42,207 nucleotides of DNA, taken from assembly GCA_021846505.1 (NCBI GenBank), contig JAJZWV010000033.1, positions 1-42,207 of the forward strand. The letters are read 5' to 3'. The notes below the pieces were generated by a model that did not search any database, had not been told where the DNA came from, and was given only the letters and a program-made list of their open reading frames with translations. Positions 1-42,207 of this stretch are shown here, one piece after another. The translations under genes were made by a program, and so were the position numbers. This DNA is from Bacillota bacterium (lineage in GTDB: Bacteria > Bacillota > Sulfobacillia > Sulfobacillales > JAIMBI01). How positions within the stretch are numbered: the stretch's first letter is position 1; every line of letters begins with the position of its first letter.

Positions 1-1
1 G

Positions 2-127
2 GACATCCGGGCGTGGATCGCGGCGTGGAATGACCATCCCCGGCCCTATGTCTGGGTGAAGACGGCCGACCAAATCCTCGCGGCCCTCGCAAACTATTGC
101 AAGCGAATTAGCAATTCAGGACACTAG
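2..127 (+). CDS. IS630-family transposase, C-terminal fragment (5' end outside window)
   Basis: An open frame enters from the left edge and ends at TAG 125-127, giving 41 residues. The sequence runs DIRAWIAAWNDHP near its start and TADQILAALANYCKR near its end. This matches the usual C-terminus of IS630 transposases, where an N-x-x-P-x-P-F/Y-x-W motif is followed by K-T-A-D-x-I-L and a closing S-G-H tail. Only the last part of the DDE domain is present, so whether the element is intact cannot be judged. It lies just outside a decayed copy of an unrelated insertion sequence, so this side of the window is an accumulation site for mobile DNA. Confidence 0.75.
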   Translation, partial: DIRAWIAAWNDHPRPYVWVKTADQILAALANYCKRISNSGH

Positions 128-338
128 GAACACGGTGTGAACCGCCACCACCAGCCCCCGGTGCGCGTCACGGATGACGAGTGGCACCCCCGAGAGCCCC
201 GGCGCCGCCAGGTCCCGCAGACAGCCCGTCCAGAACTCCCGGGACTCGCTGGGCCCTACGTCGCACCCGAGCACCTTCCGGTCGCCCTAGCCGTTGGCAC
301 CGGCCGCCGCCGCGCGGGGCCGCCGGCGATCCGCCCCC

Positions 339-860
339 CTACACCACCTGGGCCACCATGCTGACGTGCTCCGGCGCGCGGGAGCAGCCTAGGATCTCCA
401 CACAGTCCACGCCTGGGGTGCCCAAGGAGGCGGCCCCTCGCTCCCAGGTCCTGTGTGCCCTGGCATCGATGAGGGCGACGACCGGGAAGTGGAGTCAGCC
501 ACCCCGGCAGCCTTGCGGACGGCGTTTGTGCGTTCGGCGGCCCCGGCCCATTCGCCGATCGCTTCCACCAGCCGGCGAATGGCGCCGCCGTCCACGGTGG
601 CGCCCAGCACGGGGTCCATTACGGCGGGCATCTGGTCGAAGGCACCCACACCATCAGCGCGGGCAGGAGCGTGGGCGTCCCGAGTGCCCAAGCCGCGTCG
701 GCCGGCGTCCAGCCCCCATGGCCCGCGAGACACACGAAATACGCCCACCGCAGCGCACACGGCCCCACCAGCTCACCAGCGTGCGCGACCGCACCCCGCC
801 CCAGGGGTCCGCGACCCCGCACATCGCGCTGGCCGGCGTGGCGCACCGCTCAGCCCCCAA
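339..860 (-). pseudogene. Unrecognised decayed reading frame on the minus strand
   Basis: Three minus-strand frames can be joined into protein-like sequence with frameshifts between them. The order is a hydrophobic piece (ALRWAYFVCLAGHGGWT), a piece with VDGGAIRRLVEAIGEWAG, then VVALIDARAHRTWERGAA and a tail ending HVSMVAQVV before TAG at 339-341. I do not recognise the family. The last piece vaguely recalls a B12-binding fold, but this is not strong enough to name. The stretch lies between the IS630 fragment and the transposase remnant and has no ribosome binding site that I can defend. Chance coding potential in very GC-rich DNA is the main alternative. Confidence 0.2.
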
Positions 861-914
861 GGTGGCCCCCGCGGCCAGCAGCCCGGTGCCCACGGGCGCG
901 AGCGCGGCTTGGGT

Positions 915-2069
915 CGCCCCTTCCCAGGTCGCCCGCGCCTCCGGGCCAGCCGCGAGGTGGCACGTGTGCGTGCGAGCCCTCACCCAGGGGCTCGCACGCA
1001 ACCGGGCGTGGGACCACAGTCGCGTCATGGGCCGCCGCGTCCTCGCCGTGGATGGGGTCGCACTGGTATCGAGCCAGTCCGTGTCCTGCGCCGAATGCTC
1101 GCGCCGCGAGCTGGACGGCGCCCCGGTCTACGCGCACAAGAGCGTCGTGGCCAGCCGGGCGAGCGCCGTGCCAACGGTGCTCGATTGGGAGCCGTAGCGG
1201 CCGGCCGACGGGGACGCGAAGAGTGAGGCGAGTAGCGCGCCTCCTCGGCGTGTTTCATCACCAAATTGGCGCCGTGGTCGCGGGTGCGGTCTATCGCACG
1301 CGGCCGTTTCTGACCGCGGTCCGGCCCACCGGCTGGGAGGCGGTGGCGCGCATGAGGAACACGCGGCTCAGCATCGCGCAAGATGCCATGGGGCCCTTGC
1401 CGCAGGCCACCCCGGTGGTCTGGCGCACGGGACGGCGGCAGGCCCCGATTCTATGGCACTTCCCGGCGCCGGAGTAGCCCCGATCGCGGGTCTGCACCTC
1501 GTGTACTGGCCGCGGTCGGCCCGGGTCCACCCCCGGGAGCCATCCCCGGCGGATGCGTACCACGTGGGCATGGCCCTGAGCGCGCCCGATGCATGCTGGT
1601 CGGCGGAAACGATCTAGCCGATCTAGCGGCACCGGCGGGAGTGAGGAACATGGCGTCGTTCGGCGCGGGCAGTCGGCCTGGCCGTGGGGCCACTGCTGCG
1701 GCCCCACGGCGGCACGGATCGAGGCGCTGACCGGGATGCCATTTCGGGGCGATGACGCTATGGGTCTGGTGGAGCTGCCGCCAGCGTGCCGCCGCGCCGC
1801 GGGCGCGCGCGGTGCCCGAATGCGCGGTTGGAGGGGGCGCGTGACGCAGTGGGCCACCGGTGGATCGATTTGACGACAGGGTTTGGCACCGCGCCCTAAC
1901 GAGAGCGCGCCGCAGCACGGGTCTGCTCATGCGGCGGCAGTTTCCGTCCGCACGGCTCGCCGCGCGTCGAATCGATGCGATCCACGGGTCCGAACCTTCC
2001 GCGTGACGTGAGCAGGCAGAGCACGGCACGATGCGGCGGCCCGCTCAATCGATGGCTGAGGAGTTTCTG
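915..2069 (+). mobile_element. Decayed, 5'-truncated copy of the insertion sequence at 4153-5718
   Basis: The right end is recognisable at 2056-2069, CTGAGGAGTTTCTG, which differs by one base from the right inverted repeat of the intact element (CTGAGGAGCTTCTG). The transposase remnant precedes it. I find no counterpart of the left repeat between 1 and 1000, and similarity to the intact copy fades at about 915, so the left part was lost by deletion or replaced. The remnant ends only about 20 bases before the tRNA-Leu promoter. Confidence 0.65.
950..1899 (+). pseudogene. DDE transposase pseudogene, frameshifted relative of the 4334-5548 transposase
   Basis: Three frames carry successive blocks that align with the intact transposase further right. 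LARNRAWDHSRV and VLAVDGVALVSSQ (about 990-1075) match LARNRVWDQSRV and VVAVDGVEWFATR. GVFHHQIGAVVAGAVYRTRPF (about 1250-1310) matches the AFHHHIDVVVADAEY block. RRGQSAWPWGHCCG (about 1665-1705) matches RRGQSGWALGHCFG, and the end GFGTAP-stop (1882-1899) matches FGTAS-stop. The second catalytic Asp (VADAEY) has become VAGAVY, and several frameshifts and stops separate the blocks. It cannot encode an active enzyme. The degree of decay implies an insertion much older than that of the intact copy. Confidence 0.8.
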
Positions 2070-2086
2070 GAGCCGGGTTCCGCGCA

Positions 2087-2115
2087 TTGCGGCCGCACTG
2101 CAGTCCTGGTATAAT
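2087..2115 (+). promoter_or_regulatory. Sigma-70/SigA-type promoter of tRNA-Leu
   Basis: TTGCGG at 2087-2092 and a consensus TATAAT at 2110-2115 are separated by exactly 17 bases. Transcription would begin near 2121-2123, three to five bases before the mature tRNA start. Confidence 0.75.
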
Positions 2116-2125
2116 CAGCGTGGTT

Positions 2126-2213
2126 GCCGAAGTGGCGGAATTGGCAGACGCGCGCGACTCAAAATCGCGTGTGGCAACACCACGTGCCGGTTCGAGTCCG
2201 GCCTTCGGCACCA
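2126..2213 (+). tRNA. tRNA-Leu (anticodon CAA), CCA end encoded
   Basis: A full cloverleaf can be drawn. The acceptor stem GCCGAAG (2126-2132) pairs with CTTCGGC (2203-2209), followed by discriminator A and encoded CCA (2210-2213). The anticodon stem CGCGA/TCGCG encloses the loop CTCAAAA, giving anticodon CAA, which reads UUG. The long variable arm (GTGGCAACACCAC region) is typical of the class II tRNAs Leu and Ser, and GGTTCGAGTCC is the T-arm. A T-rich run (2215-2224) follows directly. The convergent prenyltransferase gene stops at 2231. Confidence 0.96.
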
Positions 2214-2230
2214 GTTTTTGTTTGCGGGCG

Positions 2231-3172
2231 CTACCCGATGCCCAGCCCAAACAGCACGGCATAGCCTAGGGCGTGCAGAACCGCCAAGCCCTTCAGCAGC
2301 CAGTCGCGGACATTGCGATCCCGAGGGTCGTTCACGCGGGTGCCTATCGCCACCACGCCTGACACGATGGCAATGGCACAGGACCACCAAAGCCGGGGCG
2401 ACAGCGTGCAGGCGGCCGCGGCGGCCAGCACGGCGGCCAAGGCCGAGTACATCGCAGGCACCTCGGCGCCGGCCCGCCCATACACGCGCTGCCAGGTTGC
2501 GGGGGTGGTGCGCTTAGGCGGGGTGGCCTGCCAATCCGCGTCGATATCCACCACGTGATGCTGCATCACCGAGGCATTGCAGATGACGCCTTGCAAAACG
2601 CCCACGGCCACCAGCACCATCGACACCTGCTCGCCCACCGCCCACCCCGCCGCCAGCACGCCCAGGATCATCGGCGGAAAAATGCCGAGCCACTCACCCA
2701 GCAGCGGCCGGTAGCAGAGCCGCGCCGGAGGCAAGCTGTACAGCACCGCGGACGCGAGCGCCACCATGCCCATGGCACCCATCGCCGCGCCGCGCCAGCT
2801 GGCCAGCCACGCCAGCAGCGCAAGCCCTGCCACCGCAGCCACAACCACCAAGCGCATGAGCCCCGCCGGGGTGACGAGCCCCTGCCGCAACGCCCGCGAC
2901 CCCCCCAGATAATTGCCCACGTTGACCTGATCAGTGCCCGAGTCCCAGTCGTACAGGTCATTCAAGCCGTGGGTGACGTAGCCCTGCAGCAAAATACCTC
3001 CCACCAGCACCGCCGCTAGGGCGAGAGGCCACCCCGGCAGCACCCGCGGCGCCCATAGGGCCCCGAGCGCCACCGTCGACGCTGTCCACGTCACCAGCTG
3101 TACCGGCCGCCCAACTCTCATCGCAGCTTCACCCCACCGTGCCGGGTGGGCGTGCTTCAGTTGAATCGCCAT
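2231..3172 (-). CDS. UbiA-family prenyltransferase (MenA-like)
   Basis: This is an integral-membrane enzyme of 313 residues with about eight hydrophobic helices. It should transfer a polyprenyl chain from its diphosphate to an aromatic or related acceptor at the cytoplasmic face of the membrane. Two Asp-rich motifs that bind Mg-prenyl-diphosphate are visible: NDLYDWDSGTD in the first third and DIDADWQATPPKRTTP in the second half, the latter typical of UbiA/MenA proteins. GGSRALRQGL follows the first motif, as in menaquinone-type enzymes. The start MAIQLKH at 3172 is preceded by GGAGG with good spacing; a longer frame reaches 3244 but lacks such a site. The gene stands alone, convergent with tRNA-Leu. 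The exact acceptor (dihydroxynaphthoate or another) cannot be fixed because no menaquinone genes adjoin it. Confidence 0.85.
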   Translation of the reverse strand: MAIQLKHAHPARWGEAAMRVGRPVQLVTWTASTVALGALWAPRVLPGWPLALAAVLVGGILLQGYVTHGLNDLYDWDSGTDQVNVGNYLGGSRALRQGLVTPAGLMRLVVVAAVAGLALLAWLASWRGAAMGAMGMVALASAVLYSLPPARLCYRPLLGEWLGIFPPMILGVLAAGWAVGEQVSMVLVAVGVLQGVICNASVMQHHVVDIDADWQATPPKRTTPATWQRVYGRAGAEVPAMYSALAAVLAAAAACTLSPRLWWSCAIAIVSGVVAIGTRVNDPRDRNVRDWLLKGLAVLHALGYAVLFGLGIG

Positions 3173-3375
3173 CGCGCTTCCTCCGTACTTCTTTCGTACT
3201 TCTCTCGGGCCTCGTTCATGTGTCTCACCAGCGTGCGACACCACTCACGCCCAGCCCCTCCAGCCTAGGCCGCGAGCCTCCCCCTTCTTCCAGTGTACTT
3301 CCGATGGCTACCCACGGGGGGTCCAAGCCCCAGGTGCTCCCGGCACTGCCCTTTCCTGCTCCGCCAGGGGCGCGG

Positions 3376-3404
3376 TTGACAATCGGAGAAAGGAGTAGGG
3401 TAAT
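3376..3404 (+). promoter_or_regulatory. Candidate promoter for the Yx4D lipoprotein gene
   Basis: A perfect TTGACA at 3376-3381 is followed after 17 bases by GGTAAT (3399-3404). The start codon of the lipoprotein lies about 60 bases downstream. The -10 element is imperfect (4 of 6 consensus bases). Confidence 0.5.
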
Positions 3405-3467
3405 GAGGCCGGAGGAAGGCTGTGGCTAGCCCGCCACGCCTGGTCACCATGAAAGGGGTGATTTACC

Positions 3468-4019
3468 GTGTGGTTTCACAAGTTGACATCGCATCGCGGG
3501 GCCGCCGTAGCGGTTGCGCTGGGAGTGGCACTGTTGGCCGCGGGATGCGGCACGGCCGCCGCCAAGGGGCCAGCCAAGGCACCCGCCAAAGCCAGCGCCG
3601 CCAGCGCGGTGACCGCGTCGGTCCGCATCGGCCACGCCACCGTCAAAGGCAAGTCCATCCAAGTCCTGACGAATTCCCAGGGCATGACCCTCTACTGGGA
3701 AACCGCAGACACGGCCACCACCAGCCACTGCACCGGCAGTTGCGCCACGCTGTGGCCACCGCTACTGAGCAGCCACAAGACCCTCTCCAGCCCAACAGGC
3801 CTCACCAAGGCGTGGGCGGTTGTCAAGGACGGCAATGGGAACCAGGTGTCTTACGATGGGCATCTCCTATACACCTACAGTGGGGACACCGCACCGGGCC
3901 AGGCCAATGGAGAAGGCTTGTTCGGCAAGTGGACCGTGGCCACGCCCAGCATGGTGTCGACCCTAAGTGCCAGCAGCAGTTCCGGCAGTGGAGGCAGTGG
4001 CTCCGGCGGCGGCTGGTAA
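3468..4019 (+). CDS. Secreted lipoprotein with Yx4D repeats (COG4315-like)
   Basis: The 183-residue protein begins with a lipoprotein signal peptide: a basic start, a hydrophobic run and the lipobox LAAGC, with acylated Cys27. An Ala/Lys-rich linker follows, then two copies of the domain of unknown function known for a Yx(F/W/Y)xxD motif. The first has YWETAD and the characteristic SHCTGSCATLWPPL pair of cysteines; the second has YTYSGD. The C-terminus is a Ser/Gly tail ending GGGW. The start is GTG at 3468, seven bases after AAAGGGG. The family is widespread in surface proteins of Gram-positive and acidophilic bacteria. No reaction is established, and a redox or metal-related role is only a guess. 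A strong terminator follows, so the gene is monocistronic. Confidence 0.85.
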   Translation: MWFHKLTSHRGAAVAVALGVALLAAGCGTAAAKGPAKAPAKASAASAVTASVRIGHATVKGKSIQVLTNSQGMTLYWETADTATTSHCTGSCATLWPPLLSSHKTLSSPTGLTKAWAVVKDGNGNQVSYDGHLLYTYSGDTAPGQANGEGLFGKWTVATPSMVSTLSASSSSGSGGSGSGGGW

Positions 4020-4038
4020 AAACCGCGGCTCCATCGGC

Positions 4039-4074
4039 ACAGGGACTGGCACACGCCAGTCCCTGTCTCGTTCT
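4039..4074 (+). terminator. Intrinsic terminator after the Yx4D lipoprotein gene
   Basis: Perfect 11-bp inverted repeat: CAGGGACTGGC (4040-4050) pairs with GCCAGTCCCTG (4055-4065) around the loop ACAC. A pyrimidine-rich tail TCTCGTTCT follows. It starts about 20 bases after the stop codon. Confidence 0.8.
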
Positions 4075-4152
4075 GCATCGCCTTGGATAAAGGCCCGGCT
4101 GCGGGACTCTCGGCTCCGCCCCCCACCTTCTCTGACTGCCGGCCTGGAGCTG

Positions 4153-5718
4153 CAGAAGCTCCTCAGTGAAAATGGGCTTTAAGCCCCGCGGGGCATGATC
4201 CGCGGCGGGCCGTGGGGCGGGAACAGGCCCCAGGTATGAAGGCCACCTTTCTACCAGTTTGTGGAGGGCTGGCCGGGTGGGATCGCGAAACACCTCCCCA
4301 GAGTGCTGCAAACGCCCCAGGAGGTGTTCCGTGATGCGCTCATTCCTGCGCGCTGCCACCAGAATATTCCGGATTACGGCGTGGGTCAAGACCCTGCCGG
4401 TCCCCGTGTCCGGCAGCCCCTATGGGCCCCGCGTGTGCGTGCTGCTCTGGTGGGCCGGCGCCCTGTTGCGGGTCCCCAGCGCGGAACCGCTCGAGCGGTG
4501 GGGGCGGGCGGGGCGGCTCCGCTGCCTCGCCCGCCCCCACCCCAGTGCCGATACGCTCCGGCGGCATCTGGACGCGGTGCCCCCCGCAGTCTGGCACGCC
4601 TACCTGCGCCGCCGGGCCCAGCGGCTGGCGAGGAATCGGGTGTGGGACCAGAGCCGGGTGGCGGGGTATCGGGTCGTGGCCGTCGATGGCGTGGAGTGGT
4701 TCGCCACGCGGGCCCAGAGTTGTGGGGACTGCACGCGGCGGGTGGTCCAGGGCGTGACCGAGTCGCACAAACGTGTCGTCGCGAGCCTCGTGGGCGCCAT
4801 CCCGATGGCACTGGCCTGGGAAACCCAACGGCCCGCGGACGGCACGGCCAAGAGCGAGGCGGAGTGGCGCGCGGTCCAGCGCCTGTTCGCCCGGTTGGCG
4901 CGAGCCTTCCACCACCACATCGACGTGGTGGTGGCCGACGCGGAGTACTGCACCCCGGTGTTTCTGCAGACCGCGCCGGGCTATGGTGGGGACGCCGTGG
5001 TCCGGTTGAAAAATGAACGGTTGACGATCTGGCAGGGTGCGCAGGGCTTGTTGAAAGTCACGCCGCCGGTGCTGTACCGGGCGACCCCGCACGTGATCCT
5101 GGGGATCTGGGATCTCCCCGACCTCGCCGGGGGCGTCCTCACCGGCCTACGGGTCGTGGTGTGGCAACGGTGGGACCACCGGCCCGGCCGCCCCCGGGAG
5201 GACGACCCGTTCCACACGGGCTTCGCGGTGACGACGGCGGGCCCCGGCATGACGGCCGAGGCGGTGTACACCATCATGCGGCACCGCGGGGAGGAAGAAA
5301 ACTGCATTCTTCGGCGGGGCCAGTCGGGCTGGGCGCTGGGGCACTGCTTTGGGCACACGCCGGCGCTGATCGCGGCCCTGATTGGCTTACAGCTCGGCGC
5401 GATGACGTTGTGGGCCTGGTGGGGGTACCGCCAGCGGGTCGCGCGGCCGGGGTCCGTGCCGCCCGAATGTGCGCGCATTGAGACGGCGCGGAAGGAGCTG
5501 GCGCGGATGCGGACCGACTGGACCGCGCAGTTCGGCACGGCGTCCTAAGGACGGCCGATGCCGCGCGCCGTGTGGCCGGCGCCGGGCTGCGGGTGACGGA
5601 CGGTGGCGTCGCCGCGCCCCTTATGGCGAATCGCGGCCCCGGCCCAGCGTCGTCGCGGCCGATGCGCTCGGTAGAGCGCCTGTGCTACCCACCGTTAAAA
5701 TCGGCTGAGGAGCTTCTG
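4153..5718 (+). mobile_element. Complete insertion sequence, 1566 bp, 14-bp terminal inverted repeats
   Basis: The left end CAGAAGCTCCTCAG (4153-4166) is the perfect complement of the right end CTGAGGAGCTTCTG (5705-5718). The element carries one transposase gene and is bounded by 9-bp direct repeats. The element has no passenger gene. It interrupts the intergenic space between the Yx4D lipoprotein and the small secreted peptide. Untranslated parts inside the element (about 4167-4318 and 5549-5704) show no other gene that I can support. A decayed relative lies at 915-2069. Confidence 0.85.
4334..5548 (+). CDS. DDE transposase of the insertion sequence (IS4-like/unclassified group)
   Basis: The 404-residue enzyme should cut and join the ends of the element. 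The catalytic triad is visible: the first Asp in VVAVDGVEWF, the second in VVVADAEY, and the Glu in the MRHRGEEENCI segment. The block after the first Asp (SCGDCTRR, then HKRVVASLVG) resembles a transposase group common in thermophilic Firmicutes, where the motif is DGTE..S....CP.C...H..V.A. The C-terminal GWALGHCFGH segment fits the same group. ATG 4334 is chosen because AGGAGGTG ends seven bases upstream; GTG 4331 and a weak TTG at 4259 are alternatives. The frame is intact and flanked by clean inverted repeats, so the gene is probably functional. Confidence 0.85.
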   Translation: MRSFLRAATRIFRITAWVKTLPVPVSGSPYGPRVCVLLWWAGALLRVPSAEPLERWGRAGRLRCLARPHPSADTLRRHLDAVPPAVWHAYLRRRAQRLARNRVWDQSRVAGYRVVAVDGVEWFATRAQSCGDCTRRVVQGVTESHKRVVASLVGAIPMALAWETQRPADGTAKSEAEWRAVQRLFARLARAFHHHIDVVVADAEYCTPVFLQTAPGYGGDAVVRLKNERLTIWQGAQGLLKVTPPVLYRATPHVILGIWDLPDLAGGVLTGLRVVVWQRWDHRPGRPREDDPFHTGFAVTTAGPGMTAEAVYTIMRHRGEEENCILRRGQSGWALGHCFGHTPALIAALIGLQLGAMTLWAWWGYRQRVARPGSVPPECARIETARKELARMRTDWTAQFGTAS

Positions 5719-5735
5719 CTGGAGCTGGCCCACGC

Positions 5736-5764
5736 TTGACGTTGGGATTTGTTTGCAGGATGAT
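5736..5764 (+). promoter_or_regulatory. Candidate promoter for the small secreted peptide gene
   Basis: TTGACG (5736-5741) and GATGAT (5759-5764) are 17 bases apart. They sit just outside the right end of the insertion sequence and about 70 bases before the peptide start. The -10 matches at four of six positions. Confidence 0.4.
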
Positions 5765-5835
5765 TTTCCTTGGGCTTCGCATCCACATGGTCTAAGAGCG
5801 CCGGCAGGGAAAGTGCCCTGGATAAGGAGGATATC

Positions 5836-6036
5836 ATGAAGACAACAAGCTGGATCCGCCGGCTCCTTCCGGTGGGCTTGGGATTCGGCATTATGCTGGC
5901 GGCCGGCACCATCACGTTTGCCGCGGCGTCCCCGCACCTGGTTTCGCCCGGCCCCTGCGCAACCCACACCAATCCCGCCGAGACAACCCCGGGTCCCGTT
6001 GGCGGCGGTGGATCCGGCGGGTCCGGCGGCTGCTAA
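5836..6036 (+). CDS. Small secreted Gly-rich protein, 66 residues
   Basis: I do not recognise a family. The start ATG 5836 follows a near-perfect AAGGAGG five to six bases upstream, which argues strongly that it is translated. The product has a signal peptide (MKTTSWIRRLLP, then a hydrophobic segment to about residue 29, with a plausible cut after TFAAA). The mature part is short, about 35 residues, rich in Pro, Thr and Gly, with one Cys in SPGPCATH and another as the last residue after GGGGSGGSGG. The two cysteines could form a disulfide or be crosslinking or metal points. Its own terminator follows, and a membrane thioredoxin-fold gene comes next on the same strand. That suggests, but does not prove, thiol chemistry outside the cell. 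Confidence 0.7.
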   Translation: MKTTSWIRRLLPVGLGFGIMLAAGTITFAAASPHLVSPGPCATHTNPAETTPGPVGGGGSGGSGGC

Positions 6037-6047
6037 TGCACGGACGT

Positions 6048-6081
6048 GGGCGAGCGGCGATGGCTGCCCGCCCTTTTTCTT
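6048..6081 (+). terminator. Intrinsic terminator after the small secreted protein
   Basis: GGGCG (6048-6052) pairs with CGCCC (6069-6073), with further pairing possible inside (AGC/GCT or GGC/GCC). TTTTTCTT follows immediately. Confidence 0.65.
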
Positions 6082-6146
6082 GAGGACAGCCTCGACGCCT
6101 GCCGGCTGACGCGGCCGGCGGCCCTCCCGCGAAAGGAGCCGGGTCG

Positions 6147-6803
6147 ATGAGCACCAACCACTCCCCCGCCGCACCGACGAGGACAGCCTGGTGGCTCGCG
6201 GCCGCTGGCGGCATTCTCCTCGGGGTCCTGGCCGGCTGGTACCTCTCACATCGGGCCACGGCGGCCGCGTCAGTCGGCCCAGCCCCCTGGGTCGTGGGGA
6301 ACCCCATGCCGCGCGGCGGCGTGGTGAACCTAGCCGGCCAACACGTAGCGCTGGCGCGGGGCAAGCAGGGGACGGTCGTGATTCTCATGGCCACCTGGTG
6401 CTTGTACTGCGCGTATTTGGATCGCTACGATGTGCCGGTGCTGGCCGCAACACCGGGCCTCGCGATTGACATTGTGGACACGGACGTGGGCGGCGGCATT
6501 GCCGCGTCCGGGCCTCTCTCTCCGCCTTTTGGGGGCGTAGACCACTTCGGGCTGCCGGAGACGACCGCGCAGGAGCGGCACACCTTGGCCACGTACGCCC
6601 GCCGATTTGGCATCCTCCATGATGCGCACTTCTATGTCGCGCTGCCCGCCGCGCAGCACGCATGGGCTCCGTCCAAGTTTCCCACGCTGGTGGCCGTAGA
6701 CCCCTCCGGGCAGGTGGTCGATGTCCACCCGGGCACCGGAGACATTACGTGGGCCACCCTGTGGCTCGCGAACCAGCTAGGCATCGGGCCCCATCGCACA
6801 TGA
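6147..6803 (+). CDS. Membrane-anchored thioredoxin-fold protein with CLYC motif
   Basis: The 218-residue protein has a short cytoplasmic start, one membrane segment (about residues 14-33) and an external domain. In that domain a TlpA/thioredoxin pattern is seen: VVILMATWCLYCAYLDRY with Cys85-x-x-Cys88, and a likely cis-Pro at residue 179 in SKFPTLVAVDPSG. It should act as an extracytoplasmic thiol-disulfide oxidoreductase, either reducing or forming disulfides in exported proteins. A 40-residue insertion between these motifs is Gly/Pro-rich and unusual. GAAAGGAG precedes ATG 6147 with normal spacing. The gene follows the Cys-containing secreted peptide and converges on the secretion operon, whose products are few in Cys, so a functional link to that operon is not evident. 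Confidence 0.75.
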   Translation: MSTNHSPAAPTRTAWWLAAAGGILLGVLAGWYLSHRATAAASVGPAPWVVGNPMPRGGVVNLAGQHVALARGKQGTVVILMATWCLYCAYLDRYDVPVLAATPGLAIDIVDTDVGGGIAASGPLSPPFGGVDHFGLPETTAQERHTLATYARRFGILHDAHFYVALPAAQHAWAPSKFPTLVAVDPSGQVVDVHPGTGDITWATLWLANQLGIGPHRT

Positions 6804-6814
6804 CGCGCGGGCAG

Positions 6815-6833
6815 GGGCGGCGCACCGCCGCCC
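6815..6833. terminator. Symmetric hairpin between convergent transcripts
   Basis: GGGCGGCG (6815-6822) pairs perfectly with CGCCGCCC (6826-6833) around a three-base loop. It lies between the ends of the thioredoxin-fold gene and the TadC-like gene and touches the stop codon of the latter. Neither side has a real T-run, so its role as a terminator is probable rather than certain. Confidence 0.45.
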
Positions 6834-7457
6834 TTACAGGGCCGACCAGGCCGACACTAGAAAACTGCCCAGCGGCACGACGAACACCACCAGCACCATC
6901 AGCAGGAGAGCGCCCGGCAGTGCCGCCGTCCAAAGGGGCCGCTTGGCTTCGCGCAGGCGCTCCTCCTGCGCCAGTCGCTCCCACAGCAACAGCCCCTGCG
7001 CGTGCGCGGCTTCGGCGTCGAGGCCATGCTCCCACGCGGTCCGCAGTAGCTGCGCCACTTGGCGCCCCTCCACGGAATTGTGCGCGCGGACGAACTCGTC
7101 CACCGCGCTCGCGTCGCCGGCCGACAGACGGTGCGCCAGGCCCAAGAGGGCCGCGCCCAGCAGTGTCGGGGGTGCGGCCTCCTCAATGGCCGCCAGCAGC
7201 GGAATGCCCGACGACGCCAACAGCGCCACCCCCTGCCAGAAGCGGCACAGTGCCGCCCGCTCCTGCGCCGGCCCGAAGCTCTCCGGCAGCCACTGGAGGG
7301 CCACGAGCACCAACAGCCCCACCCCCAGCGGCACCAGGCCCGCGGCAACCCACAGCAAGGCCACGGCGCCCCACCAGACGCTGCGGCCCACGCGGCTGCC
7401 ACCGGTAGCCCATTCCGACCACAGCAGGACTGCCCCGCCGGCCAACACATCAGGCAT
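6834..7457 (-). CDS. TadC-like inner-membrane assembly protein (T2SSF domain)
   Basis: Last gene of the hybrid secretion operon; 207 residues. An N-terminal hydrophobic region (about 27-57) is followed by a cytoplasmic T2SSF/GspF domain. This contains FWQGVALLASSGIPLLAAIE, the usual start of the helical repeat, and GLDAEAAHAQGLL. A C-terminal membrane segment (about 183-200) closes the protein. Tad-type systems use a TadB-TadC pair as the inner-membrane platform on which the motor ATPase acts. The domain layout (membrane, cytoplasmic bundle, membrane) and the position directly after the TadB-like gene support the call. The start ATG overlaps the end of that gene by 8 bases. It is shorter than typical TadC (about 280-320 residues), having lost part of the N-terminus. 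Confidence 0.75.
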   Translation of the reverse strand: MPDVLAGGAVLLWSEWATGGSRVGRSVWWGAVALLWVAAGLVPLGVGLLVLVALQWLPESFGPAQERAALCRFWQGVALLASSGIPLLAAIEEAAPPTLLGAALLGLAHRLSAGDASAVDEFVRAHNSVEGRQVAQLLRTAWEHGLDAEAAHAQGLLLWERLAQEERLREAKRPLWTAALPGALLLMVLVVFVVPLGSFLVSAWSAL

Positions 7458-8157
7458 GGCTCACCTCGCCCCGTTCCCGGTGGGCCAGCGCCATGACGCC
7501 CCACCCCACCGCCCCCGCCAGGATCAGCGCGGCCTGGCCCGGCAGCGTGCCCGCTAGGACCGCAAAGAAGGTGGGCACCATGATCCAAAACAGCACCACC
7601 ACTCCTAAGGGCGCAGCCGCCAGCACGGTGATGGTTCCTCGGCCCGACGCCAAGGCCGCCGTGCGCTCCCACCGCAGCCGGCGATCCAGCCGCAGCTGGG
7701 CCAGGAGCTGGTGCGCCAGCCGGTCCACCGATCCGCCGTGCCGAGCCAGCACCTGCCAGGCGCGGCTAGCCTGGCGAATGGCCGGAATCGGCCACGCCGC
7801 TGCCAGCTGATCCCCCAAATCGTCGACCCGGCGCGCCAGCGGGCGCAGGTGGGGCGGCAGCGATCGGTCCACTGCGCGCGCCAGTGCCGGCTCGGCGCCA
7901 GCCACCAACAGCAGCTGCTCCAGAAATTGCTCCACCTCTGAGTCCAGGGTGTCGCGATCACTCAGCCGCCGGCGCCACTGGCTGGCCGCCTGGTAGCCCC
8001 CGCCCAAAAGCAGCGCCCCGACGGCAAACGCCCACGAGCCCAACCCCAAGCCGGCCAGGGCGCCGAGCGCCGACTCCCAGCCGGCCCGGCGCCCTGCGGC
8101 CAGCGCCGCCGCCACGGCAGCGGCCACCCACCAGCCCCACGCAGTCTCCGGACTCAT
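7450..8157 (-). CDS. TadB-like inner-membrane assembly protein (T2SSF domain)
   Basis: A 235-residue platform protein. Two hydrophobic segments at the N-terminus are followed by a T2SSF helical bundle (about 75-165: FLEQLLLVAGAEPALARAV, then GSVDRLAHQLLAQLRLDRR). Two more hydrophobic segments (about 172-192 and 202-222) follow. This is the TadB layout; in Tad systems it pairs with TadC below the CpaF/TadA motor. ATG 8155-8157 overlaps the stop of the CpaF-like gene as ATGA, so the two are translationally coupled. A longer frame upstream runs inside the CpaF gene and is not used. Confidence 0.8.
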   Translation of the reverse strand: MSPETAWGWWVAAAVAAALAAGRRAGWESALGALAGLGLGSWAFAVGALLLGGGYQAASQWRRRLSDRDTLDSEVEQFLEQLLLVAGAEPALARAVDRSLPPHLRPLARRVDDLGDQLAAAWPIPAIRQASRAWQVLARHGGSVDRLAHQLLAQLRLDRRLRWERTAALASGRGTITVLAAAPLGVVVLFWIMVPTFFAVLAGTLPGQAALILAGAVGWGVMALAHRERGEVSHA

Positions 8158-9341
8158 GGGGTGGGCCGCTCGAGCTGCCCCGCGCGGTCGCGGACAAAGC
8201 GGGGGCGCACAGCGCCGTCCACGATGACGTCCACTTCCTCGACCCGCCGGGCCCCTTCCGGGGTGCGCGCCACAAACACGATGATGTCCACCGCACGCAA
8301 GATTTGCTGGCACAGCACCTCAAAAGACAGGGGCGTGCCGCTGCGAAGCGCCGCCCGCGCCATCCGGTACACGGTGTCCAAGCCGGGGCCGGGGCTATGC
8401 ACCGTGGTAAAGCTGCCGGGGTGGCCAGTGGCCATCGCCTCAATCAAATCGAGCGCTTCCTGGGCGCGCACCTCGCCGACAATGATGCGGTCGGGCCGCA
8501 TCCGGAGGGCCTGGACCACCAAATCGTGGGTGGTGTAGCGACCCGAACTTTCCAGAGACACGGTCCCTCCTCGAGGCAAATCCAACTCCCGCACATCCTC
8601 GATCACGACCAGCCTCTGGTCATGTGGGATGGCATCGGTCAACAGCCTCAGGAGATGGGTCTTGCCGGCGCCCGCGCCGCCGGCCACCACCACATTGGCT
8701 CGCGCCTGCACCGACTCCGTCAAAAACTCCCACACCTCCGGCGTCACGGCGCCGGCTTCCAGCAAGTCATCGATGCTGGGAGGCCGTTCGGGGGTGCGCC
8801 GGATGGCCAGCGCGGGGTATCGGCTCACCGGCGGCAGGATCACCGAGATGCGCGAGCCATCAGAAAGCCGCGCGTCCGCCATCGGGTGCTCCGTTGTGAG
8901 GTCGCGGCCCGCCCGCGCCGCCAGCCGCTGGGCCAGCGCAGCCACCTCCGCCTCGTCGGTGAACACCGACGCCACCCGCTCCAACACCCCTCCGCGCTCT
9001 ACTACCACCTCATCTGCGCGGTTCACCATAATCTCGGTGATGCGGTCATCCAGCAGCAGCGCATCCAATGCGCCGAGACCGGTCAGCTGGTTCAGGGCCG
9101 ACCGGCGAACCAGCGGCCGGACAGCCGGCTCGGTGTCGAAGTCGTCCAGCAAGGCATCCACCGCGCGGCCTAACGCCGCCAGCCGCTCTTCCGTCCACAC
9201 CAAGTACCCCAGCTGGTCCGCGTGGCGGGCCTCCACTTCGCGCACCACGCGCGCGCTCACCTCACTCAGGCCATCTACCGGCTCCCGGGCGTGGAGCGGC
9301 TGAAAGCGCCGGACACTTGACTCTGGAACCAATCGCGCCAT
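8154..9341 (-). CDS. CpaF/TadA-type secretion ATPase (VirB11/GspE superfamily)
   Basis: A hexameric AAA-like motor of 395 residues that powers pilus assembly or substrate export from the cytoplasmic side. After a leader of about 100 residues comes the CpaF N-domain (LDDRITEIMVNRADEVVVER) and an Asp-box region. Walker A is GGAGAGKT (about 221-228), Walker B is RIIVGE (about 285-290), and EAMATGHPGSFTTVHS contains the His box. All catalytic positions look intact. CpaF and VirB11 belong to one superfamily, so it could serve either half of the hybrid machine. The TadB/TadC neighbours favour the Tad side. The start MARLVPESS (9341) has GGGGGA upstream and lies inside the end of the CpaE-like gene; an upstream start at 9389 is possible. 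Confidence 0.9.
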   Translation of the reverse strand: MARLVPESSVRRFQPLHAREPVDGLSEVSARVVREVEARHADQLGYLVWTEERLAALGRAVDALLDDFDTEPAVRPLVRRSALNQLTGLGALDALLLDDRITEIMVNRADEVVVERGGVLERVASVFTDEAEVAALAQRLAARAGRDLTTEHPMADARLSDGSRISVILPPVSRYPALAIRRTPERPPSIDDLLEAGAVTPEVWEFLTESVQARANVVVAGGAGAGKTHLLRLLTDAIPHDQRLVVIEDVRELDLPRGGTVSLESSGRYTTHDLVVQALRMRPDRIIVGEVRAQEALDLIEAMATGHPGSFTTVHSPGPGLDTVYRMARAALRSGTPLSFEVLCQQILRAVDIIVFVARTPEGARRVEEVDVIVDGAVRPRFVRDRAGQLERPTP

Positions 9342-10246
9342 GCCTTCCGTCCCCCTTTCCCCGGCAGTGCGCCGGCTTGGCCAGGCCATCCGCTCGGCAG
9401 CTTCTCGGCCAGATGGCGGTGCCGGCCGGACAGGTCCGTGCCTTGGACCGCCACTGTCACCGCAGGATTCAGCTCCCGCAGGAGGCCCACCACTTGCGCC
9501 GCGCGCTCCTCTTGATTGGCGCGGCCCATCAGCACGACATGATCAGCGGCCGACGCCCACCGGGCCGCCGCCCACTGGCGCAGATCACGGCCCAAGTCGA
9601 CCACCACGATGCCACCGGACCGGCCCGCCACGTCCTGTGGCCCGGCCCCCCGCTCCGCCGGGACCAGATCCCAAGGTGCCGGGGCCGGCAGCAGAACGCC
9701 CCCGGCGCAGGCAACGGGACGCAAGCTGCTTTCCTGCCACGCTTGGGGGGCCAGCTTCTCTGTCAGCCCGGCCTGGCACCAGTCCGCGTCGACCCACACG
9801 ACAGGCCCGCGGCGCACAGCCAGCTGCTGGCCCCACGCCCACACCGCGGTGGTTACGCCCACCCCGCCCGCCAGGCCGGCCACAGCCACCACTTGCCCTT
9901 CGTCCCCGAATCCCACCGGCCCCAGCAGGCCCTGCACCCACGACTCCACCGTCGGCTCGTCCAGCTCGCCGCACCACACCGTAACCGCGGCAGGGAGTCC
10001 TCGCCAGGCTGGCGGCGGCGATTCCTCCAGCCACACTGCCACCGAGCGGCGATCGGCCCACCGCCGGACCTGATCGGCCGTGAGTCCGTCCAGCTCCTGG
10101 GTCACCATCACTCCTTGGATGCCGGGGCGGTCCAGCGCTTGCTCCATCGCGGCTGACGAATCCACCACCACCGCGCCGGAGGCGGCGCTGAGATGCCGCA
10201 GCTCGCCATGGGACGTGCCCACGGCTACTTGGGCCCAGGCGCTCAT
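9275..10246 (-). CDS. CpaE/TadZ-like MinD-superfamily protein with altered Walker A
   Basis: The 323 residues begin with a receiver-like region without clear phospho-acceptor (about 1-105). A ParA/MinD-type fold follows, as in CpaE/TadZ, which place the Tad machine at a site in the cell. The P-loop reads GLAGGVGVTT (124-133): the Lys of GGVGKTT is Val131, so ATP hydrolysis is unlikely. Later motifs are WVDADW (switch-like) and GIVVVDLGRDL, where the usual D-x-G-R is kept. Altered P-loops also occur in described TadZ proteins. ATG 10246 overlaps the stop of the CpaB-like gene (ATGA), and its end overlaps the start of cpaF. It is between CpaB and CpaF, exactly where Tad clusters place this gene. 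Confidence 0.75.
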   Translation of the reverse strand: MSAWAQVAVGTSHGELRHLSAASGAVVVDSSAAMEQALDRPGIQGVMVTQELDGLTADQVRRWADRRSVAVWLEESPPPAWRGLPAAVTVWCGELDEPTVESWVQGLLGPVGFGDEGQVVAVAGLAGGVGVTTAVWAWGQQLAVRRGPVVWVDADWCQAGLTEKLAPQAWQESSLRPVACAGGVLLPAPAPWDLVPAERGAGPQDVAGRSGGIVVVDLGRDLRQWAAARWASAADHVVLMGRANQEERAAQVVGLLRELNPAVTVAVQGTDLSGRHRHLAEKLPSGWPGQAGALPGKGGRKAWRDWFQSQVSGAFSRSTPGSR

Positions 10247-10776
10247 GGCATCGGCCCCAGGTTAATCAGGCTCGCGGCGGACAAGTTGTGCTGCACCATC
10301 GCCGCCAGCACCGCCACCGGCGCGCTGATCGTGATGGTTCCCGCGCCGCCGTACGCGCTGGCCAGCAGGGCGGCCACGACCACGGGGGGCGAAATCCACG
10401 CCCCATGGCGCCCTGCCACGGCAAATTCCACCCGGTCTCCCGGCGCCACCCCGGTGAGGGCGCCTGCATTGACCGCCACGGCCAGCGACGCGCCGGCCGG
10501 TGCGCCGGCGCCACCCTGCCGGAAGTCGGCGGCCACCACCGTCTGGCCTGGCTCCAAGCTGACTCGCGCCACTGCATGGCCCGGCGGCGGCGCCGTGCCG
10601 AATTGGACGACGGGCCGGAAGTCCTGGCGGGTCACCGCGCTGCCTGCAGGCACCGCCCGCGTCAGCACCCAAGCGGGAGCCGCTTGACGCGCGCTGTAGA
10701 TGCTGGCCGCCGCCAGGATCAAGCCGGCCGCCGGCAGCGCCAGCCGTGCCGGCAGACTCTTAAGCCCCACGGGCAT
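10243..10776 (-). CDS. CpaB/RcpC-like pilus assembly protein (SAF domain)
   Basis: A single N-terminal membrane segment (about 10-28) is followed by an extracytoplasmic SAF-type domain. VLTRAVPAGSAVTRQDFRPV and RVSLEPGQTVVAADFRQGG give the beta-clip pattern that CpaB shares with flagellar FlgA and sialic-acid synthase tails. A second block (GVAPGDRVEFAV) is typical of CpaB. At 177 residues it is shorter than most CpaB proteins (about 250-300). AAGGAGGGAG precedes ATG 10776. The gene start overlaps the end of the VirB4 gene by 17 bases, which directly joins the type IV secretion half and the Tad half in one transcript. Confidence 0.7.
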   Translation of the reverse strand: MPVGLKSLPARLALPAAGLILAAASIYSARQAAPAWVLTRAVPAGSAVTRQDFRPVVQFGTAPPPGHAVARVSLEPGQTVVAADFRQGGAGAPAGASLAVAVNAGALTGVAPGDRVEFAVAGRHGAWISPPVVVAALLASAYGGAGTITISAPVAVLAAMVQHNLSAASLINLGPMP

Positions 10777-12433
10777 GAGCTTCTCCCTCCTTGATCAGGC
10801 GCGCTTCCAGTGGGCTCGCCTGGATGCGAATCGGGATGCGGTCGCGGTCCACCATCAAAAGCCCCTCACCGACGCCCGATCCTTCCAGCAGGGCGGCCTC
10901 CGGCTTCGTGAGGTGGAACACCTGCGACAGCTCGGGGACCGCGTCTGGGTGCGGGCGCAGCAGCAGCACCAGCGGGCTGTTGCGCAGGCACACCTGGGCC
11001 GACACCGACCGGAGCGCATCATGGGCATCCTGCGTCACCAGCGTAAGCGCCGTGCGCCACTTGCGCGCCCGCCGGTACAGCTCCTCCAGATACGGAGCCA
11101 GGCGAGGATCGGCCAGCAGATGCCACGCCTCATCAAACACGACCCATCGGGGCGCTGCGCGGTAGAGCGTGGCCGCTACATGCTCCACAGCCACCAAATA
11201 TGCTGCCGTGGCCAAGCTGGCTGGGATGCGGGACAGGTCCACGACCGTGAAGCCATCGTCGGGAAATGGCTCCGCCGTGTCGCCCATGAGTGCAACCCAC
11301 TCTCGGACCGAGGGTCCGATGCGCTCAGCGATGCTGGCATCCCACTCTGTGAGCTCCTCCAGCCAAGGGCCGGGCCCGATATCCGCAGCGGCGCCGGCCA
11401 AATTTTCGCGCACCGCGTCGGCCATCCGGCGGGGAAGGCGCGTGCCCAGGGTGTCCAGCCAGCGCACCGCGAAGTTGGCGCGACGGGCTCGCTCGGCGGG
11501 CGTGTCCTCGTAGACGGCCAGGGGGTTCAAGCCAGCACCTCGGCCCACGCGCATCACGTGCGCCGGTTCGGCTAAGGCTCCATACTCGCCCTCGGGGTCC
11601 ACCACCAGCACCGGGAGCCCCTGATAGCGTGCGCGGAGCATCAGCACTTTGGTGGCAAAGCTCTTGCCGGCTCCTGACCACGCGACCGTGAGGCTGTGCG
11701 GGGCTGGCAGCCGATCGCGGTCCACCACCACCAAGCTTTGCGTGAGAGGGTTTTCTCCCCACACCTGCCCCCGCGGGTGTTGGACCTCGTCCCCCATCCA
11801 TGGAAACAGGGTCGCGGCCGCGCGGCTGTCCATCTCCCTTGCCCCTTGCCGCGGGAAGCCCCCGGGCAGCGCACTGCGAAACGTCTCCACCTGCTGAAAC
11901 CGACACCGGCGCAGGGGAAGCATGAGGCTTTCGGCCACGCTCATCACCTGGTGGCAGCGGCGGTCCAGCTCATCCTTGGTGGGAGCTTGCAGCACCACCG
12001 CCAGCCCTACCGTGAGCAGCCGGGTGGCGCCGCGGGCCAACTCGCGCCGGAGCTCCTCCGCATCGGCGGCCGCGGTTTGGCCGGCTGCGTCCGGCAGGCG
12101 CCCCATCTGAGAACGCGACCGCTCGGCGCCCTGATGCCAAATGAGCCGGCGCGTGAGCCGGGCCACCTGCTCTTCAGATCCCAGCGGCTCGATGGCCAAC
12201 ACCACCACATGGGCAAACGGAGCCTCTAACAGCGGCCGCCACCATCCCGCCCGCACCTCCCTCGGCCAGCCCCGCACCGCCAGCGCCCTCACCCAGCGGT
12301 CGTCAATGGCGAGGGCGTCGGGAAGTACCTCGATGGAATCTGGCCAGATGGACAGCAGCCGCCGACCCTCGCCCGCGTCGCGAGGGTCATCCCTCAGGAC
12401 TCTTCTGGCCACGGAGCGACGTCCCATGACCAC
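10760..12433 (-). CDS. VirB4/TraC-type conjugation ATPase
   Basis: A 557-residue motor ATPase of the VirB4/TrbE/TraC family. It should energise pilus biogenesis and substrate passage at the inner membrane. Walker A is AWSGAGKS (251-258) and Walker B VVFDEAW (431-437), followed by the helix with AYLEEL-like spacing RLAPYLEELYRRARKWRTAL and TQDAHD. VVDPEGEYGALAE is the usual VirB4 block after Walker A. The N-terminal VirB4 domain is largely missing and is found in the gene upstream. AAGGAGGTGA precedes two possible starts, GTG 12433 and ATG 12427. The frame starts inside the end of the upstream gene (about 40-base overlap). No VirD4-like coupling ATPase is present nearby. Confidence 0.9.
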   Translation of the reverse strand: MVMGRRSVARRVLRDDPRDAGEGRRLLSIWPDSIEVLPDALAIDDRWVRALAVRGWPREVRAGWWRPLLEAPFAHVVVLAIEPLGSEEQVARLTRRLIWHQGAERSRSQMGRLPDAAGQTAAADAEELRRELARGATRLLTVGLAVVLQAPTKDELDRRCHQVMSVAESLMLPLRRCRFQQVETFRSALPGGFPRQGAREMDSRAAATLFPWMGDEVQHPRGQVWGENPLTQSLVVVDRDRLPAPHSLTVAWSGAGKSFATKVLMLRARYQGLPVLVVDPEGEYGALAEPAHVMRVGRGAGLNPLAVYEDTPAERARRANFAVRWLDTLGTRLPRRMADAVRENLAGAAADIGPGPWLEELTEWDASIAERIGPSVREWVALMGDTAEPFPDDGFTVVDLSRIPASLATAAYLVAVEHVAATLYRAAPRWVVFDEAWHLLADPRLAPYLEELYRRARKWRTALTLVTQDAHDALRSVSAQVCLRNSPLVLLLRPHPDAVPELSQVFHLTKPEAALLEGSGVGEGLLMVDRDRIPIRIQASPLEARLIKEGEAHARGA

Positions 12434-13005
12434 TTCACCTCCTTGGGCAGTTCCACGGCCGCCAGCGCCGAAAACACGAAGTCGTACAGCTCCTCGGTCG
12501 GGAGCTGGCGGATGCGGACACCCACCGGCCGCAGTCCCTCCGCCACGGCGGCCTGCCGCCGGGTCAGCTCCATCTGCGCCTCATCCCACAGCACCTCGCC
12601 CCGCTTGAGGGGCCGGCTGCGCGAGTCCAGGCCCTGCCAAGACAGCACCAGGAAAAAACGGCGGCGCAGCAGGTGCTCGGTCCGCGCAGACTCTTGCAGA
12701 AAGCGCACGTAGTCGGCCAGGGCGGGCCGAAGATGCGGCTCAAGCTGCCCCTCTTGGGACTTCACTTCGGCCAGGTATTCGTCAAGCCGCATCCGGTCGG
12801 TCCGAATCAGGATCTGGATGGGAAACGCCAGGCCGTTTAAGAAGTTGGTAAACTGCAACACGAGCGCGTGCCGCTCGCGATCGCTTTTGAGGGCGAATCC
12901 CACCGGGGTCACCTCCAGCACCGCGACAAACCGATCTCGCTCCAACAGGCACATTCCGCCGCCAATGGCCCGCAGCGGGTACAGGCGCCGCATGCCGGCC
13001 GTCAT
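12394..13005 (-). CDS. TraC-like protein, detached N-terminal domain of VirB4
   Basis: The 203-residue soluble protein has the pattern of the VirB4 N-terminal region. MCLLERDRFVAVLEVTPVGF is followed by a segment ending RHALVLQFTNFLNGLAFPIQ, then a helical part (DYVRFLQESARTEHLLRRRF) and a strand (FFLVLSWQG). The same split of PrgI, TraC-like N-domain and VirB4 into adjacent genes is known from Firmicutes conjugative elements and candidate-phylum genomes. It presumably forms one complex with the ATPase encoded next. ATG 13005 has GGAG eight bases upstream. A longer frame runs up to 13242 inside the PrgI gene and is rejected for lack of protein-like sequence. Confidence 0.75.
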   Translation of the reverse strand: MTAGMRRLYPLRAIGGGMCLLERDRFVAVLEVTPVGFALKSDRERHALVLQFTNFLNGLAFPIQILIRTDRMRLDEYLAEVKSQEGQLEPHLRPALADYVRFLQESARTEHLLRRRFFLVLSWQGLDSRSRPLKRGEVLWDEAQMELTRRQAAVAEGLRPVGVRIRQLPTEELYDFVFSALAAVELPKEVKWSWDVAPWPEES

Positions 13006-13072
13006 TTTCACCACTCCAACTGCCCCTTTCGCTTTCGCCTTTTGCTCTCCTCGGATGGGCTGCACTCTCCCC

Positions 13073-13342
13073 TCAGGACTCCGGAACGAAACAGCGCGGC
13101 GACAGATGATACCAGGCCCACCAGCCAACCTGCATCCACAGGGGATCGTGGTCCAGCCGCACCAATGCGGCGGCCGCCAGCCCGGCCACCGCCGCCGCGG
13201 CGCCCATGGGGTGGCCGGGCGCGGCATATGCCATGGCGCCAAGCGACACGCCAGCCGCTAACACCAGGGCGTCGCCCAATCCCACCCCGAAGAGCGCGCC
13301 CGCCTCACTGGGAAGCGGCAGCGGAATTTCCCTCCTTACCAC
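13073..13342 (-). CDS. PrgI-family conjugation membrane protein
   Basis: An 89-residue protein with a PrgI-type start (MVRREIPLPLPSEAG, where the R-x-x-I-P signature is conserved). Two membrane helices follow (about 25-46 and 50-64), then an amphipathic tail WMQVGWWAWYHLSP. PrgI proteins sit in the inner membrane of Gram-positive type IV secretion systems and are normally encoded just before the VirB4 gene, as here. The start is GTG 13342, eight bases after GGGGAG, and overlaps the stop of the VirB6-like gene. An AGGAGG lies just downstream of this GTG and could serve an internal non-ATG start, but that would delete the conserved first residues. Confidence 0.7.
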   Translation of the reverse strand: MVRREIPLPLPSEAGALFGVGLGDALVLAAGVSLGAMAYAAPGHPMGAAAAVAGLAAAALVRLDHDPLWMQVGWWAWYHLSPRCFVPES

Positions 13343-14091
13343 AGCGTGCGCTCCCCGCCCAGCCGCCCCACCTCATTGGGAATGCGCGCAAGAAACCACA
13401 AGCCGCCGGCCGCCACCAGCATCCCCCCGAAGGAAGCGGCCTGCACCACCAGTCGAACGGCGATCCACCACCCCGCCGCTTGCGCCGCCTGCACAAGGAC
13501 CAGCGCCAAAAGCCGGCGGCAGGGCCTCCACAGCACACCGGGATCCCCGCTGGCCACGAAGCCCAGCGCCGCCCAAGGCACCCACGCCGCGAGCCAGTAC
13601 ACGTACACGGCCCGCACCACATACCAGAGTGACAGGTACAGCACCAGTGCTCCCAAAGCCCCCTCCAGCCCCAGCAGCATCAAGGGCGAGGCGGCCAACG
13701 CGCCGCCGGACCAGTCGAGGGTCCCCGCAGAGCCGCTAATCAGGGCGGCCACGACCGCGTTGTTGAGGGACAGCAGCATCTGCATCAGGCTGGGAAGGCC
13801 CCCCATCACCATCGCGGCCAGGACGGCCCGCACCAGCAGGCCGGACCATGGCCGCGCGGGCGCCAGCTGCACCAGCGTGGGCCACACCGCCGCGACGGCA
13901 GCCAGGGCCAGCGCCCCTGCCAGCGCACCCCATGCCAAATCGCGAGACCACGCCAACAGCACGATCGCGGGCCCGGTCCAGCGGAGCGGGTAAAACACCA
14001 CCTGCGACAGGGCCACCTGAGCGCCCGCGGTAATCCATCCCACCACCACGCCGTCCAGGTACCGGAGAAACAGCAGGATGGGATTCATCAC
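13336..14091 (-). CDS. VirB6/TrbL-like polytopic membrane protein
   Basis: A 251-residue, strongly hydrophobic protein with about six membrane helices. It has a YxDGVVVGWITAGAQ start region and a central LPSLMQMLLSLNNAVV segment preceding a more polar loop with SGSAG. It resembles the VirB6/TrbL channel subunits of type IV secretion in size, helix layout and position between pilin and PrgI. Sequence identity in this family is low, so the call rests partly on context. Either GTG 14091 or ATG 14088 is the start; both overlap the stop codon of the pilin gene (GTGATG), indicating coupled translation. Confidence 0.65.
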   Translation of the reverse strand: MMNPILLFLRYLDGVVVGWITAGAQVALSQVVFYPLRWTGPAIVLLAWSRDLAWGALAGALALAAVAAVWPTLVQLAPARPWSGLLVRAVLAAMVMGGLPSLMQMLLSLNNAVVAALISGSAGTLDWSGGALAASPLMLLGLEGALGALVLYLSLWYVVRAVYVYWLAAWVPWAALGFVASGDPGVLWRPCRRLLALVLVQAAQAAGWWIAVRLVVQAASFGGMLVAAGGLWFLARIPNEVGRLGGERTLW

Positions 14092-14321
14092 TTGGCCACA
14101 AATTGCAGCAGGTTCTTGATGACGGCCACCATTAAAATCAGCAGCAGACCCAAGGCGGCTCGCGCCATCACGCCCTTCGCGCCCTCGACGCTGCGGGGGC
14201 TGGACGCCGTCATGAAACGAATCCCCCCGTACACCATGACCAGCGTAAACAGCCCGCCAGCCACAGCGACCAGGAGATTCGTAATGCGGGCGACGGCTGC
14301 CAAAATGTTGACCGTCGGCAT
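14088..14321 (-). CDS. VirB2/TrbC-like pilin subunit
   Basis: First gene of the ten-gene operon. The 77-residue protein consists of two membrane helices (about 15-37 and 53-72) joined by a polar loop with SSPRSVEGAKG, and it ends in a short basic tail. This is the helical hairpin of VirB2/TrbC pilins, and the motif VMVYGGIRFMTAS is typical of the Gram-positive and candidate-phylum members. No long signal peptide precedes it. ATG 14321 follows GAGGAGGGGG with ideal spacing, stronger than for most genes here, as expected for an abundant subunit. It takes the place that an Flp pilin gene would hold in a normal Tad cluster. Confidence 0.75.
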   Translation of the reverse strand: MPTVNILAAVARITNLLVAVAGGLFTLVMVYGGIRFMTASSPRSVEGAKGVMARAALGLLLILMVAVIKNLLQFVAK

Positions 14322-14540
14322 GGTCCCCCTCCTCTCATCAAGCCCACCGCCGATGATATCGACAGGGGTCCGGATATTTCGTGTTTAATCCCCACGATTT
14401 TTCTGGAGCTACTAAGAGCGCTATATCACGCCATTCCTTGAATATGTCGGATTCGACACGCTTCGATATATCTACCGACATTGACCAGGTGAGGCAATAG
14501 GAGGGTTTCTGGAGACACAGCAGTGACGGGCAGGGACCTG
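14322..14540 (-). promoter_or_regulatory. AT-richer leader upstream of the hybrid secretion operon
   Basis: This stretch is clearly richer in A and T than its surroundings (GATATATCG, ATATTCAAGG, TTAAACACGAAATATCC on the minus strand). It must hold the operon promoter. The best pair I can find is TTGCCT and TAGATA with a 17-base spacer at about 14494-14465, which is weak. GTCGG...CCGAC forms an inverted repeat around it. A 47-codon open frame is possible here but lacks a ribosome binding site. Confidence 0.35.
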
Positions 14541-14632
14541 CGGCGGAGAGGGGCAGGCAAGACAGATGGTTCAGCCGCGACGGCGATGCCCGCAAGCTGA
14601 CGGCCTCTGCGGTGGGCAAAGAGGTCTGAAGA

Positions 14633-14935
14633 CTATTCCGAGGGCAGATCAGTATGGCCCGCCAACACCCGTTGGCACGAAATGACTTCGCAGGCCGCGA
14701 TGGTGCTACGCACGTGCTTTTGGGCCTCGCCCGCGTGAATCGGCTTCAATGCACGGAGGGGATGCAGTCCGGTGCCGAGCTGGATCTATCACGTGTTGAC
14801 TTCGTACAGGGTCAGCGTGGTGGCGGCCACCCTCAGGCGGTCCAAGTCCGGATACTGTTCCGCCAAGCCATCAATCAGCTGGCCCAAGGCGTGGACAAGC
14901 GGAAAGTACCGCGAGGGCGCTACATACAGGCCTTC
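14633..14935 (-). pseudogene. HEPN-domain toxin pseudogene (C-terminal half)
   Basis: In one minus-strand frame the sequence SRYFPLVHALGQLIDGLAEQ then YPDLDRLRVAATTLTLYEVNT is followed by two stop codons (TGA TAG at about 14786-14791). It continues in the same frame to KPIHAGEAQKHVRSTIAACE before TAG at 14633-14635. This is the second half of a HEPN protein, with H-x-L near the fourth helix, Y-x-V-x-x-R-Y before the last helix, and an A-x-x-A helix. The expected RYP is exactly where the stops lie. The first half, with the catalytic R-x4-H, is missing. HEPN proteins are usually RNase toxins paired with MNT antitoxins, and an MNT remnant lies directly upstream. Confidence 0.6.
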
Positions 14936-14956
14936 AGGGCCTTGGCCCGCGCCTGC

Positions 14957-15187
14957 TGGGCGTGGTATCAAGCAGGGGCGGCTGCCCCTGCTGTAGCACC
15001 GCCGCCTCGGCCATCCGGCTGCCCTCGCTCACCGGCATCGCGGCAACCAAGTCCCCGTCACTGCTGGCCACCACATCCCCACGTGCCACGGGCCCAAATA
15101 TCCACACGCTGTCGGCCCCGTGGTCACACATGGCCGGCGGCGCCGGCGGTTGCGCGCGGCAATCACTTCCGCAAGGGTCCCGGCCAT
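14957..15187 (-). pseudogene. MNT-type nucleotidyltransferase antitoxin pseudogene
   Basis: A start MAGTLAEVIAARNRRR (ATG 15187) is followed by a frameshift near 15130. The next frame gives GADSVWIFGPVARGDVVAS and SDGDLVAAMPVSEGSRM. This is the minimal nucleotidyltransferase signature V-W-L-F-G-S-x-A-R-G-x(5)-S-D-x-D-L, with the key Ser replaced by Pro. MNT proteins neutralise HEPN toxins by adding nucleotides to them. The reading then runs into the HEPN remnant without the usual intervening sequence, so a deletion removed the end of the antitoxin and the start of the toxin. Confidence 0.65.
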
Positions 15188-15304
15188 CACGCGCCCTTGC
15201 CTGACTGCGCCAGCAGACCGCCGGCGGAGACGGCTTTCCAGCGCGCCTGCGATCACCCGGAAACCGGGCAGGTCGCCGCAGGCCGCGCCGGCTGGCCAGC
15301 CGCA

Positions 15305-15790
15305 CTACGAGGGCGCCGGGCTGCGGCGCTGCAGGCGCTCGGCCCGCCGCTGCTGCGCCTCCCGAAAGCGCCGCTCTTCGTCTGGGGTCGTCAGCACCAG
15401 TGGCGGCACCTCGACGGGGCGGCCGTCGGTGTCCAAGGCGACAAAGGTCAGGTACGCGGTGCTGGTCAGCACATGCGTGCCCTCACTCAAATCCTCGCAA
15501 AAGACCTTCACCTCCACCTCCATCGACGTGGATCCTACCCAGTTGAGGCGCGCCTGCAGGTGAATAACCTGGCCCACCCGGATCGGGTGGCGAAAATCTA
15601 CGCTGTCCATCGACGCGGTGACCGCCACATGGCCGGCGTGCCGCGCACACGTGATAGCCGCGGCCAAGTCGATCAGGTGCATCACCCGGCCGCCCAGGAT
15701 ATTGCCCAGCGTGTTGGAGTCGTTGGGCAGCACCAACTCGGTCATCTCGGTGACGCTGTGGGCCACCGTTTTGCCTGACACCGATCCCAT
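15305..15790 (-). CDS. Acyl-CoA thioesterase, hotdog fold (YciA/YkhA type)
   Basis: A 161-residue enzyme that hydrolyses acyl-CoA to free acid and CoA. The hotdog signature is clear: LVLPNDSNTLGNILGGRVMH with LIDLAAAITCARHA, the G-G-x-x-x-x-x-D-x-A-A helix that carries the catalytic Asp. ASMDSVDFRHPIRVGQVIHL and the MEVEVKVF strand follow. The C-terminus is a charged helical tail. The start ATG 15790 is preceded by GGAAGGCGGG; an in-frame ATG at 15823 is a weaker alternative. It is divergent from the amino-acid permease, with 130 bases between the starts. The 15188-15304 stretch downstream holds nothing that I recognise. Confidence 0.85.
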   Translation of the reverse strand: MGSVSGKTVAHSVTEMTELVLPNDSNTLGNILGGRVMHLIDLAAAITCARHAGHVAVTASMDSVDFRHPIRVGQVIHLQARLNWVGSTSMEVEVKVFCEDLSEGTHVLTSTAYLTFVALDTDGRPVEVPPLVLTTPDEERRFREAQQRRAERLQRRSPAPS

Positions 15791-15920
15791 TCGCGTCCCG
15801 CCTTCCGTCTTGTTCGATCTCATCCCATCCGCCCCGGCGCTGCCTCTCGATCCTGGACGCGGGTCCCGCCTGCACGTGGCCAGGCGCATAAGGCGGCGCG
15901 ATGAGTGTACCCTACCGCCC

Positions 15921-17348
15921 ATGAGCGTTAAATCCGGGCCTCCTCGCACGCGGCACACGGGGACTCACCACCCGGCCAAGCAGCACCAGGCGTTTCAGCG
16001 GGATCTGGGCGTGATGCCGCTGACCCTCTTGACCGTCGGCGGCATCATGGGGTCCGGCTTGTTTCTTGCCACAGGGCTGGTTATCGCCCACTCCGGCGCG
16101 AGCGCCCTGTGGCTCTTTGCCGTGGCTGCGCTGGCGATGGGGCTGGAAATTGCCGCGCTGGCCGAGATGTCGGCCGCCGATCCGGCGCCGGGATCTTTTC
16201 TGGTGTACGCCGAGCGGGTCTATGGGCCGGGGATGAGCTTTGTCGGCGGCTGGGTGTTTTGGTTCTCCAGCGTGCTGACCATGGCCACCGAAGTGACCGC
16301 CGCAGCCCTGTTTACCCACAGCTGGTTTCCCGGCCTGGCCCTTTGGATGTGGTCGCTGATTTACTCGGCGGCGATCGTGGCGATTAACTTTATCTCCGTG
16401 CGTGGGTTTGGCGAAATTGAAGGGGTCATGGCCGGCGTGAAAGTGGCAGCGGTCTCGCTGTTTATTCTCATGGCGGTCGCGGTGCTGGGAGGTTTGCTGC
16501 CGGGGCGGCCCGCCACGGCCCCCTTTTGGGACCACCTGTCGCACGCGGCGTGGTGGCCCCACGGCGGGGTGGGCACGCTGGCATCCTTGGTGCTGGTGCT
16601 GTTTGCCTTTGCGGGCACCGGCGTGCTGGGGCTGGCAGCAGGCGAAACCAAGCATCCCGGCAAAACGATTGCGGGCTCCCTGGCTCTCACGATTCCGCTG
16701 GTGGTCGTGCTGTATCTGGGATCCGTGGTGGCCATCCTGGCACTGGTGCCTGTGAGCCACATTGCCACCCACACCAGCCCGTTCGTCCAGGCCCTGACGC
16801 TGACAGGCATCCCCGTCGTCGGGCACCTCATGAATCTGGTCCTGATTTTCGCCGTGCTGTCCACCATGAATGCCGCGCTGTACAGCAACAGCCGCGTCCT
16901 GTACGACCTGGGACACCACCGAAAGGCTCCCCGGGCGGTGGGGCGCCTGAACTCAAAGGGCCTGCCCGCCATCGCGATTTGGTGGTCCGCGGGCTTGCTG
17001 GCGTTGACGATCCTGCTGGCGTACCTGCTGCCGAAAACGGCGTACGCCTATCTGGTCACCGCCACCGGATTTCAAGCCATGTTCATTTGGCTGGTCGTCC
17101 TGCTCACACACCTCCGCTACCGGCGCTATCTGGAAAAGCACAAGCCGGACCGGCTGACCCTCAAGTTGTTTCTGTATCCGTGGACCACTTACTTCACGCT
17201 GGCGCTGGTAGCCCTCGGCATGGGCGGCGCTTTTTTCGCCACCAGCGAGCGCATCGGCCTCATGCTGGCCGCCACGCTCATTGTGGCAGTGGGGATCGCC
17301 TACTTGCTTGTCCGCCCGCGGCTCACCCCTGCTCACTCCCGGGTGTGA
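15921..17348 (+). CDS. Amino-acid permease (APC superfamily)
   Basis: A 475-residue secondary transporter with about twelve membrane helices. The first helix carries the APC substrate motif LLTVGGIMGSGLFLATG (G-x-G-x-G-x-F pattern), and AALAEMSAADPAPGSF is the typical helix 2-3 loop. The FAFAGTGVLGLAAGETKHPGKTI block is the helix 6-7 hallmark (GxxxxGxAAGEtknP), and ALYSNSRVLYDLGHHRKAP is helix 8. It should import amino acids with protons; the substrate cannot be named, though the pattern recalls the GABA/Lys/aromatic group. ATG 15921 is the first in-frame start without an overlap on the opposite gene, but its Shine-Dalgarno is weak. The 3' end overlaps the end of the convergent rRNA methylase gene by 26 bases. 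Confidence 0.88.
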   Translation: MSVKSGPPRTRHTGTHHPAKQHQAFQRDLGVMPLTLLTVGGIMGSGLFLATGLVIAHSGASALWLFAVAALAMGLEIAALAEMSAADPAPGSFLVYAERVYGPGMSFVGGWVFWFSSVLTMATEVTAAALFTHSWFPGLALWMWSLIYSAAIVAINFISVRGFGEIEGVMAGVKVAAVSLFILMAVAVLGGLLPGRPATAPFWDHLSHAAWWPHGGVGTLASLVLVLFAFAGTGVLGLAAGETKHPGKTIAGSLALTIPLVVVLYLGSVVAILALVPVSHIATHTSPFVQALTLTGIPVVGHLMNLVLIFAVLSTMNAALYSNSRVLYDLGHHRKAPRAVGRLNSKGLPAIAIWWSAGLLALTILLAYLLPKTAYAYLVTATGFQAMFIWLVVLLTHLRYRRYLEKHKPDRLTLKLFLYPWTTYFTLALVALGMGGAFFATSERIGLMLAATLIVAVGIAYLLVRPRLTPAHSRV

Positions 17349-18693
17349 GGGTCATCACCGCCACCACCTCCACGTGGTCCGATCGGGGAAACATGTCCAC
17401 CGGCTGAGCCGACTGCAGCTCATAGCTCGCGGTCAGCAACTGGAGGTCGCGGGCCAGCGTCTCCGGGCGGCAGCTCACGTACACGATGCGCGGCGGCGCA
17501 GCGCGGCGCAGTGCCTCCAGCACGGCGGGCCGCACCCCACTGCGCGGCGGGTCCAGCACCGCCACGTCGGGCTTGAGGCCTTGCGCGATGAGGGCACCGG
17601 TCACCACCTCAGCGGCGCCGGCGTGAAACTGCACGGGCCAGCCGGCGGTGTTGCGCTGCCCTTCGGCCACCGCCGCCGGGTTCATCTCCACCGCCTCGAC
17701 GCGCGCGGCCCGCTCTGCCATCAGGCGAGCCAGCGTGCCCACCCCGGCGTACAGATCGAGCGCCACCCCGACCTGGCCGCCCCCCATTCCTTCGAGCGCC
17801 AGCGTGTACAGCCGCTCCACCTGCACCGGGTTCACTTGAAAAAACGCGTCGGGCGCGATGCGAAACGGCACCCCCAAAATTTCCTCGTGCAGCACCGGAT
17901 CGCCCGCGACGATGCGGGTGACGGGTCCTTCAATGCGGTTGGTCACGTCCGGATTCAAGTTCACCGCGGCGCCGGCCAGGCTGGGCACCCGCGCCAAGAG
18001 CCGCCGGCCCCACTCCTCGAGGCGCGGGTCCCACGCTGCCGCCACCAGCATCGCCATGCTCTGCCGCTGCCGCCGGCTTGCGCGCACCACCAGGTGGCGC
18101 AGGAGCCCCGTGGAGCGCCCTTCGTCGAACGGTGCGAGCCCCAGCTCGGCGGCGGCGGGCCCCGCCGCCGCCAGCACGTCGTTGACCAGAGGATCCTGAA
18201 TAGCGCAGGCGCCCACCGGCACCACTCGATGGCTGCCGGGTTCGTAAAAGCCCAACACCAGCTGGCCAGCGGTGCCGGCCCACGCAAAGCTGGCCTTCGC
18301 CCGGTAGCCGTACGGATCCGGAGCCGGCACCACCGGCGCCACCGGGGGAGCCTGAAATCCTCCGATGCGGGTCAGTGCGGATGCCACCCGCTGCCGCTTG
18401 TGCCTCAGCTCCGCGCCATAAGACCAGTGCTGAAACGTGCAGCCGCCGCAGCGGCCAAACACCGAGCACGGCGGCGCGACCCGCTCAGGCGCCTCCTCCA
18501 GCACCGCCTCCAACTGCCCGCGGGCAAAGTTGGCGTGCAGCTCCGTGATGGTCGCCCGCACCTGCTCCCCGGGCAAGCCCCCCCGCACAAACAGCTTCCG
18601 CCCGTCGGGCGCTGTGGCCATGCCATCCCCCGCCAGGCCCATCGCGGAGATGGGCACCACCAGCACATCTCCCCGCTCCACTGACCCCGCCAC
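17323..18693 (-). CDS. rlmCD: 23S rRNA (uracil-5-)-methyltransferase RlmCD/RumA family
   Basis: A 456-residue enzyme that methylates specific uridines of 23S rRNA with SAM. An N-terminal TRAM domain (about 1-60) is followed by the iron-sulfur motif CSVFGRCGGCTFQH. The SAM-binding block is LDLYAGVGTLARLMAE, and DPPRSGVRPAVLEAL and VYVSCRPETLARD hold the catalytic Cys. DMFPRSDHVEVVAVM carries the general base Glu. All are intact. Family members from Gram-positive bacteria often modify two positions (RlmCD). It follows gatB with a gap of eight bases, as yefA (rlmCD) follows the gat region in Bacillus, so it is probably cotranscribed. GTG 18693 has AGGGGG close upstream. Confidence 0.9.
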   Translation of the reverse strand: MAGSVERGDVLVVPISAMGLAGDGMATAPDGRKLFVRGGLPGEQVRATITELHANFARGQLEAVLEEAPERVAPPCSVFGRCGGCTFQHWSYGAELRHKRQRVASALTRIGGFQAPPVAPVVPAPDPYGYRAKASFAWAGTAGQLVLGFYEPGSHRVVPVGACAIQDPLVNDVLAAAGPAAAELGLAPFDEGRSTGLLRHLVVRASRRQRQSMAMLVAAAWDPRLEEWGRRLLARVPSLAGAAVNLNPDVTNRIEGPVTRIVAGDPVLHEEILGVPFRIAPDAFFQVNPVQVERLYTLALEGMGGGQVGVALDLYAGVGTLARLMAERAARVEAVEMNPAAVAEGQRNTAGWPVQFHAGAAEVVTGALIAQGLKPDVAVLDPPRSGVRPAVLEALRRAAPPRIVYVSCRPETLARDLQLLTASYELQSAQPVDMFPRSDHVEVVAVMTLTPGSEQG

Positions 18694-18701
18694 GACTCCC
18701 C

Positions 18702-20180
18702 CTACGACGATGGCGCCAGCGCCGCTAGGCGCTCGCGGAGCAGCCGATTCACGACGTCCGGGCTGGCCTGCCCGCGCGTCGCCTTCATGACCTGCCCCAC
18801 CAAAAAGCCCAGCGCAGCCGCCTTGCCCGCGCGATAGTCGGCCACGGCGGCGGGATGCTGCGCCAGGGCGCGGTCCACCTCCGTCGCCAGCACGTCCTGG
18901 TCGGAAATTTGCGCCATGCCAGTGTCCTCGACAATGGCCGCAGCCGAATGACCCGTGGCAAACATGCGGTCCAACACCTCTTTGGCCAGCCGGCCCGAGA
19001 GGGTGCCCTGGGCCATCAGCTGCAGCAGCTCCGCCAGCGCCGCCGGCCCGACCGGGCTGGCCCCGTAGCCGACGTGCGCCTCATTGAGGAGCCGCGCCAA
19101 GTCGCCCAGCATCCAGGTGACGGCGAGCCGGGTGTCGGCGCCCTCCGCCAGCACGCGCGCCAAGTAGCGCGAGGCACCGGGATCGGAGGCAATCACTGCG
19201 GCTTCTTTGGATGTGAGCCCGCGGCCGACCAGCTCAGCGCGGAGGGCCGGCGGCAGCACCGGCAGCCGCTCACGCTCTGCCTCCACCACCGAGGGGTCCA
19301 GCATCAGCACCGGCAGGTCGGGCTCCGGGAAGTACCGATAGTCGTTCGCTGCCTCTTTGCTGCGCTGGGGCAGCGTGGTGCCCGTCCCTTCGTCAAAGCC
19401 TCGGGTCTCCCGCTCCACCCGGCCCCCCGCATCCAGCACCGCGCGCTGGCGCTTGACCTCAGATTCCAGGGCGGCCACGACATTGCGAATGGAGTTGACG
19501 TTCTTGACTTCCACCCGGGCTAGGTCTTCCAGCGCCCCTGAAAATCCCGGGGGCTTCAGCGACAGGTTGGCATCGCACCGGATCGACCCTTCCTCCATGC
19601 GCAGGTCCGATACGTCCAAATATGACAGCACCGACACCAGCTCGCGCAGGAACCGGCGGGCTTCCTCGGGCGACCGCAAGTCCGGCTCGGTCACAATCTC
19701 AATCAGAGGCAGCCCGGCTCGATTGAGGTCCACCAAACTGCCGGTCGCCCCCCACAGGCTGTCGCCTTCGTGAATGAGCTTGCCGGCTTCTTCCTCGATG
19801 TGAATTCGCCGAATGGCCACCCGCCGCACGGCGTCATCGGCCAGCGGCACCTCCAGCGCGCCCCACTCGCAGATGGGGTGCTCGTACTGCGTGATTTGAT
19901 ACCCCTTGGGCAAGTCGGGGTAAAAGTAGTTTTTCCGGTCAAACCGCGAGGTGAGGCGGACCTCGCACCCGAGGGCCAGCCCGGCCCGCGCCGCCAGGCG
20001 CACTACCTCGCGATTCAGCTGCGGCAGGGCGCCGGGCAGCCCCAGGCACACCGGGCACACCGCCGTGTTGGGCGGCGCGCCAAAGGCGCTGGGGCAAGCG
20101 CAGAACAGTTTGGTCCGCGTGGCCAGCTCCACGTGCACTTCCAGCCCAATAATCACCTCGGCCCCATTGTCCAAAATCAC
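18702..20180 (-). CDS. gatB: Asp-tRNA(Asn)/Glu-tRNA(Gln) amidotransferase subunit B
   Basis: The 492-residue subunit binds the misacylated tRNA and activates it with ATP. The GatB signature is plain: EVIIGLEVHVELATRTKLFC then CPVCLGLPGALPQLN, with Cys residues of the zinc site. SRFDRKNYFYPDLPKGYQI, LDVSDLRMEEGSIRCDANLS and DYRYFPEPDLP follow. The C-terminal YqeY-like tail (RLAKEVLDRMF to the end) is present. The start is GTG 20178-20180: AAGGAGG lies nine bases upstream and the stop of gatA overlaps it as GTGA. A much longer frame upstream is not protein-like. With gatC and gatA it forms the heterotrimer. Confidence 0.96.
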   Translation of the reverse strand: MILDNGAEVIIGLEVHVELATRTKLFCACPSAFGAPPNTAVCPVCLGLPGALPQLNREVVRLAARAGLALGCEVRLTSRFDRKNYFYPDLPKGYQITQYEHPICEWGALEVPLADDAVRRVAIRRIHIEEEAGKLIHEGDSLWGATGSLVDLNRAGLPLIEIVTEPDLRSPEEARRFLRELVSVLSYLDVSDLRMEEGSIRCDANLSLKPPGFSGALEDLARVEVKNVNSIRNVVAALESEVKRQRAVLDAGGRVERETRGFDEGTGTTLPQRSKEAANDYRYFPEPDLPVLMLDPSVVEAERERLPVLPPALRAELVGRGLTSKEAAVIASDPGASRYLARVLAEGADTRLAVTWMLGDLARLLNEAHVGYGASPVGPAALAELLQLMAQGTLSGRLAKEVLDRMFATGHSAAAIVEDTGMAQISDQDVLATEVDRALAQHPAAVADYRAGKAAALGFLVGQVMKATRGQASPDVVNRLLRERLAALAPSS

Positions 20181-21676
20181 GGCCGCGCGCCTCCTTGCCC
20201 GGATGTGCCGGGTGACGCCAGTGGGTCCGGCCAAGCCTCGCCACCTGGCCGAAGCGCCTCTAGGGCCGCCGCCACGAGCAGCAGGCGCTCTTCGCCTAGC
20301 CACGGCGCGGTCAGCTGCACAGCGGTGGGCAGGCCGCTCGCGGCTACCCGCCACGGCAGGGACAGCGCCGGCAGGCCCGTGAGGTTGGCCCCTACCGTCA
20401 TGATGTCGGACTGATACATGCTCCACGGGTCGGCTAGCTTTTCACCCAACCGAAACGCGGGGTCCGGGACGGTGGGGGACAGAATGACATCCACGGCCTG
20501 AAACGCCTGCCGATAATCTTGGGCCAGCAACTCACGCGCCTGCATGGCCTTTAGATAATACGCATCGTAGTAGCCCTCAGCCAGCGCGAAGGTCCCCAGC
20601 AAGATGCGCCGCTTCACTTCGGTGCCGAATCCTGCGCCGCGCGTGTTGAGATACAGCTCGGCCACATCGCGCCCCGCAACGCGCAGCCCGTAGCGGACGC
20701 CGTCGTACCGTGCCAGGTTGCTGGAGGCCTCCGCGGGCGCCACCAAATAGTATGCGGGGATGCCATACCGGCCGTGGGGCAGCGCCACGTCCACCACGTC
20801 CGCCCCGAGATCCATCAGAGCCAGCCGGGCTTCCGCGACGGCCTGGCGCGTCTCGGGCCCCGCCTGGTCGGCTTGCTCCGCCACCAGTCCCACGCGCATC
20901 CCCGCCAGCCGGCTAGGCGCAGTAGCCAGCCGGCCCACTACTGGGCTGTCCACGGAGGTGGCATCGTGGGGATCGCGGCCCGCCAGCACTTGGAACACCA
21001 GTGCCACATCAGACACCGTTCGGGCCAGCGGCCCCACCTGGTCCAGCGACGAGGCAAACGCGACCAAGCCATAGCGCGACACCCGGCCATACGTCGGCTT
21101 CAGCCCCACCACCCCGCAAAACGCCGCAGGCTGGCGCACGGATCCGCCGGTGTCCGACCCGAGTGCCACCACCGCCGTGCCGGCGGCCACGGCAGCCGCT
21201 GACCCACCGCTGGACCCTCCGGGCACGCGCGCCACATCCCACGGGTTCTTGGTCGGCCCATAGGCCGAATGTTCAGTGGAGGACCCCATCGCAAATTCAT
21301 CCAGGTTCGTCTTGCCCACCACAATGGCACCGGCTGCCTGAAGCCGTGCCACGGCGGTTGCCGTGTAGGGTGGGTGATAGCCCTCCAAAATTTTTGACCC
21401 GGCAGTCGTCGGGGCGCCTGCCAGCACCAAATTATCCTTGACCGCTACGGGTAGGCCGGCCAGCGGCTTTTGCGCCCGTGCCGACGGTGCTTCGTGGTCC
21501 AGCCGGGCAGCTTCCGCCAGCGCCGCCTCCCGCCGCACATGCAGATAGGCGTGCAGCCGCAGCTCCGTCTCCTCAATGCGCGCCAGCGCCGCCGACACGA
21601 CGCTCACCGCGGTGCGGTCGCCGCGCTGCACGCTGCTCACTACCACAGCGGCGCTCTCGGCCTCCCTCATGCTCAC
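20177..21676 (-). CDS. gatA: Asp-tRNA(Asn)/Glu-tRNA(Gln) amidotransferase subunit A
   Basis: A 499-residue amidase that releases ammonia from glutamine for tRNA-bound Asp or Glu. The Ser-cisSer-Lys triad is visible: Lys80 in PVAVKDN, Ser155 in [13 protein letters not shown] and Ser179 in [33 protein letters not shown] and [16 protein letters not shown] (substrate channel region) follow the family pattern. Overlaps of 4 bases with gatC (ATGA) and gatB (GTGA) show a tightly coupled operon. The presence of this operon implies that the organism lacks GlnRS, AsnRS or both, which is usual for Bacillota. Confidence 0.96.
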
Positions 21677-22014
21677 GACGGCTCTCCCGGCTCGGCGTCA
21701 CGCCCACTCACGATGCGCGGCACCCACAGCTGCCCGTCCCGAGCCACGGGCGCGGCCTGGAGCGCTGCCGCCCGGTCGAGGCCCGGCACAACCTCGTCGG
21801 CCCGCCAGGGGTCGGCCGCCACCGCCTCGGGCACAAACGGGCGCACGCCCTCCGTCTTGAGAGCCTGCAGCGCGGACACGTGTTCCAGCACGCCGTCCAA
21901 ATCGCGCCCTAGGGCCTCGGCTTCTGCGGAGTTGACCTGCAGGCGAGCCAGACGAGCCACCCACTCCACACGCCGCGCCCCGGCTGGCTCATCCGACTCC
22001 GGTTGCTTCTTCAC
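21673..22014 (-). CDS. gatC: Asp-tRNA(Asn)/Glu-tRNA(Gln) amidotransferase subunit C
   Basis: The 113-residue subunit wraps around GatA and GatB and stabilises the complex. VEWVARLARLQVNSAEAEAL is the usual N-terminal helix (V-x-x-L-A-R-L). DLDGVLEHVSALQALKTEGV is the second, and VRPFVPEAV then WRADEVVPGLDR resembles the P-T-x-H-x(n)-R-x-D-x-V stretch of the family. The start is GTG 22014; its Shine-Dalgarno (AGAGGG) is a little far. First gene of the gatCAB-rlmCD transcript. Confidence 0.93.
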   Translation of the reverse strand: MKKQPESDEPAGARRVEWVARLARLQVNSAEAEALGRDLDGVLEHVSALQALKTEGVRPFVPEAVAADPWRADEVVPGLDRAAALQAAPVARDGQLWVPRIVSGRDAEPGEPS

Positions 22015-22083
22015 CGATTGTCCACCCTCTTTACACTCTTAACCTTGGCCATCTGGACCGCTGCCGCCAGCACCTGCCCGCCA

Positions 22084-22112
22084 AGAATAATCCAACGCCC
22101 GCTCGGGTCCAA
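22084..22112 (-). promoter_or_regulatory. Candidate promoter of gatCAB
   Basis: On the minus strand TTGGAC (22112-22107) and TATTCT (22089-22084) are 17 bases apart, giving a leader of about 65 bases before gatC. Both hexamers are imperfect. The rest of the 345-base gap between gatC and oppF (22015-22360) holds one terminator and no gene that I can support. Confidence 0.35.
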
Positions 22113-22303
22113 GCGCTGGCCGAGTGGCCGGTGCCAGCCGCGGGGGCGCCGTGACTGGCTTCGTGCCTGGGCGATGATTCTGCGGCGAGGGGCAGGTGTC
22201 TCGGGTTCTCGGCAGGCGAGCTCGCTGCCGCGCCGCGCAGTCTTTCTGCCAGGAAGCGCACTGATCGGGTGCGCGTCCCCAAAATGGCGCCGGACCTCAC
22301 AGC

Positions 22304-22344
22304 AAAAGACCGGGGGCGCCAGCACACCTGACTTCCCGCCGGTC
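22304..22344 (-). terminator. Probable intrinsic terminator after oppF
   Basis: Read on the minus strand, GACCGG (22344-22339) pairs with CCGGTC (22313-22308), with further G-C pairing inside the arms. TTTT follows at 22307-22304. The loop is long (about 25 bases), so efficiency is uncertain. It lies 17-57 bases past the oppF stop. Confidence 0.45.
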
Positions 22345-22360
22345 TCTGCACGCGGCGCTT

Positions 22361-23365
22361 TTAGCTTCGCAGATGGCAAGCCACAAAGTGGCCGCCGCCG
22401 GTATCCTTCAGCTCGGGCACGTCAACTTTGCACACATCTTCCGCGATCGGACAGCGCGTGTGGAACCGGCACCCTGAGGGCGGGTTGACCGGGCTGGGCA
22501 CGTCGCCCGTCAAGATGATGCGCTCGCGCCGCATGGTCGGATTGGGAATGGGAATGGCGGAAAACAAAGCTTCGGTGTAGGGATGGACGGGGCGCCGATA
22601 CACGTCATCCGCTTCGCCCATCTCCATCATCACCCCAAGATACATGACGCCCACGCGGTCCGAGATGTGGCGGATGACGTTCAGCCCGTGTGCAATAAAC
22701 ACATAGGTGAGCCCAAACTGCTCCTGCAGCCCTTCCATCAGGTTCAGGATCTGGGACTGAATCGACACATCCAGGGCCGACACCGGCTCGTCAGCGACAA
22801 TCAGCTTGGGGTTCAGCGCCAAAGCGCGCGCAATCCCAATGCGCTGACGCTGTCCGCCTGAGAATTCGTGCGGGTAGCGCCTGATGTGGTAGGGCGCCAG
22901 CCCCACCACGTTCAGCAATTCCTTCACGCGCTCCTGGCGCTCTTTGCGCGTGCCGATGTTGTGAATGTCCAGCGGCTCCTGAATGATTTGCCCCACCGAC
23001 ATGCGCGGGTTCAGCGATCCGTAGGGGTCCTGAAAGATAATCTGCATCTCGCGGCGCACGGCGCGCATCCCTTGCTTGTTAAACTTGATGATGTTCTGGC
23101 CGTTGTATCGCACCGCGCCCGAGGTGGGCTCCTGCAGGCGCAGCAGCGCGCGGCCCGTCGTCGACTTGCCGCACCCTGACTCGCCCACCAGCCCAAAAGT
23201 TTCGCCCCGCTTGACATTGAACGACACCCCGTCGACGGCGCGCACATACGCCACCACGCGCGACAGCACGCCCCCAGTGATGGGGAAATACTTCTTCAGG
23301 TCTTCCACCTCGAGAAGGTTGTCCGACAGCTCCTCGGTCTGGACCGGGTCGTCCACCACGCTCAT
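22361..23365 (-). CDS. oppF: Oligopeptide/dipeptide ABC transporter ATP-binding protein (OppF/DppF type)
   Basis: A 334-residue ATPase that with OppD drives a peptide or nickel importer. Walker A is [17 protein letters not shown], the Q-loop [17 protein letters not shown], the ABC signature [17 protein letters not shown] and Walker [16 protein letters not shown]. The H-loop His is kept, but in the less common form [12 protein letters not shown] instead of ISHDL. The C-terminal oligo-HPY domain ([15 protein letters not shown], then [15 protein letters not shown]) marks the Opp/Dpp group and may bind an iron-sulfur cluster through the Cys pair. ATG 23365 overlaps the oppD stop by one base (TGATG). 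No permease or binding-protein gene adjoins. Confidence 0.92.
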
Positions 23366-24360
23366 CACACCGCCTCCTCTCCGTGCTCGACGTGGAGCCA
23401 GCAACTCACCTTGCGGTTGTCTGCCACCTGCGTCAGCACCGGGGCCTTGGCGGTGCAAATCGGCATGGCGTTTTGACACCGCGGTGCAAAGCTGCATCCG
23501 GCAGGCAGATGGGCCAAGTTCGGCACCGTGCCCTCAATGACGTGCAATTTCGCATGCGCTTCCGTGTCTAGGCGCGGAATCGACTCCATCAGGCCGCGCG
23601 TGTACGGGTGCAGGGGCTCGGCAAACAGCTCGGAGGTTGGCGATTCTTCCACGACCTTGCCCGCGTACATCACCATCACGCGGTCGGTCATTTCCGCCAC
23701 TACGCCCAAATCATGGGTAATGAGCATGATGGACGTGTGGAAGTTCTTCTTAATCTCTTTCATGAGTTCCAGGATCTGCGCCTGAATGGTCACATCCAGC
23801 GCCGTCGTGGGCTCGTCGGCAATCAGCAGGCGGGGGTTGCATGACAGCGCCATGGCAATCATGACGCGCTGCCGCATCCCGCCAGACAGTGCGTGCGGAT
23901 ATTCGCGCACGCGTCGCTCCGGCGCCGGGATGCCGACGAGGCGCAACATCTCCGTGGCCCGCTTCAGCGCCTCCCGCTTGTCAACCTTCTGGTGGAGCAT
24001 GACCGCCTCAGCAATCTGATCCCCCACGGTGTAGACCGGATTCAGCGAGGTCATGGGCTCCTGAAAAATCATGGCAATGTCTTTGCCGCGAATCTTGCGC
24101 ATCTCGTCGGGAGACTTCTTCAGCAGATCCTGCCCGTCAAAGATAATTTCTCCCCCGACGATTTTGCCGGGTGGGTTGGGCACCAGCTGCATCACGGACA
24201 GCGACGTCACGCTTTTCCCACAGCCTGACTCGCCGACGATGCCCAATGTCTCTTCGGCATCGACATAGAAGCTGACATGCTCCACGGCCGGCACAACTTC
24301 GCCGCCCTCGCCTCTAAAATGTGTTTGAAGGTCGTGCACCTCCAACACCCGCTGTGCCAC
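23365..24360 (-). CDS. oppD: Oligopeptide/dipeptide ABC transporter ATP-binding protein (OppD/DppD type)
   Basis: The 331-residue partner ATPase. Walker A is [20 protein letters not shown], the Q-loop [20 protein letters not shown], the signature [17 protein letters not shown], Walker [16 protein letters not shown] and the H-loop [12 protein letters not shown]. The oligo-HPY tail has [13 protein letters not shown] and [15 protein letters not shown]. The order oppD-oppF is typical, but the permease genes oppB/oppC and the solute-binding protein are not in this window, so the two ATPases serve a transporter encoded elsewhere. The start is GTG 24360 with GGAGGG seven bases upstream. A promoter precedes it. 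Confidence 0.93.
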
Positions 24361-24428
24361 CGGCTTCCCTCCCTCTCTTACGGCTCCGCCGCTCGGACTC
24401 CGACACATGATTCAGGGATTTGACGCAC

Positions 24429-24458
24429 ATTATAGTGGTCTGGCCACGCGCGAAGCAA
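24429..24458 (-). promoter_or_regulatory. Promoter of oppD-oppF
   Basis: On the minus strand a consensus TATAAT (24434-24429) is preceded, with an 18-base spacer, by TTGCTT (24458-24453). The leader to the oppD start is about 60 bases. Confidence 0.6.
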
Positions 24459-24503
24459 TGGCAAACCCATCCGTGCCGGATTGGCCAACAGCCGCCCGCA
24501 CTC

Positions 24504-28636
<4,133 letters not shown>

Positions 28637-28656
28637 GGCCCGTCCCCCCGGGGACA

Positions 28657-28685
28657 ATTATACCGTGACTGGGGCCCCGGCGACA
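28657..28685 (-). promoter_or_regulatory. Candidate promoter of pcrA-ligA
   Basis: A consensus TATAAT lies at 28662-28657 on the minus strand. At 17 bases upstream the hexamer is TGTCGC (28685-28680), a poor -35. The predicted start, near 28650, would leave a leader of only about 14 bases, just enough for the Shine-Dalgarno site. Confidence 0.45.
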
Positions 28686-28718
28686 TCAAACCCCGACCCC
28701 TAGGGCGGCCGGAGGTCC

Positions 28719-29363
28719 CTAGGAGCCGCCGCCACTGCGGGATGAGCTGCCACCGCGAGAGCCGCCTCCGCTGGACCCGCCTCCGCTGGATCCGCCCCCC
28801 GACGATGACCCCGAGTGGCCTGAGCTGGAGGACGACGAGCTAGACGAAGACGAGCTGACCATTTTCATCAGCTCCTGCTTGACCATCATGGCCAGCTCCG
28901 CGGTCATGGTGGGGGAAGCCATCACTTTCTTCACCTCCGTCTGTACCAGCATCGACCCCATCGGCGACGACAGCGCCAGCGAGACGGCATCGGCCAGGGT
29001 CTTTTCCCCCTCGGGGGTCAGGAGTGCTGCCTTCATCTGGCCGGACGCCAGGGTTTCTGCAATGAACCGCTGCATTTTCGGCGTTTCCAGCTCGTCGCGG
29101 ACAGCCTGCTGCATCGCTAGGCTGGGGCCCCTGCTGCTGGATCCGCCCCTGGATCCCCCACTCCCAGAAGACCCGCCGCCAGATGAACCCCCAGACGATC
29201 CGCCGCTGGATCCTCCCCCGGTGGTGCCATGCTGCGGTGCTGCCGAGCCACCCACCGAACAGCTGACCAGGGTGAGGCCCAGCACCAAAAACAAGGTGGC
29301 TACCAGCAAGCCGGCCGCGCGGACCCTGAGAGGTCGGCGCCTCTCTGCTCCGCCAATCGCCAC
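28719..29363 (-). CDS. Ser/Gly-rich lipoprotein with GerD-like helical core
   Basis: The 214-residue protein has a lipoprotein signal (hydrophobic 16-33, lipobox LTLVSC with Cys35). A Ser/Gly linker follows (about 49-80), then a helical core and a second Ser/Gly region with a run of Ser. The core contains DELETPKMQRFIAETLASGQ, LLTPEGEKTLADAV and VKKVMASPTMTAELAMMVKQ. These repeat a pattern of 'xxP-x-h-x-x-h' helices like that of the spore germination lipoprotein GerD. The likeness is in pattern and length rather than in clear identity, so I do not assign the name. A stem (GCCACCC/GGGTGGC) overlaps its Shine-Dalgarno region, GGGAGGGG before GTG 29363. It lies 41 bases after purD, with no strong terminator between, and before the pcrA promoter. 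Confidence 0.6.
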   Translation of the reverse strand: MAIGGAERRRPLRVRAAGLLVATLFLVLGLTLVSCSVGGSAAPQHGTTGGGSSGGSSGGSSGGGSSGSGGSRGGSSSRGPSLAMQQAVRDELETPKMQRFIAETLASGQMKAALLTPEGEKTLADAVSLALSSPMGSMLVQTEVKKVMASPTMTAELAMMVKQELMKMVSSSSSSSSSSSSGHSGSSSGGGSSGGGSSGGGSRGGSSSRSGGGS

Positions 29364-29404
29364 GCGCCACCCCTCCCATCACAGGGTGGCCGAGTCGCGG
29401 CACG

Positions 29405-30664
29405 CTACGAGTGGCAATACTCGGCAGCAATGTCGGCACGAACCATCATGCCGGGAAACTGCACCCCAGCCACTTCCGCGTACGCCCGCTGGCGCGCTTG
29501 CGCCGCGTCAGCTGCCGAGGCAACCGCAGCCAGGGTCCGCCCTCCGCCAGACACGACGCGGCCATCGGCCAACCGGCGGGTGCCGGCGTGCAGCATGACC
29601 ACTCCATCGCCCAGAGGCCCATAGGTCACCGGCGCGCCCGGCTCAGAGCGCTCAGGATAGCCGGCTGCGGCCATCACCACCGCTACCGCTGCACCTGCCG
29701 AGGCCAGCGGTCGGTGCGGCAGTTCACCGTTCGCTGCGCCCACCCAGTAGGGCGCCAAATCGTCCGTCACGAGTGCCAAGGCCACGGCCGCCTCCGGGTC
29801 CCCCAGGCGGGCGTTCCACTCCAGCACGCGCGGCCCATCCGGGGTCATCATCAGGCCAGCGTACAGCACGCCCTGGAACGGGCGCCCTTCCCGCGCCAGC
29901 TCCGCCAGAATGGGCTCGAACACCTGGTACGACAGCCAGTCCGCCAACGTCGGCGTCCAGAGGGCATGCGGGCCGACGGCTCCCATGCCGCCCGTGTTGG
30001 GCCCCTGGCCGCCGTCTGCCAGTCGCTTGTAGTCCTGAGTGGCCGGCAGCCACGTCAGCCGGCGCCCATCGGTGATGGCCATGGCTGACAGCTCAGGACC
30101 CTCCAAGCACTCCTCCAGCAGCACGCGGTCGGCCGCCGCGCCAAAGCGCCGGCCTTCCATCATCTGCCGCACGGCAGCGCGCCCTGCCGCCGGATCGTCC
30201 GCCATGATGACGCCCTTGCCGGCCGCCAGCCCATCGGCCTTCACGACCACGGGCCCCGACCATCGGTCCAGCACCCGGTCCGCGTCCGCCAGCGACGGTA
30301 CGGTCACCGACCGGGCGGTGGGCACACCCAGCCGCTGCATCAGCGCCTTGGTGTCGGCCTTGCTGCTTTCTAGGCGCGCCGCCGCTCGGGACGGGCCGCA
30401 CACCAAGAGCCCCTCGCTGCGGAGATGATCCGCCCATCCCGCCGCCAGCGGCCCTTCGGGGCCAATCAGCACCAGCGCGTCCAAGTCGCGAGCCAGGGCG
30501 GCCGCCGCCGCGGCGTCGGACAGCGCCACGCACTCCGCCTCCTCCGCTATGCCGGCATTGCCGGGCGCGGCCACCACCCGACCCACCAGGGGACTCCGCT
30601 GCAGGGAGCGAACCAGCGCATGCTCGCGAAACCCACCGCCCACCACCAATGCGTTCACCGCCAT
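29405..30664 (-). CDS. purD: Phosphoribosylamine-glycine ligase
   Basis: A 419-residue ATP-grasp enzyme forming GAR from phosphoribosylamine, glycine and ATP, the second step of purine synthesis. The N-terminal VVGGGFREHALVRSL corresponds to the family's G-x-G-G-R-E-H-A, with Phe in place of Gly. PVVVKADGLAAGKGVIM is the ATP-grasp loop, LPATQDYKRLADGGQGPNTG binds phosphate and VLEWNARLGDPEAAV holds metal ligands (usually EFNxRFGDPE). It is the last gene of the pur operon, 22 bases after purH. ATG 30664 is the natural start. Confidence 0.95.
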   Translation of the reverse strand: MAVNALVVGGGFREHALVRSLQRSPLVGRVVAAPGNAGIAEEAECVALSDAAAAAALARDLDALVLIGPEGPLAAGWADHLRSEGLLVCGPSRAAARLESSKADTKALMQRLGVPTARSVTVPSLADADRVLDRWSGPVVVKADGLAAGKGVIMADDPAAGRAAVRQMMEGRRFGAAADRVLLEECLEGPELSAMAITDGRRLTWLPATQDYKRLADGGQGPNTGGMGAVGPHALWTPTLADWLSYQVFEPILAELAREGRPFQGVLYAGLMMTPDGPRVLEWNARLGDPEAAVALALVTDDLAPYWVGAANGELPHRPLASAGAAVAVVMAAAGYPERSEPGAPVTYGPLGDGVVMLHAGTRRLADGRVVSGGGRTLAAVASAADAAQARQRAYAEVAGVQFPGMMVRADIAAEYCHS

Positions 30665-30686
30665 CGCCCCTTTCCTGCCGGACCTG

Positions 30687-32195
30687 TCAGTGCCGAAAGT
30701 GGCGCTCGCCCGTGAACCACAGGGTGAGGCCAGCCGCCTCGGCGGCCTCGATCACCGCAGCGTCCCTCACCGAGCCTCCTGGCGAGGCCGCCGCCCGGAC
30801 GTGCGCTGCGGCCAGCGCGGCGACCGTGTCGGGGAAAAAGAAGGCGTCGGAAGCCAGCACGGCGCCTTCGGCTTGCTCACCGGCCCGCTGAATCGCCTGG
30901 TGCACCGCGTCAATCCGGTTCGTCTGCCCCTGGCCCAATCCCACCGTGGCCCCCTCCCGCACCAGCACCACGGCGTTGGACTTGGCGTGCTGGGCCACGA
31001 TCCAGGCCAGCTCCAAATCGCTGCCGGGGCGTGGATCCTGACCGGCCACGCGATTCCAGGTGGAGGCGGCGGCCAGGCGCCGGTCCGGCTCCTGCACCAG
31101 CAAGGCACCCGCCACGCTCCGCACCTCTCGGCCCCACACCCCCGCCCCGGCGGGCGCGCCAGCTTCCAGCACACGCAAGTTTTTCTTCGCGGCCAAAATC
31201 CCCCGGGCCGCTGCGGACACCTCTGGCGCCACTACGACTTCCAGAAATCCGCCCCCCACCAGCGCCTCGGCCGCTTCGGCATCCAGACCTTGGTTGAACG
31301 CCACAATGCCGCCAAAGATGGAGACGGGATCAGCGGATTGGACTCGCTTCCACGCCAGCGCCGCCGTGGGCGCCAGCGCGACCCCGCAGGGCATCTGGTG
31401 CTTCAGCCCGACCGCCCCCGGCGCGGGCAAGTCCCATGCCAGCCGCCAGGCCGCCTCGACATCCGCCCAGTTGTTGTAAGACAGCGCCTTGCCCTGCAGC
31501 GGCGGAGCGGCGCCCCAGCTCAAGGGCCCCGGCACTTGGTACACAGCGGCCGCCTGATGAGGATTTTCGCCGTACCGCAGGTACCCCGCTCGGTCGCCGG
31601 TGACCGTCAGCCGCTCGGGCCAGTCGGGCCCGGCCCACCCCGTGAACACGTGCGCAATATCCGCGTCGTAGGCGGCCACCAGCCGAAACGCAAAGGCGGC
31701 TAACTCGCGGCGGTAGTTTTGGTCCCAGGCCGCCAATCCGCGTGCCTGGGCGTCCTGATACTGCTCCGGGTCCGAAAGCACCGCGACCCGTGCAAAATTT
31801 TTGGCGGCCGCCCGCAGCAGGCTCACCCCGCCAATATCCACCTGCTCCACCAGATCCGAAGAGCCACGCCCTTCCCGCCATGCTTGGCGAAATGGGTAGA
31901 GGTTCGCCACCACAATATCCAGCGGGAGAATGCCGGCGGACTCCAGCTCGCGGGTATGACCCGGACTGCCGTCGGCCAGCAGTCCTCCAAAAATCGCGGG
32001 GTGAAGCGTTTTGACGCGGCCGCCCAGCAGTGCCCCAAACCCAGTGAGGGACTCTGTGTCCTCGGCCGCCAGCCCCGCTGCCGCCAGGTGTGCGTGAGTG
32101 CCGCCCGTGGCCACGAGCTCCACGCCTTGGCTCGCCAGCCACGTGGCCAATGAAATCAGGCCGGTTTTGTCGTAGGTGCTAATCAGTGCTCGCAT
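30687..32195 (-). CDS. purH: Bifunctional AICAR transformylase / IMP cyclohydrolase
   Basis: The 502-residue enzyme carries out the last two steps to IMP. The N-terminal IMP cyclohydrolase domain shows LISTYDKTGLISLATWL and VATGGTHAHL. The AICAR transformylase domain has RYGENPHQAAAVYQ, KHQMPCGVAL with the catalytic Lys265-His266, and FGGIVAFNQG. The usual KHxNPCG has Met268 in place of Asn, a mild deviation near the active site. SDAFFFPDTV and the closing GERHFRH are normal. GGGAGG precedes ATG 32195. The start lies within the last codons of purN, an overlap of 13 bases. Confidence 0.95.
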   Translation of the reverse strand: MRALISTYDKTGLISLATWLASQGVELVATGGTHAHLAAAGLAAEDTESLTGFGALLGGRVKTLHPAIFGGLLADGSPGHTRELESAGILPLDIVVANLYPFRQAWREGRGSSDLVEQVDIGGVSLLRAAAKNFARVAVLSDPEQYQDAQARGLAAWDQNYRRELAAFAFRLVAAYDADIAHVFTGWAGPDWPERLTVTGDRAGYLRYGENPHQAAAVYQVPGPLSWGAAPPLQGKALSYNNWADVEAAWRLAWDLPAPGAVGLKHQMPCGVALAPTAALAWKRVQSADPVSIFGGIVAFNQGLDAEAAEALVGGGFLEVVVAPEVSAAARGILAAKKNLRVLEAGAPAGAGVWGREVRSVAGALLVQEPDRRLAAASTWNRVAGQDPRPGSDLELAWIVAQHAKSNAVVLVREGATVGLGQGQTNRIDAVHQAIQRAGEQAEGAVLASDAFFFPDTVAALAAAHVRAAASPGGSVRDAAVIEAAEAAGLTLWFTGERHFRH

Positions 32196-32884
32196 GGCGC
32201 TCGCCTCCCAACTTGGGTCGTGTCGGAACCAAAGCGGGGCTCGCTCTTGTCAGGAGCCCCACGACGTGTCCCGCCTGGAGGGGCGCAGACTCCTGCCGAT
32301 GTTTGCCGCCACCTCACCTGGCGCCCGCGCACCTCGAGCCGCCCTTCGTCCAGCGCCCAGGCCGCCGCCGGCAGCAGCCGGTGCTCCACGGCCTGCACGC
32401 GCGCGCCCAGCGTGTCCGCAGTGTCGCCGGGGAGTACGGGCACCGGCTCCTGGGCCACGATGGGACCAGAGTCCAGCCCCGCGTCGACCAAGTGCACGGT
32501 GACGCCCGTCACCTTCACGCCATGGGCCAGTGCCTGCTCCAGCGCGTGCAGGCCAGGGAACGCCGGCAGGAGCGAGGGATGCACGTTCAGAATCCGCCCC
32601 ACATACCGGTCCACCACCGGCGCGCGCAGGATGCGCAGGTAGCCCGCGGCCGCCACAGCTTCAATGCCAGCCGCCTCCAGCCACTCTGCCAGCGTGCGGT
32701 CAAGCGCCACCGGCCCCTCATCCTTCCGGGGCAGCAGCACGCGCGCGGGCACTCCCGCCCGCGCGGCTATGTCCAGCGCACCCACCCGAGCGCGATGGCT
32801 CACCACCAGGCGCACATCCAATCCCGACTCCAGCAGCGCCGCCAGGTTGCTGCCGCGGCCCCCGACCAGCACCGCCCACTTCAT
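32183..32884 (-). CDS. purN: Phosphoribosylglycinamide formyltransferase, with C-terminal extension
   Basis: The enzyme transfers formyl from 10-formyl-tetrahydrofolate to GAR. Catalytic residues Asn100, His102 and Asp138 are seen in ILNVHPSLLPAFPGLHALEQ and HLVDAGLDSGPIV, and GGRGSNL (8-14) binds phosphate. The usual protein ends near EGRLEVRGRQVRW (residue 192). Here about 40 further residues follow, rich in Pro, Arg and Gly, and run into the purH start. That tail covers a hairpin at 32236-32260, so it may be translated intergenic DNA. ATG 32884 overlaps the purM stop (4 bases); a longer frame upstream lies inside purM. Confidence 0.93.
   Translation of the reverse strand: MKWAVLVGGRGSNLAALLESGLDVRLVVSHRARVGALDIAARAGVPARVLLPRKDEGPVALDRTLAEWLEAAGIEAVAAAGYLRILRAPVVDRYVGRILNVHPSLLPAFPGLHALEQALAHGVKVTGVTVHLVDAGLDSGPIVAQEPVPVLPGDTADTLGARVQAVEHRLLPAAAWALDEGRLEVRGRQVRWRQTSAGVCAPPGGTRRGAPDKSEPRFGSDTTQVGRRAPCEH
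32236..32260 (-). other. Intercistronic hairpin inside the purN 3' extension
   Basis: GGGGCTC and GAGCCCC form a perfect 7-bp stem with an 11-base loop, about 45 bases before the purH start. There is only a weak T-run after it on the minus strand. It could be a processing or attenuation element of the pur mRNA; function is not shown. Confidence 0.4.
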
Positions 32885-33921
32885 GCCCACACCACCCCGG
32901 GGGCGTCTGCCACGGTTCCCACCCGGTACACCGGCCAGCCGGCGGGCGCCAGGTGCGCCCGCACTGCGGGCTCCCACTCGGGAGCGACCACCAAGGCAAA
33001 GCCCACGCCCAAGTTGAACACCCGCCCCATCTCGGGTGCGTCCAGCTGGGCCAACTCCCCAAACGCGGCCATCTCGGGCGGCCGCGGCCAATCCACCGGC
33101 CCCAGCACCGCCCCGCGGCCGCCGAGCACCCGCGGCAAATTCTCTGTGAGGCCGCCGCCTGTGATGTGCGCCATCGCGGCGACGGGGCACTCCCTCAGCA
33201 AGCTCAGCACCGGCCGCACATAAATGCGCGTGGGCTCCAAGAGCGCCTCGCCCCATGACCGCGCATCGCCGGGCACCGGATCTGCATACGAGACGCCCCG
33301 CTCCGCCAGCACGTGCCGCAGCAGGCTGTACCCGTTGGCATGAAAGCCGCTGGAGGCAATCCCCAAAATCGCCATGCCCGCTTGAACAGGGGGGGCTGGG
33401 ATGCGGTCGGGCATCAGCCGCCCCACGGCCGTGCCGGCTAAGTCCGCCACACCGGGCGCGTAGGCGCCAGGCATCTCCGCCGTCTCTCCGCCCAGCAGCG
33501 CACACCCGGCCAGCAGGCACCCCCGATCGACGCCGGCCACCACCACTTCGGCCCACGCGGGATCCAAGGCGCCGGTCGCGAGGTAGTCCAAGAAGAAGAG
33601 AGGTTCGGCGCCCGCCGTGAGGACGTCATTGACCGACATCGCCACCAAGTCCACACCCACGCCGCTCCACTGATTGAGCGCCGCCGCCACCAGCACTTTG
33701 GTGCCTACGCCATCCGTGCCGGCAATGAGCGTGGGGCCCTCCGGCAGGCGAAACGCGCCGTAAAACCCTCCCACCCCCTCCAGCACTTCGGGGCGCGTGG
33801 CAGGTGAGCGCATGACGCGCCGGTAGCGGGATACCGCCTCGCTGCCCGCATCGATGTGCACCCCCGCCCGGTCATAGTGCGGCGATTGGTCCCGGCGCTG
33901 TCCGCCGGAGCTTGGCCTCAC
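32881..33921 (-). CDS. purM: Phosphoribosylformylglycinamidine cyclo-ligase (AIR synthetase)
   Basis: A 346-residue enzyme closing the imidazole ring with ATP. The start region HYDRAGVHIDAGSEAVSRYR is the family's Y-x-x-A-G-V-D-I-x-A-G block. LIAGTDGVGTKVLVA, DLVAMSVNDVLTAGAEPLFF, CALLGGETAEMPGAY and HITGGGLTENLPRVL are classic PurM motifs, and GFHANGYSLLR is also present. The start GTG 33921 overlaps the purF stop (GTGA); the end overlaps the purN start. Confidence 0.96.
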   Translation of the reverse strand: MRPSSGGQRRDQSPHYDRAGVHIDAGSEAVSRYRRVMRSPATRPEVLEGVGGFYGAFRLPEGPTLIAGTDGVGTKVLVAAALNQWSGVGVDLVAMSVNDVLTAGAEPLFFLDYLATGALDPAWAEVVVAGVDRGCLLAGCALLGGETAEMPGAYAPGVADLAGTAVGRLMPDRIPAPPVQAGMAILGIASSGFHANGYSLLRHVLAERGVSYADPVPGDARSWGEALLEPTRIYVRPVLSLLRECPVAAMAHITGGGLTENLPRVLGGRGAVLGPVDWPRPPEMAAFGELAQLDAPEMGRVFNLGVGFALVVAPEWEPAVRAHLAPAGWPVYRVGTVADAPGVVWA

Positions 33922-35402
33922 GGCAAACCTCCCTCAACCGGTGCCAACTCCTCCTCTGGCGGGATGGGAACCGGGTAGCCGGCCCCAAAGCAGGCCAGAC
34001 ACCATTCCCCCTGACCGGGCAGCGCCGCCTGCAGCCCGGCCTGCGACAGGTACCCTAAGCTGTCGGCGCCAATGCGCTTTAGCAGCTCGGGCCGCGACAG
34101 GCTGGCGGCCGCGAGCTCCCGCGAGCGGCTGGTGTCGATCCCGTAGTGGCACGGATGCGTGTAGGGCGGTGAGGCGATGCGCATGTGGACGGCCTGCGCC
34201 CCGGCCTGGCGCAGCAGCTGCACCAGGCGGGCCGCCGTGGTGCCGCGCACGAGGGAGTCATCCACCAGCACCACCCGCCGCCCCGCCACCACATCTTCCA
34301 CCGCCGACAGCTTCAGGGCGACGCTGTCCGTCCGCCCATTTTGGTTGGGCACAATGAACGTGCGCCCTACATAGCGATTTTTCACCAAGCCGAAATCCAG
34401 CGGCAGTCCGGCCGCTTCGGCGTACCCCATGGCGGCGGGCAGGCTGGAGTCGGGCACGCCCACGACGACATCGGCGTCGGCCGGCTGCTCTTCCCACAGC
34501 TGGCGGCCCAGCGCGCGCCGGGTGCGGTGCACACTTTGGCCGTGCGAGCGGGAGTCCGGCCGCGAAAAATACACCAGCTCAAACGCGCAAGGCGTGGGGC
34601 CGGCGGGCAGTGGTCCCCACGGCCGCCGCGTCGACAGCCCCTGCTCGCCAACCACCAGCATCTCTCCGGGATCCACATCGCGCAGATAGTCCGCGCCCAT
34701 GGCGTCGAGGCCGGCGGTCTCGGACGCCACCACCACACCGCCGCCGCGGGTGCCCACCACCAGCGGGCGGATCCCGTGGGGATCGCGCAGCGCCACCAGC
34801 GACGTGGGCGTCAGCACCACATACGCAAAGCCCCCCACCAGCTGGTGCGCGCCGCCTTCGAGCGCGGTGAGCCACCGCTGGGCCACCCCGTGCGCCACCA
34901 GATGCGCCAGCACTTCACTGTCCGAGCTGGTTTGAAAGATCGCGCCGCGGGCCTCCAAGGTGCGACGCAGCCCCGCGTGATTGGTCAGGTTGCCGTTGTG
35001 CGCCAAGGCCATCGGGCCAAAGCGCGATCGCATCAAGAGCGGCTGGGCATTATCCAACGACGAGGTGCCGGTGGTGGAATACCGCACATGGCCGATGGCC
35101 AGGCGGGCATCAGGCGGGCCCGGCTCGGTCAGCACTTCCGAAACCAGTCCCATGCCCTTGTCCACCAGAATATCTCGGCCGGAGGCCGCCACGTAGGCCC
35201 GCCCCGCGCTTTCCTGCCCCCGGTGCTGCAGGGCAAACAAGCCGCGATAGGTCAGCTGGGCAGCGTCCGCCACGTTGAACAAGCCCACCACGCCGCACTC
35301 CTCGCGCGGTCGGTCATCCACATCGCCCCGCCCGGGTCCGCCGCTGGCGGCGTCACTCCACTGCGCCGTGGCCCCCACCTCCGCTCCCCGCTCCCGGCTC
35401 AC
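33918..35402 (-). CDS. purF: Amidophosphoribosyltransferase (iron-sulfur type)
   Basis: The enzyme commits PRPP to purines by forming phosphoribosylamine from glutamine. A propeptide is removed to expose the catalytic Cys in REECGVVGLFN. IGHVRYSTTGTSSLDNAQPL and MALAHNGNLTN complete the Ntn glutaminase; the PRPP loop is VVLVDDSLVRGTTAARL. Cysteines in TPCAFELVYFSRPDS, HPCHYGIDT and CLACFGAGYP are those that hold the 4Fe-4S cluster in the Bacillus enzyme, so this is the oxygen-sensitive type. GTG 35402 gives 494 residues with Cys36 and a 50-base overlap on purL. A later GTG (35321) would give an eight-residue propeptide without overlap, closer to Bacillus; I cannot decide between them. Confidence 0.95.
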   Translation of the reverse strand: MSRERGAEVGATAQWSDAASGGPGRGDVDDRPREECGVVGLFNVADAAQLTYRGLFALQHRGQESAGRAYVAASGRDILVDKGMGLVSEVLTEPGPPDARLAIGHVRYSTTGTSSLDNAQPLLMRSRFGPMALAHNGNLTNHAGLRRTLEARGAIFQTSSDSEVLAHLVAHGVAQRWLTALEGGAHQLVGGFAYVVLTPTSLVALRDPHGIRPLVVGTRGGGVVVASETAGLDAMGADYLRDVDPGEMLVVGEQGLSTRRPWGPLPAGPTPCAFELVYFSRPDSRSHGQSVHRTRRALGRQLWEEQPADADVVVGVPDSSLPAAMGYAEAAGLPLDFGLVKNRYVGRTFIVPNQNGRTDSVALKLSAVEDVVAGRRVVLVDDSLVRGTTAARLVQLLRQAGAQAVHMRIASPPYTHPCHYGIDTSRSRELAAASLSRPELLKRIGADSLGYLSQAGLQAALPGQGEWCLACFGAGYPVPIPPEEELAPVEGGLP

Positions 35403-37629
35403 CGGCCGCCATCTCCGGATCCAATCCTCGCCAGAGGCGCATCAGCTCGGACCGGTCCCAGGATGCGGCCCCTTCCACCCCCAAGTCGCATTGGAGCCGC
35501 GCCCCCGATGCCTCCACCCGGCCAATAGCGCGGCCGGGGACTCGCATCTCCGTGAGGTGCGCCGCCAGCCGTGGGGCATCCACCGGCCGCACCGCCACCA
35601 CCACCACGCCCGGATCCTCGCCAAACCACCATGGCACCCAGCCGCCGGGCGGCACTTCGCCCAGGCTCAGCTGCACCGCCAGGTCGGGGTGGGGGCTCGC
35701 GAGCCACATCTCCGTCACCGCCGCCGCGGTGCCGCCGCCACTCACGTCGTGCGCCGCCAGAATCCAGCCGGCGGCAATGCCGACAGCCACCACGCTCATC
35801 ACCCGGCGGGCCAGCGGCCAGTCGGGCGCCGCCGCCACCCCCACCTGCCCGTCCCCGGCGGCTAGGCGCCACACGCTGGCGCCCAAGTCTCCGACGGCGG
35901 CCCCCAGCCGCCACAGCTCCACGTCCGGCCCGGGCAGCGCCATCGGGGTAACCCGGTCGGGGTGCGGGTGCCGGCCCACCGCCCCAATAATGGCGGTGGG
36001 CCAAATGGATTCCACCCTCCCATCGGCTGTCCGGGTCTGGTTGTACAGCGACACATTGCCCCCCGTCACGGGCACGGCAAGCGCCTGCGCCCCCTCGGCC
36101 ACCCCCGCGACCAGCTCCAAAAGCTGGCGGTAGGTCGCCGGGTCGTCCGGGCTGCCAGCATTGATCCCGTCGGACAGCCCCAGCGGCTCGGCGCCCACCA
36201 CCACCAAATTCGCGACCGCCTCCAACACGGCGCGCTCACCGCCGGTCCACGCATCGCCGGCGGCCCATCGCGCCGGGCCGTCCACCACCACCGCCAGCCC
36301 GGCCTCCTCACCGTCCAGGCGCAGCACCGCGGCATCGGCGCCGGGCCCCACCACCGTGGCCGCCTTCACCATGGAGTCGTACTGGCGGTACACATGCGCG
36401 TGCGAGGCCACGTCGGGATGGCGCATGATTTGGCGCCACATCTCTCGAAGTTCCTCGGCAGTGCCCCGAGGCACCGACACCGGCTCGCCGCGCCTTCCGG
36501 CGGCGCGCTCGGGTCTCACCGCCTCGCGGAGCGGCACCCCATCGGTCAGCAGCGGCACGGGCAGGCTGGCCAGCGCCCGGCCGCCAGCCTGCACCACCAA
36601 CAGGCCATCCGCAGTGGCTCTCCCCACATCCCAGAGCGGCAGCTCCCACTGCCCGGCCACCGCGGCCACCGCCTCGATGTCCGCCGGTGCCACCGCCAGC
36701 AGCATGCGCTCCTGCGACTCCGACAGCATTATCTCGCCCGGCGTGAGGGCGGGCTCCCGGAGCCCTACCTGATCCACGTCGAGCACCACGCCCACCCGGC
36801 TTTGACTGGCCAGCTCGGCCACCGCCGACGACAGGCCGGAGGCTCCAAGATCCTGGACCGCGTGCACGCGGCCGGTGGCGAGGGCGGCCAGCACCGCCTC
36901 CACCAGGAGCTTGCCCGTCAACGGGTCGCCCACCTGCACCATCGGGCGCTGATCGGCCTCGCTCGGGTCCAGCGCCCGCGACGCCAGCCGGGATGCCCCC
37001 CCGATGCCGTCGCGGCCGGTCGCAGCGCCCAGCAGCAGCAGGTGGTCGCCGACGTGAGCCCCACTGGCATTAACCGCCGCCGATGGCGCCCGCTGGCCCA
37101 CGCACATCACATTCACCAGCGGGTTTTGCTCGTAGCCGGGGCCATAGGCCACCTCGCCGCCGACGGTGGGCACCCCGATAGCATTGCCATAGGCGGCAAT
37201 GCCCGACACCACCCCCGATTCCACGCGCGGGCGCTCGGGCCCGGTGCCAAACCGCAGCGAGTCCAGCAGGCAAATGGGCTCCGCACCCATGGCCAGCACA
37301 TCTCGAATGATGCCGCCCACACCCGTGGCGGCGCCGGAGAACGGCTCCACGAAGGACGGGTGGTTGTGCGACTCGACCTTGAACACGATTTCGCGGCGGT
37401 CACTGAAGCGGATGGCGCCGGCATTGTCGCCCGGCCCGGCCGCCAGGCGCTGCGCTAGGGCTGGGTCCGGGGCCAGCCAGCGCAGCGCCTGCTTGGAGGA
37501 CTTGTAGCTGCAGTGCTCGCTCCACAGAGCACCCACGATGGCCAGCTCCACGTCGCTCGGCTCCCGGCCGAGGGACGCCGCCAAATGGCGATATTCGCCC
37601 GGCGTGAGCCCCACATCGGCGGGCGTCAC
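35353..37629 (-). CDS. purL: Phosphoribosylformylglycinamidine synthase, large subunit PurL (small form)
   Basis: A 758-residue ATP-dependent synthetase turning FGAR into FGAM with ammonia from PurQ, in a complex that also needs PurS. ALWSEHCSYKSSKQAL, KVESHNHPSFVEPFSGAATG, GGIIRDVLAMGAEPI and GGEVAYGPGYEQNPLVNVMC are the family motifs. In the second half PVTGGNVSLYNQT and DVSGGGTAAAVTEM repeat the duplicated PurM-like fold. The length is that of the Gram-positive form without a glutaminase domain. GTG 37629 overlaps the purQ stop by 4 bases. A long in-frame extension upstream is not used. The C-terminus is a Gly-rich tail. Confidence 0.96.
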   Translation of the reverse strand: MTPADVGLTPGEYRHLAASLGREPSDVELAIVGALWSEHCSYKSSKQALRWLAPDPALAQRLAAGPGDNAGAIRFSDRREIVFKVESHNHPSFVEPFSGAATGVGGIIRDVLAMGAEPICLLDSLRFGTGPERPRVESGVVSGIAAYGNAIGVPTVGGEVAYGPGYEQNPLVNVMCVGQRAPSAAVNASGAHVGDHLLLLGAATGRDGIGGASRLASRALDPSEADQRPMVQVGDPLTGKLLVEAVLAALATGRVHAVQDLGASGLSSAVAELASQSRVGVVLDVDQVGLREPALTPGEIMLSESQERMLLAVAPADIEAVAAVAGQWELPLWDVGRATADGLLVVQAGGRALASLPVPLLTDGVPLREAVRPERAAGRRGEPVSVPRGTAEELREMWRQIMRHPDVASHAHVYRQYDSMVKAATVVGPGADAAVLRLDGEEAGLAVVVDGPARWAAGDAWTGGERAVLEAVANLVVVGAEPLGLSDGINAGSPDDPATYRQLLELVAGVAEGAQALAVPVTGGNVSLYNQTRTADGRVESIWPTAIIGAVGRHPHPDRVTPMALPGPDVELWRLGAAVGDLGASVWRLAAGDGQVGVAAAPDWPLARRVMSVVAVGIAAGWILAAHDVSGGGTAAAVTEMWLASPHPDLAVQLSLGEVPPGGWVPWWFGEDPGVVVVAVRPVDAPRLAAHLTEMRVPGRAIGRVEASGARLQCDLGVEGAASWDRSELMRLWRGLDPEMAAGEPGAGSGGGGHGAVE

Positions 37630-38303
37630 GAAGCCACGCCCGTGCGGCTGGCCCACGCCGTGAGGAGGCGCGCGCCATCGGTCCCACCCAGCACAGCCTC
37701 GGCGGCGCGCTCCGGGTGGGGCATCAAGCCCATGACCGATGCGCGCACCAGCCCAGCCACGTGATCCAGCGATCCGTTGGGGTTGGAGGCGTCCGACACC
37801 GACCCGTCCGCTGCGCAGTATCTGAGCCACACCTCCCCATCGCCGCGCACGCGCTCCCGCGTGGGCGCATCCGAAAGCCAGCGCCCCTCGCGGTGCGCAA
37901 TGGGAAGATGCCACACGGTGCCCACCGGCGCGCCTTCGGCCAGTGCTTGCTCCACCCGCACGTGCTCCCAGCTGCAGCGAAATTGCCGCGACCGGTTCAC
38001 CCCCAGCGCCCCGGGCAGCAGGCCCGCCTCGCATAAAATTTGAAAGCCGTTGCAAATCCCCAGCACCGGCACCCCCCGCGCGGCCAGCGCGCGCACGCCG
38101 TCAATCGCGGGGGAGTGAGCGGCCAGCGCCCCCGAGCGCAGGTAGTCCCCATAGCTGAACCCACCGGGCAGCACCACCCCATCGGCGTCGCGAAAGGAAT
38201 CCCGGTGCCACACCAGCCGGACCTTGACGCCGAGCCGCGCGAGCGCGCGGGCGGCATCGCGGTCGCAGTTGCTGCCCGGAAACACGAGCACCGCCACACT
38301 CAT
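37626..38303 (-). CDS. purQ: Phosphoribosylformylglycinamidine synthase, glutaminase subunit
   Basis: A 225-residue class I glutamine amidotransferase that supplies ammonia to PurL. FPGSNCDRDAARAL is the family start, and LPGGFSYGDYLRSGALAA forms the oxyanion region. The triad is Cys84 in GICNGFQIL with His196 and Glu198 in MPHPERA. ATG 38303 overlaps the purS stop (ATGA). The C-terminus overlaps the purL start. Confidence 0.96.
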   Translation of the reverse strand: MSVAVLVFPGSNCDRDAARALARLGVKVRLVWHRDSFRDADGVVLPGGFSYGDYLRSGALAAHSPAIDGVRALAARGVPVLGICNGFQILCEAGLLPGALGVNRSRQFRCSWEHVRVEQALAEGAPVGTVWHLPIAHREGRWLSDAPTRERVRGDGEVWLRYCAADGSVSDASNPNGSLDHVAGLVRASVMGLMPHPERAAEAVLGGTDGARLLTAWASRTGVAS

Positions 38304-38560
38304 CGCGGCACGCCTTCGGTCGGCTGGAGCTGAAACGTCTCCATCACCGGGTTGGCCAGCACCCGCTCCGCGAGCGCCGCGACCGCTCTATCGGCCGCTT
38401 CTGGCCCTTCGGCCGACACCGTGACTTGAATCCGCTTGCCGACCCGGACGTCGGTCACCGGAAAGCCCAAATGCTGCAGCACTCCTAAGATGGCCTCGCC
38501 CTCCGGGTCCAAGAGCGCCGGCTTTAGGTCCACCGCCACCACTCGCTTAAACTGTGCCAT
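38300..38560 (-). CDS. purS: Phosphoribosylformylglycinamidine synthase subunit PurS
   Basis: An 86-residue small subunit that bridges PurQ and PurL. The pattern DLKPALLDPEGEAILGVLQH followed by LGFPVTDVRVGKRIQV is diagnostic (K-x-x-x-x-D-P-x-G, then G-K). It is found in Gram-positive and archaeal operons that have the small PurL. ATG 38560 lies within the end of purC (14-base overlap). Confidence 0.95.
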   Translation of the reverse strand: MAQFKRVVAVDLKPALLDPEGEAILGVLQHLGFPVTDVRVGKRIQVTVSAEGPEAADRAVAALAERVLANPVMETFQLQPTEGVPR

Positions 38561-39260
38561 GGCCCGCCACCCGCTTCAGCACTTCCTGGTACGCCTCTTC
38601 GACTCGCCCTAAATCCTGCCGGAACCGGTCTTTGTCCAGGCGCTCGCGTGTGGTGGCGTCCCACAGGCGGCAGGTGTCCGGCGTGATTTCGTCCCCCAGC
38701 ACCACCGCGCCGCCCGGCCGCAGCCCAAACTCCAGCTTGAAGTCCACCAGCACCAGGCCCAGCTCGGAAAAAAACGCCGACAGCACCTGGTTGATGGCCC
38801 GGGCCCGCTGCTTCAGCTCGGCCAGCCGCTCCGGCACGGCCAGCTTCATCACTGCCACGTGCTCGTCGTTGAACAGGGGATCGCCCAGCGCATCGTTCTT
38901 GTAGTACAGCTCGACCACGGGCGCCTCCAGCACCGTGCCGTCCGCCAGCCCGGTGCGCTGGCCGAGCGAGCCGGCGACGACGTTTCGCACGACCACCTCG
39001 AGGGCCAGCATCTCCAGCCGGCTCACCAGCACCCGGCGGTCATCCACCTGGCGCACCAGATGCGTGGGAATGCCGGCGCGCTCCAGGACGGCAAACAGGG
39101 TGGCGCTCAGCTTGGCGTTGACCACCCCCTTGTCCAGAATGGTGCCGCGCTTCTGCCCATTAAAGGCCGTGGCGTCATCCTTGAACTCCATCTCCACCTG
39201 ACCTGGATCCGCGGTGGCCCAAATCTTTTTGGCCTTGCCTTCATACAGCAGCTCGGGCAT
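38547..39260 (-). CDS. purC: SAICAR synthetase
   Basis: The 237-residue enzyme condenses CAIR with aspartate using ATP. LLYEGKAKKIWATADPGQVE is the phosphate-binding start; KDDATAFNGQKRGTILDKG, EVVVRNVVAGSLGQRTGL, VDFKLEFGL and LGDEITPDTCRLWD are all conserved. GGGAGG precedes ATG 39260. It lies 42 bases after purB. Confidence 0.97.
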   Translation of the reverse strand: MPELLYEGKAKKIWATADPGQVEMEFKDDATAFNGQKRGTILDKGVVNAKLSATLFAVLERAGIPTHLVRQVDDRRVLVSRLEMLALEVVVRNVVAGSLGQRTGLADGTVLEAPVVELYYKNDALGDPLFNDEHVAVMKLAVPERLAELKQRARAINQVLSAFFSELGLVLVDFKLEFGLRPGGAVVLGDEITPDTCRLWDATTRERLDKDRFRQDLGRVEEAYQEVLKRVAGHGTV

Positions 39261-39302
39261 TGTCTAGCCTCCCTCGGTCAGGATCGCGTCAGGTTGCCGG
39301 CC

Positions 39303-40616
39303 CTAAGCGGGCCCGTCCATAATCCCGATGCGCTCGTAGATGGCGGGCACCTCTGCCAAATAGGGGCGCCAGTCAAACAGCCGGTCGCGGTCCGCCTTAG
39401 GCAGATGGGCCGCCACTATCGGATCTTTCCCCAGCGCATCGCGAAACGGCACGCCGCCGCCCGCCAAGGCGGCCATGGCGGCGGCTTGCACGGCGCGGTA
39501 CGCCTCGTCGCGCGGCACGCCGGCCGCGACCAGCGCCAGCAGCACCCGCTGCGAGTACACCAAGCCGCCGCCCCGCTCCAAGTTGGCCCGCATGCGGTCC
39601 GGCCACACCGTGAGCCCGCCGACAATGCGCGCCAGCTGATGCAGCAGATAGTCGGTCAGGATCGTTGCGTCGGGCAGGATCACCCGCTCCACCGAGGAGT
39701 GCGAGATGTCGCGCTCATGCCACAGCGGCATGTCCTCCAGTGCTGGCACCGCATAGCCGCGCACCACGCGCGCCAAGCCCGACAGCTGCTCGGAGGACAC
39801 GGGGTTCCTCTTGTGGGGCATCGCCGAGGATCCCCGCTGGCCGGCGCTGAACGCCTCTTCCACTTCGCCCACCTCGGTGCGCTGCAGGTGGCGAATCTCC
39901 GTCGCGCACTTGTCGATGCTGGTGGCGGTCAGCGCCAGCGCCAGCACCACCTCCGCATGCCGGTCCCGCTGCAGCACCTGGGTGGACAGCGGCGCCGGCG
40001 TGAGGCCCAACTGCCGGCACACATACTGCTCCACAAACGGCGGGATGTTGGCATAGTGGCCCACCGCCCCGGAAATCTTCCCAAACGCCATCTGAGCCCG
40101 CGCCCGCTGCACCCGCTCCCGCTGCCGCCCAAATTCTAGCCAGTACAGCGCCCACTTGAGCCCAAAGCTGGTGGGCTCCGCGTGCATGCCGTGCGTCCGG
40201 CCCACGGCTGGGGTGTCGCGGTGCGCCAGCGCCAGCTGGCGGCACGCGGCCCGCACCTCGTCTATGCCGGCCAGAATCAAATCGAGGGCCTCCGCCAGCG
40301 TCGCGGACAGCGCCGTGTCCACCACATCGGTGGACGTCAGGCCGAAGTGCAGCGCGCGGGCGTCTTCGGCGTCCACCGTCTCCGCCACCGCGGTCACAAA
40401 GGCAATCATGTCATGGCGATACGTGGCCTCCAGCTCCTCCACCCGGGCCGCCGACACCGTGGCCCGCGCGCGGAGCCGCGCCGCGGTCCCCGCCGGGACC
40501 TGCCCCAGCTCTTCATACGCAGCCACGGCGGCCAGCTCAACTTCCAGCCAGCGCTGGTATCGGGCCTCATCGGTCCAAAGCGCCGCCATGGCTGGCCGCG
40601 TGTACCGCTTAATCAC
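39303..40616 (-). CDS. purB: Adenylosuccinate lyase
   Basis: The 437-residue enzyme splits SAICAR to AICAR plus fumarate in IMP synthesis, and adenylosuccinate to AMP plus fumarate. KRYTRPAMAALWTDEARYQR is the typical start, FGLTSTDVVDTALS and GRTHGMHAEPTSFGLK contain active-site residues, and the fumarase-family signature is GSSAMPHKRNPVSSEQL. The start is GTG 40616, with AGGGGG about ten bases upstream; a longer frame to 40790 would run through the promoter and operator and is rejected. First gene of the operon; in Bacillus purE and purK precede it, but here neither is present. Confidence 0.96.
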   Translation of the reverse strand: MIKRYTRPAMAALWTDEARYQRWLEVELAAVAAYEELGQVPAGTAARLRARATVSAARVEELEATYRHDMIAFVTAVAETVDAEDARALHFGLTSTDVVDTALSATLAEALDLILAGIDEVRAACRQLALAHRDTPAVGRTHGMHAEPTSFGLKWALYWLEFGRQRERVQRARAQMAFGKISGAVGHYANIPPFVEQYVCRQLGLTPAPLSTQVLQRDRHAEVVLALALTATSIDKCATEIRHLQRTEVGEVEEAFSAGQRGSSAMPHKRNPVSSEQLSGLARVVRGYAVPALEDMPLWHERDISHSSVERVILPDATILTDYLLHQLARIVGGLTVWPDRMRANLERGGGLVYSQRVLLALVAAGVPRDEAYRAVQAAAMAALAGGGVPFRDALGKDPIVAAHLPKADRDRLFDWRPYLAEVPAIYERIGIMDGPA

Positions 40617-40698
40617 TGGCTGCCCACCCCCTTTACCCCTGCGGCACGCTCCGCTGCGAGCCTGACGCATCGCCTCTAGACATGCCAAAAACACTCTC

Positions 40699-40727
40699 AA
40701 CCTAAAACACCCTGGGCGGCGGCGCAA
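40699..40727 (-). promoter_or_regulatory. Candidate promoter of the pur operon
   Basis: On the minus strand TTGCGC (40727-40722) and TAGGTT (40704-40699) are 17 bases apart; both deviate from consensus, as is usual for regulated genes. The leader to purB is about 75 bases and shows no purine riboswitch that I can recognise. Confidence 0.45.
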
Positions 40728-40729
40728 GG

Positions 40730-40778
40730 GTTTTTGCGAACAAACAGACCTCATACATCGCTTAATGTTCGGAGATGG
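40730..40778 (-). promoter_or_regulatory. PurR operator (two inverted PurBoxes) of the pur operon
   Basis: On the minus strand CTCCGAACATTAA (about 40775-40763) and TTTGTTCGCAAAA (about 40744-40732) are inverted copies of the Bacillus PurBox core CCGAACWWT. The cores CGAAC and GTTCG are separated by 25 bases, almost the spacing in the Bacillus subtilis pur operator as I remember it. They lie directly upstream of the promoter. In Bacillus PurR bound here represses, and PRPP relieves repression; the same logic is inferred. Confidence 0.65.
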
Positions 40779-40791
40779 GCTGGCGCACATG

Positions 40792-40820
40792 AAAAAGGCC
40801 GCCGGGAATTCCCGGCGGCC
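40792..40820 (-). terminator. Intrinsic terminator of the surface-protein gene
   Basis: A perfect 24-base palindrome (40797-40820, arms GGCCGCCGGGAA and TTCCCGGCGGCC) is followed on the minus strand by TTTTT at 40796-40792. It lies 13 bases after the stop codon of the surface protein and isolates it from the pur operon. Confidence 0.85.
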
Positions 40821-40832
40821 TTGGCCGGCAGG

Positions 40833-42207
40833 TCAGCTGGGATATACGAAAAAGGATCCACTAACTCCCCCGACTTCCACCTGGGCCACCGAAGGCGGCT
40901 GGCTAGTAAACACGAGGGCCCCCACCGCGTTGGTCACCACGGGGATGTACTGCCCGGACGTGAGCGCCTGCCCATCGGCAAACACCGTTGGTGTCAACCC
41001 GTTGGAGTCGCCGTACAACTCGTCAACCAGCGCTGTGGTGGAGGCCAGCGGCTCTCCCCAGCTGTTGAACAAGAACAACCTATTGGTGGTCTCTGCTGGC
41101 GAGGCGAATGTGTTGCCAGACTCCACTGCCCCAACCCCCGCCAGCGTGGTTGCGCTCGAGCTCACCAGCCACACCGGGGCGCTGGTTTGCCCCACCGGAA
41201 TGCGGATGCTGGTAATGGGCCCGCCCGCCTGATTGTCCCACTGCTCGCCCGGCGGCAGCGTCGGCAGTGTTACCGGCCCCGCGGACCACGGAGCCTCGCC
41301 CTCCACCACTGGCATGGGATTGCCGGCCGTGTCCTGGTTCACCACCATCAGCTCCTGGGGCTTATTCGCCTGCAGCGTCACCGGGTTGGTGACCGAGATG
41401 GGCTGGCCGTTCAGCTGCAGCGCGGGATAGACAGACTGGGCCGCCGGCACCACCGTAACGGTCGTCGTGGTGGATGGCATGGCCGGGTTGCTGATGTCCT
41501 GCACCGTCAGGGTCGCGCTGCCCGCGGCCATCGCCTCAGCAAACACGGTCGTCAGCTCGGGAGACGCGGTGGCCTGGGCCCACGTGCTCACCACCCACTC
41601 GTTGGTCGTGCCCGGCACGCGCGTGACGCCCGTGTTGGGAAATTTGTACGTCATGTCGGCGAGGGCTGTGCTGGTGGCCAGCGGCAGCCGCACGATATTG
41701 GGATTGGACGACGTCACCAGCCACTCATCAAACACGTTCAGGGTGCCAGACACCGTAGACGGATGCGTGCTGTTGTCGAGCGACAGCCCCAGCGGCTGCT
41801 GCAGTGGGTTCGCCGCTTGGACGTTCACAGCCAAGAACGCGCCCGCCGCCACCCGGCCCGTGCCGGAGGGTGTGGAAAACTGCTGGAGCCGCGCTCCGGA
41901 CCGGTTCCAGGCTTGCCACGACGCCGACAGACTGGATTCCTGGTACGTCGGCGGCACCACCGCGTACACCGGCGATGGCGCCCACGTGCCGCTCACACTG
42001 CTGCCCGGGTTCTGCCCATACGCGCTGGTGGCCACGCCCAGCTGAAACGCCTCATAGGCCGTGTCCGTGGACGGCGCGGCCACCTGGATCGTCGCTTGCC
42101 CACTCGCGTTGGTGAATGCCTCGTACTCGTTGCCCACCTGCATGGCGCCGTTGGGCAGCTCCACCACGCCATTCACCGCGCCGCTCAGCGTGGGCAGATA
42201 GGTGCCC
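40833..42207 (-). CDS. Large secreted surface protein with Ig-like repeats, C-terminal part (5' end outside window)
   Basis: The frame is open to the right edge; at least 457 residues are visible. The composition is that of a secreted adhesin-like protein: Thr, Ser, Val and Ala rich, almost no Cys or Lys. Beta-sandwich cadences such as FTNASGQATIQVAAP resemble bacterial Ig-like (Big_1/invasin) repeats, and AEAMAAGSATLTVQDISNP plus TTVTVVPA resembles Big_2-like repeats. The end GVSGSFFVYPS has no cell-wall sorting signal or membrane helix. Such proteins are common in surface layers of Sulfobacillus-like and Thermaerobacter-like bacteria, but I cannot name this one. A strong terminator follows. 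Confidence 0.7.
   Translation of the reverse strand, partial: GTYLPTLSGAVNGVVELPNGAMQVGNEYEAFTNASGQATIQVAAPSTDTAYEAFQLGVATSAYGQNPGSSVSGTWAPSPVYAVVPPTYQESSLSASWQAWNRSGARLQQFSTPSGTGRVAAGAFLAVNVQAANPLQQPLGLSLDNSTHPSTVSGTLNVFDEWLVTSSNPNIVRLPLATSTALADMTYKFPNTGVTRVPGTTNEWVVSTWAQATASPELTTVFAEAMAAGSATLTVQDISNPAMPSTTTTVTVVPAAQSVYPALQLNGQPISVTNPVTLQANKPQELMVVNQDTAGNPMPVVEGEAPWSAGPVTLPTLPPGEQWDNQAGGPITSIRIPVGQTSAPVWLVSSSATTLAGVGAVESGNTFASPAETTNRLFLFNSWGEPLASTTALVDELYGDSNGLTPTVFADGQALTSGQYIPVVTNAVGALVFTSQPPSVAQVEVGGVSGSFFVYPS

What the first reader, a model, noticed from the sequence alone, without database searches (positions are those of the whole stretch)
6834..14321. One operon combining a conjugation-type (VirB2/VirB6/PrgI/VirB4) module with a Tad-type (CpaB/CpaE/CpaF/TadB/TadC) module
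Seen: ten minus-strand genes, nine of them joined by overlaps and one by a 67-base gap, so they should form one transcript. The VirB4 gene end overlaps the CpaB-like gene start by 17 bases, which joins the two halves physically. Known: VirB2/B6/B4 plus PrgI make the core of Gram-positive type IV secretion, and CpaB/CpaE/CpaF/TadB/TadC make the Tad pilus engine; I do not know of a described system in which both engines share one operon. Inference: the VirB2-like subunit is assembled or moved by a platform taken from Tad, possibly for DNA uptake or exchange, comparable to the archaeal Ced/Ted importers that reuse VirB2/B6/B4 parts. An alternative is that CpaF simply serves as the VirB11 motor and the Tad parts are a second pilus.
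Basis: partly seen in the sequence, partly recalled or inferred. Interest (0 to 1): 0.88.

Follow-up and report, generated by a model that had tools for sequence, protein, structure and literature searches.

The report
Order-wide chromosomal T4SS–Tad hybrid operon
A whole order of acid-loving bacteria related to Sulfobacillus carries, at one fixed place in its chromosome, an operon that joins a conjugation-type DNA channel to a Tad-pilus engine, and because these bacteria lack the usual DNA-uptake channel ComEC it may be how they exchange DNA, although that has not been tested.

Summary
Ten minus-strand genes at 14321-6834 form one overlapping cluster: VirB2, VirB6, PrgI/VirB3, a VirB4 split into two genes, CpaB, CpaE, CpaF, TadB and TadC. 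It is not a chance junction. The same gene order lies at the same chromosomal place (downstream of gatB, a uracil-methyltransferase and a thioesterase) across three families of the order that includes Sulfobacillus. VirB4 is found in 40 of 42 genomes. Where CpaF-TadB-TadC has moved away, the trio stays together and is kept. Related operons occur in three further families (f21, f24, f25). No relaxase or coupling-protein gene lies next to the operon in the loci examined. A coupling-protein plus Replic_Relax pair is conserved elsewhere in the chromosome. ComEC is absent from all 42 genomes of the order. Across the class, VirB4 and ComEC are almost mutually exclusive (66/8/72/8), in about three to five separate lineages. 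DprA is mostly lost as well. T4SS and Tad genes on one Sulfobacillus conjugative plasmid were already reported, so the combination is not wholly new; its fixation as a chromosomal operon was not found described. Best reading: a domesticated DNA-exchange machine (about 0.5). Direction and substrate are untested.

The parts
14088..14321 (-). VirB2-like T4SS pilin (77 aa, two TM helices)
   Evidence: PF18895 T4SS_pilin E 4e-7, above cut-off; first gene of the operon in every order locus read in full
13336..14091 (-). VirB6/TrbL-like channel protein (251 aa)
   Evidence: TrbL_4 in 10/15 orthologues, best 1.5e-7; AlphaFold model pLDDT 79 matches R388 VirB6 (7o3v, 8rt9, 8rtd) as top Foldseek hits and top Z 10.7-11.0
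13073..13342 (-). PrgI/VirB3-like membrane protein (89 aa)
   Evidence: no direct Pfam hit; PF12666 in 2/10 orthologues, best 6e-4; position next to virB4; fused to VirB4 in relative L061
12394..13005 (-). VirB4 N-terminal domain as a separate gene (about 203 aa; upstream alternative start 13065)
   Evidence: conserved ORF in the order, mean identity 55%; model's first 14 Foldseek hits are all R388 VirB4-containing chains
10760..12433 (-). VirB4 C-terminal ATPase (557 aa), Walker A AWSGAGKS and Walker B intact
   Evidence: AAA_10, TraC_F_IV, P-loop_TraG above cut-off; CD1110-family VirB4 2e-60 (below that model's cut-off); PDB 4ag5 VirB4 1e-15; Walker A in 39/40 relatives
10243..10776 (-). CpaB/RcpC-like SAF-domain protein (177 aa)
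   Evidence: no direct hit; SAF (PF08666) in 11/14 orthologues, best 2.5e-6
9275..10246 (-). CpaE/MinD-like protein with degenerate P-loop (GGVGVTT, signature Lys missing)
   Evidence: weak AAA_31 / KGGVGR-variant matches; no canonical motif found in most orthologues
8154..9389 (-). CpaF/TadA/VirB11-like ATPase (411 aa; alternative start 9341), Walker A GGAGAGKT
   Evidence: T2SSE 3e-38; TIGR03819 TadA-like 6e-71; own clade, support 1.0; Walker A in 27/27
7450..8157 (-). TadB-like platform protein (235 aa)
   Evidence: T2SSF 1.5e-4, below cut-off; 4/12 orthologues match, best 4.8e-5
6834..7457 (-). TadC-like platform protein (207 aa)
   Evidence: T2SSF 1.3e-3, below cut-off; 2/11 orthologues match
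14452..14457 (-). GTCGAA element upstream of virB2, probable regulatory site
   Evidence: on the coding strand in about two thirds of 32 order loci, mostly 92-145 nt upstream; about 14-fold over background

Best explanation
The operon encodes one chromosomally fixed, domesticated DNA-transfer machine of monoderm bacteria. VirB2, VirB6, PrgI/VirB3 and a two-part VirB4 make the membrane channel and motor. CpaF with TadB and TadC, helped by CpaB and CpaE, is a Tad-derived pilus or assembly engine that brings cells together or drives the channel, the part played by Ups pili beside Ced, or by type IV pili beside PAPI-1 or IncI transfer. A coupling ATPase and a Replic_Relax nuclease-like protein encoded elsewhere in the chromosome probably present the DNA. 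The likely job is cell-to-cell exchange of chromosomal DNA in lineages that have lost ComEC/DprA transformation. SHOWN: gene content, order-wide fixation, co-retention of both halves, absence of ComEC, conserved coupling-protein pair. INFERRED: that the halves form one machine, that DNA is the substrate, that the coupling pair works with this operon, and the direction of transfer.
For: Same ten-gene order in families f1, f2 and f3, with a common upstream block gatB / uracil-methyltransferase / permease / thioesterase. VirB4 in 40 of 42 order genomes. Where cpaF-tadB-tadC is detached, the trio stays together and falls in the same CpaF clade as the in-operon copies, apart from the ordinary Tad copy. 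Both ATPases keep their motifs. Hybrid arrangement also in f24, f25 and f21. ComEC 0 of 42 in the order against 80 of 112 in the rest of the class; VirB4 x ComEC 66/8/72/8, Fisher p about 5e-25, not corrected for phylogeny; RpoB tree puts the VirB4+/ComEC- genomes in about three to five lineages. Conserved chromosomal T4CP plus Replic_Relax pair. Precedent for T4SS plus type IV pili in DNA transfer: Ced/Ups (PMC11868833, PMC9905601), PAPI-1 and IncI (PMC12857230), Tad-driven DNA uptake (PMC8513845).
Against: No experiment. DprA is also mostly absent (12 of 66 VirB4+/ComEC- genomes have it), so any imported DNA must recombine by another route or transformation is simply lost. Families f34 and f35 have the VirB half without adjacent Tad genes, so the ComEC correlation follows the VirB half, not the hybrid. 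No canonical relaxase was seen beside the operon. The T4CP pair is linked to the operon only by co-occurrence. No Tad pilin lies in the order's operon. The VirB4+/ComEC- state is largely family-wide and some branches of the RpoB tree are weak.
Confidence: 0.5

Rival explanations
1. Two separate machines share one transcript: a small VirB system, and a second Tad pilus used for adhesion that takes its pilins from elsewhere. CpaF may or may not also serve VirB4.
For: The two halves come apart in several genera, and f34/f35 have the VirB half alone. An ordinary Tad locus with its own RcpC/CpaB and Tad/TadG-like gene is present in the same genome (L078) and could supply pilins.
Against: The detached trio is retained and stays together. 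CpaB and CpaE stay with the VirB half, not with CpaF, where the split occurs. The combination recurs in f21, f24 and f25.
Confidence: 0.2
2. A protein-secretion T4SS, for example delivery of effectors to neighbouring bacteria, powered by VirB4 and CpaF, with the chromosomal T4CP as substrate receptor.
For: No canonical relaxase beside the operon; chromosomal T4SSs can be protein translocators; a T4CP is conserved.
Against: No conserved effector/immunity genes beside the operon. The T4CP gene overlaps a Replic_Relax gene, which points to DNA. The ComEC anti-correlation is unexplained.
Confidence: 0.15
3. A structural or adhesive pilus (VirB2-type or Tad-type) for aggregation or mineral attachment, with no macromolecule transport.
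For: Cultured members live on mineral sulfides (general knowledge); Tad pili commonly adhere.
Against: A VirB6 channel, a full VirB4 motor and a conserved T4CP are not needed for adhesion.
Confidence: 0.1
4. Remains of, or a cargo-less, integrated conjugative element.
For: Conjugative plasmids of Sulfobacillus carry both modules (PMC6803676); element copies of VirB4 and CpaF exist in the same genomes.
Against: Fixed locus order-wide, motifs intact, own VirB4 and CpaF clades apart from the plasmid/element copies, no relaxase or T4CP gene seen adjacent.
Confidence: 0.05

Closest known systems
Archaeal Ced/Ted DNA-import systems with Ups pili (Sulfolobales, Thermoproteales)
   Same: Chromosomal, domesticated VirB2/VirB6/VirB4 set; VirB4 functions divided between two proteins (CedB and CedD); a type IV pilus system is needed alongside Ced; MinD/ParA-like genes near Ted (PMC11868833, PMC9905601).
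   Different: Bacterial, with PrgI and Tad rather than Ups parts, both modules in one operon; a chromosomal T4CP and Replic_Relax pair exists; DNA import and UV induction not shown here.
S. thermotolerans conjugative plasmids pL15/pY0017 (T4SS plus 'T2SS'-type CpaF/TadB/TadC)
   Same: VirB4, TrbL and CpaF/TadB/TadC encoded on one replicon in the same bacterial order (PMC6803676).
   Different: On plasmids, with relaxase and TraG; modules about 15 kb apart; VirB4 annotated as one gene; VirB4 and CpaF in other clades of the trees.
Actinobacterial plasmids with T4SS and tad loci (Cutibacterium acnes plasmids; Embleya NZ_CP108778)
   Same: VirB4 on one element with a tad locus; in Embleya PrgI/VirB4/TraG/Replic_Relax and, about 7-10 kb on, SAF-CpaF-TadB-TadC.
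   Different: On plasmids, with TadE/TadG-type genes, modules in separate gene blocks.
Chromosomal monoderm-type T4SS of Patescibacteria
   Same: Chromosomal, monoderm T4SS core and VirB2-like pilin (PMC12102498).
   Different: The word Tad does not occur in that paper; epibiont lifestyle; ComEC homologues mentioned.
PAPI-1 / IncI transfer (VirB4 and VirD4 with a type IV pilus)
   Same: T4SS ATPases working with a type IV pilus for DNA transfer (PMC12857230).
   Different: Gram-negative mobile elements; another type IV pilus class, not Tad.

Membership tests
Monoderm type IV secretion system | VirB4 ATPase | tested here: met
   (split into two genes)
Monoderm type IV secretion system | VirB6 channel | tested here: met
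   TrbL_4 in 10/15 relatives; VirB6 of R388 top by Foldseek and Z; window protein alone is below the Pfam cut-off
Monoderm type IV secretion system | VirB3/PrgI protein | tested here: inconclusive
   PF12666 in only 2/10 relatives, no match for the window protein; position fits
Monoderm type IV secretion system | Coupling protein (VirD4/TraG) | tested here: inconclusive
   none in the operon; a chromosomal PF02534 protein at another locus, matches in 31/42 order genomes, some of them element copies
Conjugative element (ICE/plasmid) | Relaxase and mobility of the locus | tested here: not met
   fixed between housekeeping genes order-wide, no relaxase gene recognised beside it; no dedicated relaxase profile search was run
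Tad/Flp pilus | CpaF (TadA) ATPase with TadB and TadC | tested here: met
   (TadB/TadC below Pfam cut-off individually)
Tad/Flp pilus | CpaB/RcpC with SAF domain | tested here: met
   SAF in 11/14 relatives
Tad/Flp pilus | Flp pilin and TadE-type pilins in the locus | tested here: not met
   no small TM pilin-like ORF after tadC in order loci; pilin-like and TadE-like ORFs present in f25, without Pfam hits
Ced/Ted DNA importer | Domesticated VirB2/VirB6/VirB4 set | tested here: met
Ced/Ted DNA importer | DNA import dependent on it | not testable with these tools
   needs genetics
Ced/Ted DNA importer | Damage-inducible expression | tested here: inconclusive
   no GAAC-N4-GTTC LexA-type site upstream of virB2 in the loci scanned; other regulators not tested
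ComEC-type natural transformation | ComEC channel | tested here: not met
   0/42 genomes, control genomes positive

The most novel reading that the evidence does not exclude
In several bacterial lineages a conjugation-derived VirB2/VirB6/VirB4 machine, in some of them joined by operon to a Tad engine, has taken over natural DNA exchange from ComEC/DprA: a bacterial counterpart of Ced plus Ups that imports (and perhaps exports) chromosomal DNA without ComEC.
Probability: 0.3. Interest if true: 0.92.

Novelty: new variant of a known kind. Interest (0 to 1): 0.72.

Why it matters
ComEC is held to be needed by all naturally competent bacteria (abstract of PMC12455585). A bacterial order without ComEC that instead keeps a vertically inherited VirB/Tad machine would be a bacterial parallel of archaeal Ced/Ups, would show a conjugation system turned into a host function more than once, and gives a VirB11-type ATPase to a Gram-positive T4SS, a group said universally to lack it (PMC12857230). 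Complete genomes of cultured Sulfobacillus make it testable.

Tried and rejected
Chance junction of two operons: rejected by order-wide synteny. Frameshifted VirB4: rejected, the split is conserved in the order. Integrated element: rejected for the chromosomal copy. Simple story 'ComEC replaced, transformation otherwise intact': weakened by the loss of DprA. LexA box upstream of virB2: not found. Shared GTCGAA element upstream of detached cpaF loci: found in only 1 of 6. f34/f35 CpaF as a detached hybrid half: their CpaF groups with the ordinary Tad copy. My virB4N profile absorbed virB4C sequences, so its hits do not separate the two; the clean alignment is A8. A first CpaF Walker-A pattern was wrong and was corrected.

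Full report
OBSERVATION. The window (G000:C100, a draft genome of 3.58 Mb) carries ten minus-strand ORFs from 14321 to 6834. Junctions are eight short overlaps and one gap of 67 bases, if virB4N starts at ATG 13005 as its orthologues suggest. Pfam names VirB2 (T4SS_pilin), VirB4C, CpaF, and more weakly TadB, TadC and VirB6. NCBIfam places VirB4C with Gram-positive VirB4 and CpaF with TadA, both below the curated cut-offs. The proteins that had no or weak direct hits were resolved by their families: TrbL_4 in 10 of 15 VirB6-like members, SAF in 11 of 14 CpaB-like members, PrgI in 2 of 10, T2SSF in 4 of 12 and 2 of 11. A model of VirB6 (pLDDT 79) finds R388 VirB6 first, with Z 10.7-11.0; Z at this level can be only a shared helical arrangement, but the top hits are all VirB6. 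A model of the N-terminal gene (pLDDT 70) finds VirB4 chains as its first 14 hits. So VirB4 is split into an N-domain gene and an ATPase gene, and the split is conserved in the order.

DISTRIBUTION. VirB4C is found in all 7 genomes of the family and in 40 of 42 of the order. One member, G110, has a chromosome of 3,317,203 bp, the published size of Sulfobacillus thermotolerans Kr1, so the order contains Sulfobacillus; this identification is by size only. The same gene order was read in families f1, f2 and f3, downstream of a block of gatB, uracil methyltransferase, amino-acid permease and thioesterase. In several f3 genera cpaF-tadB-tadC has moved: about 4 kb away (G095, G096), a few kb away and inverted (G111), 23-32 kb away (G105, G106, G108-G110), or to another contig (G097, G107, G121, G122); where examined the three genes stay together and fall in the hybrid CpaF clade, not with the ordinary Tad copy found elsewhere in the same genomes. 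A UbiA-like gene lies downstream of tadC both in the window and in detached loci L118 and L119. G090 has two neighbouring copies of the whole set (L047, L080). Outside the order, VirB2/VirB6/VirB4 with CpaB and/or CpaE-like genes, CpaF and TadB/TadC-like genes occur in f24, f25 and f21; the f24 and f25 VirB4 sequences are distant, and those of f21, f24 and f25 form clades other than the order's, so shared descent of the hybrid beyond the order is not established. f34 and f35 have a VirB2-VirB6-VirB4 locus, beside the glutamine synthetase gene in the two f35 loci compared, without adjacent CpaF/TadB/TadC.

COMEC AND DPRA. ComEC (PF03772) is absent from all 42 order genomes; the control genomes ring. 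In the class it is in 80 of 154. Against VirB4 the table is VirB4+ComEC- 66, VirB4+ComEC+ 8, VirB4-ComEC+ 72, neither 8. The neither class includes two order members, of which G124 is only 71% complete. Fisher p is about 5e-25, but relatives are not independent. On an RpoB tree of 59 genomes the VirB4+/ComEC- genomes fall in f34+f35 (0.997, beside ComEC+ f32, f33 and f36), the order (1.0), f23-f26 (0.74, joined to the order at only 0.43), f22 and f21 (both weakly placed, beside ComEC+ families), hence roughly three to five lineages. DprA is in 71 of 80 ComEC+ genomes and 12 of 66 VirB4+/ComEC- genomes, so the classic transformation route as a whole is lost. This fits replacement by a different route, but also plain loss.

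COUPLING PROTEIN. The operon has no coupling-protein gene, but 31 of 42 order genomes match PF02534. The strong long matches include copies near element-type VirB4; a distinct form of about 500 aa was followed up in eight genomes from f1, f2 and f3 and is chromosomal. It is followed in most of them by a short protein, shown by Pfam to be Replic_Relax in G110, and usually by a MinC_C gene. Its best match among the other loci held is the TraG of an Embleya plasmid, where TraG is likewise followed by a replication-relaxation gene. A role in this system is inferred from co-occurrence only.

MECHANISM. The most economical reading is a domesticated DNA-exchange machine: VirB6/VirB2 pore and filament, VirB4 motor in two pieces, PrgI link, CpaF as a second ATPase in a Gram-positive T4SS (said to lack VirB11, PMC12857230), TadB/TadC as its membrane platform, CpaB and a CpaE with a degenerate P-loop as accessories. 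Both ATPases keep their motifs. Whether it imports, exports or both is not known.

PRIOR ART. T4SS and CpaF/TadB/TadC genes on S. thermotolerans plasmids pL15/pY0017 were described as a conjugation system with T4SS and T2SS homologues (PMC6803676; seen). C. acnes plasmids pair VirB4 with tad (PMC5696575). Ced/Ups and Ted are the functional models (PMC11868833, PMC9905601). No paper on the chromosomal operon or the ComEC link was found in eight searches of an open-access library, which does not exclude one elsewhere.

VERDICT. Observation confirmed; interpretation partly supported; new variant of a known kind; interest 0.72, mainly for the replicated loss of ComEC where chromosomal VirB systems are fixed.

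Noticed in passing
L207:6772-9116 (G000:C10), L206:6990-10043 (G110), L208-L211, L214, L215: Conserved chromosomal T4CP gene, in most cases followed by a short protein gene (Replic_Relax by Pfam in G110) and usually a MinC_C gene, unlinked to the operon; possible DNA-presenting part of the same system.
   Followed up: partly
window 14457-14452 and upstream of virB2 in about two thirds of 32 order loci: Repeated GTCGAA element, same orientation, about 14-fold enriched; regulator unknown.
   Followed up: partly
L047 and L080 (G090): Two neighbouring copies of the whole operon within about 15 kb of one complete genome.
   Followed up: no
L093:5700-6330 (-), f25 genomes of 1.5-1.6 Mb: Small pilin-like and TadE-like ORFs directly after tadC in a hybrid operon, absent from the order's version; no Pfam hit.
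   Followed up: partly
window 4259-5548 (+): 429-aa ORF that by eye resembles an IS transposase, with a similar but broken sequence near 181-1857; not searched.
   Followed up: no
class-wide: DprA is lost together with ComEC in most VirB4-bearing lineages.
   Followed up: yes
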